The notes beneath the pieces were generated by a model. It had not been told where the DNA came from and searched no databases. It was given only the letters and a program-made list of their open reading frames with translations. The translations under genes were made by a program, and so were the position numbers. Below, piece by piece: positions 1 to 64,000 of a DNA stretch of 64,000 nucleotides (its first letter is position 1; each line of letters starts with the position of its first letter). The stretch spans positions 6,604,501-6,668,500 of the forward strand of contig NZ_CP108462.1 of the NCBI RefSeq assembly GCF_036226365.1. Reading direction: 5' to 3'. Source of the DNA: Streptomyces sp. NBC_01262. GTDB lineage: Bacteria; Actinomycetota; Actinomycetes; Streptomycetales; Streptomycetaceae.

Positions 1-695
1 CGGTACTGGTCCAGCGTGACCGGCTCGCCGGTCCCCTCGTGGGTGCGTACGGCGGTCTTGGACGCCACCGTCTCGTAGATGAAGTCACCGACGAAGAGCA
101 CGACATCGGGGTCCTTGGCCAGCATGTCGCGGTAGGCGGTGAAGTAGCCGTGCTGCCAGTGCTGGCACGAGGCCAGGGCGATCCGGAGGCTGCCGGGAGT
201 GCTGCCCGCCGCGGGCGCGGTGAGGGTGCGGCCGGTGCGGGAGACCTTGCCGAGGGCGGTGAAGCGGTACCAGTAGCGCGTGGCGGGGCTCAGGCCCGTG
301 ACGTCCACGTGCACGCTGTGGCCGAGCGCCTTGGTGGCCGAGGCCGTGCCCCGGGCGACCACCGTGGCGAAGCCCTCGTCCGAGGCCACCTCCCAGGTCA
401 CCGGCACCGATGCGGCCAACGCCCCGGCCGCCCCCGACAGCCCCGAAGCGGCCGGCACCAGCCGCGTCCAGATCACGACCGCGGTCGGCAGCGGATCGCC
501 CGAGGCCACGCCCAGCGCGAACACCCCGGAAGCGCCCGACCCGGTCCCCGGCGACGTCCCCGGTGACGGCAGTGCGGCGTTGGCGGTGGCGGCCGCCGCG
601 GCGCCCAGCACACCGGCGCCCAGCGATGTCACGGACGCCCTGATGAATTGCCGCCGGCGCAACCCCTGTTGCGGCGGTTCGGTGGTTCCCCCCAC
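1..695 (-). CDS. phoD: PhoD-like alkaline phosphatase, Tat-exported (3' part outside window)
   Basis: Partial gene running off the left edge; only the N-terminal ~231 residues are present. The GTG at 693-695 is chosen because a GGAGGGG ribosome site lies just upstream and it places the twin-arginine signal LRRRQFIRAS at residues ~12-21, followed by an Ala-rich hydrophobic stretch ending ANAA. The mature part reads as a fibronectin-like PhoD N-terminal domain (GVASGDPLPTAVVIWTRL) followed by LASCQHWQHGYFTAYRDM and DVVLFVGDFIYE, the start of the metallophosphatase domain. The family hydrolyses extracellular phosphomonoesters or diesters with Fe/Ca at the active site. Catalytic residues further downstream cannot be seen. 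No convincing PHO box was found in the short upstream region. Confidence 0.88.
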   Translation of the reverse strand, partial: MGGTTEPPQQGLRRRQFIRASVTSLGAGVLGAAAAATANAALPSPGTSPGTGSGASGVFALGVASGDPLPTAVVIWTRLVPAASGLSGAAGALAASVPVTWEVASDEGFATVVARGTASATKALGHSVHVDVTGLSPATRYWYRFTALGKVSRTGRTLTAPAAGSTPGSLRIALASCQHWQHGYFTAYRDMLAKDPDVVLFVGDFIYETVASKTAVRTHEGTGEPVTLDQY

Positions 696-819
696 GCGTA
701 TGCAGCCCCTCCCCGGACCGGGCCCGAACGAGTCCGAACGACTTCGAACGGGCTTCCATGAGACAGATGTTTATCTGTGAGGTGACTGAGAAGCAAGGCG
801 GGGTTAACCGAGCGTACGT

Positions 820-1494
820 GTGCGGCATGATGGGCCGGTGCGCCGGATCATCATCGCCGCCGCGGCCGTCGTTGCCGCCGCCGCCCTCATCACCTGGGCC
901 GTCCTGGCATCGGGCGGTCCGGGTTCCAAGGGCAGCGCCTCGGCCGGCTCCGACGACCCCCGGGCGTCGGCGAGCCGCACCGCCATCGCGCTGATCACCC
1001 CGGGCGGCACGGCCGCCGCGCAGGGAACGGACGCGGGAACGGGCACGGCGACCGGACAGAGCGGCGGGAGCACCGGGGCCGTGTGCCGGACCGGCGACCT
1101 GTCCACCGGGCTGAGGGTCACCGGCACCGGCCGGGCGCTCATCGTGTGGAAGAACACCGGCGACGGCGTCTGCACGATCACCGGCAACCCCGTCGTCGCC
1201 CCGCTCAACCCGGACGGCTCCCGCGCGGACCTGCCCGTCGACTGGGTCGACCACCCCTCGCCCGCCCACCGGGTCACCCTGGCCCCGGGCGGGTCCGCGT
1301 ACGCCGGGGTGAGCTTCGAGAGCCTGCGGGGCTGCGAGGACTTCGGGGGACTGGCCGTCGTCGTACCGGGGGAGACCCGGCAGAAGAACGCGATGTTCAC
1401 CGCGGCCGGTGGCGCCCGGACCACGGTGCCGGTCTGCGACAGCGGCTTCAAGGTCGGCACGGCCGACGCCAGCAGCACCGCGGCAGCCTTCTGA
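820..1494 (+). CDS. DUF4232 domain secreted/anchored protein
   Basis: 224 residues from the GTG at 820; the in-frame GTG at 838 gives a more usual anchor (MRRIIIAAAAVVAAAALITW) and may be the true start, as neither has a clear ribosome site. A single hydrophobic N-terminal segment precedes a Gly/Ser/Thr-rich linker and then a DUF4232-like beta domain from about residue 88. That domain begins at CRTGDLSTGLRV and has conserved cysteines (CRTGD, GVCTITG, LRGCEDF, VPVCDSG) that could form two disulfides outside the membrane. DUF4232 proteins are common cell-surface proteins of streptomycetes and have no established function. It stands alone between the divergent phoD and proB. Confidence 0.75.
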   Translation: MRHDGPVRRIIIAAAAVVAAAALITWAVLASGGPGSKGSASAGSDDPRASASRTAIALITPGGTAAAQGTDAGTGTATGQSGGSTGAVCRTGDLSTGLRVTGTGRALIVWKNTGDGVCTITGNPVVAPLNPDGSRADLPVDWVDHPSPAHRVTLAPGGSAYAGVSFESLRGCEDFGGLAVVVPGETRQKNAMFTAAGGARTTVPVCDSGFKVGTADASSTAAAF

Positions 1495-1599
1495 CGTCCT
1501 GACGGCGCGCGAGCGGCGGGCGTCCGCCCAGCGGAATGCCGAGGCGGCGTCGCGCCGGCCTCGCGTAGATTGCGAGGACCGGCTTGAGGAAGGACGCAC

Positions 1600-2727
1600 G
1601 TGGCAAGCGCGAGGCAGGACGTGGTGGACGCCCGCAGGATCGTGGTCAAGGTCGGTTCGTCGTCACTGACGACAGCGGCCGGCGGGCTGGACGCGGACCG
1701 GGTCGACGCGCTCGTGGACGTGCTGGCCAAGGTGCGTGACAGCGGCGCCAAGGACATAGTCCTGGTCTCCTCCGGCGCCATCGCCGCCGGGCTCGCCCCG
1801 CTCGGCCTCACCAAGCGCCCCCGTGACCTGGCCCGCCAGCAGGCCGCCGCCAGCGTCGGCCAGGGGCTGCTCATGGCCCGCTACACGGCGTCCTTCGCGC
1901 GCTACGGCGTACGGGTGGGACAGGTGCTGCTCACCTCCGACGACGTCAGCCGCCGGGCGCACTACCGCAACGCGTACCGGACCCTGGACCAGCTGCTCGC
2001 CATGGGCGCGCTGCCGGTCGTCAACGAGAACGACACCGTCGCCACGGACGAGATCCGCTTCGGCGACAACGACCGGCTGGCCGCGCTCGTGGCCCACCTC
2101 GTACGCGCCGACCTGCTGGTGCTGCTGTCCGACGTGGACGGGCTCTACGACGGCGACCCCAGCAACCCCGGCGCCTCGCGCATCGACGAGGTGGCCGGCC
2201 CCGCAGACCTGGACGGCATCTCCATCGGCAGCTCCGGCAAGGCCGGCGTCGGCACCGGCGGCATGGTCACCAAGGTCGAGGCCGCCCGGATCGCCACCGG
2301 CGCCGGCATCCCCGTCGTCCTCACCTCCGCCACGCACGCCGCCGACGCGCTGGCCGGGCGGCCCACCGGCACCCTGTTCACCCGTACCGGCAAGCGCTCC
2401 GCCGACCGGCTGCTCTGGCTCGCCCACGCCTCCACCCCGCTCGGCGCGCTCATCCTCGATGACGGCGCGGTGCAGGCCGTGGTGAAGGGCCGCAAATCCC
2501 TCCTCCCGGCGGGCATCGCCAGCATCGAGGGCCAGTTCGCCGCCGGCGACCCCGTCGAGCTGCGCGACACCGCCGGGCACGCGGTGGCTCGCGGGCTGGT
2601 CAACTTCGACGCCGCCGAGCTGCCGAGGCTGCTCGGCCGCTCCACGCGCGAGCTCGCCCGGGAGCTGGGACCGGCGTACGAACGTGAGGTCGTACACCGC
2701 GACGACCTCGTACTCCTGCACACCTGA
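1600..2727 (+). CDS. proB: Glutamate 5-kinase
   Basis: 375-residue ProB that phosphorylates L-glutamate to glutamyl-5-phosphate, the first and normally proline-inhibited step of proline synthesis, in the cytoplasm. The amino acid kinase fold is clear: RIVVKVGSSSL at residues ~13-23, LVSSGAIAAGL, VVNENDTVATDEIRFGDND, LLSDVDGLY and GTGGMVTKVEAA. A C-terminal PUA domain (~290-370) makes it the long form. The GTG start is preceded by GAGGAAGGA about 6 nt upstream. proA follows at 3351 after one small gene. In many streptomycetes obgE sits just upstream; here a DUF4232 gene does. Confidence 0.96.
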   Translation: MASARQDVVDARRIVVKVGSSSLTTAAGGLDADRVDALVDVLAKVRDSGAKDIVLVSSGAIAAGLAPLGLTKRPRDLARQQAAASVGQGLLMARYTASFARYGVRVGQVLLTSDDVSRRAHYRNAYRTLDQLLAMGALPVVNENDTVATDEIRFGDNDRLAALVAHLVRADLLVLLSDVDGLYDGDPSNPGASRIDEVAGPADLDGISIGSSGKAGVGTGGMVTKVEAARIATGAGIPVVLTSATHAADALAGRPTGTLFTRTGKRSADRLLWLAHASTPLGALILDDGAVQAVVKGRKSLLPAGIASIEGQFAAGDPVELRDTAGHAVARGLVNFDAAELPRLLGRSTRELARELGPAYEREVVHRDDLVLLHT

Positions 2728-2835
2728 CGGCCCTCATCCGTGGCTTCTTGGTGAAAACCGCCCCGTGGCCCCTCGCATACTGGTCAACTTTGATGCGGTA
2801 GCGGAAGCAGCGAGCGCCGACAGGGGAGGCCACCG

Positions 2836-3273
2836 GTGAGACGAGGGCGTCCAGGGGCACCGCGCGCACTGGTCAGTGTCGACGGGACCGGGACGGGGGC
2901 GGTGGCCTCCGTGTCCGCGCAGCCCCAGCACCAGCCACGCCTGTGGCATGTCACCCTCAGCGTCTCCGGGACCGAGGCCCCGCTCCCGGAGGTCCGCCGC
3001 GGCCTCGAACAGCTCGCCCACGACCACCCCTTCCTCCTCACCAGCCGCTACGCCGCCGACCACGCCGAAATCCGCTACTGGGAAGAGGCCCGCGACCTCC
3101 ACGACGCCGCCGCCATCGCGCTGCGCCTGTGGGGCGAACACCGCTCCACCGCCAACCTTCCCCCCTGGGAGATCGTGGGCCTGGAGGTCATCGACCGCGA
3201 GACCTACCACCAGCGCATCGCCGAGGGCTACGGCCCCGCGCCGGCCACCCCCGTCGGGGTCCACCCTTTCTGA
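2836..3273 (+). CDS. Conserved hypothetical protein between proB and proA
   Basis: 145-residue soluble protein with no signal peptide or membrane segment. The GTG start has GGGGAGG eight bases upstream. The region from about residue 35 ([22 protein letters not shown]) to the end looks like one compact alpha/beta domain, with an [36 protein letters not shown] core rich in acidic residues and histidine; the last part is [14 protein letters not shown] recognise it only as the kind of small conserved protein streptomycetes carry at this spot. Its position between two proline genes does not prove a role in proline synthesis. Confidence 0.72.
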
Positions 3274-3337
3274 CTCCCGGGCCGCCGCCCGGGTCTCAGC
3301 CGGTGGAAAGCCGTGACGGCGGCCCCGCCCGCCGCCG

Positions 3338-3343
3338 TACCCT
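3338..3343 (+). promoter_or_regulatory. Putative -10 element for leaderless proA transcript
   Basis: TACCCT ends 7 nt before the ATG at 3351. This is the spacing expected when transcription begins at the start codon. There is no Shine-Dalgarno sequence, which supports the 3351 start over the in-frame ATG at 3345. No clear -35 box. Confidence 0.45.
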
Positions 3344-3350
3344 GATGGGC

Positions 3351-4667
3351 ATGAGCAGCCGCAGCCACGACACCGCCGCATCCCTGCCGTCCCCCTGGCC
3401 GGAGTCCCCGGTCCTGCGCGCCGCGATCCGCGCGCGGGCCGCCGCCGCGGACCTCGCGCCGATGCCGCGCTCCGTGAAGGACGACGCGCTGCTGGCGATC
3501 GCGGACGCGCTGGTGGTCCGGACGAGGGAAATCGTCGAGGCCAACGAGAAGGACATCGCGCGGGCCCGCGAAGCCGGCACGAGCGAGACGGTGATCGACC
3601 GGCTGACCCTCACCCCGGAGCGCGTACGGGCGATCGCGAACGACGTACGGGACGTGGCGGGCCTGCCCGATCCCGTCGGCGAGGTCGTGCGCGGCTCGAC
3701 GCTGCCCAACGGCCTGGACCTGCGGCAGGTCCGGGTCCCGCTGGGGGTCGTGGGGATCATCTACGAGGCCCGGCCGAATGTGACCGTCGACGCCGCCGCG
3801 CTGTGTCTGAAGTCGGGCAACGCCGTTCTGCTGCGCGGCTCTTCGTCCGCGTACAACTCCAACCACGCCCTGGTCACCGTCCTGCGGGACGCGGTCGGCG
3901 GGGCCGGGCTGCCGGCGGACTGCGTGCAGCTGGTGCCGGGGGAGAGCCGGGAGTCGGTGCACGAACTGATGCGCGCCCGGGGGATGGTGGACGTACTGAT
4001 CCCGCGCGGCGGGGCCTCGCTGATCAAGACCGTCGTGGAGCAGTCGACGGTGCCGGTGATCGAGACGGGCACCGGCAACTGCCATGTGTACGTGGACGCG
4101 CAGGCGGACCTCGACATGGCGGTGGCGGTGCTGATCAACTCCAAGGCGCAGCGCCCGAGCGTGTGCAACGCGGCCGAGACCCTGCTGGTCCACCAGGACA
4201 TCGCCGAGGAGTTCCTGCCGCGCGCGCTGGACGCGCTGGCCGAGGCCGGGGTGACCGTGCACGGCGACGAGCGGGTCCTCGCGCTGGCCGAGAAGTCCGG
4301 GAGCAAGGCGAAGGTCGTGCCGGCCACTGCGGAGGACTGGGAGACCGAGTACCTGTCCTACGACATCGCGGCGGGCATCGTGGACTCCCTGGACGCGGCC
4401 GTGGGGCACATCCGCCTGTGGTCCTCCGGTCACACCGAGGCGATCGTGACGAGCTCGCAGCCCGCCGCCCGCCGCTTCACCCAATTGGTGGATGCGGCCG
4501 CGGTCGCCGTGAACGCCTCGACCCGGTTCACCGACGGCGGCCAGTTCGGTTTCGGCGCGGAGATCGGGATCTCCACGCAGAAGCTGCACGCACGCGGCCC
4601 GATGGGCCTGCCGGAGCTGACGTCGACGAAGTTCATCGTGACCGGGGACGGCCACATCCGCGGGTGA
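3351..4667 (+). CDS. proA: Gamma-glutamyl phosphate reductase
   Basis: 438-residue ProA, the NADPH-dependent second step of proline synthesis, reducing glutamyl-5-phosphate to glutamate semialdehyde. It belongs to the aldehyde dehydrogenase superfamily. Visible marks are [26 protein letters not shown], the nucleotide-binding [25 protein letters not shown], and the catalytic cysteine C272 in [13 protein letters not shown]. The C-terminal [22 protein letters not shown] is also typical. The N-terminus has a ~20-residue extension compared with E. coli. The likely start is ATG 3351, with no ribosome site, as discussed for the preceding -10 hexamer. It probably acts with ProB, though a separate promoter lies between them. 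Confidence 0.96.
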
Positions 4668-4719
4668 TCCGGGGCCGGGTCCTGGCCGGATCCGGTCGGA
4701 ACCCCGGCTGGATCCGGGC

Positions 4720-4737
4720 GGAATCAGGGCTGATTCC
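4720..4737 (+). terminator. Small hairpin downstream of proA
   Basis: Perfect 7-bp inverted repeat GGAATCA / TGATTCC with a GGGC loop, 53 nt after the proA stop. It lacks a T tract. The same 120-nt gap holds two related imperfect copies of a GGATCCGG(T/G)CGGAA unit at about 4688-4722. It may be a weak terminator or just degenerate repeat sequence. Confidence 0.3.
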
Positions 4738-4774
4738 CAGCTGAATTCCCTGCCCAAAATGGCGTCCCGGGCCC

Positions 4775-4780
4775 TATTCT
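4775..4780 (+). promoter_or_regulatory. Putative -10 element for leaderless transcript
   Basis: TATTCT, the most AT-rich hexamer in the gap, ends 6 nt before the GTG start at 4787 and there is no ribosome site. This suggests transcription begins at the start codon. Confidence 0.45.
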
Positions 4781-4786
4781 GGACGG

Positions 4787-5278
4787 GTGCCGGACGATGT
4801 GGGGGCTGGCCGTCCGTTCCCGGACGGGGAAGACCACGGTGGCGCGGACGACGAGTTCGCCTCCGTGGTGCTCGACGAGGCCTTCATACGGGCTGCCGCC
4901 TTCCACGAACCCAGCCACGCCGAGCGCCTGCTCGCCGCCGCCCGGGCAGCCCGGGTCGGCGGCATCGAGGACGAGCCCGGCGGCCATGACGCCGAGGACG
5001 CGCACTACGGCGACCGGGCCCACGGCGAGCTGGATCCCGAGGACGCGGAGTACGAGGAGCTGTACGCCCAGCGCAGCCCCTACCGGGGGCACGCGCGCTG
5101 GCACCGTACGGTCGCCTGGGTGCTGGCCGTACTCATGGGTATCGGCGTGGTCGCACTGACGTTCGCAGCCGTCTACCGCGGCGCCGGCGGTGGCCGCCAG
5201 TCGGACATCCAGCCGTCCCCCACGGGCCGGGTGGGCGCGCCCTCCGCGCCGCCGGTCGCGGTCAGTCCGACCCACTGA
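4787..5278 (+). CDS. Acidic single-pass membrane protein, paralogue 1
   Basis: 163 residues. An acidic cytoplasmic region (~1-105) is followed by one membrane segment (about 108-127, TVAWVLAVLMGIGVVALTFAAVY) and a short outside tail rich in Pro/Ser. Near the N-terminus is DDEFASVVLDEAFIRAA, closely matched in the next gene (DDEYRSVVFDESFVRAA), so the two are tandem paralogues at least in this motif. After the motif both have an E..S..ERL segment. Function unknown; a type I/III-like anchor displaying a short cytoplasmic motif suggests a protein-interaction role, which is inference. GTG start chosen from the leaderless -10 spacing. Confidence 0.68.
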   Translation: MPDDVGAGRPFPDGEDHGGADDEFASVVLDEAFIRAAAFHEPSHAERLLAAARAARVGGIEDEPGGHDAEDAHYGDRAHGELDPEDAEYEELYAQRSPYRGHARWHRTVAWVLAVLMGIGVVALTFAAVYRGAGGGRQSDIQPSPTGRVGAPSAPPVAVSPTH

Positions 5279-5349
5279 CCCCGGACAGGACCTGGCCATC
5301 CGAGCAAAGTTGTCTCGTACCAGGGCGTTTATAAGAGCTCTCCGCGACC

Positions 5350-5355
5350 TACCCT
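5350..5355 (+). promoter_or_regulatory. Putative -10 element for leaderless transcript
   Basis: TACCCT ends 6 nt before ATG 5362; no ribosome site. A TTTATAAG patch at 5328-5335 is the other AT-rich element here and could be an alternative upstream promoter. Confidence 0.42.
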
Positions 5356-5361
5356 TGTGAT

Positions 5362-6501
5362 ATGGCCGGTCCTGGAGACCCACCTGAGGGGAACCCCGAG
5401 GGCGTTCCGGGAGGTGGGGACGACGAGTACCGATCCGTCGTCTTCGACGAATCGTTTGTTCGCGCTGCCCGGATACAGGAGTACTCGGCCCGTGAGCGGC
5501 TGGACGGTACCGCGCGCGCCGTGCGCAACCGCCGCTTCTGGTCCCGGGGCGGCGCCCCACGGCAGGCCCTGATCCTGGTCATCCTGATCGCGATGGCCTT
5601 CGGCACCGCGATCTACCTGGGCATACGCAATCCGTACCATCAGCCCGCCGTCCCCGTCGCCGGGCAGCTGCGGATCACCCTGATACCGCTCGCGCCCGCC
5701 GGCGCGGTCCCCGCCGCCGACCGCGAGCAGCCCTTCGCCGGCCACCGGGCCGCCGACTACCGCACCGGCGCCGCGGGCATCACCTTCCCGGCCGCCCACC
5801 GGACCTCGCACTTCACCGAGGACCAGGTCATGCAGGCGCTGATCATCGCGCAGGAGTACCTGGTCGCCTCCACGATGGACCCCGGCGCGCTGACCGGCGG
5901 CGATGTCCGCACCGTACGGAATCTGCTCACCCCCGGGCAGCAGGAGCAGTTCGACCGCAGCCTGGAGAAGCCCGCCAACGACGGCCGGTACGCGGCCACC
6001 GGCTGGCTGGTGCGCTTCGACCCGGCCCGGATCGCGCTGGCCGACGAGCAGGTGCGGGTGCGCGGCAGCATGACCGCCACGGAGGCCACCGACGACACCC
6101 TGGAGGTCGTCACCGACCACACCCTGGTCTACGCGGTCCGTGACGCCATCGGGGTCGCGAGCACGCCCTCGCTGTTCACCGTCCGGCGCGAGATGCGGCT
6201 GCGCTTCGACCCCGACGACCTGCGCGACCGCCACGTCGAGCTGGTGCAGGCCTCGGTCGAGGCCGGGCCGCTGTCCTGCGCGACCGATCAGGCGGGCTAC
6301 TTCCGGCCGCTGCTGGCCGGCCAGCGGGCCCAGCCGCAGACCGGCACCGACCCGTACGACCGCGACCACCAGATCACCTCGGTCTGCGGTGTGCTGGCCC
6401 CCGACATCTCGATCAGTCCTCGGAGCCTTCCGACGGCGACGGCGGTGAGTCCTGGGGCGGCGGCTCCTGGGTCTGCGTCGTCGAGCTCTGCGAGCCGGTG
6501 A
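5362..6501 (+). CDS. Single-pass membrane protein with extracytoplasmic domain, paralogue 2
   Basis: 379 residues. The cytoplasmic N-terminus carries DDEYRSVVFDESFVRAA (about residues 20-36), the motif shared with the preceding gene. A membrane segment follows at about 69-88 (ALILVILIAMAFGTAIYLGI), then a ~250-residue extracytoplasmic domain including DQVMQALIIAQEYLVASTMDP and a repeated beta-type region up to CGVLAPDIS. Two cysteines (SCATDQ, SVCGVL) near the end could pair. The last ~30 residues are low-complexity Ser/Ala/Pro and are encoded antisense to the end of the convergent M48 gene, an overlap of 89 nt. I do not recognise the domain. Streptomyces-type conserved protein of unknown role. 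Confidence 0.72.
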   Translation: MAGPGDPPEGNPEGVPGGGDDEYRSVVFDESFVRAARIQEYSARERLDGTARAVRNRRFWSRGGAPRQALILVILIAMAFGTAIYLGIRNPYHQPAVPVAGQLRITLIPLAPAGAVPAADREQPFAGHRAADYRTGAAGITFPAAHRTSHFTEDQVMQALIIAQEYLVASTMDPGALTGGDVRTVRNLLTPGQQEQFDRSLEKPANDGRYAATGWLVRFDPARIALADEQVRVRGSMTATEATDDTLEVVTDHTLVYAVRDAIGVASTPSLFTVRREMRLRFDPDDLRDRHVELVQASVEAGPLSCATDQAGYFRPLLAGQRAQPQTGTDPYDRDHQITSVCGVLAPDISISPRSLPTATAVSPGAAAPGSASSSSASR

Positions 6502-7513
6502 ACCTGTCGCGCAGCTTGCCGCCCACGTCCCCGGCTCCCGACGTGATGTCGTTGAGCAGCCGCATCAGCGGGTCCTTGCTGGTCTTCACCGTCGCGGCGT
6601 AGTGGCTCGCCGAATCCTTCCAGGCGTCCGTGACCGAGGTGTCCTTGTCCTCGCTGCGCCGCGGGTAGTGGCCGTCCATGATCCGCTGGTAGTCGCGGCT
6701 GGCCTCCCACTTCTTCAGCTCGGCCGCCCGCACGGTGGTGAAGGGGTGGCTGCGCGGCAGCACGTTGAGGATCTTCAGCACGGAGTCGCGCAGGTCGCCC
6801 GCGGCCTCGTACTCCTCGGCCTGCTTCAAGAACGCGTCCACGTTCATCTCGTGCAGGTGGTTGCCGCCGGCGATCTTCATCAGCCCGCGCATCGACGCCC
6901 GCAGGTCCTGGCCGACCAGCAGCCCGGCCCGGTCCGCCGACAGCTCGGACTTGCGGAACCACTCGCGCAGCGCGGTGACGATCGCCAGGATCGCGAGATT
7001 GCCCAGCGGGATCCACGCGATGCGCACGGCCAGATTGGTCAGGAACAGCAGTATCGTCCGGTACACCGCGTGGCCGGACAGCGCGTGTCCCACCTCGTGG
7101 CCGACCACGGCCCGCATCTCCTCCTCGTCGAGGAGCTCCACCAGGCCGGTGGTGACGACGATGATCGGCGCGTCCAGGCCGATGCACATGGCGTTGGGCT
7201 GCGGGTCCTGGGTGACGTACATCGCGGGGACCTTCTCCAGGTCCAGGATGTAGCAGGCGTCCCGCAGCATGTCGTTGAGGTGCGAGAACTGCTCGTCGCT
7301 CACCCGGACGGAGTCGGAGAGGAAGAGCAGCCGCAGACTGCGCTCGGGGAGCAGGCCGCTGAGTGCCTTGAAGACCGTGTCGAACCCGGTCAGCTTGCGC
7401 AGCGCCACCAGCGCCGAGCGGTCGGCCGGGTGCTCGTAGGCACGGGACGAGATACCCGGGAAACGCCGCCGGTTACGCCCCGGCAGATTGTTCGACTCGG
7501 TCGACTCGGACAT
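6413..7513 (-). CDS. M48 family zinc metalloprotease, membrane-associated
   Basis: 366 residues from the ATG at 7511-7513. The zinc-binding HEVGH is at 139-143 (VVGHEVGHALSGH) and the third ligand Glu is probably in FRKSELSADRAGLL. Hydrophobic stretches just after the HEVGH (TILLFLTNLAVRIAWIPL, GNLAILAIVTAL) look like membrane or re-entrant segments, as in HtpX-like proteases. The upstream region includes DPQPNAMCIGLDAPIIVVTTGLVELLDEEEMRAV, typical of the family. The tail (last ~60 residues) is low-complexity Ser/Pro/Gln/Asp. Members degrade misfolded membrane or surface proteins. Alternative upstream starts exist in frame but lack family sequence. The 3' end overlaps the convergent gene by 89 nt. 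Confidence 0.85.
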   Translation of the reverse strand: MSESTESNNLPGRNRRRFPGISSRAYEHPADRSALVALRKLTGFDTVFKALSGLLPERSLRLLFLSDSVRVSDEQFSHLNDMLRDACYILDLEKVPAMYVTQDPQPNAMCIGLDAPIIVVTTGLVELLDEEEMRAVVGHEVGHALSGHAVYRTILLFLTNLAVRIAWIPLGNLAILAIVTALREWFRKSELSADRAGLLVGQDLRASMRGLMKIAGGNHLHEMNVDAFLKQAEEYEAAGDLRDSVLKILNVLPRSHPFTTVRAAELKKWEASRDYQRIMDGHYPRRSEDKDTSVTDAWKDSASHYAATVKTSKDPLMRLLNDITSGAGDVGGKLRDRFTGSQSSTTQTQEPPPQDSPPSPSEGSED

Positions 7514-7594
7514 ATTGGCCAGACCCCCTGATTGCCAATCGGTACACATGGGAGGACGCGCGGAGCCTGCTCGAAGTTCCTTCCGGCTCGCCCG

Positions 7595-7600
7595 TACGAT
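7595..7600 (+). promoter_or_regulatory. Putative -10 element for leaderless small membrane protein
   Basis: TACGAT ends 7 nt before ATG 7608, which favours that ATG as start over the longer open frame. No ribosome site is visible. Confidence 0.42.
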
Positions 7601-7607
7601 GACGCCC

Positions 7608-7769
7608 ATGACTTCATACGCAGCCGTCGCCGCCCTGACCACTCTCGCAGAAGGCGAGGGCGGCGGAGGCGGGCACGAGAGCCTCAATCCGGTCCTCACC
7701 GGTGGCGGTGCCTTTTTCGTCCTGCTTCTCCTGCTCTGGATCACCACGCGTTTCAACCGGGACCGCTGA
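7608..7769 (+). CDS. Small single-pass membrane protein
   Basis: 53 residues starting MTSYAAVAALTTLAEGEGG. A Gly-rich segment leads to one membrane helix (GGAFFVLLLLLWITTRF, about 33-49) and a short basic C-terminus (NRDR), so the N-terminus is probably outside. It lies between the divergent M48 protease and nadD. The start at 7608 is supported by the -10 spacing; an upstream frame reaching 7488 overlaps the M48 start and has no membrane-protein character. Function unknown. Confidence 0.6.
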   Translation: MTSYAAVAALTTLAEGEGGGGGHESLNPVLTGGGAFFVLLLLLWITTRFNRDR

Positions 7770-7797
7770 TCGGGGTAGCGCCGACAGGTTGGCCAAG

Positions 7798-7803
7798 TAG
7801 GCT
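7798..7803 (+). promoter_or_regulatory. Putative -10 element for leaderless nadD transcript
   Basis: TAGGCT ends 8 nt before the nadD ATG at 7812. There is no clear Shine-Dalgarno. Leaderless or nearly leaderless mRNA is likely. Confidence 0.38.
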
Positions 7804-7811
7804 CAGGCCGC

Positions 7812-8414
7812 ATGGGAGAGCAGGAACCGCCGGTGAAGAAGCGGCTCGGCGTGATGGGTGGCACTTTCGACCCCATCCATCACGGTCACCTTGTGGCGGC
7901 CAGCGAGGTCGCGAGTCTGTTCCACCTCGACGAGGTGGTCTTCGTACCGACCGGGCAGCCGTGGCAGAAGACCGACCAGGTGGTGTCGGCGGCCGAGGAC
8001 CGGTATCTGATGACGGTGATCGCCACCGTCTCCAATCCGCAGTTCTCGGTGAGCCGCAGCGACATCGACCGCCCGGGGCGTACGTACACCATCGACACCC
8101 TGCGGGACCTGGCCGCCGAGCACGGTGAGGCGGACCTCTTCTTCATAACGGGCGCCGACGCCCTTTCGCAGATCTTCTCCTGGCGCGACGCCGAGGAGCT
8201 GTTCTCGCTCGCGCACTTCATCGGCGTGACCCGTCCCGGGCACACGCTGGCCGACCCCGGCTTCCCGGAGGGCGGGGTCTCGCTGGTCGAGGTACCGGCG
8301 CTGGCCATCTCCTCGACGGACTGCCGTGAGCGGGTGGCCAAGGGGGAGCCCGTCTGGTACCTCGTACCGGACGGCGTCGTGCGATATATCGACAAACGAA
8401 AGCTGTACCGGTAA
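7812..8414 (+). CDS. nadD: Nicotinate-nucleotide adenylyltransferase
   Basis: 200-residue NadD that makes deamido-NAD from nicotinate mononucleotide and ATP, the penultimate step of NAD synthesis in the cytoplasm. Nucleotidyltransferase marks are [12 protein letters not shown] (about 16-27) with the HxGH-type signature, [22 protein letters not shown], and the C-terminal [21 protein letters not shown], which corresponds to the family ISSTxIR motif. Length is normal. It is followed after 17 nt by a LytR_C protein and then rsfS, the conserved actinobacterial nadD-rsfS order. Confidence 0.95.
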
Positions 8415-8431
8415 CCGGTGGAGGGGTCCCC

Positions 8432-10021
8432 GTGAACGACGCACACCCTCGTTGGCAGTACGCCGACGGGCAGGAGCCGTATCCCCAGGACCCCCAGCAG
8501 CAGGACCCTTACGGACAGCAGCAGCCCGACTACAGCAACGGACAGCAGGGCTACGGCTACGACCCGTACGAACAGCAGCAGCAGGGCTACCCGCAGCAGC
8601 CGCCGTACTACCCCGAGCCCGAGCCGCAGCAGTACCAGGGCTACATCCCGCAGCAGCCGCAGTACGGGGACTACCCGCAGCCTCAGCAGCCGCCGCAGCA
8701 GTACCAGCAGCCGCAGTACGAGCAGCCTCAGCCGCAGTACGAGGAGCCCGCACCCGCCCCCGCCGCCCCGCAGGACCGGGACTACCGGACCGAGCAGTTC
8801 GCCTTCGTCGACGAGGACGCCGAGGAGTCCGAAGAGGTCATCGACTGGCTGAAGTTCACCGAGTCCCGCGTCGAGCGGCGCGACGAGCGCAAGCGGCGCG
8901 GCCGCAAGCGCGTGGTCGCCCTGGTCGTGGTGCTGGCCATGGTGGCGGTCGGCGGCGTCGGCTACCTCTGGAAGACCGGCCGGATCCCCGGCCTCGGCGA
9001 CACCGCCACGGCGACGACGACGGCCACCGGCGCCCAGAAGCGCGATGTGATCGTGCTGCACCTGCGCCCGGTCGACAGCGACGAGACCTCGACCGCGCTG
9101 CTGGTCAGCAACTCCACCACCGACCGCGGGACCACCGTCCTGCTGCCCAACTCCCTCGCCATCAGCACCGACGACGGCGACACCACCACCCTGGGCAAGT
9201 CCGTCGTCGACGAGGGCGCCACCCCCACCCGTGAGGGCCTGGACAATCTGCTCGGCACCAAGATCGCGGGCACCTGGCGGCTCGACACCCCGTATCTGGA
9301 GCTGCTCGTCGACTCGCTCGGCGACATCCTCGTGGACACCGACGCCACGGTGAAGTCCAAGGACACGACCCTGGTCAAGCCCGGCAAGCAGCAGGAGCTC
9401 AACGGCAAGGCGGCGGTCGCGTACGCCACCTATCGCGCCAGTGGCGAGGCACAGGACAAGCAGCTCGCCCGCTTCGGGCAGGTCGTCCAGGCCCTGCTGA
9501 AGAAGTTCCCCAGCAGCGCCAGTCTGGGCGTCAAGACCATCCAGACCCTCAACGCCATCCCCGACCCCTCGCTGAAGGAGAAGGAGCTCGGCGCGAGCCT
9601 GTCGGCCCTGGCCGAGCAGGCCAAGACCGGCGCGTACGCCACCGAGTCCCTCCCGGTGCAGACCGACGGCACGCTCAGCGCGAAGGCCACCCAGAGCGTG
9701 GTCAAGGACGTGCTCGGCGGCACCATCACCAACAGCAGCACCGACGGCGTCCTGAGGATCAGCGTCAGGAACGCCTCCGGCGACAAGGCCAACACCACCC
9801 AGGCCCAGGCCGCCGTGGTCAACGCCGGCTACACCTACGTGGCCGCCGGGACCGGCACGGCGCAGGCGGCCTCGCAGGTCATCTACACCGACGCCGCCAG
9901 GAAGGCGGACGCGCAGGAGGTCGCCAAGACCCTCGGCCTGGCCGCCGGGGTGGTCAAGAAGGGCACGGGCGCCTCCAACGCGGACATCACGGTCGTCCTG
10001 GGCAAGGACTACAAGGGGTGA
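8432..10021 (+). CDS. LytR C-terminal domain membrane protein
   Basis: 529 residues with GTG start after GAGGGG. Residues 1-118 are extremely rich in Gln, Tyr and Pro (runs such as QQQQGYPQQPPYYPEPEPQQ), encoded by CAG/TAC-rich DNA. A charged, acidic-then-basic cytoplasmic stretch precedes one membrane helix at about 160-180 (RVVALVVVLAMVAVGGVGYLW). The outside part resembles a degenerate LCP-like core (VIVLHLRPVDSDETSTALLV) followed by a LytR_C domain (SVRNASGDKANTTQAQAAVV ... ITVVLGKDY). LCP proteins attach glycopolymers to peptidoglycan, but the arginines of an active LCP site are not evident here, so it may act as a binding rather than catalytic subunit. A 6-bp hairpin (10026-10044) follows. 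Confidence 0.8.
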   Translation: MNDAHPRWQYADGQEPYPQDPQQQDPYGQQQPDYSNGQQGYGYDPYEQQQQGYPQQPPYYPEPEPQQYQGYIPQQPQYGDYPQPQQPPQQYQQPQYEQPQPQYEEPAPAPAAPQDRDYRTEQFAFVDEDAEESEEVIDWLKFTESRVERRDERKRRGRKRVVALVVVLAMVAVGGVGYLWKTGRIPGLGDTATATTTATGAQKRDVIVLHLRPVDSDETSTALLVSNSTTDRGTTVLLPNSLAISTDDGDTTTLGKSVVDEGATPTREGLDNLLGTKIAGTWRLDTPYLELLVDSLGDILVDTDATVKSKDTTLVKPGKQQELNGKAAVAYATYRASGEAQDKQLARFGQVVQALLKKFPSSASLGVKTIQTLNAIPDPSLKEKELGASLSALAEQAKTGAYATESLPVQTDGTLSAKATQSVVKDVLGGTITNSSTDGVLRISVRNASGDKANTTQAQAAVVNAGYTYVAAGTGTAQAASQVIYTDAARKADAQEVAKTLGLAAGVVKKGTGASNADITVVLGKDYKG

Positions 10022-10107
10022 CCGGCGCCCGCTGATAACGGGCGGAGACTGTCCGTGGGTCGTGAGACCCTTGGAGACACACGTTCCCCGACCGGAAAGC
10101 CTCACCT

Positions 10108-10545
10108 GTGACCGCCACGGACCGCTCCATCGAGCTCATCAAGGCCGCCGCCCAGGCAGCCGCCGACAAGCTCGCGCACGACATCATCGCCTACGACGTC
10201 AGCGACGTCCTCTCCATCACCGACGCGTTCCTGGTCGCCTCGGCGCCCAACGACCGCCAGGTGAAGGCCATCGTCGACGAGGTCGAGGAGCGGCTGCTCA
10301 AGGAGCTGGGCACCAAGCCGGTCCGCCGCGAGGGCGACCGTGACAGCCGCTGGGTGCTGCTGGACTACATCGACATCGTCGTGCACGTCCAGCACTCCGA
10401 GGAGCGGGTCTTCTACGCGCTGGAGCGCCTGTGGAAGGACTGCCCCGAGATCGAGCTGCCCAAGGACGCGGTGGACACCCGTGGCAAGGGCGAGGAGCAC
10501 GCGCGGTCCCTCGCGACCGCCGACGAGGACGGAGACCTGCGCTGA
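10108..10545 (+). CDS. rsfS: Ribosomal silencing factor RsfS
   Basis: 145 residues, GTG start. RsfS binds ribosomal protein uL14 on the 50S subunit and blocks subunit joining in starvation. Family marks are KLAHDIIAYDVSDVLSITDAFLVASAPNDRQVKAIVD (about 23-58) and WVLLDYIDIVVHVQHSEERVFYALERLWKDCPEI (about 89-122). The C-terminal ~25 residues are an acidic or variable extension. It directly follows nadD and the LytR_C gene, and its stop codon overlaps the apparent start of the next gene. Confidence 0.93.
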   Translation: MTATDRSIELIKAAAQAAADKLAHDIIAYDVSDVLSITDAFLVASAPNDRQVKAIVDEVEERLLKELGTKPVRREGDRDSRWVLLDYIDIVVHVQHSEERVFYALERLWKDCPEIELPKDAVDTRGKGEEHARSLATADEDGDLR

Positions 10546-11195
10546 GCACCGCAATCCGCGGCCGTGGCCGCCGGCTGGTGCTGTGGCGGCACGGCCAGAC
10601 CGCGTGGAACCTCGAAGGCCGCTTCCAGGGCACCACGGACATCGCGCTGACCGAGGTCGGCATCGGCCAGGCCAAGCGGGCCGCCCGGCTGCTCGCCGCG
10701 CTCAAGCCGGACGCCGTCATCGCCTCCGACCTGCAGCGCGCCGCCGACACCGCCGCCGAGCTGGCCGCCCTCACCGGGCTGGACGTCTCGCACCACGAAG
10801 GCCTTCGCGAGACCTACGCGGGCGTCTGGCAGGGGCTGACCCACGACGAGATCAGTTCCCGCTTCGGCGAGGAGTACGCCGCCTGGAAGCGCGGCGAGCC
10901 CGTCCGGCGCGGCGGCGGCGAGCTGGAGACCGAGGTGGCCGACCGGGCCGCCCCGGTCATCCTGGACGCCGCCGACAAGCTGCCCGACGGCGGCACCCTG
11001 GTCGCGGTCAGCCACGGCGGCGCCATCCGCACCGCCATCGGGCGGCTGATCGGCCTGGAGCCGCACACCTGGGAGTCCCTCGGCGGCCTGTCCAACTGCT
11101 GCTGGTCGGTGCTCGGCGAGGGCGCCCGCGGCTGGCGGCTGCAGGAGCACAACGCGGGCTCGCTGCCCGAGCCGGTGCTCGGCGACGACGACTGA
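10542..11195 (+). CDS. Histidine phosphatase family protein
   Basis: 217 residues if started at the CTG at 10542, which overlaps the rsfS stop (CTGA) and has GGACGGAGAC upstream. The first beta strand with the catalytic motif, RRLVLWRHGQTAWN, follows at once; the only other in-frame start is a GTG at 10578 that would truncate that strand. Other family marks are GRFQGTTDIALTEVGIGQA, ASDLQRAADTAAEL, the acid E in HEGLRETYAGVWQGLT, and the second histidine in LVAVSHGGAIRT. Members dephosphorylate small molecules (phosphoglycerate-like, alpha-ribazole phosphate and others); the substrate cannot be told. Translation is probably coupled to rsfS. Confidence 0.85.
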   Translation: MSTAIRGRGRRLVLWRHGQTAWNLEGRFQGTTDIALTEVGIGQAKRAARLLAALKPDAVIASDLQRAADTAAELAALTGLDVSHHEGLRETYAGVWQGLTHDEISSRFGEEYAAWKRGEPVRRGGGELETEVADRAAPVILDAADKLPDGGTLVAVSHGGAIRTAIGRLIGLEPHTWESLGGLSNCCWSVLGEGARGWRLQEHNAGSLPEPVLGDDD

Positions 11196-11290
11196 GCGGC
11201 GACTGTGCGATGTCCGGGCCCGATTTCTGGAATCGAGCCCTGACCGGCTAAGCTTCTACTCGTTCGCAGGGCGGAACGCCCGAGAACAGC

Positions 11291-11363
<73 letters not shown>

Positions 11364-11392
11364 CAATCCGCAGTCCATGTCCCGGGTCCTCG

Positions 11393-12295
11393 TCAGAGGG
11401 CTCGGGACATCTGCGTTCCGGAGACGATCTGCGAGAGCGGCCGGGCGTGCACCGAGCAGCCGATCAACGGGTCCTCCAGGCTGCGCAGTTGCTCGATCCG
11501 GGCCCTGCTCTCCTCGTCATCGGGCGTATAGACGACGACGCGGTGCTCGGGCATGCCGTCGATCGCCAGCGAGACGGTCGACATCTTGATGCTGCCGACC
11601 GACGCGTGCTGGATGTGCTTGATCCGCTGCCCCGGCGGGGCCACATCCCCGCTCGCCCACATCTGGGCGAACTCGGCGCTCGTCCGGATCATCCGCTCGA
11701 TGAACGACTCCCAGGCCGGCTCTCCCACATGCCGCCCGTAGGCCGTGCGCATCTGCGCGACCATGCGCGGCAGTTCATCGTCACGGTTGACGAACGCCGA
11801 GCAGCAGGACGGCCCCGAGAACAGCCGCAGCAGTACGTTGCGGTCGCTGCGCCCGACGAACCGCACACCCGGGAACAGGTCCCGGTACGCGGCGTTGGAC
11901 GCCAGCACGTCGTAACGCGCGTTGTAGACCACCGCGCACAACGGGTCGAGGGCGTCGATGATGCCCTGCACCTCGCCGCCCACGACATCGGCGTCCGGGA
12001 TGTCGTCCCGGACGAACGGCACGCCCGCCAGCCGGTAGAGGTGCTGCCGCTCGGTCACGTCCAGCCGCAGGGTGCGCGCGATCGCGTCCAGCACCTGCAC
12101 GCTCGCGTTGATCGGGCGGCCCTGCTCCAGCCACGTGTACCAGGTGACCCCGACCCCGGACAGCTGGGCGACCTCCTCGCGCCGCAGACCCGGCGTACGC
12201 CGCCGCAGGCCCGGCGGCATGCCGACGTCCTCGGGGGTGATCCTGGCGCGGCGGCTGCGCAGGAAGGCGGCGAGTTCGTTCCGGCGCTCGGGCAT
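11393..12295 (-). CDS. XRE-family regulator with MmyB-like ligand-binding domain
   Basis: 300 residues. The N-terminal helix-turn-helix (about 5-75) contains RRRTPGLRREEVAQLSGVG, the common streptomycete form of this fold, then YTWLEQGR. The rest is an MmyB-like PAS-type sensor domain (VVYNARYDVLASNAAYRDLFPG ... RDDELPRMVAQMR ... WASGDVAPPGQRIKHIQH ... MSTVSLAIDGMPEHRVVVYTPDD). Such regulators usually control an adjacent divergent gene, here the MFS exporter whose start is 96 nt away. Ligands for the family may be fatty acid-like, but none is shown here. ATG start fits the family. Confidence 0.88.
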   Translation of the reverse strand: MPERRNELAAFLRSRRARITPEDVGMPPGLRRRTPGLRREEVAQLSGVGVTWYTWLEQGRPINASVQVLDAIARTLRLDVTERQHLYRLAGVPFVRDDIPDADVVGGEVQGIIDALDPLCAVVYNARYDVLASNAAYRDLFPGVRFVGRSDRNVLLRLFSGPSCCSAFVNRDDELPRMVAQMRTAYGRHVGEPAWESFIERMIRTSAEFAQMWASGDVAPPGQRIKHIQHASVGSIKMSTVSLAIDGMPEHRVVVYTPDDEESRARIEQLRSLEDPLIGCSVHARPLSQIVSGTQMSRAL

Positions 12296-12364
12296 GCCAC
12301 CATCGTGCCGTGGGGCCGACGGCCTTGCCAGGTGCTGCCAGTACCAGCATCACGGGGCTCTCGT

Positions 12365-12372
12365 TACCGGTA
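12365..12372. promoter_or_regulatory. Candidate operator in the regulator/exporter intergenic region
   Basis: TACCGGTA palindrome, overlapped by a second one (GGTACC), lies 20 nt before the MFS start and within the 96-nt divergent gap. A dyad here fits an XRE dimer, but no family consensus is known to me and short GC-rich dyads are common in this genome. Confidence 0.25.
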
Positions 12373-12391
12373 CCGGGCCGGGCGCAGGCTC

Positions 12392-13861
12392 ATGGACATG
12401 ACGCATTCCACGCTCAGCACGCCTGTCTCCGGGCGCACCGGGACCGCGCGGCGCCCACCCGCCGGTCTGCTCCTCGGCATCATCCTCACGGCCCAGTTCA
12501 TGGCCCTGCTCGACGTCTTCATCGTCAACGTCGCCGCGCCCACCATCGGCAGCGACCTGCACGCCTCCGGTGCCGGACTCCAGCTCGTCATCGCCGGCTA
12601 CACCATCGCGTACGCCGTACTGCTGATCACCGGTGCGCGGATCGGCGACCTGTGGGGCCACCGCAGGGTCCTGCTGACCGGGATCGCGCTCTTCACGGCG
12701 GCCTCGCTGGCCTGCGGACTCGCCCAGTCCACGGGGGAGTTGATCGGCTTTCGCTTCGCGCAGGGCGCGGGGTCGGCGCTCATGGTGCCGCAGGTGCTGA
12801 GCCTCATCCAGCGCAACTTCACCGGCGAGGGACGCCTGCGCGCGCTGAGCGTGTACTCGGCCGTGCTCGCCTCCGGCGCGGCGGTCGGGCAGTCCCTGGG
12901 CGGGGTGCTCGTCAGCGCGGACCTCTTCGGGGCGGGCTGGCGGCCGGTGTTCCTGGTGAACGTGCCGATCGGGCTCGCGCTGCTCGTGCTGGCGCCGCGC
13001 GTCGTCCCGCGCGACGTGGCCGGCGCCCCCGAGCGGCGGCGCGGCCTGGACCTGCCGGGGCTGGTCGTGCTGGGCGCGGCGGTGTCCCTGCTGACCGTCC
13101 CGCTGGTCCTCGGGCAGGAGGAGGGCTGGCCGCTGTGGGGCTGGCTCTGCCTCGCGCTGAGCGCGGTCCTCTTCGTGGTCTTCGTCGCCCTGGAGGCGCG
13201 GCTCGCCCGGCGCGGGGGCGCTCCGCTGGTGTCGGCGCGGGTGCTCCGGGCGCCGGGCATGGGGCGCGCCGTCACCGTCATCGGGCTGGGCATGGCCGTC
13301 AACGCGGGCTTTCTGTTCTCCTTCGCCCTGCACCTGCAGGTGGGCCTCGGCGAGAGCGCCCTGCGCACCGGCCTCACCTTCGCCGTCGCGGCCGTGGCGT
13401 TCGGCCTCGCCGGCCTGCACTGGCGGCGGCTGCCCCAGCGCTCCTACGGTGCGCTGGCCTCCGGCGGCCTGCTGCTCGCCGCGCTCTCCCTCGCCGGGCT
13501 CGGCCTGCTGCTGCGGGACGGCGGCCGCCACGAAGCGGGGCTCGTGCTGGCCCTGGCCGGCCTGGGCGCGGGGCTCGGCCTCGCCTTCAGCCCCACCCTC
13601 ACTCTGGCCCTCGGCCAGGTCGTCCCCGAGGACGCGGCCGACGCCAGCGGGCTCCTTGCCACCGTCACCCAGCTCGGCATGCTCCTGGGCGTCGCCACTC
13701 TCGGCACGCTCTTCCTCAACCGCCTGGCCGTCTCCGGCCCCCACCCCTCCGCGCACGCGCTGGCCGTCACGTCGGCCGCACTCGCGGCCACGGCGCTGGC
13801 GGGGGCGTTGGCCGGCCTGCGCCGCTCAGGCGGACGGCCCGCCCCCGACCCGCAGAGCTGA
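12392..13861 (+). CDS. MFS transporter, DHA2 (14-helix drug exporter) type
   Basis: 489 residues from the ATG at 12392 (another in frame at 12398). Helix 1 and the following loop carry the DHA2 signature (FMALLDVFIVNVAAPTIGSDL, about 32-52). Motif A-like GARIGDLWGHRRVLLTG and motif C-like SGAAVGQSLGGVLVS follow. About 14 hydrophobic segments fit DHA2. The family exports drugs or metabolites by proton antiport. The gene is divergent from an XRE/MmyB regulator, the usual regulator-exporter pair, so induction by a small molecule is likely. The 3' end overlaps the convergent GT87 gene by 36 nt. Confidence 0.88.
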   Translation: MDMTHSTLSTPVSGRTGTARRPPAGLLLGIILTAQFMALLDVFIVNVAAPTIGSDLHASGAGLQLVIAGYTIAYAVLLITGARIGDLWGHRRVLLTGIALFTAASLACGLAQSTGELIGFRFAQGAGSALMVPQVLSLIQRNFTGEGRLRALSVYSAVLASGAAVGQSLGGVLVSADLFGAGWRPVFLVNVPIGLALLVLAPRVVPRDVAGAPERRRGLDLPGLVVLGAAVSLLTVPLVLGQEEGWPLWGWLCLALSAVLFVVFVALEARLARRGGAPLVSARVLRAPGMGRAVTVIGLGMAVNAGFLFSFALHLQVGLGESALRTGLTFAVAAVAFGLAGLHWRRLPQRSYGALASGGLLLAALSLAGLGLLLRDGGRHEAGLVLALAGLGAGLGLAFSPTLTLALGQVVPEDAADASGLLATVTQLGMLLGVATLGTLFLNRLAVSGPHPSAHALAVTSAALAATALAGALAGLRRSGGRPAPDPQS

Positions 13862-15166
13862 GCGCGGGGCGCGCACCTGCACGGGCCGTACCGGCGGGCG
13901 CCGCAGCCACGCGCGGGCGGTCACGACGCCGGCCACCGCGAGGAAGGCGACCCCGGCGGCCGGATAGATCGCGGACAGCAGCATCTCGCCCACGGACTGG
14001 TGGAGTTCCTCACGGCGGCCGGTGCCGTGGGGGACGTACCAGAGGGCGAAGGAGTAGAAGGTGAGCCCGGTGAGGGCGGCGGCCACGGTCCAGCGGCGGC
14101 GCCGCCCCCGGCGCCGTATCGCCTCGGCGGCGAGCAGCAGCACCAGCGGCACGGCCCAGACCCAGTGGTGGGACCAGGAGACGGGGCTGACGATGAGCGC
14201 GGTGACGGCGCAGGAGACGGCCGCCCAGGCGGGGCCGTGCGGCAGCCGGTCACCGGCGAGGAGGGCGGCGACGGCGACGGCCAGGCCCGCGCAGGCGACG
14301 AGGGCGGTGAGCAGCAGCCAGCCGCTCGCCGGATCGCCGGTGTGCAGCGCCCTGGCGATGACGCCGCGCAGCGACTGGTTGGCGGTGTCCTCGCCGTTGC
14401 CGGGGCGGTCGGCCGAGAAGATGATCTCGGTCCAGAAGCGCTTGGAGTCGTGCGGCAGCGCTATCGCGGTGAGCGCGACCGTGGCGAGGAAGGTGCCGGC
14501 CGCGACCGCCGCCCGCTGCAGGTGGACATTCCAGCCCGCGCCGCCGCTGCGCATGCGCCGGACGGCGAGCGCGATCCCCGCCGCTGCCAGGAAGACCGCG
14601 AAGAGCGCCGGCGTGAGCTTGATCCCGGCCGCGACGCCGATCCCGGCACCGGCCCAGCGGTTGCCCGGGCGCCGGGTCAGATCCCACAGCACGAGCACCG
14701 CCACCAGCAGGTTGACCTGCCCGTACCGCAGCGTCGTCCACACCGGCTCGCACCACACCGCGACCGCCGCGACCCCGAGCGTCACCGCCGTCTGCGGCAG
14801 CCGCGCCGGGCGGCGGCCGATGAGCCGCAGCGACAGGTGGACCAGCGCGACCAGCAGCCCGAGGTTGACCAGATTGGCGGCCATCCGCATCGCGCCGGTG
14901 CTCAGCCACGTCAGCGGGATGAACAGCACCGCGGCGAAGGGCGGATACGTGGTCGGCAGCAGGGCGCGGGTGGCCCGCATGTCGTACAGATCGCCGCCGG
15001 TGCGCACCGTCCAGCCCTCGGCCCGGTACACGTCCAGGTCGAGCATCGTGACATGCGCGGCCCGCTGCGCCAGCCAGAAGCCGGTCAGCGAGAGCACGCA
15101 CACCACCGCCGCGACCAGCGTGGCCCGCCGCGCGGGGTAGGGCGTCTGCTGCGTCGTCGCAGTCAC
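13826..15166 (-). CDS. GT87 family polyprenol-phosphate mannosyltransferase-like membrane protein
   Basis: 446 residues from the GTG at 15164-15166, preceded by CAGGAG. A TTG at 15220 is an alternative. It is an integral membrane protein with about ten hydrophobic segments. After helix 1 comes LDLDVYRAEGWTVRTGGDLYD and LLPTTYPPFAAVLFIPL, typical of DUF2029/GT87 enzymes that use polyprenyl-phosphate mannose on the outer face of the membrane. WTTLRYGQVNLLVAVLVLWD, GVAAGIKLTPALFAVFL and LIVSPVSWSHHWVWAVPLVLLL are further marks. Members mannosylate phosphatidylinositol or other lipids and glycans; the acceptor here is unknown. It lies between two identical tRNA-Ala genes. Confidence 0.86.
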   Translation of the reverse strand: MTATTQQTPYPARRATLVAAVVCVLSLTGFWLAQRAAHVTMLDLDVYRAEGWTVRTGGDLYDMRATRALLPTTYPPFAAVLFIPLTWLSTGAMRMAANLVNLGLLVALVHLSLRLIGRRPARLPQTAVTLGVAAVAVWCEPVWTTLRYGQVNLLVAVLVLWDLTRRPGNRWAGAGIGVAAGIKLTPALFAVFLAAAGIALAVRRMRSGGAGWNVHLQRAAVAAGTFLATVALTAIALPHDSKRFWTEIIFSADRPGNGEDTANQSLRGVIARALHTGDPASGWLLLTALVACAGLAVAVAALLAGDRLPHGPAWAAVSCAVTALIVSPVSWSHHWVWAVPLVLLLAAEAIRRRGRRRRWTVAAALTGLTFYSFALWYVPHGTGRREELHQSVGEMLLSAIYPAAGVAFLAVAGVVTARAWLRRPPVRPVQVRAPRSALRVGGGPSA

Positions 15167-15345
15167 GGTGTACGGCTCCTGGGTGGGGACGCGGGCACGA
15201 AGGCCCGACAGTATCGTCAATCACCCAGACCACCACAGGGCCCGGATCGGTTGCCCGCCGGGTGCCCTCCAAACGATTTGGCCAAACCCACGGCCAGCCC
15301 GTAATGTATGCCGAGTCGCCGGGGGGACCCGGAGGAACGGCACGC

Positions 15346-15418
<73 letters not shown>

Positions 15419-15500
15419 CTTCATCTCACGGAACACCTTCGCAGAACACCCAGGGTCTGGACGCCGATTACGGCCTCCGGGCCCTTTCGCTTTGCCCCGG

Positions 15501-15525
15501 GCCCCGGGCCGAGGGCGCCCGGGGC
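15501..15525 (-). terminator. Hairpin downstream of the NuoF-like gene
   Basis: GCCCCGGGC / GCCCGGGGC, 9 bp with a 7-nt loop, 17 nt beyond the stop of the leftward NuoF-like gene. There is no T tract. A second overlapping GCCCCGGGC at 15494 offers an alternative fold. Confidence 0.42.
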
Positions 15526-15541
15526 GGGCCCGGCGAGCGGC

Positions 15542-17113
15542 TCAGCGCCGCCCGGCGTCCTCGACGCGCAGCGCGAGCGCCGGGCAGCGGCGGACCGCGC
15601 GCTGCGCCTGCCCGGTGAGGTGCGCGGGGACGCGGGTGCCGGCGATGTCGGGGTAGCCGTTGGCGTCGAGGCGGACGATCTCGGGGAGGATGCCGGCGCA
15701 GAGGCCGTGGCCCTTGCACAGCGTCCAGTCGACCACGAGCTTCTGGTTGGAGGTGCCGGCGCTGCCGCCCTTGCCGGCGATGGGCTCGGAGCCCAGGAGC
15801 GGCATGACGCCCTTGACCGGGCGTCCGCAGCCGCCGCCGAGGACATGGGCGGCGAGGTCGTCGGTGAAGGCGCTGATGGAGGAGAGCACAAAGCGCATCG
15901 AGCCGTCGGGGTGCTTGCAGACGCCGCGTCCCTTGACGCCCATGGCGACCTTGCGAAGCTGTTCCAGGGCGGCCTGGCCGCCGCCGTTGAGCACGTCGCC
16001 GAGGAGGGCGGCCATCGCGGGCAGTCCGAGCTTGCAGGGCCCGCACTGGCCGGCGGTCTCGCCCGCCAGCCACTGGGCTATCTTCAGGGACTCGCCGAGC
16101 GGGCACAGGCCCGGGTCGAGGGGGAGCAGCGCGCCGGCGCCGAGGGTGGCCTTGTGGGCCTCCAGGCTTTCGCGGGCGATGGTGACCATGGAGGCGACCG
16201 AGGGGTCGATCCAGCCGCCGTGGTAGCCGCCGACCAGGACGCCCTGGCCGACCGAACCGCCGGCCATCTGCAGGATGTACGACATCGGGACGCCGGTCGG
16301 GGTCTCGATGACCAGCTGCTGCGGGACCGAGCCCGAGACGGTCAGCATGGCGGTGCCGGGCTCGCCGGCCACGCCGGTGGAGCCGTAGCGGATGGCGCCG
16401 AGCCGGGCGCCGATGGCCAGCTGGGTGAAGGTCTCGGTGTTGGAGAACAGGGTGGGCGCGCCGTCGACGCCTGCCTCGCTGGAGCTGACCTTGCGGCCGG
16501 GCGGCAGCGGAGCGCCGCCGTTGGCGGCCGAGATGATCGACGAGGACTCGCCGGAGACGAAGCGCTCCGGCATCCGTACGATCCGGGCCCGCAGGGCCTT
16601 GCCGCGCCGGTCGGCGAGGCCGCGCTCGGCCATGGCGTCGCGGACCGAGGCCTCGTTGGTGTCGCGGGTGACGGCGATGATGAGCTGGGAGGCGCCCATG
16701 ATCTCGGCTGCCAGCAGGGCGCCGTCGAGCATGAGGTGCGGGGCGCGCCGCAGGATCGTCGCGTCCTTGCGGCAGGCGGGCTCGCCCTCGGAGCCGTTGA
16801 CGACGACGACCGGGCGGATGCCGCGCTTCTTCACGTTCTCGCCGACCGCGCGCAGCTTCTTGTGGAAGGGGAAGCCGGCGCCGCCCTTGCCGCGCAGGAC
16901 CATCAGCTCGGCGAGGTCGATCAGTTCGCTCTCGGTCATCCCCGACGGCATGGAGCCGTGCACGGACAGGTGGGTGACCCGGTCCAGCCGCTCCACCTCG
17001 TCGAACCCGGCGGTGATCCGGGGCAGTCCTACCGCGCGCACCTCGGGCAGCACGTCTCCGCCGCCGGTCCGGGCACCGCGAAGGGCCGGGAGGTTGTCGG
17101 GGCGCGGGCTCAT
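15542..17113 (-). CDS. NuoF-like NADH-binding flavoprotein fused to a ferredoxin
   Basis: 523 residues, not part of a nuo operon. The NADH/FMN fold is shown by LRGKGGAGFPFHKKL (73-87) and VNGSEGEPACRKD (105-117), with SLBB-like FGARP-type sequence replaced by SYILQMAGGS. The iron-sulfur region is unusual: where NuoF has SCGxCxPCR this protein has ETAGQCGPCK (352-361), so the first cysteine is Ala354; C357, C360 and C399 remain. A C-terminal domain (about 458-515) is a small ferredoxin with CKGHGLC (C466, C472) and C510, the pattern of single-cluster [3Fe-4S]/[4Fe-4S] ferredoxins. Its ATG overlaps the stop of the upstream membrane cytochrome gene (ATGA), so the two are translationally coupled and likely pass electrons between NAD(P)H and membrane heme. 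Confidence 0.85.
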   Translation of the reverse strand: MSPRPDNLPALRGARTGGGDVLPEVRAVGLPRITAGFDEVERLDRVTHLSVHGSMPSGMTESELIDLAELMVLRGKGGAGFPFHKKLRAVGENVKKRGIRPVVVVNGSEGEPACRKDATILRRAPHLMLDGALLAAEIMGASQLIIAVTRDTNEASVRDAMAERGLADRRGKALRARIVRMPERFVSGESSSIISAANGGAPLPPGRKVSSSEAGVDGAPTLFSNTETFTQLAIGARLGAIRYGSTGVAGEPGTAMLTVSGSVPQQLVIETPTGVPMSYILQMAGGSVGQGVLVGGYHGGWIDPSVASMVTIARESLEAHKATLGAGALLPLDPGLCPLGESLKIAQWLAGETAGQCGPCKLGLPAMAALLGDVLNGGGQAALEQLRKVAMGVKGRGVCKHPDGSMRFVLSSISAFTDDLAAHVLGGGCGRPVKGVMPLLGSEPIAGKGGSAGTSNQKLVVDWTLCKGHGLCAGILPEIVRLDANGYPDIAGTRVPAHLTGQAQRAVRRCPALALRVEDAGRR

Positions 17114-18174
17114 CGCTGTCCTCCGTTGTAGTACGGGCCCTGGGCCGGCTGCTGCCAGTTGACCGGCTGAAGGCGGTCTGCGCTGACGTCGGCCGGCTCG
17201 GCCGGGGGCATCGGGGGAACCTCGGTGCCGTAGGCGGGCGTCTCGTAGTAGGGCGTCTGGTAGCCGGTGTCCTGGTAGCCGTTGTTCTGGTATCCGGGGT
17301 TCGGATAGCCGCCCTGGTCGGGTACCGGCGGCAGTTGGGCGGTGGCTTCGGCGGCGGCCAGAGGCTGAGCATAGACCGGCGGAAGCTGGGCAAGTGAATC
17401 CGGGGGCGGCGCGACCGGTGGGAAGTTGGGCAGCGGAGGCAGGGATTCGGTGTACGCCATCGGGATGCCGTCGGCCCGCTCGTTGGGGACGGACCCGGCG
17501 CGACGCCGGCCGGTGCCCGTGCTGCCGCGTGGGGCCGAGACGCCCGTCGCCGAGGGCCGCAACGGGAAAAGGGCCTCGCCGCGCGTGGCGCGCATGCGGA
17601 CGACCAGGGCGATGGCCACGCCGATCACGGCGAGGCAGTACATCACGATGAACTGGGTCTTCGCCGAACGGCCCGCGTTCAGCCCGTGCACCAGGGCCGT
17701 GCACCAGGAGACGTACGAGGTGCAGTGCAGGATCCGCCAGCGCACCGGGTGGCGGCGCTCGGCGAAGGCGCTGCGCATCGCGCCGGTGACGGCGGTGAGG
17801 ATCATGGTGTACGCGGCGAGGCTGCCGAGGCCGACCAGAAAGGCCTGGCCGGTGAAGCCGATCGGGCTGAACACCTGGAACATCGTGGCGTGGCCTTCGG
17901 CCACCTTGACCGATATGTGCACGATCAGGAAGCACACCGCGGCGACCCCCAGCGCCCGGTGAATGCCCTGCGTCATGAGCCGCTGGCGCGGGCCGAGGAA
18001 GAACTCGTCGGTGGAGACGAGCCCCCAGATGACGGCCGCGCTGAGCGATACCAGGGAGAGCACGCCGACGCCGAAGTCGAGGAAGGCGAGCAGTGGGCCA
18101 CTGGCCGTGGCACCCACGGCGACCAGGGCGACGCCGATGCCGCCGGTCATGGCGACACGGAGGAAACGGGACAT
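17110..18174 (-). CDS. Ferric reductase-like membrane cytochrome b with Tyr/Pro/Gln-rich tail
   Basis: 354 residues from the ATG at 18172-18174 (AGAGG upstream); an in-frame extension up to 18288 looks unlike protein. Five or six hydrophobic helices occupy about 8-193. Four histidines are placed as in ferric-reductase-type diheme proteins: H72 and H86 on one helix, H150 and H163 on another, 12-13 residues between each pair. The C-terminal ~150 residues are cytoplasmic or exposed low-complexity sequence rich in Pro, Tyr, Gln and Gly (NPGYQNNGYQDTGYQTPYY). The coupled downstream gene encodes an NADH-binding iron-sulfur flavoprotein, so transmembrane electron transfer is the likely job. The natural acceptor (iron, quinone or other) is unknown. 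Confidence 0.8.
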   Translation of the reverse strand: MSRFLRVAMTGGIGVALVAVGATASGPLLAFLDFGVGVLSLVSLSAAVIWGLVSTDEFFLGPRQRLMTQGIHRALGVAAVCFLIVHISVKVAEGHATMFQVFSPIGFTGQAFLVGLGSLAAYTMILTAVTGAMRSAFAERRHPVRWRILHCTSYVSWCTALVHGLNAGRSAKTQFIVMYCLAVIGVAIALVVRMRATRGEALFPLRPSATGVSAPRGSTGTGRRRAGSVPNERADGIPMAYTESLPPLPNFPPVAPPPDSLAQLPPVYAQPLAAAEATAQLPPVPDQGGYPNPGYQNNGYQDTGYQTPYYETPAYGTEVPPMPPAEPADVSADRLQPVNWQQPAQGPYYNGGQR

Positions 18175-18276
18175 GCTGGCCTCTGACGTGGTGCCGCTGG
18201 GGCCTCCGGCCGGAGAAGGGGGGTTCTCGCGGCGGGAGTCGGAGCGTTGAGGGAGGGGGCGCATGCGCATGACGCT

Positions 18277-18298
18277 ATGCGTGTACACCCATGCGTGT
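18277..18298. repeat. Direct repeat ATGCGTGT upstream of the cytochrome gene
   Basis: Two exact copies of ATGCGTGT with a 14-bp period (18277-18284, 18291-18298), separated by ACACCC-type sequence. Spaced direct repeats of this kind often bind tandem regulators; the 14-bp spacing is not a whole helical turn, so this is weak. Confidence 0.3.
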
Positions 18299-18409
18299 GA
18301 GGATTTTCAGCAACCTGAGATGTGGATCATTACGAACTGCTAACGTCAGTACGTTCGGGAGGCTGCTGTGACCGGGGGGACCGCGTGGGGGACGCGGGAC
18401 GGACGCAGG

Positions 18410-18427
18410 GTCCACTGTGCGGTGGAC
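18410..18427. repeat. Inverted repeat upstream of the sedolisin gene
   Basis: Perfect dyad GTCCAC-TGTGCG-GTGGAC, about 140 nt before the start of the S53 peptidase. It could be an operator; no regulator of this gene is present in the window. Confidence 0.3.
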
Positions 18428-18567
18428 ACAGGGTTGCGTGCAGGGTTTTCCCTCAAGTGTGCTAGTCGGCGCCCCACTTGGTGCTTTCTTGGTAATTCCA
18501 TTCCTCTGGCATGAACTGTTCACGGCGAGAGTGACGACGCACGCGACGAACTTTCGCAGGGGGTTTC

Positions 18568-20547
18568 ATGAGCTCTTCCCGCACCAGAAAGCGGCGTACC
18601 GGACTGGCCTTGGCGGCGACGCTGCCGATGGTCGCCGGCGCCCTGGCCATGGGCATACCCACCGTTGCCCACGCCGACGCCGCCGCGTCCTCCCGTGACG
18701 CCCTGACCGGCACCAAGCCCGCCTGGGCCACGGCCAAGGCCGACAAGGGCGCCACGGCCGACTCCAGCAAGGTCACCGCCCGGGTCTACTTCGCCGGGCG
18801 CGACGCCGACGGTCTGGCGGCCTACGCGAAGGCCGTGTCCGACCCGAGCTCGGCCCTGTACGGCAAGTACCTGACGGCGAAGCAGGCCAACGCCCGCTTC
18901 GGCACGACCACGGCCCAGGTGGCCGAGGTCAAGTCCTGGCTGAAGTCCTCCGGGCTGAAGGTCACCGGGACCACCGCGCGCTATGTCACGGTGACCGGCG
19001 ATGTCGCCGCTGCCGAGAAGGCGTTCAGCACCCAGCTGCACAACTACACCAAGAGCGGCAAGACCTACCGCGCGCCCTCCAAGACGGCCTCCGCGCCGGC
19101 GGCCCTGAACGGCGCGGTCCTCACCGTCACCGGTCTGGACAACGCCCCGCACCTGGTCAAGCACAACGAGACGCTGCCCGAGCCGAGCGCGGTCTTCAAG
19201 AACTCCGGGCCGTTCTCCTCGTACTACGGCTCCAAGGTGGCCAGCGGCCTCCCGTCCGCGTACGGCTCCAAGCAGCCCTACGCGGTCAAGGGCTACACCG
19301 GCACCCAGCTGCGCGCCGCCTACGGCGCGAAGTCGGGCAACACCGGCAAGGGCGTCACCGTCGCCATCACCGACGCCTTCGCCTCGCCGTACATCACCAA
19401 GGACGCGAAGACCTACGCGTCCAAGAACGGTGACGCGGGCTACGGCAAGGGCCAGCTCACCCAGGTCCTGCCGAGCGACTACCGGTACACCGCCGAGGAC
19501 GAGTGCGACGCGGCCGGCTGGTACGGCGAGGAGACCCTCGACGTCGAGGCCGTGCACGGTGTCGCGCCCAAGTCGGACATCGTCTACGTCGGCGCCGCGT
19601 CCTGCACGGACGAGGACCTGCTCGACTCGCTCGCCAAGATCGTGGACAACCGTCTCGCCGACATCGTCACCAACTCCTGGGGCGAGGCCGAGGAGTACGA
19701 CACCGCGGCGCCGCTGTACGACACGATCTTCCAGCAGGGCGCTGTCGAGGGCATCGGCTTCTACTTCTCCTCCGGTGACAGCGGCGACGAGCTCGCCAAC
19801 TCCGGCACGAAGCAGGTCGACGCCCCCGCCAACTCCCCGTGGGTGACCGCGGTCGGCGGCACCTCGCTGGCGGTCGGCAAGGGCAACAAGTACAACTGGG
19901 AGACCAGCTGGGGCACCACCAAGTCCCTGCTGAGCGCCGACGGCACCAGCTGGGCCTCGCTGCCCGGCACGTACTCGTACGGCGGCGGTGGCGGCACCAG
20001 CAAGCTCTACGACCAGCCGTTCTACCAGCGCGGTGTCGTGTCCGACTCGCTGGCCCTGGCCAACGGCGGCACGACCAAGCAACGTGTCGTCCCGGACGTC
20101 TCGGCCGTGGGTGACCCGCAGACCGGCTTCTTGGTCGGACAGAGCCAGACCTTCCCCGACGGCTCGATCCAGTACAGCGAGTACCGCATCGGCGGCACCT
20201 CGCTCGCCTCGCCGGTCTTCGCGGCCATCCAGGCGCTGGCGCAGCAGGCGCAGGGCGGCGTGCCGATCGGTTTCGCCAACCCGTCGATCTACAACAAGTA
20301 CGGCACCTCGGCCTACCACGATGTGACGGACTTCCCGCTCGGCGCCGGCAAGCGGATGGCGGTGGTCCGGGTGGACTACGCCAACGGCTTCGACGCCGCC
20401 GACGGCACCATCACCTCGCTGCGCAGCCTCGGCCGGGACAGCTCGCTGGCCGCGGTCGTCGGCTACGACAACGCCACCGGTGTCGGCAGCCCCGCGGACG
20501 GCTACCTGAAGTCGTTCGCGAAGTACGGCAAGCACCACGGTCGCTGA
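18568..20547 (+). CDS. Secreted S53 (sedolisin/kumamolisin-like) serine-carboxyl peptidase
   Basis: 659 residues, ATG after a G-rich ribosome site. A Sec signal with a basic start (MSSSRTRKRRTGLALAATLP) ends near AHADA. A pro-kumamolisin activation domain follows (RVYFAGRDADGLAAYAKAVSDPSSALYGKYLTAKQANARFG, about 71-111). The mature domain shows the catalytic set: E321 and D325 in GEETLDVE, D404 in SSGDSGD, and nucleophile S545 in GGTSLASP. The C-terminus near FDAADGTITS/GYDNATGVGSP fits the calcium-binding site. The family consists of proteases active at acid pH, and zymogen cleavage outside the cell is expected. A terminator hairpin follows. Confidence 0.94.
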   Translation: MSSSRTRKRRTGLALAATLPMVAGALAMGIPTVAHADAAASSRDALTGTKPAWATAKADKGATADSSKVTARVYFAGRDADGLAAYAKAVSDPSSALYGKYLTAKQANARFGTTTAQVAEVKSWLKSSGLKVTGTTARYVTVTGDVAAAEKAFSTQLHNYTKSGKTYRAPSKTASAPAALNGAVLTVTGLDNAPHLVKHNETLPEPSAVFKNSGPFSSYYGSKVASGLPSAYGSKQPYAVKGYTGTQLRAAYGAKSGNTGKGVTVAITDAFASPYITKDAKTYASKNGDAGYGKGQLTQVLPSDYRYTAEDECDAAGWYGEETLDVEAVHGVAPKSDIVYVGAASCTDEDLLDSLAKIVDNRLADIVTNSWGEAEEYDTAAPLYDTIFQQGAVEGIGFYFSSGDSGDELANSGTKQVDAPANSPWVTAVGGTSLAVGKGNKYNWETSWGTTKSLLSADGTSWASLPGTYSYGGGGGTSKLYDQPFYQRGVVSDSLALANGGTTKQRVVPDVSAVGDPQTGFLVGQSQTFPDGSIQYSEYRIGGTSLASPVFAAIQALAQQAQGGVPIGFANPSIYNKYGTSAYHDVTDFPLGAGKRMAVVRVDYANGFDAADGTITSLRSLGRDSSLAAVVGYDNATGVGSPADGYLKSFAKYGKHHGR

Positions 20548-20576
20548 CCGTCACCGACGGTCACTGACAACACGGC

Positions 20577-20612
20577 GGGCCCGCGCCGGGGAGCGATCCT
20601 CGGTGCGGGCCC
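20577..20612 (+). terminator. Hairpin terminator after the S53 peptidase
   Basis: GGGCCCGC pairs with GCGGGCCC, continued by an inner imperfect stem (CCG...GAG / CTC...CGG). It ends 15 nt before the putative leuS leader promoter, so it separates the two units. Confidence 0.6.
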
Positions 20613-20626
20613 TTCCCGCTCTGCGG

Positions 20627-20632
20627 TAACCT
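20627..20632 (+). promoter_or_regulatory. Putative -10 element of the leuS leader transcript
   Basis: TAACCT ends 6 nt before the leader-peptide ATG at 20639. With no ribosome site in between, the leader peptide is probably translated from a leaderless mRNA. Confidence 0.5.
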
Positions 20633-20638
20633 GACCAC

Positions 20639-20677
20639 ATGCGTGCCGTACGCCTTCTGCTTACCGAGCCGCACTGA
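20639..20677 (+). CDS. leuS leader peptide with three consecutive leucine codons
   Basis: A 12-codon open frame encoding MRAVRLLLTEPH, too short for normal gene finding. Leu codons CTT-CTG-CTT occupy 20654-20662. A 10-11 bp hairpin (20668-20699) begins just after and includes the stop codon, and a terminator hairpin with a T tract follows at 20702-20725, before the leuS start at 20804. This is the arrangement of ribosome-mediated attenuation: low charged tRNA-Leu would stall the ribosome on the Leu codons and change the downstream folding. The functional reading is inference from structure; attenuation of branched-chain amino acid and aminoacyl-tRNA genes has been proposed in actinobacteria before. 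Confidence 0.72.
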   Translation: MRAVRLLLTEPH

Positions 20678-20699
20678 CCAGGATCCCAGTCGGTGCGGC
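20668..20699 (+). promoter_or_regulatory. Leader hairpin of the leuS attenuator
   Basis: CCGCACTGAC (20669-20678) pairs with GTCGGTGCGG (20689-20698) with one G-T wobble, extended by one G-C pair. A stalled ribosome on the Leu codons would cover its 5' arm. The freed loop CAGGA (20679-20683) can pair with TCCTG (20706-20710) inside the terminator, a possible antiterminator. Confidence 0.55.
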
Positions 20700-20701
20700 G
20701 T

Positions 20702-20725
20702 CCCCTCCTGAGCGAGGGGCTTTTT
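20702..20725 (+). terminator. Attenuator terminator upstream of leuS
   Basis: CCCCTC / GAGGGG stem with a 6-nt loop followed by CTTTTT, a textbook intrinsic terminator and rare in this high-GC sequence. It lies between the leader peptide and the leuS start. Confidence 0.72.
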
Positions 20726-20803
20726 CGTTTCCGCAGGCAGACGGGCAGATTGCCGTACGGCCGGGCCGCAGGCCGTCATGACATCGATGGAGTACCGAGG
20801 ACG

Positions 20804-23659
<2,856 letters not shown>

Positions 23660-23674
23660 GACTCGTAACCCTTA

Positions 23675-23715
23675 GGGGCATGTTGGGGGTTCTCCCGGAA
23701 CCCGTGACATGCCCC
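23675..23715 (+). terminator. Two-part hairpin after leuS
   Basis: Outer stem GGGGCATGT / ACATGCCCC (9 bp) encloses an inner stem GGGTTC / GAACCC, 16 nt after the leuS stop. There is no T tract. Its place between leuS and the next gene fits termination. Confidence 0.55.
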
Positions 23716-23772
23716 GAGCGTTTACCGTGGACCTACGCACGCCGCACAGCACCGCTGAGCATAGGAGCCGTC

Positions 23773-24369
23773 GTGGAAATCGCCGCCGTCGTGATCCTGC
23801 TGCTCTTCACGTCATTCCTCACGGTGGGCGTCGTCGCCACCGTGCGGACCGTACGGGCCGTGAAGCGCGGCGTCGAGCGCACCGGCTTGCAGGCGCGGCG
23901 GATGGTCGAGGACACCACGCTGCGCGCGCGCAGCATCGCCCAGCCCGGACCAGCGGGCCGCCTCGCGGAACTGCGGCTCTCGCTGCGCACGTCCATCGTC
24001 AGTACGCGCGAGGCGCTGGAGTCCGAAGCCGCGTCCGACCCCTCGCTGAGCGAGGCCATGGGGCTGCTGACCCGGCTCCGCAGCCACGCCAAGCAGTTGG
24101 ACGCCGAACTGCGGCTGCTGGAGCGCGAGCCCGACCGTGAGCGGCTCACCGCCCGGCTCCCCGAACTGGAGGAGCGCACGCGGCGGATCACCCACTCCGC
24201 CGACTCGCTGCGCTGGGCCGCCCAGGACCGCGCCCGGCAGTTCGCCGACGACGACCTGGCCGCGCTGGGACGGGACATCGACGTCGAGGCGGGGGCGCTG
24301 CGGCACTGGACGCAGGCGGCGCCGGCGCCCGCGGCGGCCCCGGCTCCGGAGTCGAAGCGCCTCGCTTGA
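23773..24369 (+). CDS. Membrane-anchored coiled-coil-like protein
   Basis: 198 residues from the GTG at 23773, which has TAGGAG upstream. The N-terminal membrane helix (IAAVVILLLFTSFLTVGVVATV, 3-24) is followed by a basic segment and then a long charged alpha-helical cytoplasmic region with heptad character (LLTRLRSHAKQLDAELRLLEREPDRERL ... LPELEERTRRITHSADSLRWAAQDRARQF). It ends in an Ala/Pro-rich tail. This looks like a short anchored coiled coil; no enzymatic motif is visible and I do not recognise a named family. Confidence 0.68.
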   Translation: MEIAAVVILLLFTSFLTVGVVATVRTVRAVKRGVERTGLQARRMVEDTTLRARSIAQPGPAGRLAELRLSLRTSIVSTREALESEAASDPSLSEAMGLLTRLRSHAKQLDAELRLLEREPDRERLTARLPELEERTRRITHSADSLRWAAQDRARQFADDDLAALGRDIDVEAGALRHWTQAAPAPAAAPAPESKRLA

Positions 24370-24435
24370 TGTCTGCTTGATCCTCGCTTGATCGTTTGCG
24401 AGGTCCCCGTACTGTCCTCGGACCCCGACCGCGGG

Positions 24436-24441
24436 TAACCT
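24436..24441 (+). promoter_or_regulatory. Putative -10 element for leaderless degV transcript
   Basis: TAACCT ends 7 nt before ATG 24449. It is the same hexamer as at the leuS leader. No ribosome site is present. Confidence 0.45.
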
Positions 24442-24448
24442 CCCGCAC

Positions 24449-25294
24449 ATGTCCTCCCATGTCGCTATCGTCACCGATTCCACGGCCTACCTGCCGCAGG
24501 AGGCTCTGACCCGGCACCGGATCACCGTGGTGCCGCTCGTGGTGGTGATCGGCGACGAGGCGCTCGAAGAGGGCACCGAGGTCTCCGCCCCCGCTGTGGC
24601 GCGCGCCTTGCAGCGCCGGAAGCCGGTGACCACCTCCCGGCCCGGCCCCGCCGAGTTCGCCGCCGCCTACCGCGCCGCCGCCGAGGCAGGCGCGGAGACG
24701 ATCGTCTCCCTCCACCTGTCCGCCGAGTTCTCCGGCACCTACGACGCCGCCCTGCTGGCCGCCGCCGACGCGCCCGTGCCGGTGCGGGTGGTGGACACCG
24801 CGATGGTCGCGATGGCGCTGGGCTTCCCCGTACTGAGCGCGGCCGAGGCGGCGGAGGCGGGCGGTTCCTCCGACGATGTCGTCGCGGCCGCCGAGAAGCG
24901 GGCCTCGGACACCTCCGCGTACTTCTACGTCGACACCCTGGACTACCTGCGGCGCGGCGGCCGCATCGGCGCGGCACAGGCGCTGCTCGGATCCGCGCTC
25001 GCCGTCAAGCCGCTGCTCCAGCTCTCGGAGGGCCGCATCGAGTTGATGGAGAAGGTGCGCACGGCCTCCAAGGCCGTCGCCCGGCTGGAGGAGATCGTCG
25101 TCGAGCGGGCCGGCACCCGGCGCGTGGACATCGCCGTCCACCATCTGGCCTCCGCCGACCGGGCCGCGGCTCTGGCGGAGCGCCTGCGCGGCCGGGTTCC
25201 CGGGCTCGACACGCTGGTGCTGAGCGAGGTCGGCGCGGTGATCGGCGCGCATACGGGGCCGGGGCTGCTGGGCGTGGTCGTGTCGCCGCACTGA
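24449..25294 (+). CDS. DegV family fatty-acid-binding protein
   Basis: 281 residues. The start VAIVTDSTAYLP (about 5-16), then VTTSRPGPAEFAAAY, the conserved LHLSAEFSGTYDAALLAA, VVDTAMVAMALGF, and FYVDTLDYLRRGGRIGAAQALLGSALAVKPLL define DegV. The family binds a fatty acid between two domains; related FakB proteins present it to the kinase FakA. No FakA-like kinase gene is adjacent here, so the partner, if any, is elsewhere. Streptomycetes usually carry this gene just before the comEA-comEC pair, as here. Confidence 0.92.
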   Translation: MSSHVAIVTDSTAYLPQEALTRHRITVVPLVVVIGDEALEEGTEVSAPAVARALQRRKPVTTSRPGPAEFAAAYRAAAEAGAETIVSLHLSAEFSGTYDAALLAAADAPVPVRVVDTAMVAMALGFPVLSAAEAAEAGGSSDDVVAAAEKRASDTSAYFYVDTLDYLRRGGRIGAAQALLGSALAVKPLLQLSEGRIELMEKVRTASKAVARLEEIVVERAGTRRVDIAVHHLASADRAAALAERLRGRVPGLDTLVLSEVGAVIGAHTGPGLLGVVVSPH

Positions 25295-25351
25295 GCCCGG
25301 GAAGTTATCCACAGGCTCAGATCAAGATCATCTTTGTGGTGCCATCTTCCT

Positions 25352-25357
25352 TACCGT
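25352..25357 (+). promoter_or_regulatory. Putative -10 element for leaderless comEA transcript
   Basis: TACCGT ends 7 nt before ATG 25365 and no ribosome site is present. Confidence 0.4.
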
Positions 25358-25364
25358 CAGTTGC

Positions 25365-26138
25365 ATGGCAACTCTCACCGCTCACAAACACCTTGACGCC
25401 GCCGGCGCCGCTGACGCCGTCCGGGCCCGCGCCGCCGCGCTCTTCGACCGGCCTCCGCCGTCCGCGATCGAGCCCGAGCCCGAGTCCGAGGCCTCTGTGT
25501 CTGTTGCGCCTTCCAGAGTGGCCAGAGCGCGGGACTGGGCGTACGTACGATGCGGCCTGGAGCCGAGGACGGTGGCCGCGCTCGCGGTGCTGCTGATCGC
25601 GGCCGTCGGGTTCGCGGCGTACCACTTCTGGGCGAGCGGCCCGGCGACGGTGGCCGTGCCGGGAGTCTCGCCGCAGCCGTCGCCGGGGCCGGTGCCCGGG
25701 CCGCCGCCGGTCATCGGCGCAGCGAAGGCGGGCAGGGCCGTGCTGGTGGACATCGCGGGCAAGGTGCGCAGGCCGGGCGTGCGCAAGCTGCCTCCCGGAT
25801 CCCGGGTCGCGGACGCCGTCAGGGCGGCGGGCGGCGCGCTGCCGGGCATCGACACCAGCGCGCTGAACCTCGCCCGGATCGTCGCCGACGGCGAGCAGAT
25901 CCTCGTCGGCGCCCCGGCCCCGCCCATGGCCGGCACCGGGCCCGGCGCGCCGGTCAGCCTGAGCACCGCCACCCCGGAACAACTGGAGACGCTGCCCGGC
26001 GTGGGCCCTGTCCTCGCTCGCCATATCGTCGACTACCGCACCCAGCACGGCGGTTTCACCTCCGTCGACCAGCTCAACGAAGTCACCGGCATCGGCGACC
26101 ACCGCTTCGCCGACCTCAAGCCCCTGGTCACCCCGTGA
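25365..26138 (+). CDS. comEA: ComEA-like helix-hairpin-helix DNA-binding protein
   Basis: 257 residues. A cytoplasmic N-terminus (~1-65) leads into a membrane anchor (TVAALAVLLIAAVGFAAYHFW), then a Pro-rich linker. An SLBB domain follows (VLVDIAGKVRRPGVRKLPPGSRVADAVRAAGG), and the C-terminal tandem helix-hairpin-helix is at about 196-257 (LSTATPEQLETLPGVGPVLARHIVDYR ... FTSVDQLNEVTGIGDHRFADLKPL). ComEA binds double-stranded DNA outside the membrane during uptake. The stop overlaps the comEC start (GTGA), so the two are coupled. Streptomycetes are not known for natural transformation and may use these proteins in another DNA role. Confidence 0.92.
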   Translation: MATLTAHKHLDAAGAADAVRARAAALFDRPPPSAIEPEPESEASVSVAPSRVARARDWAYVRCGLEPRTVAALAVLLIAAVGFAAYHFWASGPATVAVPGVSPQPSPGPVPGPPPVIGAAKAGRAVLVDIAGKVRRPGVRKLPPGSRVADAVRAAGGALPGIDTSALNLARIVADGEQILVGAPAPPMAGTGPGAPVSLSTATPEQLETLPGVGPVLARHIVDYRTQHGGFTSVDQLNEVTGIGDHRFADLKPLVTP

Positions 26139-28603
26139 CCACCCCGCGCTCCGCCGTCCACGCCGCCGCCGCGTCCCCCCGAGGCGCCTCCAACCCCCAC
26201 CAGGACGGACCCGCCGACCTCCGCCTCGTACCGCCCGCGCTCGCCTCCTGGGCCGCCACGGCCTGGGCGCTCGGCGCGCCCGGGGGAGCGGTGGCCTGGT
26301 CGTGCGGGGTGGCGGCGGCGGTGGCGCTGGCCTGGCTGGGGTGCGGGCGGGCGTCGCGCGGTGGCGGAGCGGGCGGGTGTCCGTGGCCGGCCGTCGGCCG
26401 GGCGGCGGCCGCCGTACTGCTCTGCGCCGCCGCGACCGCCGGTGCGGCCGCCCTGCACGCCGCGGACCTGCGCCGTGGCCCGGTGCCCGGCCTGGCCGCC
26501 GAACACTCCCGCGCGACGGTGGAGTTGACCCTCACCGGCGACCCGAGAACCATCCGCCCCCGGGTCCGGGGCGCGGCCCGCGCACCCGCCGCCGTGGTCG
26601 TGGACGGGGAAGCGATCCGCGTCACGGCCGGGGGAGCGGTGACGGCCGTCCGCACCCCGGTCCTGCTCATCGCCCAGCAACCCGTGGGCCCGTGGCTGCG
26701 GTTGCTGCCCTCGACCCGGGTCACCGTCACCGCGCGGCTCGCCCCGCCGACGCGTCCTGGTGACCGGGTGGCCGCTGTACTGTCCGTCCACGGCCCGCCG
26801 AGGGTGACCGGGCAGCCGACGGCGACCCAGCGCACGGCGGGCCGGCTGCGCGCGGGGCTGCGGACGGCGACCGAGGGCCTGCCGGCCGACGCGCGGGCGC
26901 TGCTGCCGGGCCTGGTGGTCGGCGACACCTCCCGCGTCACCCCCGAACTGCACGACGCCTTCGAGGCGACCGACCTGCTCCATCTCACCGCCGTCAGCGG
27001 CTCCAACCTGGCGATCATCCTCATACTGCTGATCGGCCCGCCCGGCAGGGCGATCCTGGCCGAACGCGGCGGTCTGGCACCCCGGTTGGGCATCCCGCTG
27101 CGGGCGACAGCCGTGCTCGGCGGGGCACTGACGCTCGCCTTCGTGATCGTGTGCCGCCCCGAGCCGAGCGTGCTGCGGGCCGCCGCCTGCGGACTGGTCA
27201 CCCTGCTGGCCATCGGCACGGGCCGCCGCCGCTCCCTGATCCCGGCCCTGGCCGCCGCCGTGCTGCTGCTCCTGCTCTACGACCCGTGGCTGGCCCGCAG
27301 TTACGGATTCCTGCTCTCCGTGCTGGCCACGGGCGCCCTGCTGCTCCTCGCGCCGCGCTGGAGCGAGGCCCTCCGGCGTCGCGGGGTGCCGCCCCGCCTC
27401 GCGGAGGTCCTCGCGGCGGCGGCCTCCGCGCAGGCGGTCTGCGCGCCGGTCGTCGCCGTACTGGCCGCGCACGTCAGCCTCGTGGCCGTGCCGTGCAATC
27501 TGCTGGCCGAACTCGCCGTGGCCCCCGCCACGGTGCTCGGCTTCGCCGCTCTGGCGACGGCGCCCCTCGCGTTGCCCGCCGCCAAGGCCCTGGCCTGGCT
27601 GGCCGGCTGGCCCGCCGGGTGGATCGCCGCCATCGCCCGCCACGGCGCCGCCCTGCCCGGCGCCACCGTCGCCTGGCCCGGCACCTGGCCGGGCGCGGCC
27701 CTGCTCGCGGCGCTCACCGTGACAGCCGTACTCCTCGGCCGCCGTCTGCCGCGCCACCCGTGGCTGTACGGCGTCGCCGCACTGCTCCTGCTCCTGGCCG
27801 TCCTGCGCCCCGTCCCCCTGCCCAGAGCCCTCACCGGCTGGCCCCCGCCGGGCTGGCGGATGGTCGTCTGCGATGTCGGCCAGGGCGACGCCCTCGTCCT
27901 GTCGGCGGGCGACGGCACCGGCACCGCCGTAGTGATCGACACCGGCCCCGAGCCGGACCTTGCCGACCGCTGCCTGCACCGCCTCGGGATCACCACGATC
28001 CCGCTGCTCGTCCTCAGCCACTTCCACGCCGATCACGTCGACGGGCTCCCCGGCGTCCTGCGCGGCCGCACGGTCGGCGCGATCGAGACCACGACCCTCG
28101 ACGAGCCGCCCGGACAGGCCGCCTTCGTACGCCGTCAGGCCGCCGCCGCCCACATCCCCCTCATCCGCGCCGCCCCCGGCGAGCACCGCCGCCTCGCCGC
28201 CCTGGACTGGCAGGTCCTCTCCGTGGGCCTGGGCGACGACCCCAACGACGCGAGCGTCACCCTGCTCGTCCGCACCGCGGGCCTCACCCTCCTGCTCCTC
28301 GGCGACCTCGAACCCGCCGCCCAGCAGCGCCTCCTCACCGCCGTCCCCGACCTCCCGCGCGTCGATGTCCTCAAAGTCGCCCACCATGGCTCCGCCTACC
28401 AGGACCCCGCCCTCCTGGCCCGCCTCCGCCCCCGGCTCGCCCTCATCTCCTGCGGCGCCGACAACCCCTACGGCCACCCCTCCCCGCGCACGGTCGACGC
28501 CCTGCGCGCACAGGGCGCGACGGTGCTCCGTACGGACCGGGACGGGCCGATCGCGGTCACGGGCGACCGGGAGGCGTTACGCGCCGCACTGTCGCACGGC
28601 TGA
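26135..28603 (+). CDS. comEC: ComEC/Rec2 DNA-uptake channel protein
   Basis: 822 residues. The GTG at 26135 overlaps the comEA stop. N-terminal helices precede the outside DUF4131-like region, then the competence membrane domain with the conserved LLHLTAVSGSNLAIILILL (about 280-300) and several further helices. The C-terminal metallo-beta-lactamase domain carries SHFHADHVDGL (H629, H631, D633, H634) and VAHHGSAYQD, as in ComEC proteins proposed to degrade the non-transported strand. Both catalytic and membrane parts look intact. Length is typical for the long, three-domain form. Confidence 0.93.
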   Translation: MTTPRSAVHAAAASPRGASNPHQDGPADLRLVPPALASWAATAWALGAPGGAVAWSCGVAAAVALAWLGCGRASRGGGAGGCPWPAVGRAAAAVLLCAAATAGAAALHAADLRRGPVPGLAAEHSRATVELTLTGDPRTIRPRVRGAARAPAAVVVDGEAIRVTAGGAVTAVRTPVLLIAQQPVGPWLRLLPSTRVTVTARLAPPTRPGDRVAAVLSVHGPPRVTGQPTATQRTAGRLRAGLRTATEGLPADARALLPGLVVGDTSRVTPELHDAFEATDLLHLTAVSGSNLAIILILLIGPPGRAILAERGGLAPRLGIPLRATAVLGGALTLAFVIVCRPEPSVLRAAACGLVTLLAIGTGRRRSLIPALAAAVLLLLLYDPWLARSYGFLLSVLATGALLLLAPRWSEALRRRGVPPRLAEVLAAAASAQAVCAPVVAVLAAHVSLVAVPCNLLAELAVAPATVLGFAALATAPLALPAAKALAWLAGWPAGWIAAIARHGAALPGATVAWPGTWPGAALLAALTVTAVLLGRRLPRHPWLYGVAALLLLLAVLRPVPLPRALTGWPPPGWRMVVCDVGQGDALVLSAGDGTGTAVVIDTGPEPDLADRCLHRLGITTIPLLVLSHFHADHVDGLPGVLRGRTVGAIETTTLDEPPGQAAFVRRQAAAAHIPLIRAAPGEHRRLAALDWQVLSVGLGDDPNDASVTLLVRTAGLTLLLLGDLEPAAQQRLLTAVPDLPRVDVLKVAHHGSAYQDPALLARLRPRLALISCGADNPYGHPSPRTVDALRAQGATVLRTDRDGPIAVTGDREALRAALSHG

Positions 28604-28728
28604 GGCCGTCACCGATCCCACGTATGCGCTCTCTTGACCTGCCGGAAATGTAAAAGGCCTTACGCGGGTGGCCCCCGAGGTGTAAGTCTACGCGCGTTAC
28701 AGCTTTGAACCCCGGCCTCGGAGGCGTA
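28604..28728. other. Intergenic region before the 5'-nucleotidase gene
   Basis: 125 nt, less GC-rich than its surroundings. It contains CTTAC...GTAAG arms about 25 nt apart (28660-28690) and a TTGACC at 28634. A promoter is expected but I cannot fix a -10/-35 pair. No PHO box was recognised. Confidence 0.35.
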
Positions 28729-30576
28729 ATGCCCATCAACCGCAGAGACTTCATCAACCGCTCAGCCGCGACCGGTGCGGGTGTCGCACTGGCCGGTACG
28801 GCCGGCGTGGTCGCCGCGCCGCAGGCGGTCGCCGCCGAGGCGAAGGGCAAGGACAAGGACAAGGACTGCGGCGCGCCGAAGACTTACTCGTTCTCGATCC
28901 TGGGCACGACGGACCTGCACAGCCATGTCTTCAACTGGGACTACTTCACGGACAAGGAGTACACGGACTCCAAGAACGACGACATAGGTCTGGCGAAGGT
29001 CTTCACCCTCGTCAAGCAGGTCCGTGAGGCGAAGGGCCGTCACCGCACGCTGCTGGTGGACGCCGGCGACATCATCCAGGGCACCTCGCTCGCGTACTAC
29101 TACGCCAAGGTCGACCCGATCACCGGCACCAACGGCAAGCCGGGCCCGATCCACCCGATGGCGGCCGCCATGAACGCGATGCACTACGACGCGGCGGCGC
29201 TGGGCAACCACGAGTTCAACTACGGTATCCCGCTGCTGCGGGTCTTCCAGGAGCAGTGCAAGTTCCCGCTGCTGGGGGCCAACGCGCTGAACGCGAAGAC
29301 CCTCAAGCCCGCCTTCCCGCCCTACGTCATCAAGCAGATCCCGGTGCCCGGCCGCCCGCCGATCAAGGTCGGCATCATCGGCCTGACCAACCCCGGCATC
29401 GCGATCTGGGACAAGGACAACGTCTCCGGCAAGATGGTCTTCCCCGGCCTGGTCGAGCAGGCGGCGAAGTACGTCCCCAAGGTGCGCGCACTCGGCGCCG
29501 ACGTGGTGTTCCTGACCGACCACTCCGGCCTGGACGGCTCCACCTCCTACGGCGACGCGCTGCCGTATGTCGAGAACGCCTCCAACCTGGTCGCCCAGCA
29601 GGTCCCCGGCATCGACGCGATCCTGGTCGGCCACACCCACGTCGAGGTCGCCACCTACACGGTCGCCAACGAGACCACCGGCAAGAACGTCGTCCTGTCC
29701 GAGCCCTTCTGCTGGGGCAAGCGGCTGTCGGTCTTCGACTTCGAGGTCGAGTTCAGCAAGGGCAAGTGGGAGGTCACCTCGGTGACTTCCGATGTCCTGA
29801 AGGCCAACACGGTCGAGGAGGACGCCGAGATCGTCGCGCTGCTGAAGGCGGACCACGCCAAGGTCGTGGCGTACGTCAACCAGACGATCGGCACCTGCAC
29901 CGAGGAGATGTCGGCGGTCGACTCGTGCTGGAAGGACACGGCGATCATCGACTTCATCAACTACGTCCAGGCCGAGACCGTCAAGGCCGGCCTCTCCGGC
30001 GACGACGCCGCCCTCCCCGTGGTCTCCGTCGCGGCCCCCTTCAGCCGCACCGCCGACATCCCGGCGGGCAACGTCAGCATCAAGGACGTCGCCGGGCTCT
30101 ACATCTACGACAACACCCTCTACGGCAAGAAGCTCACCGGCGCCCAGCTCAGGGACTACCTGGAGTTCGCCGCCGCGTACTACAACCAGGTCCCCGCCGG
30201 CACCGCCGTGGACACCGCCACCCTCACCAACAGTGTCACCGGCGGCGTCACGCGCTGGGACTACACCTACGACGTCGCGCTGGGCCTCACCTACGAGATC
30301 GACGTCGCGCAGGCCGCCGGCTCCCGCATCAAGAACCTGCAGTACAACGGCGCCGCCCTCGACGACACCCAGGTCTTCGTCGTCGCCGTCAACAACTACC
30401 GCGCCTCCGGCGGCAGCGGCTACCCGCACATCGCGTCCGCCGAGATCGTCTACAACGGTGGGCAGGAGATCCGCCAGCTGCTGATCGACTACCTGGTCGC
30501 GGCCGGCGAGCTCGACCCGACGGTCTTCTTCGCCGACAACTGGAAGCTGACCCAGGCCGGCACGGCCGTCTTCTAA
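28729..30576 (+). CDS. Tat-exported bifunctional metallophosphatase/5'-nucleotidase
   Basis: 615 residues, ATG after GGAGG. The N-terminus has a twin-arginine signal (INRRDFINRSAATGAG) and an AVAAEA cleavage region. The calcineurin-like metallophosphatase domain has the ordered metal ligands: GTTDLHSH, VDAGDIIQG, GNHEFNYG and GHTHVEVA. A 5'-nucleotidase C-terminal domain follows from about residue 370, with SVAAPFSRTADIPAGNVSIKDV and VAVNNYRASGGSGYP, the substrate-binding part. The family hydrolyses nucleotides outside the membrane so the nucleoside and phosphate can be taken up. Probable monocistronic unit bounded by a strong bidirectional terminator. Confidence 0.94.
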   Translation: MPINRRDFINRSAATGAGVALAGTAGVVAAPQAVAAEAKGKDKDKDCGAPKTYSFSILGTTDLHSHVFNWDYFTDKEYTDSKNDDIGLAKVFTLVKQVREAKGRHRTLLVDAGDIIQGTSLAYYYAKVDPITGTNGKPGPIHPMAAAMNAMHYDAAALGNHEFNYGIPLLRVFQEQCKFPLLGANALNAKTLKPAFPPYVIKQIPVPGRPPIKVGIIGLTNPGIAIWDKDNVSGKMVFPGLVEQAAKYVPKVRALGADVVFLTDHSGLDGSTSYGDALPYVENASNLVAQQVPGIDAILVGHTHVEVATYTVANETTGKNVVLSEPFCWGKRLSVFDFEVEFSKGKWEVTSVTSDVLKANTVEEDAEIVALLKADHAKVVAYVNQTIGTCTEEMSAVDSCWKDTAIIDFINYVQAETVKAGLSGDDAALPVVSVAAPFSRTADIPAGNVSIKDVAGLYIYDNTLYGKKLTGAQLRDYLEFAAAYYNQVPAGTAVDTATLTNSVTGGVTRWDYTYDVALGLTYEIDVAQAAGSRIKNLQYNGAALDDTQVFVVAVNNYRASGGSGYPHIASAEIVYNGGQEIRQLLIDYLVAAGELDPTVFFADNWKLTQAGTAVF

Positions 30577-30588
30577 CCAGCAGTAAGC

Positions 30589-30628
30589 GTGTGAGGGGGC
30601 CCGCGCCACGGCGCGGGCCCCCTCACAC
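30589..30628. terminator. Bidirectional terminator between convergent genes
   Basis: Perfect 18-bp inverted repeat (arms 30589-30606 and 30611-30628; GTGTGAGGGGGCCCGCGC) with a 4-nt loop. It lies exactly between the stop codons of the convergent 5'-nucleotidase (30576) and PNPOx-type gene (30633). Confidence 0.85.
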
Positions 30629-30632
30629 GAAA

Positions 30633-31097
30633 TCAGAGCAGCCACACCCCGTCCCGCATCAGATCCCGGTCCCGCATCTCGGCCACCGTCCCCCAGGCCT
30701 GCATCCAGTCCGGCCGCACCGCGTAGTAGACGTACGACGGCCCGTCCTCCCGCGGATCCCAACCGTCCGCCTTCGCGGCGAACGCGTCCCCCACCCCCTC
30801 GGGCAGCTCCTCGCGCCGCACCACCCGGGCCGTCCCGTCGATCAGGACCAGATCCCGCGTGTCCCCCAGCGCCAGCCGCGCCCGCCCCGGGCCCGACGGC
30901 CCCAGATTCCGCCCCGTCGGATTCGTCTCGCGCGTCGCCAGCCACAGCTGCGTCCCGTCCCACCAGAACGCCAGCGGCACCATGCAGGGCACGCCCTCGG
31001 CGTCCGCCGTGGCCACCCATACGTCCACGTCGTGCTCCAGCCGGCGCAATGCCTCGTGGTGCCGCTGCCGCAGTGTCCGTGCCGTGGAAGTCGTCAT
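30633..31097 (-). CDS. Pyridoxamine 5'-phosphate oxidase-fold flavin/F420-binding protein
   Basis: 154 residues. The split-barrel fold is suggested by RRLEHDVDVWVATADAEGVPCMVPLAFWWDGTQLWLAT (about 18-55), ARLALGDTRDLVLIDGTARVV and YYAVRPDWMQAWGTVAEMRDRDLMRDGVWLL. Members bind FMN or F420 and reduce small molecules; the substrate cannot be inferred. The ATG start has a TAGCGT -10 hexamer 8 nt upstream rather than a ribosome site. Confidence 0.8.
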   Translation of the reverse strand: MTTSTARTLRQRHHEALRRLEHDVDVWVATADAEGVPCMVPLAFWWDGTQLWLATRETNPTGRNLGPSGPGRARLALGDTRDLVLIDGTARVVRREELPEGVGDAFAAKADGWDPREDGPSYVYYAVRPDWMQAWGTVAEMRDRDLMRDGVWLL

Positions 31098-31105
31098 ACG
31101 ACGGG

Positions 31106-31111
31106 ACGCTA
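31106..31111 (-). promoter_or_regulatory. Putative -10 element for leaderless transcript
   Basis: TAGCGT on the minus strand ends 8 nt before ATG 31097. No ribosome site lies between. Confidence 0.38.
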
Positions 31112-31169
31112 ACCGCGCGGCGGCGGCCCCACATCGGCTGCGAGTCCTAGGACCAAGGCCCTACGCGCC

Positions 31170-31646
31170 TCAGCCCTCGTAGGCGTCCAGCAGCGCCTGG
31201 ATGTCGATCTTCTTCATCCCCAGCATCGCCTTCATCACCCGCTGCGACTTCTCCGGGTCCGGATCCCCCAGCAGCTCCCCCAGCTTCCTCGGGTTGATCT
31301 GCCACGACAGCCCGAACCGGTCCTTCAGCCACCCGCACGGACCCTCTTCGCCGCCGTCCTCGGTGAGCCGCGCCCAGTACCGGTCCACTTCCTCCTGCGT
31401 CTCGCAGTCCACCGACAGCGAGAACGCCTCCGTGAACTTGTACTGCGGCCCGCCGTTCAGCGCGATGACCCGCTGCCCCGCCACCTCGAACGTCACGGTC
31501 ATGACCGTCCCCGCCGACAGCGGCCCCGCATCGCCGTACCGCTGCACGTCCACGATCCGCGAGTCGTCGAAGACGGAGGTGTAGAGCTCCGCCGCCTCCT
31601 CCGCCTGGCCGTCGAACCACAGGAAGGGCGTGATCTTCTGCTGCAT
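31170..31646 (-). CDS. VOC family (PhnB/UbiG-like) protein
   Basis: 158 residues from the ATG at 31644-31646 with a good GAGGAG site; in-frame sequence further upstream is unlike the family. The start QKITPFLWFDGQAEEAAELYTSVF (3-26) and SLSVDCETQEEVDRYWARLTEDGGEEGPCGWLKDRFGLSWQI are typical of PhnB-like vicinal oxygen chelate proteins (annotated as 3-demethylubiquinone-9 methyltransferase-like). The active metal ligands of true glyoxalases are not fully evident, so an enzymatic role is uncertain. Confidence 0.82.
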   Translation of the reverse strand: MQQKITPFLWFDGQAEEAAELYTSVFDDSRIVDVQRYGDAGPLSAGTVMTVTFEVAGQRVIALNGGPQYKFTEAFSLSVDCETQEEVDRYWARLTEDGGEEGPCGWLKDRFGLSWQINPRKLGELLGDPDPEKSQRVMKAMLGMKKIDIQALLDAYEG

Positions 31647-31736
31647 GACGAGATCTCCTCGGACGAGCCGGAACTGCTGCCTGTACGGACTAGGACCGGA
31701 CCCGCAGCAGAAACTCATCGCACTTCTCGCTGGGAC

Positions 31737-31988
31737 TCAGTCCTCTTCGACCCAGCCGCCGTACTCCTCGGCGAGGGCGAGCAGTGCCGCCGCTTCCAAC
31801 TCCAGCTCTGTGGCGTCCTCGTCGTCGTATTCGATGACGACCAGCCACTGGGCGTCCTCGGCGTCGTCCTCGCCGGCGAGGGCGTCGCGGACGAGCTGGG
31901 GGAGGCGGGGCAGGGTGAAGCGCTCGGTGGCTTCTTCGGCGAGTTCCTCGGCCGCGTCGCGGTCGGGGAGTACGAGGATGTGGTTCAC
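31737..31988 (-). CDS. Small acidic conserved protein divergent from holA
   Basis: 83 residues if started at the GTG at 31986-31988 (MNHILVLPDRDAAEELAEEATERF). It is very acidic, with many Asp/Glu (AGEDDAEDAQWLVVIEYDDEDATELELEAAALLALAEEYGGWVEED), and is predicted soluble. The pattern of a VIEYDDED beta strand between helices suggests a small alpha/beta domain. It is divergent from holA with 79 nt between starts. I recall similar small proteins in streptomycetes but no function. A longer in-frame reading exists upstream, antisense to holA, and is rejected. Confidence 0.65.
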   Translation of the reverse strand: MNHILVLPDRDAAEELAEEATERFTLPRLPQLVRDALAGEDDAEDAQWLVVIEYDDEDATELELEAAALLALAEEYGGWVEED

Positions 31989-32067
31989 CGGGACATTGTG
32001 CCCGAGGGGGCGGGGGCCGGCGGCCTGAGGTCCCGAGTGTCCGAGGCCCGTGGGATGCTGGTCGGCG

Positions 32068-33051
32068 ATGGCCAGGAAAGCGTCTGAAGATGATGTGCTC
32101 GCTCCGCTCACGCTTGCCGTGGGACAGGAGGATCTGCTGCTCGACCGCGTGGTGCAGCAGGTGGTGGCGGCCGCGCGGGCCGCGGACGCGGATACGGATG
32201 TGCGGGATCTGACGTCGGACGCGCTGCAGCCGGGGACGCTGGCGGAGTTGACGAGCCCGTCGCTTTTCGCGGAGCGCAAGGTCGTGATCGTGCGGAACGC
32301 GCAGGATCTGTCGGCGGACACGATCAAGGATGTGAAGAAATACCTCGACGCGCCCGTCGAGGAGATCACCCTGGTGCTGCTGCACGCAGGCGCGGCCAAG
32401 GGCAAGGCGCTGCTGGACGCGGCCCGCAAGGCGGGGGCGCGGGAGGTGGCGTGCCCGAAGATGACGAAGGCGGGGGACCGGCTGGCGTTCGTGCGGGGGG
32501 AGTTCCGGACGCTGGGGCGCTCCGCGACGCCGGAGGCGAGCCAGGCGCTGGTGGATTCGATCGGGAGCGATCTGCGGGAGCTGGCGAGCGCGTGTACGCA
32601 GCTCGCGGCGGACGTGGAGGGCACGATCGACGTGGCGGTGGTGGCCCGGTACTACACGGGCCGGGCCGAGGCAACCGGCTTCGAAGTGGCGGACCTGGCA
32701 GTGACCGGGCGTACGGCGGAGGCGCTGGAGCGGCTGCGCTGGGCGCTGGCGGTGGGGCAGCCGCTGCCGGGGATCACGTTCGCGCTGGCCAGCGGGGTGC
32801 GGGCGATCGGGAAGCTGGCGAGCGCGCCGCGCGGGGCGAACCCGGGCCAGCTGGCGCGGGAGCTGGGGATGCCGCCGTGGAAGATCGACCGCGTCCGGCA
32901 GCAGATGCGTGGCTGGACCGGCGACGGGGTGTCGGTGGCGCTGCGCGCGGTCGCCGAGGCCGACGCCGCCGTCAAGGGCGGCGGCGCGGACCCGGCGTAC
33001 GCGCTGGAGAAGGCGGTCGTGGCGATCGCGAGGGCCTCGCGGGCGCGCTAG
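32068..33051 (+). CDS. holA: DNA polymerase III subunit delta
   Basis: 327 residues from ATG 32068 (MARKASEDDV); an ATG at 32050 is possible. HolA is the wrench subunit of the clamp loader, opening the beta clamp together with delta-prime and tau/gamma. Marks are LTLAVGQEDLLLDRVVQQVV, SLFAERKVVIVRNAQDL, ITLVLLHAGAAKGKALLDAARKAGA and the C-terminal ALASGVRAIGKLASAP ... LGMPPWKIDRVRQQMRGW. The gene order holA ... rpsT/lepA is conserved in actinobacteria. Convergent with the next gene with a 16-nt gap. Confidence 0.94.
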   Translation: MARKASEDDVLAPLTLAVGQEDLLLDRVVQQVVAAARAADADTDVRDLTSDALQPGTLAELTSPSLFAERKVVIVRNAQDLSADTIKDVKKYLDAPVEEITLVLLHAGAAKGKALLDAARKAGAREVACPKMTKAGDRLAFVRGEFRTLGRSATPEASQALVDSIGSDLRELASACTQLAADVEGTIDVAVVARYYTGRAEATGFEVADLAVTGRTAEALERLRWALAVGQPLPGITFALASGVRAIGKLASAPRGANPGQLARELGMPPWKIDRVRQQMRGWTGDGVSVALRAVAEADAAVKGGGADPAYALEKAVVAIARASRAR

Positions 33052-33067
33052 GGCCTGTACAGGGCCG

Positions 33068-33967
33068 TCAGCTCTTCAGCTTCTCCAGGGTCGACTCGGT
33101 GTCGGTCTTGAGCCAGCCCGAGACCTCGTCCACCTGGGGCGGGTCCTTGTCGTCGTCGTAGGACGACAGATAGGCGCTCCAGCTCATCTCGTACGTCATC
33201 CAGCCGTCGCGCACCGCCAGCGTGGCGGCGCGGGAGCCGCTGGTGGTGCCGTTGGTGGTGTCCTCGGTGACGAGGTAGGCCTCGTCACCGAAGCCGGTGA
33301 CCTTCTCGACGTCGTAGTCGCTGTAGCGCTCGTTGTAGTTCTCCCACTGGGCGGTGAACTCCGGTCCGGGGTCGGTGACCTTGTGCAGGTCGACCTCGAC
33401 GGAGAAGTAGGCGTCGGAGTAGGACGAGCCGGTCTTCTTCAGGGAGATGCTGCAGTAGCTCTGGTCGAGGGCGTCCTGCTTGAGGTCGTTGTGGACCGGG
33501 CTGGTGTCGTCCTCCGGGTACTCGTTCTTGAAGGAGGAGTAGTCGACGGAGGAGCAGAGGTTCGACTTGGCCGTGTAGCCGCGCAGGTCGGCCGCCGGGC
33601 TGTCGTCGCCGCCCAGGATGAAGACGCCGCCGGCCCAGAAGGCGGACGCGATCACCGCGCCGACCACGACCCAGAGCACGGCGCGGCCGGCGCCCGAGCC
33701 GCCCGCGCCCGGGGCCGGCGGCATGCCGGGTATCTGGGGCGCGTACGGGTTCGGCTGGACGGGGATGGCCGGGGGACCGTACACGCCCGGCGATTGCGGG
33801 TTGGGGTAGGGATACGCCGTCGGAGGCATGGCGACCGGGGGCGTGGCGACCGGAGGTGTGGCGACCGGGGGCGTCGCGGCCGGAGGCGTGGCGATCGCAG
33901 GCGTCGTCGGAGGCTGCTGGGGCTCGGGCTGCAGCGGCGGCTGTGGCTGCTCAGGCGGCGTGGACAT
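33068..33967 (-). CDS. Membrane-anchored protein with Pro-rich repeat N-terminus
   Basis: 299 residues from the ATG at 33965-33967. Residues 1-90 are Pro-rich and contain a fivefold ATPPV-type repeat (ATPPVATPPVATPPVA). A single membrane helix (RAVLWVVVGAVIASAFWAGGVFIL, about 95-118) leads to an outside domain of about 180 residues with two cysteines (NLCSSVDYSSF, QSYCSIS) that could bond, and many Tyr/Asp/Ser. Its family is not clear to me; the layout matches streptomycete surface proteins with DUF-type sensor or binding domains. Repeat DNA is described separately. Confidence 0.72.
   Translation of the reverse strand: MSTPPEQPQPPLQPEPQQPPTTPAIATPPAATPPVATPPVATPPVAMPPTAYPYPNPQSPGVYGPPAIPVQPNPYAPQIPGMPPAPGAGGSGAGRAVLWVVVGAVIASAFWAGGVFILGGDDSPAADLRGYTAKSNLCSSVDYSSFKNEYPEDDTSPVHNDLKQDALDQSYCSISLKKTGSSYSDAYFSVEVDLHKVTDPGPEFTAQWENYNERYSDYDVEKVTGFGDEAYLVTEDTTNGTTSGSRAATLAVRDGWMTYEMSWSAYLSSYDDDKDPPQVDEVSGWLKTDTESTLEKLKS
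33821..33895 (-). repeat. Five 15-bp tandem repeats in the Pro-rich gene
   Basis: Units of 15 bp such as CGGAGGCATGGCGAC and CGGGGGCGTGGCGAC, repeated five times with 1-3 changes each, starting at 33821, 33836, 33851, 33866 and 33881. They encode the ATPPV pentapeptide repeats in the cytoplasmic tail and could change copy number without frameshift. Confidence 0.7.
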
Positions 33968-34054
33968 GACGTGACGATAAAGCACCACATAGTCATCGGG
34001 GCACCCGTTGACGCAGATCGTTACGGGCCCACAACACAGCAGGGACACAACAAC

Positions 34055-34095
34055 GAAGGCCCCCGTACCGGTCGTTGACCAGTACGGGGGCCTTC
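34055..34095. terminator. Long hairpin between the membrane protein and rpsT
   Basis: 14-bp stem GAAGGCCCCCGTAC / GTACGGGGGCCTTC (34055-34068 and 34082-34095) with an inner GGTC / GACC stem. It lies downstream of the leftward rpsT gene and upstream of the leftward membrane-protein gene, so it most likely ends the rpsT transcript. Confidence 0.72.
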
Positions 34096-34216
34096 TGCGC
34101 GCTGCGCACACGTGGCGAACGCGTCCGCGCGCAGCGCAACTGCTGTGGGTGCCGGTCCGGGCGGTAGAGGGGCCGCTTGTTCCGGTTGCCGGCGGGTTGT
34201 GCGGTGAAGCGGAAGG

Positions 34217-34483
34217 TCAGGCGCTGAGGCCGGCGACCTGACCAGCGAGCGCCGACTTCTTGTTGGCGGCCTGGTTCTTGTGGATGACGCCCTTGCTCAC
34301 GGCCTTGTCGAGCTTCCTGGAGGCCAGACGGGCAGCCTCGGTGGCCTTCTCGACGTCACCGGTGGCCACGGCCTCGCGGGTACGGCGGATGGCGGTCTTG
34401 AGCTCGGACTTGACGGCCTTGTTGCGCAGGCGCGCCTTCTCGTTGGTCTTGTTCCGCTTGATCTGGGACTTGATGTTCGCCAC
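34217..34483 (-). CDS. rpsT: 30S ribosomal protein S20 (bS20)
   Basis: 88 residues from the GTG at 34481-34483. [33 protein letters not shown] is typical bS20, basic and helical, binding the 5' domain of 16S rRNA. The C-terminal [30 protein letters not shown] is conserved. AGAAGG lies upstream. It is divergent from lepA, with starts 190 nt apart, the standard actinobacterial arrangement. The longer in-frame extension upstream is not S20 sequence. Confidence 0.96.
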
Positions 34484-34673
34484 GAAAAGAGCCTTCTCAG
34501 GTTCGTTGGATCTTGGTTGGATCTTTGGTGAGCGCCTCGGGTCAGAGGGCACGAGGCACAGTGCTCCAGGCTACCAGCAGCCCCGCGAGCGGCCCAAACC
34601 GAGATGGGGCCCGCGGCATGGGACTATAGAGCCCGACCCTCATACGTATCGTTCCGATCAGACTGGACCCTGC

Positions 34674-36539
34674 GTGCCCGCGACCCCTACCCATGTGCCC
34701 GAGCCGAGCCGTACCGACCCGGCGCTGCTCCGCAATTTCTGCATCATCGCGCACATCGACCACGGCAAGTCGACGCTCGCCGACCGGATGCTGCAGCTGA
34801 CCGGCGTGGTGGACTCGCGGCAGATGCGCGCCCAGTACCTGGACCGCATGGACATCGAGCGTGAGCGCGGCATCACGATCAAGTCGCAGGCCGTCCGGCT
34901 GCCCTGGGCGCCCACGACGGGTGACGGTGCGGGGAAGACCCACATCCTCAACATGATCGACACCCCGGGCCACGTGGACTTCACGTACGAGGTCTCGCGC
35001 TCGCTCGCCGCCTGCGAGGGCACGGTCCTGCTGGTGGACGCCGCCCAGGGCATCGAGGCGCAGACCCTGGCCAACCTGTACCTGGCGATGGAGAACGACC
35101 TCGCCATCGTCCCGGTGCTCAACAAGATCGACCTGCCGGCCGCCCAGCCGGAGAAGTTCGCCGAGGAGCTGGCCAACCTCATCGGCTGCGACCCGGACGA
35201 CGTGCTGAAGGTCTCCGCCAAGACCGGCCTGGGCGTCGAGGCGCTGCTCGACCGGGTCGTGCAGACGGTGCCGCACCCGGTCGGCGTGGCCGACGCGCCC
35301 GCCCGCGCGATGATCTTCGACTCGGTCTACGACTCCTACCGCGGTGTCGTGACGTACGTACGAGTGGTCGACGGCCAGCTCAACAAGCGCGAGCGGATCC
35401 GGATGATGTCCACCGGCGCCACCCACGAGCTGTTGGAGATCGGCGTCAGCTCCCCGGAGATGACGCCCGCGGACGGCGTCGGCGTCGGCGAGGTGGGCTA
35501 CATCATCACCGGTGTGAAGGACGTCCGGCAGTCCAAGGTCGGCGACACGATCACCTCCCTGACCAAGGGCGCGACCGAGGCGCTGGGCGGCTACAAGGAC
35601 CCCAAGCCGATGGTCTTCTCCGGCCTCTACCCGCTGGACGGCTCGGATTACCCGGAGCTGCGCGAGGCGCTCGACAAGCTCCAGCTCAACGACGCCGCCC
35701 TGGTCTACGAGCCCGAGACCTCCGCCGCCCTCGGCTTCGGCTTCCGCGTCGGCTTCCTCGGCCTGCTGCACCTGGACGTGATCCGGGAGCGCCTGGAGCG
35801 CGAGTTCGGCCTCGACCTGATCGCCACCGCGCCCAACGTGGTCTACCGCGTGACGATGGAGGACGGCTCCGAGCACATCGTCACCAACCCGAGTGAATTC
35901 CCCGAGGGCAAGATCGACGAGGTCCACGAGCCGGTCGTGAAGGCCACCATCCTGGCCCCGACCGAGTTCATCGGCGCGATCATGGAGCTGTGCCAGACCC
36001 GGCGCGGCACCCTGCTCGGCATGGACTACCTCTCCGAGGACCGGGTGGAGATCCGCTACACCCTCCCCCTCGCCGAGATCGTCTTCGACTTCTTCGACCA
36101 GCTCAAGTCCAAGACCCGCGGCTACGCCTCCCTGGACTACGAGCCCACCGGCGAGCAGTCCTCCTCGCTGGTCAAGGTCGACATCCTGCTGCACGGCGAC
36201 AAGGTCGACGCCTTCTCCGCGATCACCCACAAGGACGCTGCGTACGCGTACGGCGTGCGGCTGGTCGCCAAGCTGCGCGAGCTCATCCCCCGGCAGAACT
36301 TCGAGGTGCCGATCCAGGCGGCGATCGGTGCCCGGGTCATCGCCCGTGAGACCGTCCGCGCGATCCGCAAGGACGTCCTCGCCAAGTGCTACGGCGGTGA
36401 CATCTCCCGTAAGCGGAAGCTGCTGGAGAAGCAGAAGGAAGGCAAGAAGCGGATGAAGATGGTCGGCTCCGTGGAGGTGCCGCAGGAGGCCTTCATCGCG
36501 GTGCTGTCCAGCGACGAGAGCGCGTCCAAGAAGAAGTAG
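34674..36539 (+). CDS. lepA: Elongation factor 4 (LepA)
   Basis: 621 residues from the GTG at 34674 ([13 protein letters not shown]). The translational GTPase domain has AHIDHGKST (26-34), the switch [16 protein letters not shown] and NKIDLP. The later domains include [49 protein letters not shown] and the LepA-specific C-terminal [22 protein letters not shown]4 binds elongating or stalled ribosomes. The long frame starting at 34260 would run through rpsT and its promoter and is rejected. A very long hairpin terminator follows. Confidence 0.96.
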
Positions 36540-36544
36540 CGGTT

Positions 36545-36602
36545 CTCATACGAAAGGCTTGGCCGCACCCCGATCGAGGTGCGGCCAAGCCTTTCGTATG
36601 AG
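36545..36602. terminator. 25-bp perfect hairpin after lepA
   Basis: Arms 36545-36569 and 36578-36602 are perfectly complementary for 25 bp, starting CTCATACGAAAGG, with an 8-nt loop CCGATCGA. It begins 5 nt after the lepA stop. Much longer than needed for termination. Confidence 0.85.
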
Positions 36603-36725
36603 CAGACCCTTGCGGCATATGGGTGATTGGCGAAAAACCCGGTTATTTCCGGTTTCTGCTGAGCGGCTGCCGCCGTTACGCATGGTGACAGTGGCGAAGG
36701 GCGCCGCTGCGGAAGGGGAATTGAA

Positions 36726-36980
36726 GTGAAGTACACGAAGGCCGCCGCGATCGTCGCCGGTTCCATGATCGCGCTGGGCGCGGCAGGCGCGGCGCCCGCG
36801 TTCGCGGACAGCGGTACGGTGCCGCTCGGTGACGGCGCGACGAAGCTCCTGAGCGCCAAGGACGCGATCGCGAAGGACGGCCTGAAGGTTGTGACGGGCA
36901 AGACCGGCGAGCTCCTGGGCGGCGTATCCAAGACGGGCGGCACGACTCCGATGGTCGGTGGCCTGCCGCTCGGCGGCTGA
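36726..36980 (+). CDS. Small secreted protein
   Basis: 84 residues, GTG start after AAGGGGAA. A clear Sec signal (MKYTKAAAIVAGSMIALGAAGAAPAFA) ends with an AxA site at about 27, leaving a 57-residue mature peptide (DSGTVPLGDGATKLLSAKDAIAKDGLKVVTGKTGELLGGVSKTGGTTPMVGGLPLGG). The mature part is Gly/Thr/Lys-rich, has no cysteines and ends GGLPLGG. It does not show the Cys pair of chaplins. Function unknown; a cell-surface or signalling peptide is possible. Alone between lepA and an acyl-CoA ligase. Confidence 0.7.
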   Translation: MKYTKAAAIVAGSMIALGAAGAAPAFADSGTVPLGDGATKLLSAKDAIAKDGLKVVTGKTGELLGGVSKTGGTTPMVGGLPLGG

Positions 36981-37179
36981 TGCGCGGGCGGGCGGGCTCG
37001 CCGGTCCACGTGCGGGCCCGCCGGCGAATGTGTGTGTAGGTGTCACGTACCTCACTCGTCACGGTTGCATCGCGGTGGCCGAAGCCCCTTACAAAGCGGG
37101 TGCTGTTTCTCTACCCTGATCACGACTCGATGGTTACTCGCGAGTTAACCCAGCAAAGAGGCGGGCCCCGGAGGTTGTC

Positions 37180-39066
37180 GTGACGGACACGCAGACGTTG
37201 ATCGAGAATCGGCCGCCCTCCGTGGCGACGCTCTTCCTGGAGCGGGTCGAGGCGACGCCCGACGTCGTTGCGTACAGCTACCCGGTGCCGGCCGCCGGGG
37301 GCGGGCCGGACGAGTGGCTCACGCTGACCTGGTCGCAGGCCTCGGCCAGGATCCTCGCCATCGCGGCGGGCCTGATGGACCTCGGGGTGCGGCCCGAGGA
37401 GCGGGTGGCGATCGCCTCGTCGACCCGGGTCGAGTGGATCCTGGCCGACATGGGCATCATGTGCGCGGGCGCGGCCACCACGACCGTCTACCCCAGCACC
37501 ACCGCTGACGAGACCGCGTACATCCTGGCCGACTCCGGCAGCCGGGTGCTGTTCGCGGAGGACGCGACGCAGCTCGCCAAGTCCGTCGAGCGGCGCGGTG
37601 AGCTGCCCGAGCTCGCGCATGTCGTGGTGATCGACCCGACAGGCGTCGACACCGGCGCCGCCGACGGCGGCGGATGGGTGCTCTCCCTGGCCGAGCTGGA
37701 GCAGCGCGGAGCGGCGTACCTGGAGAAGAACCCGGACGCCGTGACGAAGGCGGTCGCCGCGCAGACCAAGGACCAGCTCGCGACGCTGATCTACACCTCC
37801 GGCACCACCGGGCGCCCCAAGGGTGTGCGGCTGGCGCAGGACACCTGGTCGTACATGGGCCGGGCGATCGAGACGCTCGGCATACTGCACGAGGAGGACG
37901 TCGAGTACCTGTGGCTGCCGCTCGCCCATGTATTCGGCAAGGCGCTGCTCGCGGGCCAGGTCACCTCGGGGCACCAGATGGCGGTGGACGGCCGGGTCGA
38001 CAAGATCATCGAGAATCTGCCGGTCGTGCGGCCGACCTACATGGCCGCCGTGCCCCGGATCTTCGAGAAGGTCTACAACGGGGTCGCGGCCAAGGCCCGC
38101 GCGGGCGGCGGCGCCAAGTACTCGATCTTCAAGTGGGCCGCCGAGGTCGCCCGCGAGTACGGCAGGGTCACCCAGGACAACCAGCGGCGCACCGGCAAGG
38201 CCTCCGCGCCCTTCGCCCTCGCGGCCAAGCACACCGTCGCCGACAAGCTCGTCTACGCCAAGCTCCGTGAGGCCTTCGGTGGCCGGCTGCGCGGCTGCGT
38301 CTCCGGCGGCGCCGCGCTCGCCCCCGAGATCGGCTACTTCTTCGCCGGTGCCGGCATCCACATCCTGGAGGGCTACGGCCTCACCGAGACCAGCGGCCCC
38401 AGCTTCTTCAACCCCGAGGACTCCTACCGCACCGGCACCGTCGGCAAGCCCTTCCCCGGCAGCGAGGTCCGCATCGCGGAGGACGGCGAGGTGCTGCTGC
38501 GCGGTCCCCACGTCATGCAGGGCTACCACGGGCTGCCGGAGAAGAGCGCGGAGGCGCTGGAGTCCGACGGCTGGTTCCACACCGGCGACATCGGCGAGCT
38601 GTCCGCCGACGGCTACCTGAAGATCACCGACCGCAAGAAGGACCTCATCAAGACCTCGGGCGGCAAGTACGTCGCCCCGGCCGAGATCGAGAACCAGTTC
38701 AAGGCCCTGTGCCCCTTCGTCAGCGCGGTGCTGGTGATCGGCGCAGGACGCAACTTCTGCAGCGCCCTGCTCGCCCTCGACGAGCCGACGATCCTGGGCT
38801 GGGCCAAGGAGAACGGCCTGGACGGCAAGTCCTACGCGGACGTCGTCGGCTCTGAGCAGGCGCGGGAGCTGATCGACGGCTACGTCAAGCGGGTCAACGC
38901 GGGGCTCCAGCGCTGGGAGCAGGTCAAGACCTTCCGGCTGCTGCCGCGCGACCTCGATGTCGAGCACGGCGACATGACGCCCAGCCTGAAGCTGAAGCGG
39001 CCTGTTGTGGAGCGGGAGTTCAAGGGCCTGATCGACGACATGTACGCGGGCTCGCGGGAGGCGTAG
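37180..39066 (+). CDS. Long-chain fatty acid-CoA ligase (AMP-binding)
   Basis: 628 residues, GTG start after CGGAGG. Adenylate-forming family: core A-motif YTSGTTGRPKGV from residue 205, VGKPFPGSEVRIAEDG, YGLTETSGPSFFN, and the D/W motif SDGWFHTGDIGELSADGYLKITDRKKDLIKTSGGKYVAPAEIE. The FadD15-like length and the ALAPEIGYFFAGAGIHILEGYG stretch fit actinobacterial long-chain acyl-CoA ligases (AMP-forming). It activates fatty acids for beta-oxidation or lipid synthesis at the inner membrane face. A T-tract terminator follows at 39112. Confidence 0.93.
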   Translation: MTDTQTLIENRPPSVATLFLERVEATPDVVAYSYPVPAAGGGPDEWLTLTWSQASARILAIAAGLMDLGVRPEERVAIASSTRVEWILADMGIMCAGAATTTVYPSTTADETAYILADSGSRVLFAEDATQLAKSVERRGELPELAHVVVIDPTGVDTGAADGGGWVLSLAELEQRGAAYLEKNPDAVTKAVAAQTKDQLATLIYTSGTTGRPKGVRLAQDTWSYMGRAIETLGILHEEDVEYLWLPLAHVFGKALLAGQVTSGHQMAVDGRVDKIIENLPVVRPTYMAAVPRIFEKVYNGVAAKARAGGGAKYSIFKWAAEVAREYGRVTQDNQRRTGKASAPFALAAKHTVADKLVYAKLREAFGGRLRGCVSGGAALAPEIGYFFAGAGIHILEGYGLTETSGPSFFNPEDSYRTGTVGKPFPGSEVRIAEDGEVLLRGPHVMQGYHGLPEKSAEALESDGWFHTGDIGELSADGYLKITDRKKDLIKTSGGKYVAPAEIENQFKALCPFVSAVLVIGAGRNFCSALLALDEPTILGWAKENGLDGKSYADVVGSEQARELIDGYVKRVNAGLQRWEQVKTFRLLPRDLDVEHGDMTPSLKLKRPVVEREFKGLIDDMYAGSREA

Positions 39067-39111
39067 GCCATAGGCGCGGGATCGGGTGGGCACAAACGGG
39101 GCCCGCCCGCT

Positions 39112-39128
39112 GCCCGTACGGGCTTTTT
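39112..39128 (+). terminator. Intrinsic terminator after the acyl-CoA ligase
   Basis: GCCC-GTAC-GGGC hairpin followed directly by TTTTT, 45 nt after the ligase stop. T tracts are rare in this genome, which adds weight. Confidence 0.65.
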
Positions 39129-39217
39129 CGGTGACTCGGCGCTTACGAGCGCGCTCAGTCTGTCACGCTGGGCGTGCCGTCATGGGTGCAAAGCCGGATC
39201 TGCTCAGGAGCCGCACA

Positions 39218-41044
39218 GTGGGGCCAGATTCCATGCCTCGGGAGTTCGTCTCCCGTACCAGCCTGCCCGGGAATCAGCTGGCGGCCTGCGCCGCGCGCAA
39301 GTTCGTCCGCGCGGCTCTGGCCGAGTGGACCACCCAGGACGTGTGGCCGGCCGACGGGGTCAGCGACCGGGTGGTGGACGACGCCGTGCTGCTGGTGAGC
39401 GAGCTGGTGACGAACGCGGTGATCCACGCGGGCACGACGGCCGAGGTGCTGTGCCGGCTGGACATGCACGAGGAGCCGGGCCGGCCGCCGTGCGGGCTGG
39501 TCATCGAGGTCTCCGACCACCACCCGGCGCGGGTGATCCGCAACCCGGTGGAAATGGAGCGCGAGGGGCGTGAAGGGGGGCGCGGACTGCAGCTCGTCGC
39601 GGCGTTCTCCGAGGAGTGGGGCATCACCTACCGCCGCGACCTCAAGACGATCTGGTGCCGGCTCGTCATCGACGCGGACCTGGATCCGTCCGGCGAGCCG
39701 TCCGTGTCCCCGGGCCTGGCCGAGAGCGACCGAGTACTCCAGCGCGACCTGCGCGCGGCCGAGATCCTGGCCCCCGCCCCGATGCGCGGCTCCCGGCGCT
39801 ACGACACCGACTGGATCAGCCGGGGCTCGCTCTCCTTCCTCGCCGAGGCCTCCGACCTGCTCGCCGGACAGCTCGACGAGGACATGGTCGCCTCGCTCGC
39901 CGGACAGCTCCTCGTCCCCCGGCTCGCCGACTGGTGCGCGGTCTGGCTCAACCCCGAGGGCCCGGAGAACGCCGAGCCGCGCCTCGCCCGCGTCTGGCAC
40001 CTGTCGGAAAACCGTATCGACGGCCTGCGCATGGTCCTGGAGAAGGACCCGCCCCCCGCCGCCGTCCGGGCGGGGGCCATGCCCTGGCCCTGGCCCGTCG
40101 CCGCCGAGACCTTCGACCCCGGCGGCGCCGCCCTGGCCTGCCCGCTCGTCGTCGGCGGCCGCAGCCACGGCACGCTGCTGCTCGGCCGTACGGGCCTCAT
40201 GCGCATCCCGGACGAGGTCATCGGCCTCATCGAGGACTTCGCGCGCCGGGTCGCCCTGGCCATCGGCACCGCCCGGCAGTACGCCCGGCAGGCCATGATC
40301 AGCCACGTCCTGCAGCGCGGCCTGCTGCCCGCCTCCATCGCCGCCATCCCGGGCATGGAGGCCGCCATCGTCTACGAGCCGAACGGCGCCGACGTCGTCG
40401 GCGGCGACTTCTACGACCTCTTCCCCGCCGGTGACGGCCGCTGGTGCTTCGCACTCGGCGACGTCCAGGGCAGCGGCCCCGAAGCCGCCGCCGTCACCGG
40501 CCTCGCCCGGCCCGTCATGCGCCTGCTCGCCCGCGAGGGCTTCGGCGTCGCGGAGGTCCTGGACCGCCTCAACCGCGCCCTCGCCGACGAGGCCGCATGC
40601 GCAAGCGCGGTAAGCGGTGAGCCACCCCGCTTCCTGTCCCTGCTGTACGGCGAGATCGTGCCGTACGTCACCGGGCGCGGCGCCCGCTGCACCCTCGCCA
40701 GCGCCGGCCACCCGCTGCCGCTCGTGCTCTCCGCCGCAGGCGGCACGGTACGGCCCGTCGCCGCCCCGCAGATACTGCTCGGGATCACCGACGACGCGGA
40801 GTACGTCAGCGAGTCCTTCGACCTGTCGCCCGGCGACACCCTGCTCTGCGTCACCGACGGCGTCACCGAGCGCCGCAACGGCAACCGCCAGTTCGACGAC
40901 GACGACGGCCTCGCCGCCGCCCTCGCCGCCTGCGCGGGGCTCGGCGCGGGCGCGGTGGCGGAACGGATCCGGCGGGTGGTGCACGAGTACGACCCGGCTC
41001 CGCCGGACGACGACCTGGCGCTGCTGGTGCTGCAGGCGCAGTAG
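39218..41044 (+). CDS. SpoIIE-type PP2C phosphatase with HATPase and GAF domains
   Basis: 608 residues from the GTG at 39218, preceded by AGGAG with 7-nt spacing; ATG 39182 and 39233 are alternatives. The N-terminus (to ~140) is a histidine-kinase-like ATPase of the anti-sigma type, with LLVSELVTNAVIHAG and EGGRGLQLVAAF. The middle contains a GAF-like region (about 190-350). The C-terminus is a SpoIIE-like PP2C with GADVVGGDFYDLF (about 389-401), FALGDVQGSGPEAAAVTGLAR and CVTDGVTERRNGNRQFDDD. Such multi-domain proteins set sigma-factor activity by phosphorylating or dephosphorylating anti-anti-sigma proteins; partners are not in this window. Confidence 0.9.
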   Translation: MGPDSMPREFVSRTSLPGNQLAACAARKFVRAALAEWTTQDVWPADGVSDRVVDDAVLLVSELVTNAVIHAGTTAEVLCRLDMHEEPGRPPCGLVIEVSDHHPARVIRNPVEMEREGREGGRGLQLVAAFSEEWGITYRRDLKTIWCRLVIDADLDPSGEPSVSPGLAESDRVLQRDLRAAEILAPAPMRGSRRYDTDWISRGSLSFLAEASDLLAGQLDEDMVASLAGQLLVPRLADWCAVWLNPEGPENAEPRLARVWHLSENRIDGLRMVLEKDPPPAAVRAGAMPWPWPVAAETFDPGGAALACPLVVGGRSHGTLLLGRTGLMRIPDEVIGLIEDFARRVALAIGTARQYARQAMISHVLQRGLLPASIAAIPGMEAAIVYEPNGADVVGGDFYDLFPAGDGRWCFALGDVQGSGPEAAAVTGLARPVMRLLAREGFGVAEVLDRLNRALADEAACASAVSGEPPRFLSLLYGEIVPYVTGRGARCTLASAGHPLPLVLSAAGGTVRPVAAPQILLGITDDAEYVSESFDLSPGDTLLCVTDGVTERRNGNRQFDDDDGLAAALAACAGLGAGAVAERIRRVVHEYDPAPPDDDLALLVLQAQ

Positions 41045-41081
41045 GCACGGCTCGCCTGCCCGATGGCGGACAATGGGGGTC

Positions 41082-42314
41082 ATGCCTTCCGTACTGCCTG
41101 ACGGCGAGCCCCTGCCCGACAACGGCGCGCTGCCCCCGAGCGCGCTCGCCGGCGCGGCGGACCGCCCCCTGGGGTTCTACCTGCACGTCCCCTATTGCGC
41201 GACGCGGTGCGGCTACTGCGACTTCAACACCTACACCGCGAGCGAGCTGCGGGGCAGTGGCGGGGCGCTGGCCTCCCGGGACAACTACGCCGACACCCTG
41301 ATCGAGGAGATCCGGCTCGCCAGGAAGGTGCTCGGGGACGACCCCCGGCAGGTCGAGACCGTCTTCGTCGGCGGCGGCACCCCCACCCTGCTCGCCGCCG
41401 GCGACCTCGTGCGCATGCTGGCCGCGATCCGCGACGAGTTCGGCCTCGCGCCCGGCGCCGAGATCACCACCGAGGCGAATCCGGAGTCCGTCGACCCGGC
41501 CTATCTTTCCGCCCTGCGCAAGGGCGGTTTCAACCGGATCTCCTTCGGCATGCAGAGCGCCAAGCAGCACGTGCTCAAGATCCTGGACCGCAACCACACC
41601 CCGGGCCGCCCCGAGGCCTGCGTCGGCGAGGCGCGCGCGGCGGGCTTCGAGCACGTCAACCTGGACCTGATCTACGGCACGCCCGGAGAGTCCGACGACG
41701 ACTGGCGGGCCTCCCTGGACGCCGCGATCGGCGCCGGGCCGGACCACGTCTCGGCGTACGCCCTGATCGTCGAGGAGGGCACGCAGCTCGCCCGGCGCAT
41801 CCGGCGCGGCGAGATCCCCATGACCGACGACGACGTCCACGCGGACCGCTACCTCATCGCCGACGAGCGCTTCGCCGCCGCCGGCTTCGACTGGTACGAG
41901 GTCTCCAACTGGGCCACCTCCGCGGCGGGCCGATGCCGCCACAACGAGCTCTACTGGACCGGCGCCGACTGGTGGGGCGCCGGGCCCGGCGCCCACAGCC
42001 ACGTCGGCGGCGTCCGCTGGTGGAACGTCAAGCACCCCGGCGCCTACGCCCAGGCGCTCTCGGAAGGCCGCACACCCGGCGCCGGACGCGAGCTCCTCTC
42101 GGCCGAGGACCGGCGCGTCGAGCGCATCCTCCTGGAGCTGAGGCTCCTCGACGGCTGCCCCCTGGACATCCTCGCCCCGGCCGGCGCGGCCGCCGCCGCC
42201 CAGGCGGTAAGGGACGGCCTCCTGGAGCCCGGTCCTTACGCGGCCGGGCGCGCCGTCCTCACTCTGCGCGGCCGGCTGCTGGCCGACGCGGTCGTACGGG
42301 ACCTGGTCGACTGA
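41082..42314 (+). CDS. hemW: HemW, radical SAM heme chaperone-like protein
   Basis: 410 residues from ATG 41082. The radical SAM cluster is CATRCGYC (C39, C43, C46) in FYLHVPYCATRCGYCDFNTY. VETVFVGGGTPTLL, TTEANPESVDPAYLSALRKGGFNRISFGMQS and VNLDLIYGTPGESDDDWRASL are family marks. Proteins of this group, long annotated as oxygen-independent coproporphyrinogen oxidase, are heme chaperones (HemW); the CxxxCxxC with a C-terminal HemW domain fits. It lies between the SpoIIE phosphatase and hrcA-dnaJ2, the usual actinobacterial order. Confidence 0.94.
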   Translation: MPSVLPDGEPLPDNGALPPSALAGAADRPLGFYLHVPYCATRCGYCDFNTYTASELRGSGGALASRDNYADTLIEEIRLARKVLGDDPRQVETVFVGGGTPTLLAAGDLVRMLAAIRDEFGLAPGAEITTEANPESVDPAYLSALRKGGFNRISFGMQSAKQHVLKILDRNHTPGRPEACVGEARAAGFEHVNLDLIYGTPGESDDDWRASLDAAIGAGPDHVSAYALIVEEGTQLARRIRRGEIPMTDDDVHADRYLIADERFAAAGFDWYEVSNWATSAAGRCRHNELYWTGADWWGAGPGAHSHVGGVRWWNVKHPGAYAQALSEGRTPGAGRELLSAEDRRVERILLELRLLDGCPLDILAPAGAAAAAQAVRDGLLEPGPYAAGRAVLTLRGRLLADAVVRDLVD

Positions 42315-42334
42315 CGGCCCCGGCGGACAGGCCC

Positions 42335-42340
42335 TAGCAT
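42335..42340 (+). promoter_or_regulatory. Putative -10 element for leaderless transcript
   Basis: TAGCAT ends 8 nt before ATG 42349; no ribosome site. Confidence 0.4.
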
Positions 42341-42348
42341 CCGTTGTC

Positions 42349-42987
42349 ATGCCCACTGTCCACGCCCACGCCCCCGCGCCCGACGCCACGGTCGTCCGCT
42401 ACGGCATACGCCGGCTCCTCACCGTCTTACCGGGCAGCCTGCTGCTGATCGCGCCCGCCGTCCTCGACCTCTACGCGGCCGTGACCGGCTCCAACGGAGT
42501 CCACGGCCCCGGGCCGTGGCTGGCGTTGCTCCTGCTCGTCCCGCTGGCCGCGCTGGGCGCCCTGATGCTGCGGGTCGTATGGGTCGACCGCGATGTCACG
42601 ATCGCCCTGGACTCCACCGGCCTCTGGTCGGTGAGGGGCAAGACCGGCGCCGTCATCCCCTGGGACTCCCTGGCCGGGGTCGGCCTCCACTGGAGCAAGA
42701 GCACCGGCCTCGTCGGCAAGCACCACACCTTCGAGCTGTGCCCGCTCGGCCCCATCGACCGCGACCACCCGCTCCTCTGGCACCTGGTCCGCGACGACAC
42801 CCCCCTGCGCCCCGGCCTCCCGCGCCTGCGCTACCGCCTCCAGTTGCCGCTGTTCACCCGGCGCCCGCTCGCCCGCGCCGTCCAGCGCCTCGCCCCGCAG
42901 CTGTGGTTCGGCGACCAGCGCCGCGAGTACGGCTACCGGGGCCTGCCCGACGCGTCGGGCCACGCGGAGCGCCTGCGGGACGGGTGA
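42349..42987 (+). CDS. Membrane protein with PH-like domain
   Basis: 212 residues. Two hydrophobic segments (LLTVLPGSLLLIAPAVLDLYAAV and WLALLLLVPLAALGALMLRVVWV) precede a cytoplasmic domain that begins DVTIALDSTGLWSVRGKTGAVIPWDSLAGVGL, the pattern of bacterial PH-like domains (bPH2/YdbS type). The C-terminal part is basic. Function unknown in this group. The start follows the -10 spacing. Confidence 0.7.
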   Translation: MPTVHAHAPAPDATVVRYGIRRLLTVLPGSLLLIAPAVLDLYAAVTGSNGVHGPGPWLALLLLVPLAALGALMLRVVWVDRDVTIALDSTGLWSVRGKTGAVIPWDSLAGVGLHWSKSTGLVGKHHTFELCPLGPIDRDHPLLWHLVRDDTPLRPGLPRLRYRLQLPLFTRRPLARAVQRLAPQLWFGDQRREYGYRGLPDASGHAERLRDG

Positions 42988-43089
42988 TCACTCGCGGGGG
43001 TGAACCCGTGCGGATACCGGGTGTGGCTGCCTACCCTGTTCCTAGGCTGTCGCCGTAATCACGGCGTCGGGAAGAGGAGGACCACGGAG

Positions 43090-43659
43090 ATGACCGCTGT
43101 GGATGACCGACTGATCACTGACGTCACCGAGATCTTCGAGAACCTTGAGGTTCCTGAGGGCTACAAGGCGGAGCTCCTCCGGGGGGAAATTGTGATGATG
43201 GCCGGGCCGGACCTGGTCCACAACGACATCGTCGAATCGGTGGTGGATCAGATTCCCCGAAAGCGCTGGAGGCGGCTCGGAACTCAGGACATCGCCATCC
43301 TGCAGGAGACGAGCGAACCGCAGCCTGACCTCGTGGTGCTGCCACGAGACTCAGGACCGCACGCCGGACGTCTGATGCCTTCGGAAATGGTCACGATGCT
43401 CGTGGAGGTGGTCTCCAAGACCAGCGTGCACCGTGACTATGTGACCAAGCGGTCGATCTATGCGGCTGGCCGCGTCCCCGCCTATCTGGTTATCGACCCC
43501 CTGGTCGGCAAGTGTGTGCTGCTCACCGAGCCGACAGGTGTTGGAGAAGAGGCCGACTACCGGATGAAGCGCACGACGAAGTTCGGCGAGCCGGTTCCCC
43601 TTGACGTGCTGGGCGTGACGCTCGACACATCGGAGTTCGGCACGCTCCCGGCATCATGA
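43090..43659 (+). CDS. Uma2 family (PD-(D/E)XK-like) putative endonuclease
   Basis: 189 residues from ATG 43090 after GAGGAGGACC-type sequence. GYKAELLRGEIVMMAGPDLVHNDIVESV and PQPDLVVLPRDSGPHAGRLMPSEMVTMLVEVVSKTSVHRDYVTKRSIYAAGRVPAYLVIDP match the DUF820/Uma2 restriction-endonuclease-like fold, with conserved E in LRGE, PD in QPDLVV and E/S-x-K in VEVVSKTS. Cyanobacteria and actinobacteria carry many copies; targets are unknown. The nucleotide sequence is visibly less GC-rich than neighbours, consistent with later acquisition. It is convergent with the DUF3097 gene, overlapping by 6 nt. Confidence 0.82.
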   Translation: MTAVDDRLITDVTEIFENLEVPEGYKAELLRGEIVMMAGPDLVHNDIVESVVDQIPRKRWRRLGTQDIAILQETSEPQPDLVVLPRDSGPHAGRLMPSEMVTMLVEVVSKTSVHRDYVTKRSIYAAGRVPAYLVIDPLVGKCVLLTEPTGVGEEADYRMKRTTKFGEPVPLDVLGVTLDTSEFGTLPAS

Positions 43660-44484
43660 CGGCGCCGTGACGAAGTCGATCAGCTCCTCGACCCGCCCCA
43701 GGAGCTCCGGCTCCAGGTCCTTGTAGCTGCGTACGGACGCCAGAATCCGCTGCCACGCGGCGCCCGTGTTCTCCGGCCAGCGCAGCGCCCGGCACACGCC
43801 CGTCTTCCAGTCCTGGCCGCGCGGGACGGACGGCCAGGCCGCGATTCCGACGGAGGACGGCTTCACGGCCTCCCAGACGTCGATGTAGGGATGGCCCACG
43901 ATCAGCGCGTGTTCGCTGGATACCGTGGCCGCGATCCGCGACTCCTTGCTGCCCGGTACGAGGTGGTCCACGAGCACGCCCAGCCGCGCGTCCGGCCCGG
44001 GGGCGAACTCGGCGACGATGGCGGGGAGGTCGTCGATGCCCTCCAGGTATTCGACGACGACGCCCTCGATGCGCAGGTCGTCGCCCCAGACGCGCTCGAC
44101 GAGTTCGGCGTCGTGCCGCCCTTCGACGTAGATGCGCCCGGCGCGGGCGACCCGCGCGCGGGCGCCGGGGACGGCGATGGAGCCGGAGGCCGTACGGGCC
44201 GGGGTGCGGGGGGCGGACGTGGCTGCGGAGGGGCGGACGAGGGTGACGACGCTGCCGTCCAGGAGGAAGCCGCGCGGGGTCATGGGGAAGACGCGGTGCT
44301 TGCCGAAGCGGTCCTCAAGGGTGACGGTGAAGCCCTCGGCCGACTTCTCGCAGCGGACGACGGCGCCGCAGAAGCCGGTGGCGGCCTCTTCGACGACGAG
44401 GTCCGGCTCGGCGGCGACCTCCGGGGCTGCCTGAGGTTTCTTCCAGGGCGGGGTGAGGTCGGGCCCGTACTGTCGGCTGCGCAT
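43654..44484 (-). CDS. DUF3097 family protein
   Basis: 276 residues. Core actinobacterial family with no established function. The N-terminus (RQYGPDLTPPWKKPQAAPEV) leads to VVEEAATGFCGAVVRCEKSAEGFTVTLEDRFGKHRVFPM, a beta-rich domain, then a TOPRIM-like segment (IYVEGRHDAELVERVWGDDLRIEGVVVEYLEGIDDLPAIV ... RLGVLVDHLVPGSKESRIA). The pattern VEGRHD...VVEYLEG...VLVDHL resembles the metal-binding acidic residues of TOPRIM folds, so a nucleic-acid role is possible; this is inference. A minus-strand TACGAT precedes the ATG by 7 nt. Confidence 0.85.
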   Translation of the reverse strand: MRSRQYGPDLTPPWKKPQAAPEVAAEPDLVVEEAATGFCGAVVRCEKSAEGFTVTLEDRFGKHRVFPMTPRGFLLDGSVVTLVRPSAATSAPRTPARTASGSIAVPGARARVARAGRIYVEGRHDAELVERVWGDDLRIEGVVVEYLEGIDDLPAIVAEFAPGPDARLGVLVDHLVPGSKESRIAATVSSEHALIVGHPYIDVWEAVKPSSVGIAAWPSVPRGQDWKTGVCRALRWPENTGAAWQRILASVRSYKDLEPELLGRVEELIDFVTAPS

Positions 44485-44491
44485 GCGGCAG

Positions 44492-44497
44492 ATCGTA
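44492..44497 (-). promoter_or_regulatory. Putative -10 element for leaderless DUF3097 transcript
   Basis: TACGAT (minus strand) ends 7 nt before the ATG at 44484 and no ribosome site is seen. Confidence 0.42.
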
Positions 44498-44506
44498 TCC
44501 AGGACC

Positions 44507-45256
44507 CTAGGAACGCAAACGGAGCGCGTCCCGCTGGGCGCGTACGAAGCCGGCGTCGACGACGGCGCCGTGGCCCGGGACGTAGAGCGCGTCCTCGCCG
44601 CCCAGCAGGAGCAGCTCGTCCAGGGTGCCGGGCCAGTCGCCCGGCGCGGCGTCGGGCCCGGCCTGGGGGGCGCCGGACTCCTCGACGAGGTCGCCGCAGA
44701 AGACCACGACCGGGGCGCCGGGGGCGCCGGGGACGATGACGACCAGGTCGTGCGTGGTGTGGCCGTCGCCGGGGTGGACGAGGAGGACCTGGCGGTCGCC
44801 GCCGAGGTCGAGTACGTAGCGCTGGTCGACGAGGTTGGAGGGGCGGACGAGGGCGTCGGCGGCCTCGGCGGCGGCGCGGGGGTCGGCGCCGTGCTTGACG
44901 GCGTCGCCGCGCAGGGTGAGGTGTTCGCGCTCCAGGTAGGTGTCGAGCGTCATCTCGCCGTAGACCTGGACCTCGTCGGAGGGGAAGGCCGCCGTGCCGA
45001 AGACATGGTCGAAGTGGCCGTGGGTGAGGACGATGTCGGTGACCGGCCGCCCGCCGGTGAGCCCTGCGGGACCGGCGATCCGCTCGCGCAGCTCCGCGCC
45101 CTCGGTCAGCGTCGAGCCGGTGTCGATCATGAGGACGCGGTCCTCGCCGACCACGACGCCGATGGTCACATCCAGGAAGGGGAGCCTGCGCCGGAACACC
45201 CCGGGGGCGAGCCGCTCCCACGCATCAGGCACATCAGCCACGTCAGGCACGTCCAT
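44507..45256 (-). CDS. MBL-fold metallohydrolase
   Basis: 249 residues from the ATG at 45254-45256. The metal-binding motif is [10 protein letters not shown], with a later GDGHTTHDL and [34 protein letters not shown] and [20 protein letters not shown] fit the general MBL hydrolase group (beta-lactamase/glyoxalase II-like). The substrate cannot be assigned. It is divergent from hrcA with 143 nt between starts. TACGGT at 45264-45269 (minus strand) 7 nt upstream suggests a leaderless transcript. Confidence 0.86.
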
Positions 45257-45263
45257 GCGGCCG

Positions 45264-45269
45264 ACCGTA
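45264..45269 (-). promoter_or_regulatory. Putative -10 element for leaderless MBL hydrolase transcript
   Basis: TACGGT (minus strand) ends 7 nt before the ATG at 45256. Confidence 0.4.
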
Positions 45270-45325
45270 TCGGGCCACCCATACCGAGGTCTTGCTACCG
45301 CGCCGTACACTGGCTGCGGGGAAGC

Positions 45326-45350
45326 TGGCACTCATCCGACACGAGTGCCA
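45326..45350. promoter_or_regulatory. CIRCE operator for HrcA
   Basis: Perfect inverted repeat TGGCACTC-N9-GAGTGCCA, 50 nt upstream of hrcA. It matches the core and 9-nt spacer of the CIRCE element (TTAGCACTC-N9-GAGTGCTAA) bound by HrcA. The gene behind it encodes HrcA, so this is direct autoregulation of hrcA-dnaJ2. Confidence 0.93.
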
Positions 45351-45399
45351 AAGTGCCAATGGTGCCACGGGACCCGCGTCTGACTGGAGGTGTGCGCTG

Positions 45400-46422
45400 A
45401 TGCTCAGTGAACGGCGGCTCGAAGTGCTGCGCGCCATCGTCCAGGACTATGTGGGCACGGAAGAGCCGGTCGGCTCCAAGGCGCTGACCGAGCGGCACAG
45501 CCTCGGGGTCTCGCCCGCGACGGTCCGCAACGACATGGCGGTGCTGGAGGAAGAGGGCTATATCCACCAGCCCCATACCAGCGCGGGCCGGGTCCCCACG
45601 GACAAGGGCTACCGGCTCTTCGTCGACAAACTGGCGGGCGTGAAGCCGCTGTCGACGGCCGAGCGGCGCGCGATCCAGAACTTCCTGGGCAGCGCCGTCG
45701 ACCTCGACGACGTCGTGGCCCGCACGGTGCGGCTGCTCGCGCAGCTCACCCGGCAGGTCGCGGTGGTGCAGTATCCGTCCCTCACCCGCTCCACGGTCCG
45801 CCATGTCGAGCTGCTGGCGCTGGCCCCGGCCCGGATCATGCTCGTACTGATCACGGACACCGGGCGGGTCGAACAGCGGCTGGTGGACTGCCCGGCGCCG
45901 GTCGGCGAGACCGTGCTGGCGGATCTGCGGGCGCGGCTGAACAGCCGGGTGGTGGGACGGCGGTTCTCGGACGTTCCGCCGCTGGTGACGGATCTGCCGG
46001 AGAGCTTCGACCGGGACGACCGGCCGGCCGTCTCGCTGGTCCTGGCGACCTTGCTGGAGACGCTGGTCGAGGAGACCGAGGAGCGGGTCATGCTCGGCGG
46101 CACCGCGAATCTGACACGCTTCAATCACGATTTCCCCCTGACCATTCGTCCTGTCCTCGAGGCGCTGGAGGAGCAGATGGTGCTTCTCAAGCTGCTCGGC
46201 GAGGCCAAGGATTCAGGCATGGGCATGACGGTGCGAATCGGTCATGAGAACTTCCACGAGGGCCTCAACTCCACATCCGTGGTCGCGGTCGGCTACGGTT
46301 CGGGCGACGAGGCGGTCGCAAAACTCGGCGTGGTCGGACCGACCCGCATGGACTACCCCGGAACGATGGGAGCGGTACGCGCAGTGGCACGTTACGTCGG
46401 ACAGATCCTGGCGGAGTCGTAA
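45400..46422 (+). CDS. hrcA: Heat-inducible transcription repressor HrcA
   Basis: 340 residues from ATG 45400, preceded by CTGGAGG. HrcA binds CIRCE and represses chaperone genes until released by heat stress. The winged-helix N-terminus ([71 protein letters not shown]) is textbook. The GAF-like core and [23 protein letters not shown] end are normal. CIRCE lies just upstream, and dnaJ2 begins right after its stop with no gap. Confidence 0.97.
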
Positions 46423-47559
46423 GTGGCGACGGACTACTACGCCGTCCTGGGCGTACGGCGAGACGCGGGCCCGGACGAGATCAAGAAGGCGTTCCGACGC
46501 CTGGCGCGCGAGCTTCACCCGGATGTGAATCCGGATCCGAAGACCCAGGAGCGGTTCAAGGAGATCAACGCCGCCTACGAGGTGCTCTCGGACCCGCAGA
46601 AGAAGCAGGTCTACGACCTCGGCGGCGACCCGCTGTCCGCGGCCGGAGGCGGCGGTGGCGCGGGCGGCTTCGGCGCGGGCTTCGGCAACTTCAGCGACAT
46701 CATGGACGCGTTCTTCGGGCAGCAGTCGCAGCGCGGCCCGCGCTCGCGCACCCGGCGCGGCCAGGACGCCATGATCCGGCTGGAGATCGAGCTCGACGAG
46801 GCGGCCTTCGGCACGACGAAGGACATCCAGGTCGACACGGCCGTCACCTGCGGCACCTGCGCGGGCGAGGGCGCCGCCCCCGGCACCGCCGCGCAGACCT
46901 GTGACATGTGCCGCGGCCGTGGCGAGGTCTCGCAGGTCACCCGCTCCTTCCTCGGCCAGGTCATGACCTCCCGGCCCTGCCCCCAGTGCCAGGGCTTCGG
47001 TACCGTCGTCCCGACCCCCTGCCCCGAGTGCGCGGGCGACGGCCGGGTCCGGTCCCGTCGCACCCTCACGGTCAAGATCCCGGCCGGCGTGGACAACGGG
47101 ACCAGGATCCAGCTCGCGGGCGAGGGCGAGGTCGGCCCCGGCGGCGGGCCCGCCGGCGACCTGTACGTCGAGATCCGCGAGCTGCCGCACCCCGTCTTCC
47201 AGAGGCGCGGCGACGACCTGCACTGCACGGTCACCCTCCCGATGACAGCGGCCTCCCTGGGCACCAAGTGCCCGCTGGAGACCCTGGACGGGCTGGAGGA
47301 GGTCGACATCCGGCCCGGCACCCAGTCCGGCCAGTCGATCCCGCTGCACCAGCGCGGCATCACCCACCTGCGGGGCGGCGGGCGCGGGGACCTCATCGTG
47401 CACGTCGAGGTGCTCACGCCGAGCAAGCTCGACCCCGACCAGGAGGAGCTGTTGCGGCGGCTCGCGAAGCTGCGAGGCGAGGAGCGGCCGCTCGGTCAGT
47501 TTCAGCCCGGGCAGCAGGGACTCTTCTCACGGCTGAAGGACGCCTTCAACGGTCGCTGA
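46423..47559 (+). CDS. dnaJ: Chaperone protein DnaJ (DnaJ2)
   Basis: 378 residues, GTG immediately after the hrcA stop. The J domain (1-70) contains HPD at 32-34, needed to stimulate DnaK ATPase. A Gly-rich linker (GGGGGAGGFGAGFGNFSDIMDAFFG) follows. The zinc-finger domain has four CxxCxGxG units: CGTCAGEG, CDMCRGRG, CPQCQGFG and CPECAGDG. A C-terminal substrate-binding region then ends at 378. This is the type I DnaJ paired with hrcA, controlled by the CIRCE upstream. A hairpin follows at 47571. Confidence 0.97.
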   Translation: MATDYYAVLGVRRDAGPDEIKKAFRRLARELHPDVNPDPKTQERFKEINAAYEVLSDPQKKQVYDLGGDPLSAAGGGGGAGGFGAGFGNFSDIMDAFFGQQSQRGPRSRTRRGQDAMIRLEIELDEAAFGTTKDIQVDTAVTCGTCAGEGAAPGTAAQTCDMCRGRGEVSQVTRSFLGQVMTSRPCPQCQGFGTVVPTPCPECAGDGRVRSRRTLTVKIPAGVDNGTRIQLAGEGEVGPGGGPAGDLYVEIRELPHPVFQRRGDDLHCTVTLPMTAASLGTKCPLETLDGLEEVDIRPGTQSGQSIPLHQRGITHLRGGGRGDLIVHVEVLTPSKLDPDQEELLRRLAKLRGEERPLGQFQPGQQGLFSRLKDAFNGR

Positions 47560-47570
47560 GCGGTTTTCGC

Positions 47571-47596
47571 GGCCGGTCGGGGCCACCCGACCGGCC
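47571..47596 (+). terminator. Hairpin after dnaJ2
   Basis: GGCCGGTCGGG / CCCGACCGGCC, 11 bp with a GCCA loop, 12 nt after the dnaJ stop. No T tract. Confidence 0.6.
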
Positions 47597-47634
47597 GGTG
47601 CGAGCCCCGGACAAGGTCATGAAACGATGGCCTC

Positions 47635-48705
47635 ATGGCTACGCTGAACGACCTCCTCGCGTACCCCGTCGTCCAGGCCCCCATGGCCGGCGGCGGGTCG
47701 ACGCCGCGCCTCGCCGCCGCTGTCAGCGAGGCCGGCGGCCTCGGCTTCCTCGCCGCCGGGTACAAGACGCCCGAGGCGATGTACGAGGAGATCAAGCAGG
47801 TCCGCAGCCTCACCGCGAACCCCTTCGGCATGAACCTCTTCATGCCCCAGCTCATCACCGCCGATCCCGCCGCCGTCGAGGTCTACGCCGAGCAGCTGGC
47901 CGGCGAGGCCACCTGGTACAAAACCCCGCTCGGCGATCCGGACTCCGGCAACGACGACGCGTACGAGGCCAAGATCTCGGTCCTGCTCGACAACCCCGTA
48001 CCGGTGGTCAGCTTCACCTTCGGCTGCCCGGACCGGGACACGCTGGACGCCCTCGCGCGCGCCGGCACGTTCACGGTCGTCACCGTCACCTCCACCGCCG
48101 AAGCGCTCGCCGCGCAGCGCGCCGGTGCCGACGCCGTCTGCGTCCAGGGCATAGAGGCCGGCGGCCACCAGGGCACCCACCGCGACGACGCCGAGCTGGA
48201 CTGCGCGGGCGTCGGCCTGCTCGCCCTCGTCCCCCAGGTCCGCGACGCCGTGCGGCTCCCGGTCATCGCCGCCGGCGGCCTCATGCGTGGCGACCAGATC
48301 GCCTCCGTCCTCGCCGTCGGCGCGGACGCCGCCCAGCTCGGCACCGCCTTCCTCGTCTGCCCCGAGTCCGGTGCCAACGCCCTCCACAAGCGCGCCATCA
48401 CCGACCCCGTCTTCACCCACACCGAGCTCACCCGCGCCTTCTCCGGACGCCCCGCCCGCGGCCTCGTCAACCGCTTCATGCGCGAGCACGGCCCCTACGC
48501 CCCCGCCGCCTACCCCCAGGTCCACCACCTCACCGCCCCCCTGCGCAAGGCCGCCGCCGCAGCCGGCGACCCCCAGGCCATGGCCCTGTGGGCCGGCCAG
48601 GGCCACCGCCTGGCCCGGAGCGTCGCGGCGGGCGAGCTCGTCGCCCTGCTGGCCACCGAACTCGACGCCGCCCGTGAGGCGATGGCTGCCGGGAGCGCGT
48701 CATGA
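47635..48705 (+). CDS. Nitronate monooxygenase family FMN enzyme
   Basis: 356 residues, TIM-barrel flavoprotein (2-nitropropane dioxygenase-like). VVQAPMAGGGSTPRLAAAVSEAGGLGFLAAGYKTPEAMYEEI (12-53), VSFTFGCPDRDT, QGIEAGGHQGTHRDD with the catalytic-type His, VIAAGGLMRGDQIASVLAVGADAAQLGTAFLVCPESGA are all typical. The family oxidises nitronates, detoxifying 3-nitropropionate-type compounds, though many members have unknown substrates. Its stop overlaps the rsmE start by 4 nt (ATGA), implying coupled translation. Confidence 0.9.
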   Translation: MATLNDLLAYPVVQAPMAGGGSTPRLAAAVSEAGGLGFLAAGYKTPEAMYEEIKQVRSLTANPFGMNLFMPQLITADPAAVEVYAEQLAGEATWYKTPLGDPDSGNDDAYEAKISVLLDNPVPVVSFTFGCPDRDTLDALARAGTFTVVTVTSTAEALAAQRAGADAVCVQGIEAGGHQGTHRDDAELDCAGVGLLALVPQVRDAVRLPVIAAGGLMRGDQIASVLAVGADAAQLGTAFLVCPESGANALHKRAITDPVFTHTELTRAFSGRPARGLVNRFMREHGPYAPAAYPQVHHLTAPLRKAAAAAGDPQAMALWAGQGHRLARSVAAGELVALLATELDAAREAMAAGSAS

Positions 48706-49457
48706 CCGCCCCCGTCTTCATCGTCGAGCCGGGCGCCCTGACGGGCCTTACGGGCGACCGCGTCGACCGCATCGTCCTGTCCGGCGCCGAGGGCCGCCAC
48801 GCCGTCTCCGTACGCCGCCTGCGCATCGGCGAGGACATCGTCCTCACCGACGGCACCGGTACGGGGGCCTACGGCACGGTGGCCGCGGTCGAGGGCAAGG
48901 ACCACCTCGAGGTCGCCGTAACCGCCCTGCGCAGCGAGCCCGCGCCCCGCCCCCGCATCACCGTTGTCCAGGCCCTCCCCAAGGGCGACCGCGGCGAGCT
49001 GGCGGTCGAGACCATGACCGAGACCGGCGTGGACGCCATCGTGCCCTGGGCGGCGGTCCGTTGCGTCACCCAGTGGCGGGCCGAACGCGGCGCCAAGGCC
49101 CTCGCCAAGTGGCGCTCCACGGCCCGCGAGGCCGCCAAGCAGTCCCGCCGGCTCCGGTTCCCCGACGTGGACGAGCTGATGACCACCCGCCAGGTCGCCG
49201 CGCTGCTCGCGGGCGCCGCCTTCGCCGCCGTGCTCCACGAAGAGGGCTCCGAGCCGCTGGCCTCCGCCGCCCTCCCGGCCGACGGCGACATCGTGCTCGT
49301 CGTCGGCCCGGAGGGCGGGGTCGCCCCGGAGGAGCTGGACGCCTTCGCGGCGGCCGGCGCCAAGCCGTACCGGCTGGGGGCCAGCGTGCTGCGCACCTCC
49401 ACGGCGGGCGTGGCGGCCACGGCGCTGCTGCTGGGGCGGACCGGGCGCTGGGGCTAG
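48702..49457 (+). CDS. rsmE: 16S rRNA (uracil1498-N3)-methyltransferase
   Basis: 251 residues; ATG overlaps the previous stop. SPOUT methyltransferase: N-terminal PUA-like domain (LSGAEGRHAVSVRRLRIGEDIVLTDG), then VVQALPKGDRGELAVETMTETGVDAIVPWAAVRCVTQW and the knot VLVVGPEGGVAPEELDAFAAAGAKPYRLGASVLRTSTAGVAATALLL with the SAM-binding GPEGG and RTSTA. It methylates U1498 in the decoding region of 16S rRNA. Confidence 0.95.
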   Translation: MTAPVFIVEPGALTGLTGDRVDRIVLSGAEGRHAVSVRRLRIGEDIVLTDGTGTGAYGTVAAVEGKDHLEVAVTALRSEPAPRPRITVVQALPKGDRGELAVETMTETGVDAIVPWAAVRCVTQWRAERGAKALAKWRSTAREAAKQSRRLRFPDVDELMTTRQVAALLAGAAFAAVLHEEGSEPLASAALPADGDIVLVVGPEGGVAPEELDAFAAAGAKPYRLGASVLRTSTAGVAATALLLGRTGRWG

Positions 49458-49621
49458 TCCCGGCTGGTCCCGGTCGGCGTGTACTCGTAGATCTTTCGGT
49501 CGGGGATGCGCTCTTTTGGGGGATTTGCGCTGACTCGGCGTAAGTTCCCGTCCAGGCGCCCACGATCGGGGTCGGCCACCTGGATGACGCGCTGCGCCCG
49601 ACGGGTGACTAATGTGACGGC

Positions 49622-52600
49622 GTGACGCAGCCTTCGCACCCCGCGTATCTCCGTTTTCCGCACCTCCACGGTGACCTGATCACCTTCACGGCCGAGGACG
49701 ACATCTGGGCGGCCCCACTGGACGGCGGCGGCCGTGCATGGCGGGTCAGCGCGGACAACGTGCCCGTCGACCATCCCCGGATCTCGCCGGACGGCGAGTG
49801 GATCGCGTGGACGTCGACCCGCGACGGGGCGCCGGAGGCGCATGTCGCGCCGGTGGACGGCGGGGCGTCGAAGCGGCTGACGTACTGGGGGAGTTGGAAG
49901 ACCTCGGTGCGCGGCTGGACGGCCGGAGGGGAGGTCGTGGCGGTCAGCACCCACGGGCAGGCGAGCCTGCGGCGGAGCTGGGCGCGGGCGGTGCCGCTGG
50001 ACGGCGGGCCGGGACGGGTGCTGCCGTACGGGCCGGTCGGAGCGGTGGCGTACGGGCCGGGGGACCAGGTGGTGCTGCTGTCGGCGGGGATGAACCGCGA
50101 GGCGGCGTGGTGGAAGCGGTACCGGGGCGGGACGGCCGGGAAGCTGTGGATCGACCGTGACGGCGGCGGCGAGTTCGAGCGGCTCCACGAGGGGCTCGGC
50201 GGCAACATCGAGTACCCGGTGTGGGTGGGGGAGCGGATCGCCTTCCTGTCCGACCACGAGGGCGTGGGGGCCCTGTACTCCAGCCTGGCCGACGGGACGG
50301 ATCTGCGGCGGCACACGCCCGTGGACGGCTTCTACGCCCGCCATGCCGCCACCGACGGCGCCCGGGTGATCTACGCGTCCGCCGGCGAGCTGTGGATCCT
50401 GGACGACCTGGAGGGCGCCGAGCCGCGCCGCGTGGCCGTGCGCCTGGGCGGGCAGCGTACGGATCTGCAGCCGCATCCGGTCCGGGCGGCGCACTACCTC
50501 GGCGGGGCGCGCCCGGACCACACGGGGCGGGGCAGCGCGGTGGAGGTGCGCGGGACGACGCACTGGGTGACGCATCGCGGCGGCCCGGCGCGGGCGCTGT
50601 CGGCCGAGCCGGGGGTGCGCACGAGGCTGCCCAGGGTGTTCGGGGGCGAGGGCGACCAGCAGGTGGTCCGGGTGACGGACGCGGAGGGCGAGGACGCGCT
50701 GGAGGTCGGACCGGCCGCCGGTGGCGCCTCGCGCAAGCTCGCCGCCGGACGGCTCGGCCGCGTACTGGGCCTCACGGTGTCGCCCGACGGGCACCGGATC
50801 GCGGTGGCCTCGCACGACGGGCGGGTGCTGCTGGTCGACACCCAGACGGGCGAGGTGCGCACCGTGGCCACCAGCGAGCACGGGCATGCCACCGGGCTCG
50901 CCTTCTCACCGGACTCGGCCTGGCTCGCCTGGTCGCACCCCGGCCCGGCCCCGCTGCGCAACCTGAAGCTGGCCGCGACAGCCGATCTGACGACCGTCGA
51001 CGCGACGCCGCTGCGCTTCAACGACTCCTCGCCCGCCTTCACCTCCGACGGCAAGCACCTCGCGTTCCTCTCCGAGCGGGCCTTCGACCCGGTCTACGAC
51101 GAGCACGTCTTCGACCTGTCGTTCCCCAACGCCTGCCGCCCGCACCTCATCACGCTCGCCGCCACCACCCCCTCGCCCTTCGGCCCGCAGCGCCACGGCC
51201 GCCCCGTCGACCCCGGGGCCGACGAGAAGTCCGAGAAGACCGAGGGCGACGCCCCGAAGAAGGACACCGCCCCCGTCACCAAGGTCGACGCCGAGGGCCT
51301 GGCCGACCGCATCGTGCCCTTCCCGGTGGAGGCCGCCCGCTACTCGACCTGCCGCGCCGCCAAGGACGGCGTCCTGTGGCTGCGGCACCCGCTGCGCGGC
51401 GTCCTCGGCGCGGCCCGGGCCACGCCGGAGGCCGAACCGCCCGCCACGACGCTCGAGCGCTACGACCTCAAGCAGCTGCGTATCGAGGAACTCGCCGACG
51501 ACGCCGACGACTACGCCGTCAGCGGCGACGGCAACAAGGTCCTGATCACCTCCGGCCACACGCTCCGGGTCGCCTCCGCCGACCACAAGTCCGTGCCCTC
51601 GGAGGACGATTCGGACTCCAACGTCACCGTGGATCTCTCCCGCGTACGCCTCACCGTCCAGCCGCACGCCGAATGGCGCCAGATGTACGACGAGGCGCAC
51701 CGCCTCATGCGGGACAACTTCTGGCGGCCCGACATGGGCGGCGTCGACTGGGACGGCGTCGCCGAGCGCTACCGGCCCGTCCTGGACCGGGTCGCCACCC
51801 ACGACGACCTCGTCGACCTGCTCTGGGAGGTCGCCGGCGAACTCGGCACCTCGCACGCCTACGTGACCCCGCCGGGCGGCCACGGGGACGCCCTGCACCG
51901 GCAGGGCCTGCTCGGCGCGGACATCTCCCGCGACCCGGAGGGCGTCTGGCGGGTCGACCGCGTCCTGCCCTCGGAGACCTCCGACCCCCGCGCCCGCTCC
52001 CCGCTCGCCGCGCCCGGCGTCGCCGTCCGCGCCGGGGACGCCCTGCTCGCCGTCGACGGCCGCCCCGTCGACCCGGTCACCGGCCCCGGTCCGCTGCTCA
52101 TCGGCACCGCCCGCAAGCCCGTCGAGCTGACCGTCGCCGGCGAGGCGGGCGTACGGCATGTGGTCGTCGTGCCCGTCGCCGACGAGGAGCCGCTGCGCTA
52201 TCACGACTGGGTCGCAGGCCGGCGTGCCTACGTCCACGAGCACTCCGCCGGACGCCTCGGCTATCTGCACGTCCCCGACATGGTCGGCTCCGGCTGGGCC
52301 CAGCTCCACCGCGACCTGCGGGTCGAGGTCGCGCGCGAAGGGCTCGTGGTCGACGTACGCGAGAACCGCGGCGGCCACACGTCCCAGCTCGTCGTCGAGA
52401 AGCTGGCCCGCCGCATCGTCGGCTGGGACCTCCCGCGCGGCCTGCCCGCCCTCAGCTACCCCATGGACGCCCCGCGCGGCCCCGTCGTCGCCGTCGCCAA
52501 CGAGCACTCCGGCTCCGACGGCGACATCGTCAACGCCGCCATCAAGGCCCTCGGCATCGGCCCCGTGGTCGGCACCCGCACCTGGGGCGGCGTCATCGGC

Positions 52601-52846
52601 ATCGACTCGCGCTACCACCTCGTCGACGGCACGCTCGTCACCCAGCCCAAGTACGCCTTCTGGCTGGAGGGGATGGGCTGGGACGTCGAGAACCACGGCG
52701 TCGATCCCGACATCGAGGTCCCGCACACCCCGCAGGACTGGGCGGCCGGGCGCGATCCCCAACTCGATGTCGCGATCCGCGTAGCGCTGGACGCGCTGGC
52801 GGAGCGGCCCGCGAAGACGCCGCCGGGGCTACCGCCGTTGCCGTAG
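49622..52846 (+). CDS. Tricorn protease homologue (S41 family)
   Basis: 1074 residues, close to the Thermoplasma tricorn (1071). Two beta-propeller regions form the N-terminal two thirds (LRFPHLHGDLITFTAEDDIWAAPLDGG ... ISPDGEWIAWTS; ... LTVSPDGHRIAVASHD ...). Then come a C1 domain, a PDZ (RDPEGVWRVDRVLPSE ... GDALLAVDGRPVD) and the C2 catalytic part. Catalytic residues appear kept: S744/H745 (LGTSHAYV), nucleophile S965 in GSDGDIVNAA and E1023 in DVENHGVDPD. The enzyme trims oligopeptides downstream of the proteasome. A charged insert (GADEKSEKTEGDAPKKDT) lies between the propellers. GTG start at 49622. Confidence 0.93.
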   Translation: MTQPSHPAYLRFPHLHGDLITFTAEDDIWAAPLDGGGRAWRVSADNVPVDHPRISPDGEWIAWTSTRDGAPEAHVAPVDGGASKRLTYWGSWKTSVRGWTAGGEVVAVSTHGQASLRRSWARAVPLDGGPGRVLPYGPVGAVAYGPGDQVVLLSAGMNREAAWWKRYRGGTAGKLWIDRDGGGEFERLHEGLGGNIEYPVWVGERIAFLSDHEGVGALYSSLADGTDLRRHTPVDGFYARHAATDGARVIYASAGELWILDDLEGAEPRRVAVRLGGQRTDLQPHPVRAAHYLGGARPDHTGRGSAVEVRGTTHWVTHRGGPARALSAEPGVRTRLPRVFGGEGDQQVVRVTDAEGEDALEVGPAAGGASRKLAAGRLGRVLGLTVSPDGHRIAVASHDGRVLLVDTQTGEVRTVATSEHGHATGLAFSPDSAWLAWSHPGPAPLRNLKLAATADLTTVDATPLRFNDSSPAFTSDGKHLAFLSERAFDPVYDEHVFDLSFPNACRPHLITLAATTPSPFGPQRHGRPVDPGADEKSEKTEGDAPKKDTAPVTKVDAEGLADRIVPFPVEAARYSTCRAAKDGVLWLRHPLRGVLGAARATPEAEPPATTLERYDLKQLRIEELADDADDYAVSGDGNKVLITSGHTLRVASADHKSVPSEDDSDSNVTVDLSRVRLTVQPHAEWRQMYDEAHRLMRDNFWRPDMGGVDWDGVAERYRPVLDRVATHDDLVDLLWEVAGELGTSHAYVTPPGGHGDALHRQGLLGADISRDPEGVWRVDRVLPSETSDPRARSPLAAPGVAVRAGDALLAVDGRPVDPVTGPGPLLIGTARKPVELTVAGEAGVRHVVVVPVADEEPLRYHDWVAGRRAYVHEHSAGRLGYLHVPDMVGSGWAQLHRDLRVEVAREGLVVDVRENRGGHTSQLVVEKLARRIVGWDLPRGLPALSYPMDAPRGPVVAVANEHSGSDGDIVNAAIKALGIGPVVGTRTWGGVIGIDSRYHLVDGTLVTQPKYAFWLEGMGWDVENHGVDPDIEVPHTPQDWAAGRDPQLDVAIRVALDALAERPAKTPPGLPPLP

Positions 52847-52941
52847 CCGGCGCTACCTAGCAAGGCCCGCCCTCGCCTTTAGGTATACGCATCTTTGCCC
52901 GGCCGCCCGCAGGGCACGTACGGCCCGGGGAGACTCGGAGC

Positions 52942-53856
52942 GTGCCCGAGATCCTCGACCACGAACGCGCAGCGGACGTCGCGGAGCTGCTCCATGACGC
53001 CCGCCTGGTGACGATCACCGGCATGGCCGGCGTCGGCAAGACGAGACTGGCCCGGGAGGTGGCGAGGTCGGCCGGACTGCCGGCGTTCGGGCTGGACCTG
53101 ACGGAGTGCCGGGCGCCGGGGATGCTGCCGCAGGCGGTAGCGGGGGTGCTGGGGCTCGCGCGGTACACGGATCTGCCGCCCGCGGAGGCGCTGGCGCGCA
53201 CCCTGCTGAACCGCAGCGCGCTGCTCGTACTGGACACGTGCGAGCATCTGACCGTCGCGTGCGCGGAGTTGGCGGCGTACCTGCTGGACGCGGCGCCCGG
53301 GCTGCGAATACTGGCGACGAGCCGCAGGACACTGAGCGTCGAGGGCGAGCGCGTGCTGCGGCTCGGCCCGCTGCGCGCGGAGTACAGCGTGCGGCTGCTG
53401 ATGCGGCGGGCGGCGGCGTACGGAGCGGTGCTGCCGGACTACATGGCGGCGAGGATCTGCGCCTACCTGGACGGCGATCCGCTGAGCATCGAGCTGGCGG
53501 CGCGCAGGCTGCGCCACATGTCGGGCAAGCGCCTGTCGGAGCGGCTGAGCATGCCCGGGGAGAGATTCACGCTGCTGACGGACGGCCCGACCGAGCCGCT
53601 GCGGCACCACACGCTGCGCGCGGCGATCGGCTGGAGCCATGAGCTGTGCACGCGCGAGGAACGGCTGCTGTGGGCGCGACTGTCGGCCTTCCCGGCGGAG
53701 TTCGCGGCCGGGCAGGCGGAGCTGCTGTTCCCCGGCGGGGCGCGGCCCGCGGACCTGGCGGCGGCCTCGGTGCTGCTGGCCACGGCGGACGGCCGCTATC
53801 TGCTTCCGCTGGGCCACCGCGAGTACGGCGCCGACTGGCTGGCGCAGCTCGGATAG
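52942..53856 (+). CDS. Orphan STAND-type (AfsR/LuxR-like) NTPase
   Basis: 304 residues, GTG start. It is a single nucleotide-binding domain of the kind found inside AfsR/SARP and LuxR regulators: Walker A GMAGVGKT (27-34), Walker B ALLVLDTCEHLTVA, LRILATSRRTL (sensor), and the winged part GDPLSIELAARRLRHMSGKRLSERLS ... LRHHTLRAAIGWSHELCTREERLLWARLSAFPAEF. Here neither a SARP/LuxR DNA-binding domain nor TPR repeats are present; the protein stops after the winged part. It may be a truncated regulator or an adaptor ATPase. Next gene starts 41 nt downstream. Confidence 0.8.
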   Translation: MPEILDHERAADVAELLHDARLVTITGMAGVGKTRLAREVARSAGLPAFGLDLTECRAPGMLPQAVAGVLGLARYTDLPPAEALARTLLNRSALLVLDTCEHLTVACAELAAYLLDAAPGLRILATSRRTLSVEGERVLRLGPLRAEYSVRLLMRRAAAYGAVLPDYMAARICAYLDGDPLSIELAARRLRHMSGKRLSERLSMPGERFTLLTDGPTEPLRHHTLRAAIGWSHELCTREERLLWARLSAFPAEFAAGQAELLFPGGARPADLAAASVLLATADGRYLLPLGHREYGADWLAQLG

Positions 53857-53897
53857 GCTGCGCGTGTAGATACCAGACGCTAGCCGGAGGCGGAACC

Positions 53898-54257
53898 GTG
53901 GCGGGAGAAGCGCAGGCCGACTGCCTGTTCTGCAAGATCGTGGAGGGAAGCATCCCCGCGACGGTGGTGCGCGAGACCGAGACGACGGTCGCGTTCCGCG
54001 ACATAAACCCGCAGGCGCCGACGCACGTCCTGGTCATTCCGAAGGCGCACTACCCCGACGCGGCCGGCCTGGCCGCCGCCGAGCCGTCGCTGATGGCGGA
54101 CGTGCTGCGCGAGGCGGGCGAGGTCGCGGCGCAGGACAAGGTGGACGCGACCGGCTACCGGGTGGTCTTCAACACGGGCGTCGGCGCCGGGCAGACCGTC
54201 TTCCACGCGCATGCGCACGTCCTGGGCGGGCGCGGCTTCGAATGGCCCCCGGGATAG
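53898..54257 (+). CDS. HIT family nucleotide hydrolase
   Basis: 119 residues from the GTG at 53898, after GGAGGCGGA. CLFCKIVEGSIPATVVRE, FRDINPQAPTHVLVIPKAHYPDA and the histidine triad HAHAHVL (103-109) define a HINT/HIT protein, an AMP-lysine or nucleotide hydrolase. The two cysteines near the start (CLFC) with later His could bind zinc as in many bacterial HIT proteins. RNase Z starts 7 nt after the stop. Confidence 0.93.
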   Translation: MAGEAQADCLFCKIVEGSIPATVVRETETTVAFRDINPQAPTHVLVIPKAHYPDAAGLAAAEPSLMADVLREAGEVAAQDKVDATGYRVVFNTGVGAGQTVFHAHAHVLGGRGFEWPPG

Positions 54258-54263
54258 CCACGG

Positions 54264-55172
54264 ATGTCCGCACGTGAACTGGTCGTCCTCGGCACCGCCA
54301 GCCAGGTCCCGACCCGGCACCGAAACCACAACGGCTACTTCCTGCGCTGGGACGGCGAGGGCATCCTCTTCGACCCCGGAGAGGGCACCCAGCGCCAGAT
54401 GCTGCGCGCCGGGGTGGCCGCGCACGACCTGACCCGGCTGTGCGTCACGCACTTCCACGGCGACCACAGCCTCGGCCTGGCCGGCGTGATCCAGCGGATC
54501 AACCTCGACCGGGTCCCGCACCCGGTCGCCGCCCACTACCCGGCCTCCGGCCAGCGCTTCTTCGACCGGCTGCGCTACGCGACCGCGTACCGGGAGACCG
54601 TCAAGCTCAGCCAGGTGCCGGTGAGCGGCGAGGGCGGCGTCCTCGCCGACACGCCCGCCTTCCGGCTGGAGGCGCGCAGGCTGTCGCACCCGGTGGAGTC
54701 GTACGGCTACCGGCTCACCGAGCCGGACGGCACGCGCATGCTGCCGGAGCGGCTGAAGGCGCACGGCATCAGCGGTCCGGACGTCGGCCGCCTCCAGCGC
54801 GAGGGCGCGGTGAACGGTGTCACCCTCGACCAGGTCAGCGAGCCGCGCCCCGGGCAGCGCTTCGCGTTCGTCATGGACACCCGGCTGTGCGACGGGGTGC
54901 ACGAGCTCGCCCAGGGCGCCGACATGCTCGTCATCGAGTCGACCTTCCTGGACGAGGACGCGCAACTGGCCGCTGACCACGGCCACCTGACGGCGGGCCA
55001 GGCCGCGAAGGCGGCCGCCGAGGCAGGCGTACGGCACCTGGTGCTCACCCACTTCTCGCAGCGCTACACCGACCCGCAGGCCTTTGAGCGGCATGCGCGC
55101 GACGCGGGTTTCGAGGGCGGGCTCACCATCGCGCAGGACCTCGACCGGGTGCCCGTGCCGAAGCGGCGGTAA
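54264..55172 (+). CDS. rnz: Ribonuclease Z
   Basis: 302 residues, MBL-fold endoribonuclease that trims tRNA 3' ends before CCA addition (the two tRNA-Ala genes here lack encoded CCA). [24 protein letters not shown] (about 5-28), GEGTQRQM, motif II THFHGDH (62-68) and the later [34 protein letters not shown] and LTHFSQRY fit the short bacterial form. It is cytoplasmic and likely cotranscribed with the HIT gene. Confidence 0.93.
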
Positions 55173-55185
55173 TCGCTCTGACCTG

Positions 55186-55191
55186 TACGGT
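55186..55191 (+). promoter_or_regulatory. Putative -10 element for leaderless deaminase transcript
   Basis: TACGGT ends 8 nt before ATG 55200. This favours 55200 over the upstream TTG start. Confidence 0.4.
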
Positions 55192-55199
55192 TGGCCGTT

Positions 55200-56189
55200 A
55201 TGTCGAACCGGATTCCCAAGGCCGAGCTGCACCTGCACATCGAGGGCACCCTCGAACCCGAGCTGGCCCTCGCCCTCGCCGCGCGCAACGGCGTCGAGCT
55301 GCCGTACGCGACCGCCGAGGAGCTGCGCGAGGCCTACTCCTTCTCCGACCTGCAGTCCTTCCTGGACCTGTACTACGCCCTGATGGCCGTCCTGCGCACC
55401 GAGGAGGACTTCGCCCTCCTCGCGGACGCCTACCTGGCCCGCGCCGCCAAACAGGGCGTACGGCACGCCGAGATCTTCTTCGACCCGCAGGCGCACACCG
55501 CGCGCGGCGTGCCGATCGGCACCGTCATCGAGGGCCTGGCCCGGGCCCTGGACCGCAGTGAGGACCTGCACGGCATCAGCACCCGGCTCATCATGTGCTT
55601 CCTGCGCGACGAGTCCGCCGACTCCGCCATGGAGACCTTCGAGGCCGCCCGCCCCTGGTTCGGCCGCATCGCGGCCGTCGGCCTGGACTCCGCCGAGGTC
55701 GGCAACCCGCCGTCGAAGTTCCGGGAGGTCTACGCCGCCGCCGCCGAGGCCGGCCTGCGGCGCGTCGCGCACGCGGGGGAGGAGGGCCCGCCGGCGTACA
55801 TCCTTGAGGCGCTGGACATCCTCGGCGTCGAGCGCGTCGACCACGGCATCCGCTGCATGGAGGACCCGGCCCTGGTCGAACGGCTGGTCCGCGACCAGGT
55901 CCCGCTGACGGTGTGCCCGCTGTCCAACGTCCGCCTGCGCTGCGTCGACACGATGGCCGACCACCCGCTCCCCGCGATGCTGGAGGCCGGGCTCCTGGTC
56001 ACCGTCAACTCCGACGACCCGGCCTACTTCGGCGGCTACGCGGGCGACAACTTCGACGCCGTACGCGACGCCCTACCACTGGACGACGACGCCCTGCGCA
56101 CCCTCGCCCGCAATTCCTTCCGGGCCGCCTTCCTCGACGCGCCTGCGCGTGACGCGTTTCTCGCCGAGGTGGACGCGTACGAGGCGTAG
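55200..56189 (+). CDS. Adenosine/adenine deaminase family protein
   Basis: 329 residues from ATG 55200 (MSNRIPKAELHLHIEG). The purine deaminase fold is shown by HLHIEG (H11, H13) metal ligands, HAGEEGPPAYI (His/Glu), a later His in ERVDHGIRCM and NSDDPAYFGGYAGDNFDAV. It hydrolyses the 6-amino group of an adenine base or nucleoside. The NSDDPAYFGGY form is the one found in adenine deaminases (adenosine deaminases usually have a different SDDP context), so adenine deaminase is a real alternative to the usual adenosine deaminase label. A terminator hairpin follows. Confidence 0.88.
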   Translation: MSNRIPKAELHLHIEGTLEPELALALAARNGVELPYATAEELREAYSFSDLQSFLDLYYALMAVLRTEEDFALLADAYLARAAKQGVRHAEIFFDPQAHTARGVPIGTVIEGLARALDRSEDLHGISTRLIMCFLRDESADSAMETFEAARPWFGRIAAVGLDSAEVGNPPSKFREVYAAAAEAGLRRVAHAGEEGPPAYILEALDILGVERVDHGIRCMEDPALVERLVRDQVPLTVCPLSNVRLRCVDTMADHPLPAMLEAGLLVTVNSDDPAYFGGYAGDNFDAVRDALPLDDDALRTLARNSFRAAFLDAPARDAFLAEVDAYEA

Positions 56190-56226
56190 GGCCTGAGCCT
56201 GGGCCTGTCCGGTCCTGGACGCACGG

Positions 56227-56256
56227 CGGGCGGGCCCGGTGAACCGGGCCCGCCCG
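56227..56256. terminator. Bidirectional terminator between deaminase and phosphatase
   Basis: CGGGCGGGCCCGG / CCGGGCCCGCCCG, about 13 bp with a TGAA loop, lying between the convergent deaminase (stop 56189) and HAD phosphatase (stop 56291). Confidence 0.78.
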
Positions 56257-56290
56257 TCAAGCCCCCCTCACTGCCCCCCTCGGGCAGCCC

Positions 56291-57082
56291 TTACGCGACG
56301 AAGTACGTCGGGTTCGGGATCTTGTACGTCTTGTCGGCGTAGCCGCCGTCCAGGTCGGACTGCTGGTCACCGAAGCTGCCGATGATGTTGTAGCCCTCGG
56401 ACTCGATGTACTTCCGGGTGCCTTCCTTGTACTGGACCGTGGTGCAGGTCCAGGCCGCCGCCGTCGCGCAGTCGCTCAGGTAGGACGGCGGGGTGACCTT
56501 GTCCTTGAGGAAGACATGGTCGGTGTCGAGCGCCGTCTTGTAGCCCACCGTGTCGAGGTTCGCGGTGGTGTAGGACCGCAGCGACGCGTCCAGGCCGGAC
56601 AGGAAGAAGACCTCGACGCCCTTGCTCTTGGCGTACGCGACCAGCTCCGGCATGCCGAAGACGGCCTGGCGGGTGGTGGTCTTGATGTAGTTGCTCCACC
56701 CGCTGCTGCTGTACGTGAAGTTGGTGGCCTTCTCGAAGTCGTAGCTCAGCAAAGAGGTGTCGTCGATGTCCAGCACGATGGCGGGCTTCTCGCCCGTCTT
56801 CGCGGCCTTCTGGACGGCCTTCTTGATGTCCTTCTTCGCGTCCGACTCGATGTGCGCCACGTCGGCGGCGTACAGGCTGTCGGCCGAGGCGGACCAGACG
56901 CCGGCGCTGTTCTTCGTGCCGCCGTAGTAGGTGTCGATCTGCGAGACGAGCGTCGCGATGTTCTCGGGCTCGTGCGTCTTCGTACCCGAGGTGTGGGCAC
57001 TCGCGGCGCCGGTGCCGTACAGGGCGGCACCGGCGACGGCACAGGCTGCGGCGATGCTCGCGAGTCTTATGGACTTCCGCAT
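56291..57082 (-). CDS. Secreted HAD-family acid phosphatase (class B-like)
   Basis: 263 residues from the ATG at 57080-57082 (MRKSIRLASIAAACAVAGAALYGTGAASA signal). HAD motif I is VLDIDDTSLLSYD with DxDxT; motif II is probably FFLSGLDASL and the later acidic DQQSDLDGGYADKTYK is a motif IV-like site. Class III/B acid phosphatases are secreted phosphomonoesterases for phosphate scavenging. The in-frame extension to 57226 lacks sense. No clear PHO box was found upstream. Confidence 0.88.
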   Translation of the reverse strand: MRKSIRLASIAAACAVAGAALYGTGAASAHTSGTKTHEPENIATLVSQIDTYYGGTKNSAGVWSASADSLYAADVAHIESDAKKDIKKAVQKAAKTGEKPAIVLDIDDTSLLSYDFEKATNFTYSSSGWSNYIKTTTRQAVFGMPELVAYAKSKGVEVFFLSGLDASLRSYTTANLDTVGYKTALDTDHVFLKDKVTPPSYLSDCATAAAWTCTTVQYKEGTRKYIESEGYNIIGSFGDQQSDLDGGYADKTYKIPNPTYFVA

Positions 57083-57245
57083 GGGGATGTGTCTCCGGAT
57101 CTGGCCCTTTCCGGGCCGTGGGGTCTGGAGTTGAGTGTGTGAGCCGGTGCGCGCGAAGTGCGTCTCGCACCAGGTGGGAGCTTGTCTACGCGCATCACAC
57201 ATCCCGCGACAAGCATTTTTGCTCATCCGTTATGTGAACGCGTGG

Positions 57246-58592
57246 TTACGCGGGCTCCGTGCGATCCAGCACGCGCGCGGCGGCGGCCACCGAATCGATC
57301 AGCGGATGCATCGCCAGAGCCCGCAAAGCCGCAGCCCGGGAGCCTGTGGCGGCCGCTTCGATCGCCGCCCGCTCCACCGCTTTCAACGACAGCATCAGCC
57401 CGGCCTGGTGCTCGTCCGGCGGCGCCACGCGCAGCGGCCTCGCGCCGAAGGAGCCCACCGCGCAGGGCACTTCGACGACCGCGTCGGCGTCCAGAAAGGG
57501 GACGGCGGAGCCGTTCCCGGAGCCGTTCCCGGAACCGTTGCGGACGTTCAGGATCAGTGTCGTCCGCTCGTCCCGCGCGATCGCCCGCATCAGCGCCAGC
57601 GCGACCCGGTCGTAGCCGCCACCGTCCAGGTCGTGCGCATCGCGCTCCCAGCCCCCGGTGGCAGCCCGGTTCTCCGCCATGTAGGTCTCCTCGCGCTCCC
57701 TGCGCGTGCTGTCCCACAGCCGGTACGCGTCCTGCGGGCGGTCCTGCGCCACCGCTGCCGCCGCAGCGAAGAAGGCACCCTGCTGGCGGTCCAGGAACTC
57801 CCCGCGCGTCGCCTCCGACTCCCGTACGGCCGCCTGCGCCTCCCGCGCGAAGTAGTAGTAGTGCAGGTACTCGTTGGGCAGCGAACCCAGCGCCCGCAGC
57901 CACCGCGCCCCGAACAGTCGGCCCTCCTCGAAGGAGCCGAGGGCCTCGGAGTCCGTCAGCAGCCCCGGCAGCAGGTCGCGGCCCTGGCCGTCCGTCAGGC
58001 GGCGCAGCCAGCCCAGGTGGTTGAGCCCCACGTAGTCGTACGTCACGGCATCCGGATCGGCGCCGGCGGCCCGCGCGGCGCGGCGTACCAGGCCGACCGG
58101 CGAGTCGCAGATGCCGATGACGCGGTCGCCGAGGACGCGTGACATCGCCTCGGTGACCATGCCCGCCGGATTGGTGAAGTTGATGACCCAGGCGCCGGGC
58201 GCCACCGCCGCGACCCGCTCCGCGATCTCCGTCGCGACGGGCAGCGTGCGCAGGCCGTACAGCACCCCTCCCGCGCCCACCGTCTCCTGCCCCAGCAGGC
58301 CCTCCGCCAGCGGCAGCCGCTCGTCCCGCACCCGCCCGGCCGTCCCGCCCACCCGGATCGCGGAGAAGACGAAATCCGCGCCGCGCAGGGCGTCGTCGAG
58401 GTCCCGCGCGATCCGCACGCGCGGCGCCATGGGGTGACCCTGAGCCTGGTGGGCGAGGACGGCGGCGACGGCCCGGACCCGCAGCGGGTCGGTGTCGTAC
58501 AGCACCAGTTCGGTGACGGCGTCGTCGGTGAGCAGCGCGCGGTGCACGAGCGGCACGCGGAAGCCGCCGCCACCCAGAATCGTGAGCCTCAT
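57246..58592 (-). CDS. GH4 family 6-phospho-beta-glucosidase
   Basis: 448 residues from the ATG at 58590-58592 with AGGAGAA upstream; an ATG at 58601 is too close to that site. NAD-binding GGGGFRVPLVHRALL and the GH4 catalytic pieces ICDSPVGLVRR and GLNHLGW (metal-binding Cys and His) are visible, with INFTNPAGMVTEAM. Enzymes of this family hydrolyse phosphoglycosides via NAD+/Mn2+ redox chemistry. Near the C-terminal third is an unusual NGSGNGSGNGSA run from 12-bp DNA repeats. It is divergent from a PfkB-type sugar kinase, forming a sugar-use unit. Confidence 0.89.
   Translation of the reverse strand: MRLTILGGGGFRVPLVHRALLTDDAVTELVLYDTDPLRVRAVAAVLAHQAQGHPMAPRVRIARDLDDALRGADFVFSAIRVGGTAGRVRDERLPLAEGLLGQETVGAGGVLYGLRTLPVATEIAERVAAVAPGAWVINFTNPAGMVTEAMSRVLGDRVIGICDSPVGLVRRAARAAGADPDAVTYDYVGLNHLGWLRRLTDGQGRDLLPGLLTDSEALGSFEEGRLFGARWLRALGSLPNEYLHYYYFAREAQAAVRESEATRGEFLDRQQGAFFAAAAAVAQDRPQDAYRLWDSTRREREETYMAENRAATGGWERDAHDLDGGGYDRVALALMRAIARDERTTLILNVRNGSGNGSGNGSAVPFLDADAVVEVPCAVGSFGARPLRVAPPDEHQAGLMLSLKAVERAAIEAAATGSRAAALRALAMHPLIDSVAAAARVLDRTEPA
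57508..57543 (-). repeat. 12-bp tandem repeat in the GH4 gene
   Basis: Three units of GAGCCGTTCCCG-type sequence (57508, 57520, 57532; the last partly diverged), encoding the Asn-Gly-Ser-Gly run. It is a coding minisatellite that could vary in unit number in frame. Confidence 0.65.
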
Positions 58593-58647
58593 TTGCCCCA
58601 TTCTCCTGGCACAGTGGGCGGTAACCGATGAGGAAAGGACTCATGGG

Positions 58648-59790
58648 GTGGACGTGCACGACAACCCGGTCCTCGACAGCCAGGCCCTCGACGATCCGGC
58701 TCCCGACAATCCGGTCCTCGACCCGCTCGCGGCGATCCGCGCACCCGGCGACCCGGGGACCGATGTCTATCTGACCGGGACGGTCTTCCTGGACATCATC
58801 TTCACCGGCCTCGACAGCGCCCCCGTGCGCGGCACCGAGTCCTGGGCGCGGGGCATGGGCTCCAGCCCCGGCGGTATCGCCAACATGGCCACCGCGCTGG
58901 CCCGCCTCGGCCTGCACACCTCGCTCGCGGCGGCCTTCGGCGACGACATGTACGGCGACTACTGCTGGGACAGCCTCTCCGACGGCGAGGGCATCGACCT
59001 CGCCCTCTCCCGCAAGATCCCCGGCTGGCACTCCCCGGTCACCGTCTCCATGGCCTACGAGGGCGAACGCACCATGATCAGCCACGGCCACGAGGCTCCG
59101 CCCCCCGAGGAACCCGCCCCCCAGTGCCCGCCCCCGGCACGCGCATGCGTCGCCTCCCTCACCCCCGGCGGCCCCGGCCAGCCCTGGATCGGCAACGCCG
59201 CCCGGCACGGCAGCCGCGTCTTTGCAGACGTCGGCTGGGACGACTCCGGCCGCTGGGACCCCGCCGACCTCGCCGACCTCGCCCACTGCGAGGCGTTCCT
59301 CCCCAACGCGGCCGAGGCCATGAACTACACCCGCACCTCCTGCCCCCGCGCCGCCGCCCGCCGCCTCGCCGAACTCGTCCCCCTCGCCGTCGTCACCCTC
59401 GGCCCCGAGGGCGCCTACGCCGTCGACTCGGCGAGCGGCGAGACGGCGCAGGTCCCGGCGCTGTCCGTGGACGCCCTCGACCCCACCGGCGCCGGCGACG
59501 TCTTCGTAGCCGGCTTCCTCACCGGCACCCTCGCCGACTGGCCCCTCACCGACCGGCTGGCCTTCGCCAGCCTCACCGCCGCCCTGTCCGTCCAGGAGTT
59601 CGGCGGCTCGCTGTCCGCCCCCGGCTGGATCGAGATCGCCGCCTGGTGGCAGCACGCCAAGTCCTACGACGACCAGGACCGCGCCGCCCTGCGGCGCTAC
59701 GCCTTCCTCGACGACCTGCTCCCGGCCGGCACCCGCCGCTGGCCGCTGCGGCGCGCGGTGCCGACGATCGGCTTCCGGCAGTCCGGCTGA
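58648..59790 (+). CDS. PfkB family carbohydrate kinase
   Basis: 380 residues from the GTG at 58648, preceded by AGGAAAGGA; it is 55 nt from the divergent GH4 gene. The N-terminus (to ~45) has an Asp/Pro-rich stretch (DNPVLDSQALDDPAPDNPVLDPLAA). PfkB signature: ESWARGMGSSPGGIANMATALARLG and the C-terminal DPTGAGDVFVAGFLTGTL with catalytic D284. The family phosphorylates sugars such as ribose, fructose or similar; the specific sugar is unknown. Sharing a promoter region with a 6-phosphoglucosidase points to joint regulation by a sugar. Confidence 0.9.
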   Translation: MDVHDNPVLDSQALDDPAPDNPVLDPLAAIRAPGDPGTDVYLTGTVFLDIIFTGLDSAPVRGTESWARGMGSSPGGIANMATALARLGLHTSLAAAFGDDMYGDYCWDSLSDGEGIDLALSRKIPGWHSPVTVSMAYEGERTMISHGHEAPPPEEPAPQCPPPARACVASLTPGGPGQPWIGNAARHGSRVFADVGWDDSGRWDPADLADLAHCEAFLPNAAEAMNYTRTSCPRAAARRLAELVPLAVVTLGPEGAYAVDSASGETAQVPALSVDALDPTGAGDVFVAGFLTGTLADWPLTDRLAFASLTAALSVQEFGGSLSAPGWIEIAAWWQHAKSYDDQDRAALRRYAFLDDLLPAGTRRWPLRRAVPTIGFRQSG

Positions 59791-59937
59791 CCGTCAGGGC
59801 CTGTCGCCCCCAGGGCCTGTCGCCCCAGGTCGTAAAACCCCTCGGGACTGTCGTACCACCGTCGTACCCTTGGTACCCAAGGCCTCACGGGCGATTCGAT
59901 CAGCAGAAGGCGGGATGAGCAGGCCTAGAGCCGGCCC

Positions 59938-60960
59938 ATGACTCAGACACCCACAGCAGCGCAGGCGCGCGCTCACTTCGTCGTACCGGCAAGCCACCCG
60001 ATGGTGACCGTCCTGGGGTCTGGGGACACCCTCCTGCGCGTCATCGAGAGTGCCTTCCCGGCCGTCGACATCCATGTGCGCGGCAACGAGATCAGCGCGA
60101 CCGGCGACCGGGCGGACGTCGCCCTGGTCCAGAGGCTTTTCGACGAGATGATGCTGGTGCTCCGTACCGGCCAGCCGATGACGGAGGACGCAGTGGAACG
60201 CTCGATCGCCATGCTCCGGCAGAGCGAGAACGGCGGGGCGCCCGGCGAGGAGACCCCGTCGGAGGTGCTCACCCAGAACATCCTGAGCAACCGGGGCCGC
60301 ACCATCCGCCCCAAGACGCTCAACCAGAAGCGCTACGTCGACGCCATCGACAAGCACACCATCGTCTTCGGCATCGGCCCCGCCGGCACCGGCAAGACCT
60401 ACCTCGCCATGGCCAAGGCCGTCCAGGCCCTGCAGTCCAAGCAGGTCAACCGGATCATCCTGACCCGCCCCGCCGTCGAGGCCGGCGAACGCCTCGGCTT
60501 CCTGCCCGGCACCCTCTACGAGAAGATCGACCCGTACCTGCGCCCGCTCTACGACGCGCTGCACGACATGATCGACCCCGACTCCATCCCCCGCCTGATG
60601 GCCGCCGGGACGATCGAGGTCGCCCCGCTGGCGTACATGCGCGGCCGCACCCTGAACGACGCGTTCATCATCCTCGACGAGGCGCAGAACACCAGCGCCG
60701 AGCAGATGAAGATGTTCCTGACCCGGCTCGGCTTCGACTCCAAGATCGTCATCACCGGTGACATCACCCAGATCGACCTCCCCGGCGGCGGCTCGAAGAG
60801 CGGTCTGCGCCAGGTCCAGCACATCCTGGACGGCGTCGAGGACGTGCACTTCTCGCGCCTGACGAGCTCGGACGTCGTACGCCATAAGCTGGTCGGGCGC
60901 ATCGTGGACGCCTACGAGCGCTACGACGACCAAAACGGCAACGCCGACCAGCGAAAGTAG
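59938..60960 (+). CDS. phoH: PhoH-like ATPase
   Basis: 340 residues. Walker A GPAGTGKT at 147-154 ([17 protein letters not shown]), Walker [22 protein letters not shown] and [13 protein letters not shown] are PhoH marks. The N-terminus before the P-loop (about 1-120) is the small domain seen in the actinobacterial PhoH group. PhoH proteins are RNA/ATP-binding proteins; with ybeY next to it, a role in rRNA processing fits, as in the conserved phoH-ybeY-CBS-era order. Confidence 0.94.
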
Positions 60961-60974
60961 CCAGCGAAACAACC

Positions 60975-61472
60975 ATGTCGATCGACGTCAACAACGAGTC
61001 CGGCTGGGAGCTCGACGAGCAGGCGGTGCTCGACATCGCGCGCTACGCCATCCAGCACATGCGCATCCACCCGCTCTCCGAGCTCTCCATCATCGCCGTC
61101 GACGCCGACGCCATGGAGCAGCTCCACATCCAGTGGATGGACGAGCCCGGCCCCACCGACGTCATGTCCTTCCCGATGGACGAACTCCGTCCCGGGAAGG
61201 ACGACGAGGAGCCCCCGCAGGGCCTCCTCGGCGACATCGTGCTCTGCCCGGAGGTGGCGAAGAAGCAGGGCGACGCAGCCGCCACCAAGCACACCATGGA
61301 CGAGGAGCTCCAACTCCTCACCGTCCACGGCGTCCTGCACCTCCTCGGCTACGACCACGAGGAGCAGGACGAGAAGACCGAGATGTTCGGCCTCCAGAAG
61401 GCCATCCTCGACGGCTGGCGCGCCGAGCACGGCCTCACCGGCCCGTCCCCGGCCCCGACGACCAGTCACTGA
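60975..61472 (+). CDS. ybeY: Endoribonuclease YbeY
   Basis: 165 residues, start 15 nt after phoH. The metal motif is [11 protein letters not shown] (H118, H122, H128). [16 protein letters not shown] (a conserved preceding region) supports it. YbeY is a single-strand-specific RNase for 16S rRNA 3' end maturation and quality control, cytoplasmic. The CBS/CorC gene starts 5 nt after the stop. Confidence 0.96.
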
Positions 61473-61477
61473 CCCTG

Positions 61478-62794
61478 ATGATCGTCTACGCCGTACTGCT
61501 GGTCGTCATCGCGTGGCTCGCCGCCTGCGCCGAAGCTGCCCTCGCCCGTGTCTCGCACCCCCGCGCCGAGAACGCCGTCCGCGGCGGCCGGCGCGGCGGT
61601 GACAAACTGCTCGCCGTCACCGCCGACCCGACCCGCTACCTCAACGTCGCGCTGCTGGTCCGCGTCACCTGCGAGATGGCCGCCGCCGTCCTCGTCACCG
61701 TCGTCTGCGTCCGCCACTTCGACCACACCTGGCAGGCCCTCGCCGTCGCCATCGGCGTCATGGTCCTCGTCTCCTACGTCGCCATCGGCGTCTCCCCCCG
61801 CACCATCGGCCGCCAGCACCCGCTGAACACGGCGACGGCCGCCGCGTACGTCCTCCTCCCGCTCGCCCGCATCATGGGGCCCATCCCCAAGCTGCTGATC
61901 CTCCTCGGCAACGCGGTCACCCCCGGCAAGGGCTTCCGCCAGGGCCCGTTCGCCAGCGAAGCGGAACTGCGCGCCCTGGTCGACCTCGCCGAGTCCGAGT
62001 CCCTCATCGAGGACGACGAACGCCGCATGGTGCACTCCGTCTTCGAGCTCGGCGAGACCCTCGTACGCGAAGTCATGGTCCCGCGCACCGAACTCGTCTC
62101 CATCGAGCGCTACAAGACCATCCGTCAGGCCATGACACTCGCCCTGCGGTCCGGCTTCTCGCGCATCCCGGTGACGGGCGAGTCCGACGACGATGTCGTC
62201 GGCATCGTCTACCTGAAGGACCTCGCCCGCCGCGTCCACATCAACCGCGAGTCCGAGACCGACCCGGTGTCCACGGTGATGCGGCCCGCCGCCTTCGTCC
62301 CCGACACCAAGAACGCGGGCGACCTGCTCCGCGAGATGCAGCAACAGCGCAACCACGTCGCCGTCGTCGTCGACGAGTACGGCGGCACGGCCGGCATCGT
62401 CACCATCGAGGACATCCTCGAAGAGATCGTCGGCGAGATCACCGACGAGTACGACACCGAGCTCCCGCCCGTCGAAGACCTCGGCGACGGCTCCTACCGC
62501 GTCACCTCCCGCCTCGACCTCGGCGACCTCGGCGAGCTCTACGGCATCGACCTCGACGACGAGGACGTCGAGACCGTCGGCGGCCTCCTCGCCAAAACCC
62601 TCGGCCGCGTCCCCATCCCCGGCGCCTCCGCCGTCTTCCCCCTCCCCGAGGACTCCTCCTACCCCGACCGGCCCCTCGGCCTCCGCCTCACCGCCGAGAC
62701 CGTCGCGGGACGGCGCAACCGCATTGGCGCGGTGCTGGTCGAGCCGGTCCGGTCGGCCGAACTCAGCCCGTCCGGCGGCGGTCCGGCCGTCTGA
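61478..62794 (+). CDS. CNNM/CorC-HlyC family membrane protein with CBS domains
   Basis: 438 residues from ATG 61478 ([25 protein letters not shown]). Four or so membrane helices (DUF21) occupy about 1-150, then a CBS pair ([38 protein letters not shown] ... [18 protein letters not shown]...[13 protein letters not shown]) and a C-terminal CorC_HlyC domain ([49 protein letters not shown]). The family is linked to magnesium/cobalt efflux; transport has not been shown for this group. Standard actinobacterial position before era. Confidence 0.93.
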
Positions 62795-62812
62795 CAAGGT
62801 GCCGCCTGCGGA

Positions 62813-62818
62813 TACGCT
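62813..62818 (+). promoter_or_regulatory. Putative -10 element for leaderless transcript
   Basis: TACGCT ends 6 nt before ATG 62825. No ribosome site. Confidence 0.42.
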
Positions 62819-62824
62819 GACCGC

Positions 62825-63187
62825 ATGAGCGACGACCTGCCCGCCGAGGCCCTGTCCGCCGAGGACCGCAAGATCATCACCCTGGCCCGCTCGGCCCGTG
62901 CCCGCAACGGCGTGCCCGAGGGGGCGGCCGTACGTGACGAGACCGGGCGTACGTACGTGGCCGGGACGGTGGCCCTGGAATCGCTGAAGCTCAGCGCGCT
63001 GCAGACGGCCGTCGCCATGGCTGTCGCCAGCGGCGCGAAGTCGCTGGAGGCGGCGGCGGTCGTCACGGCGTCGGACGTGGTCTCGATCGCGGACCGCGCG
63101 GCGGTGCGGGACCTGGGCGGGGCGGAGACGCCGGTGCTGCTCGCGGGGCCGGACGGGACGCTGCGCGGCACGATCGCGGCCGGCTGA
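62825..63187 (+). CDS. Cytidine deaminase-fold protein lacking zinc ligands
   Basis: 120 residues. It follows the deaminase pattern (AEDRKIITLARSARARNGVPEGAAVRDETGRTYVAGTVALESLKLSALQTAVAMAVASGAKSLEAAAVVTASDVVSIADRAAVRDLGGAETPVLLAGPDG). Where active enzymes have C/H-A-E and PCxxC, it has SAL and no cysteine at all, so a zinc-dependent deaminase is impossible. Similar small proteins sit before era in many actinobacteria and are often annotated as cytidine deaminase. It is likely a binding or structural protein, coupled with the CBS gene upstream and era downstream. Confidence 0.82.
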   Translation: MSDDLPAEALSAEDRKIITLARSARARNGVPEGAAVRDETGRTYVAGTVALESLKLSALQTAVAMAVASGAKSLEAAAVVTASDVVSIADRAAVRDLGGAETPVLLAGPDGTLRGTIAAG

Positions 63188-63252
63188 ACGTCAGGAGTGC
63201 CGGACCTCGCGCACGGTCGGCCGCGCCGGGCGGATCAGGGACAATGGACGCC

Positions 63253-64000
63253 ATGAGCGCTCGTACTGATTCCTCCGCCCCGCACCGGTCGGGCTTCGCC
63301 TGCTTCGTCGGCCGCCCCAACGCAGGCAAGTCCACCCTCACGAACGCTCTGGTCGGCATCAAGGTGGCGATCACCTCCAACCGGCCGCAGACGACCCGCC
63401 ACACGGTGCGCGGCATCGTTCACCGGGAGGACGCCCAGCTCGTCCTCGTCGACACCCCCGGGCTCCACAAGCCCCGCACCCTGCTCGGGGAGCGTCTCAA
63501 CGACGTCGTCCGCGCCACGTGGGCCGAGGTCGACGTCATCGGGTTCTGCCTGCCCGCCGACCAGAAGCTCGGCCCCGGTGACAAGTACATCGCCAAGGAG
63601 CTGGCGTCGGTCCGCAAGACCCCCAAGGTGGCCATCGTCACCAAGACCGACCTCGTCGACTCCAAGGCGCTGGCCGAGCAGCTCATCGCCATCGACCAGC
63701 TGGGCAAGGAGCTCGGCATCGAATGGGCCGAGATCGTCCCCGTCTCGGCCGTCGGCGACAAGCAGGTCTCCCTCCTCGCCGACCTTCTCGTGCCCCTGCT
63801 CCCCGAAGGCCCGATGCTCTACCCCGAGGGCGACCTCACGGACGAGCCCGAGCAGGTCATGGTCGCCGAGCTGATCCGCGAGGCCGCGCTCGAAGGCGTA
63901 CGGGACGAGCTGCCGCACTCCATCGCGGTCGTCGTCGAGGAGATGATCCCCCGTGAGGGGCGCCCCGAGGGCAAGCCGCTGCTCGACGTCCACGCGAACA
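63253..64000 (+). CDS. era: GTPase Era (3' end outside window)
   Basis: The first ~249 codons of Era; ATG 63253 (63244 is an in-frame alternative). G1 GRPNAGKS (20-27), the G2 region SNRPQTTRH, G3 DTPGLHKPRT and G4 TKTDLVDS are all present, and VSAVGDKQVSLLADLLV is G5-like. The cut comes in the linker to the KH domain. Era assembles 30S subunits by binding the 16S rRNA 3' end. Confidence 0.96.
   Translation, partial: MSARTDSSAPHRSGFACFVGRPNAGKSTLTNALVGIKVAITSNRPQTTRHTVRGIVHREDAQLVLVDTPGLHKPRTLLGERLNDVVRATWAEVDVIGFCLPADQKLGPGDKYIAKELASVRKTPKVAIVTKTDLVDSKALAEQLIAIDQLGKELGIEWAEIVPVSAVGDKQVSLLADLLVPLLPEGPMLYPEGDLTDEPEQVMVAELIREAALEGVRDELPHSIAVVVEEMIPREGRPEGKPLLDVHAN

Follow-up and report, generated by a model that had tools for sequence, protein, structure and literature searches.

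NuoF-like proteins encoded in clusters with apbE and MsrQ-like genes have already been published, and that survey counts 31 such clusters (Meheust et al., 2021; PMC8238504). It also states that apbE occurs without FMN-binding proteins in 17% of genomes and that DUF2271 and DUF3570 explain some of these cases (PMC8238504). Ferredoxins with a CxxHxxC(X)nCP motif are, according to PMC6237146, the [3Fe-4S] ferredoxins of P450 systems.

Here we describe a gene pair that is a variant of the NuoF-like/MsrQ-like flavinylation-associated type. It lies in a window of 64,000 nucleotides, the whole stretch that was analysed, from Streptomyces sp. NBC_01262 (NZ_CP108462.1, positions 6,604,501 to 6,668,500). 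The features discussed below are as follows, in window coordinates.

15542..17113 (-): NuoF-like flavoprotein with a C-terminal single-cluster ferredoxin (P0001, 523 aa; Complex1_51K, NADH_4Fe-4S, Fer4_15)
15563..15736 (-): ferredoxin domain of P0001, residues 460-517, CKGHGLC...CP (CxxHxxC-type; Fer4_15)
15917..15919 (-): C399, at the place of the fourth cysteine in the N3-like motif (RGxCxHPDG across the family)
16034..16060 (-): N3-like cluster motif ETAGQCGPC, residues 352-360 (Ala354 codon at 16052-16054)
17110..17113 (-): ATGA stop/start overlap of the P0002 and P0001 genes, 4 nt
17110..18174 (-): membrane protein P0002, 354 aa, with H72, H86, H150 and H163
17113..17559 (-): disordered, probably cytosolic Pro/Tyr/Gln-rich tail of P0002, residues 206-354 (from pLDDT)
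17569..18174 (-): six-helix transmembrane domain of P0002, residues 1-202, with a ferric-reductase/cytochrome-b561-like fold (predicted model)
20804..23659 (+): leuS, synteny marker of this lineage, outside the system

Sequence sets and searches

Removal of duplicate loci reduced 201 NuoF-like matches to 171, and the second copies G004:C193 and G292:C26 were left out of the locus set. Clade A, the ferredoxin-fused group, was limited at an HMM score of 600; group limits were chosen once the scores were known. The named loci are the best 80 of 576 and are all close relatives, so Streptomyces weighs heavily in the clade A counts. The residue tally excludes L222 and the short L030 fragment. For the tree we used 105 rows of at least 300 aa, with every eighth named locus, a quick method without bootstrap and a root for drawing only. 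Searches for apbE were seeded with only two sequences, both from the genome of the window. Small-protein candidates in clade B had to have a hydrophobic segment and an end rich in Ser/Thr/Gly/Pro. A loose motif, sought within 900 nt, served to count the separate ferredoxins of that clade. Together, sequence and predicted model show the domains, the conserved ligands, the likely fold of the membrane domain, co-conservation, the gene overlap and ancestry within apbE-linked systems.

A conserved gene pair beside leuS

Codon usage indicates that both window genes are coding (scores 309 and 132). An earlier sequence-only reading had noticed an ATGA overlap between the genes for the membrane protein and the NuoF-ferredoxin protein; this was confirmed at 17110-17113, and the 4-nt overlap is retained in 53 of the 62 named Streptomyces loci with an upstream gene called within 80 nt (from the best 80 of 576, of which 78 have the NuoF gene called). 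Among the matches listed, the membrane partner lies upstream in 111 of the 113 clade A loci with 1500 nt of upstream sequence. The two loci without it, L030 and L142, are both on draft contigs. These counts rule out a pair that is not co-conserved in other genomes, the outcome that the earlier reading had named as counting against it. A full-length close relative was found in 18 of 27 listed genomes of genus g17, which holds named Streptomyces, and in only 6 of 35 genomes of the window's own genus.

The gene leuS lies within 8 kb in 80 of 87 clade A loci among the matches listed. In the window, the immediate neighbours of the pair are tRNA-Ala and a kumamolisin-type peptidase, with no nuo operon. 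A Pfam scan of seven window neighbours found no hydrogenase, formate dehydrogenase, nuo, iron transporter or P450 gene, in line with the earlier claim that the pair has no hydrogenase, formate dehydrogenase or nuo partner. No acceptor gene was seen beside the pair, and the lists for this genome place no apbE or FMN-binding gene in the window.

The NuoF-like domain has a three-cysteine N3 site

Complex1_51K (E 4.1e-28), NADH_4Fe-4S and Fer4_15 all score above the Pfam cut-off on P0001, and solved relatives match at E 1e-33. The protein has the FMN-binding domain of NuoF and differs from NuoF proper in its equivalog score (TIGR01959, NCBIfam; 145.7 bits, under the cut-off of 558.65), in lacking the four-Cys N3 motif and in lying outside a nuo operon. 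The true nuoF of the genome is elsewhere (G000:C1:4030231), and a formate-dehydrogenase-type NuoF is found at 5925918.

The residues read in P0001 are A354, C357, C360, C399, C466, C472 and C510. Across 164 homologues of clades A, B and C, among the matches listed, position 354 is Ala in 160, Ser in 4 and Cys in none, and C357, C360 and C399 are invariant. The first N3 cysteine is also absent from clade C (4/4). As a comparison, proteins with an intact N3 motif have Cys at the first position in 5/5 cases. The claim that Ala354 replaces the first N3 cysteine therefore extends to the orthologues; the intact four-Cys orthologues that would have spoken for a one-strain mutation do not occur among the 164 homologues, and such a mutation is ruled out. 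Calling the motif broken was misleading, since the three-Cys form is the fixed state throughout the sampled family. Judging from these alignments, the missing cysteine is an old family trait and not a defect.

Residue 401 is His in 118/118 clade A and 39/42 clade B proteins and Thr or Leu in 4/4 clade C proteins. H401 may serve as a replacement fourth ligand; a [3Fe-4S] site is as likely, and the predicted model is unreliable around C399 and H401 (pLDDT < 50 at 395-402).

At the FMN/nucleotide site, G75, G77, G78, F81, K86, N106, E109, E111, N225, E227 and T228 are invariant in 118/118 clade A proteins listed. In the same 118 proteins the NuoF GEE motif always has Ala, Ser or Gly instead of its second Glu. 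Exchange at this second Glu is said to give NADPH access to the site of E. coli NuoF, and we take the clade A position to be the same one. On this comparison, the clade A lineage may prefer NADPH. Because the first Glu is also replaced in many clade A proteins (Ala in 64 and Gln in 2 of 118), nucleotide use may have been lost and not changed.

The fused ferredoxin

The C-terminal domain of P0001 carries the CxxHxxC motif and belongs to the Fer4_15 family (E 8.3e-13, above cut-off), as expected from the earlier assignment of a single-cluster ferredoxin with C466, C472 and C510. Its sequence is matched by two solved ferredoxins, 8amp and 4id8, and by the C-terminal stretch of a CYP51 chain, 6mcw. 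From its motif, it probably carries a [3Fe-4S] cluster.

A ferredoxin of the P450-partner type could mean that P0001 supplies P450s or other soluble enzymes and that the membrane protein is a mere anchor. The genome carries two paralogous clusters with apbE, which fit the MsrQ-like type, and in one of them a P450 gene lies at a distance of about 5.5 kb, separated by other genes (L061:1991-3211). However, the heme ligands are conserved, the membrane protein steadily co-occurs and no P450 is found among the seven scanned neighbours, and we regard a supply to soluble enzymes as highly improbable.

The membrane protein and its proposed hemes

The four histidines of P0002 lie on two predicted helices, 62-93 and 144-165. 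They are conserved in 110-111 of 112 clade A membrane proteins among the matches listed and in 36/36 of clade B. Three clade A rows are short of at least one His; on full reading, two of these, L223 and L056 (L274 is a longer copy of L056), turn out to have all four, which leaves L092. The histidines are thus present and conserved, as the sequence-only reading had it, but pairing across the helices is likelier than the pairing within one helix that it implied. In the model, the likely heme pairs are H72-H150 and H86-H163.

Ferric_reduct (PF01794) reaches 18.4 bits on P0002, below the cut-off of 28, and 38.6 bits on a clade B paralogue, above it. The top Foldseek matches to the model are STEAP4 and NOX5 (prob 1.00, E 0.03-0.04, none at or below 0.001). 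With VIA-align, Z was 13.5 to SpNOX over 150 residues, 13.2 to cytochrome b561 and 12.9 to STEAP4, in a range where helical bundles reach about 13 by chance. The membrane-family profile had no match up to E 1 among solved sequences. The earlier description of P0002 as ferric-reductase-like would fit its six predicted helices and these weak fold matches, with Ferric_reduct below cut-off.

Having STEAP and NOX among the fold neighbours would also suit an assimilatory ferric/siderophore reductase, or a superoxide/peroxide-forming oxidase, whose outer heme acts directly on Fe(III) or O2. According to PMC8238504, VIT1 can be among the genes of flavinylation-linked MsrQ-like clusters. The absence of an iron transporter from the seven scanned neighbours argues against this, and we think it quite unlikely.

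Most of residues 206-354 have pLDDT < 50. The Tyr/Gln/Pro-rich tail that had been pointed out earlier is real and is predicted to be disordered. Median tail length is 195 aa in clade A versus 15 aa in clade B, a long tail being typical of clade A only.

Proposed electron route

From sequence and model, the pair is probably a two-subunit transmembrane reductase, in which NAD(P)H electrons would pass through the flavin/Fe-S protein and the heme protein to an extracytoplasmic acceptor. Hydride from NAD(P)H would reduce FMN in the NuoF-like domain, and FMN would release single electrons to the cluster bound through C357, C360 and C399, the customary first Cys being absent. The fused CxxHxxC ferredoxin, probably a [3Fe-4S] protein, would be reduced next and would hand the electrons on to P0002, first to its inner heme b (H72-H150) and from there to its outer heme b (H86-H163). 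P0002 would in turn reduce a putative extracytoplasmic acceptor. We infer the direction of electron flow, the cluster type and the heme content. The conserved ligands, co-conservation and domains support the coupled NAD(P)H-to-membrane-heme route of the sequence-only reading as the likeliest one. The role as an NADH:quinone or metal reductase, which that reading also put forward, is possible.

Ancestry and envelope partners

On the tree, ferredoxin-fused clade A nests within the wider actinobacterial, apbE-linked clade B, with SH-aLRT of 98 for the fused clade and 99 for the node that unites it with two apbE-linked rows. The supported fused clade consists of 49 rows, 48 from clade A and the long-branched L222. 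Genomic position and lineage do not fully coincide, because L075 is leuS-linked yet falls outside the main leuS-linked group (weak support).

The FMN transferase gene apbE stands beside the same pair in 26/35 clade B clusters. With the two seeds, no apbE was found within 4 kb in 118 clade A loci, or in the 89 with both flanks at least 4 kb, among the matches listed. Related lineages within the fused clade adjoin secreted DUF4142 and DUF1996, often with Lipoprotein_15 (17/19 loci examined). The pair had been called self-contained, but its relatives are usually linked to envelope partners, either apbE and a small anchored protein or the DUF4142/DUF1996/Lipoprotein_15 set. Solitary copies are mainly the leuS-linked ones, which therefore probably reduce a small molecule or an acceptor whose gene lies at another site.

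The solitary state of these copies would also fit a membrane protein that is a quinone reductase, making the pair an alternative NAD(P)H:quinone oxidoreductase that feeds the menaquinone pool on the cytosolic side and moves nothing across the membrane. Quinone binding is described in PMC8238504 for MsrQ, a distant relative. We consider this unlikely: the links of related lineages to apbE or secreted DUF4142/DUF1996 point outward, and four His placed for two stacked hemes favour transmembrane transfer.

A candidate flavin carrier in clade B

Before apbE in clade B there is a small Ser/Gly/Thr-rich protein. Of 31 clade B clusters, 29 have a candidate, 21 of these have the relaxed C-terminus SGxS-COOH (0.75 in shuffles) and only 5 the strict [ST]GA[ST]. 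The pattern was seen first in early loci, where 11/15 fit, and loci added afterwards gave 10/14. At the position of Ala in ApbE targets, most of the fitting ends carry Gly or Ser. The small proteins of L211, L212 and L213 have a different, Cys-containing end, and L210, L286, L289, L294 and L306 do not fit. Only 7/29 candidates have a positive codon score, 6 of these with the motif, so many are identified by place and pattern alone. No ORF matched three FMN_bind seeds from this genome in clade B (loci up to L229, without L160-L189). By eye, the two ApbEs of this genome have no obvious signal sequence, which disfavours flavinylation outside the cell. From its sequence, the SGxS-ending protein resembles a natural flavin tag.

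It is possible, if doubtful as a whole, that the family consists of actinobacterial transmembrane electron conduits. The ancestral form would feed a minimal covalent flavin on a small anchored protein ([ST]G[AGS]S-COOH), flavinylated by the clustered ApbE without an FMN-binding domain. The window pair would be a derived branch in which the ferredoxin was fused, nucleotide use shifted toward NADPH and the flavin carrier was dropped; its present envelope acceptor would be a different one, akin to the DUF4142/DUF1996/Lipoprotein_15 set found with its relatives. In this proposal the NuoF domain works with a three-Cys N3 site fixed family-wide.

Comparison with known systems

In the literature searched, with most subscription papers and all supplements beyond reach, we found no description of the fused pair next to leuS, a membrane redox unit conserved in Streptomycetaceae. 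Nor did we find one of the linkage to DUF4142/DUF1996 or of ApbE neighbours that end in SGxS. If the proposal is true, antibiotic producers have an NAD(P)H-driven electron route to the cell exterior, and the family is a natural test of the first electron-relay cluster of complex I with three cysteines. For ApbEs without an FMN-binding partner, which PMC8238504 accounts for only in part, the clade B clusters provide a substrate that can be tested.

The closest described systems are the MsrQ-like flavinylation systems, in which a ferric-reductase-type membrane cytochrome likewise stands beside a PF10589 NuoF-like protein, mainly in Actinobacteria. Unlike these, the window pair has no nearby apbE/FMN_bind gene and has a fused ferredoxin, and P0002 scores under the PF01794 cut-off and carries a long tail. 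P0001 shares FMN-binding, SLBB-like and N3-type cluster domains with NuoF/NDUFV1 of complex I and with HydB/HoxF/NfnB, but its first N3 Cys is Ala/Ser, no NuoE gene is seen beside it and it ends in a CxxHxxC ferredoxin. That domain (C466-KGH-GL-C472...C510-P) agrees with the CxxHxxC(X)nCP [3Fe-4S] ferredoxins of PMC6237146, whereas it is fused to a NuoF-like part and is not free-standing or beside a P450 as in P450 systems. With the STEAP, NADPH oxidase and cytochrome b561 domains, P0002 shares, in its predicted model, six helices and His pairs on helices 3 and 5. It differs in having no fused FAD/NADPH domain, its donor being the NuoF-ferredoxin protein.

Conservation of the altered N3 motif

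The sequence-only reading described two ORFs joined by an ATGA overlap, and both ORFs and the overlap were found as described:

Window 15542-17113, minus strand: P0001, 523 aa ORF, NuoF-like flavoprotein fused to a C-terminal ferredoxin
Window 17110-18174, minus strand: P0002, 354 aa ORF, upstream membrane partner
One flank of the pair: tRNA-Ala, GT87 glycosyltransferase, MFS transporter, regulator
Other flank of the pair: kumamolisin-type peptidase, leuS

Pfam gives P0001 an FMN, an N3-type and a single-cluster ferredoxin domain; an SLBB match was weak and below the cut-off. The host genome is a single contig of 9.74 Mb, and its closest named relatives are Streptomyces. A tRNA-Ala(GGC) gene occurs twice in the window (11291-11364 and 15346-15419), both copies facing the same way, and the two bracket a block of about 4 kb that holds the genes for a helix-turn-helix regulator, an MFS transporter and a GT87 glycosyltransferase. 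Near the equivalent place in a related genome (locus L064 of G029), recombinase-like genes were seen by eye at about 1-1700 and at 16343-17374, a sign that a mobile element may have inserted next to the pair there.

We sorted homologues into clade A (ferredoxin-fused, with P0001), clade B (separate ferredoxin) and clade C (L207, L215, L216 and L221) according to their profile scores and contexts. The N3 motif had been called broken because Ala354 replaces its first Cys. Position 354 was Ala in 114 and Ser in 4 of the 118 clade A sequences among the matches listed, and Ala in all 42 of clade B and all 4 of clade C. Cys was thus never found at this position in 164 homologues (Ala 160, Ser 4), and the change is old and fixed. 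The missing cysteine is a trait of the family. Cys was present in 5/5 of an intact comparison group that takes in the host genome's own NuoF and formate-dehydrogenase-type NuoF. C357 and C360 were unchanged in 169/169 sequences of clades A-C and the intact group, and C399 in 164/164 of clades A-C. This conservation shows that the N3-like site is maintained, most likely as a [3Fe-4S] or non-Cys-ligated cluster, a cluster type we infer. On the tree the 11 Cys-type rows, of which 8 are distinct, fall into one group (SH-aLRT 100), which is most simply explained by one change at the base.

The second Glu of GEE was replaced by Ala (95), Ser (12) or Gly (11) in the 118 clade A sequences among the matches listed; it was kept in 28/42 of clade B and 4/4 of clade C. 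Work on E. coli NuoF E183 reportedly ties this position to NADPH use. By analogy, the change favours NADPH as the putative nucleotide of clade A.

The CKGHGLC...CP motif of P0001 falls in the CxxHxxC(X)nCP ferredoxin class, and among solved proteins this domain matches 8amp, 4id8 and part of 6mcw. Members of the class were obtained on isolation as [3Fe-4S] proteins, and the potential stated for the M. tuberculosis example is -31 mV (PMC6237146).

The membrane partner

The predicted model of P0002 has six helices and a disordered tail. Its closest folds were SpNOX, cytochrome b561, STEAP and NOX5, in a comparison where helical bundles score high by chance. The four His were kept in 110-111 of 112 clade A partners among the matches listed and in 36/36 of clade B. 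Judged by eye from predicted helices and positive loop charges, both termini would be cytosolic, with H72/H150 on the inner side and H86/H163 on the outer side. The tail past the matched domain had a median of 195 aa in clade A (among the matches listed) versus 15 in clade B. A tail of this length is characteristic of clade A, where it accompanies the ferredoxin fusion; one guess is that it could be a docking tether.

Two settings of clade A

Of the clade A loci among the matches listed, 87 have flanks of 5.5 kb or more, and leuS lay within 8 kb in 80 of these. The window row sits in a 30-row group (SH-aLRT 96), but L075, also leuS-linked, has a different, weakly supported position within clade A. 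The second setting comprises the remaining clade A loci fetched, which are second copies or come from other genera. DUF4142 and DUF1996 genes were near 17 of 19 long non-leuS loci: 6/7 in a first set (L067, L070, L071, L078, L223 and L224; not L072) and 11/12 in a second (L263-L273; not L274), 6 of whose 12 loci were already known to show Lipoprotein_15. Lipoprotein_15 was beside 4/6 and 9/11 of these, respectively. The genes are divergent at L223 and L273, and Pfam names were confirmed for such neighbours at three loci. Neither DUF4142 nor DUF1996 was found in 41 other long loci. At the exception L072, a thioredoxin-like (AhpC-TSA) gene and a DsbD_TM gene follow the fused gene instead (L072:10274-11784). 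The DUF4142 and DUF1996 neighbours are secreted proteins, and sigma-factor-like genes adjoin some of these loci by eye.

The host genome has these families apart from any NuoF-like gene, including:

Host genome 2172533-2174273: adjacent DUF4142-DUF1996 pair

That the window pair is functionally linked in trans to these DUF4142-DUF1996 genes is only a guess.

Clade B and its small proteins

Two clade B-type clusters occur in the host genome:

About 1129476-1132533, plus strand: apbE, membrane protein, NuoF-like, ferredoxin
About 4448521-4451814, minus strand: apbE, membrane protein, NuoF-like, ferredoxin

Across the 35 clade B loci scoring at least 395 with 2.5 kb upstream, apbE was found in 27, the membrane partner in 31 and the two together in 26; a separate ferredoxin (loose motif) was counted in 31. 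Among the matches listed, none of the 118 clade A loci had apbE within 4 kb, including the 89 whose flanks reach 4 kb or more on both sides. On the tree, 48 clade A rows and the long-branched L222 make up the 49-row fused clade (SH-aLRT 98), which joins two apbE-linked rows inside clade B (SH-aLRT 99). Loss of apbE therefore probably took place on the stem of the fused clade.

In clade B, apbE is preceded by a small ORF that has a single hydrophobic N-terminal segment and a Ser/Thr/Gly/Pro-rich stretch with [ST]G[AGS]S or [ST]GS at its end. Small anchored proteins of this kind, immediately before apbE and with an [ST]G[AGS]S-COOH end similar to the ApbE flavinylation motif, are encoded at these places among others:

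L061:11857-12087, minus strand
L060, just upstream of 5477, plus strand, weak codon support
L302:3903-4232
L304:3874-4197
L299:6024-6335

Candidates picked on composition and hydrophobicity, ignoring the last residues, were present in 29/31 clusters, and 21/29 had the relaxed end; when the last 40 residues were shuffled in 2000 runs, the mean was 0.75 fits and the maximum 5. In loci fetched once the pattern was noticed, 10/14 fit the relaxed end. Strict [ST]GA[ST] ends occurred in only 5/29, and only 7/29 had a positive codon score, 6 of which carry the motif. A count that did not depend on this choice covered 1363 genes called across the loci, of which 16 had this end. Fifteen belong to clade B, 14 upstream of the NuoF-like gene (apbE ORF detected for 12) and 1 downstream (L280); the sixteenth, at L273, is Lipoprotein_15-type. 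At L211, L212 and L213 the small protein upstream of apbE has a Cys-containing, C-x3-PSG-x2-C-like end, not SGxS.

In the D-x-x-[S/T]-G-A-[S/T] target of ApbE, FMN is attached to the final residue, exchange of the Asp has a minor effect, and flavin tags are most effective at a terminus (PMC12052999). Given this target and terminal behaviour, the small proteins look like putative natural flavin tags, but the strict end is rare among them and known ApbEs prefer Thr.

Discussion

The finding of the sequence-only reading is real and conserved, and it was sensibly read. We lean towards P0001 and P0002 being a transmembrane reductase that would carry electrons from NAD(P)H through heme to an extracytoplasmic acceptor. 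It is a tentative and rather doubtful proposal that, jointly, the ancestral form feeds a C-terminal flavin tag and the window pair is a derived branch with a fused ferredoxin and the flavin carrier dropped. The codon scores, the placement of L075 and a P450 gene about 5.5 kb from one of the two paralogous clusters of the host genome slightly lower our confidence in both readings. Meheust et al. (2021) already describe NuoF-like proteins in 31 clusters of the MsrQ-like flavinylation type and propose NAD(P)H as the donor (PMC8238504). The window pair adjoins this published class but is not a member by the class's own definition.
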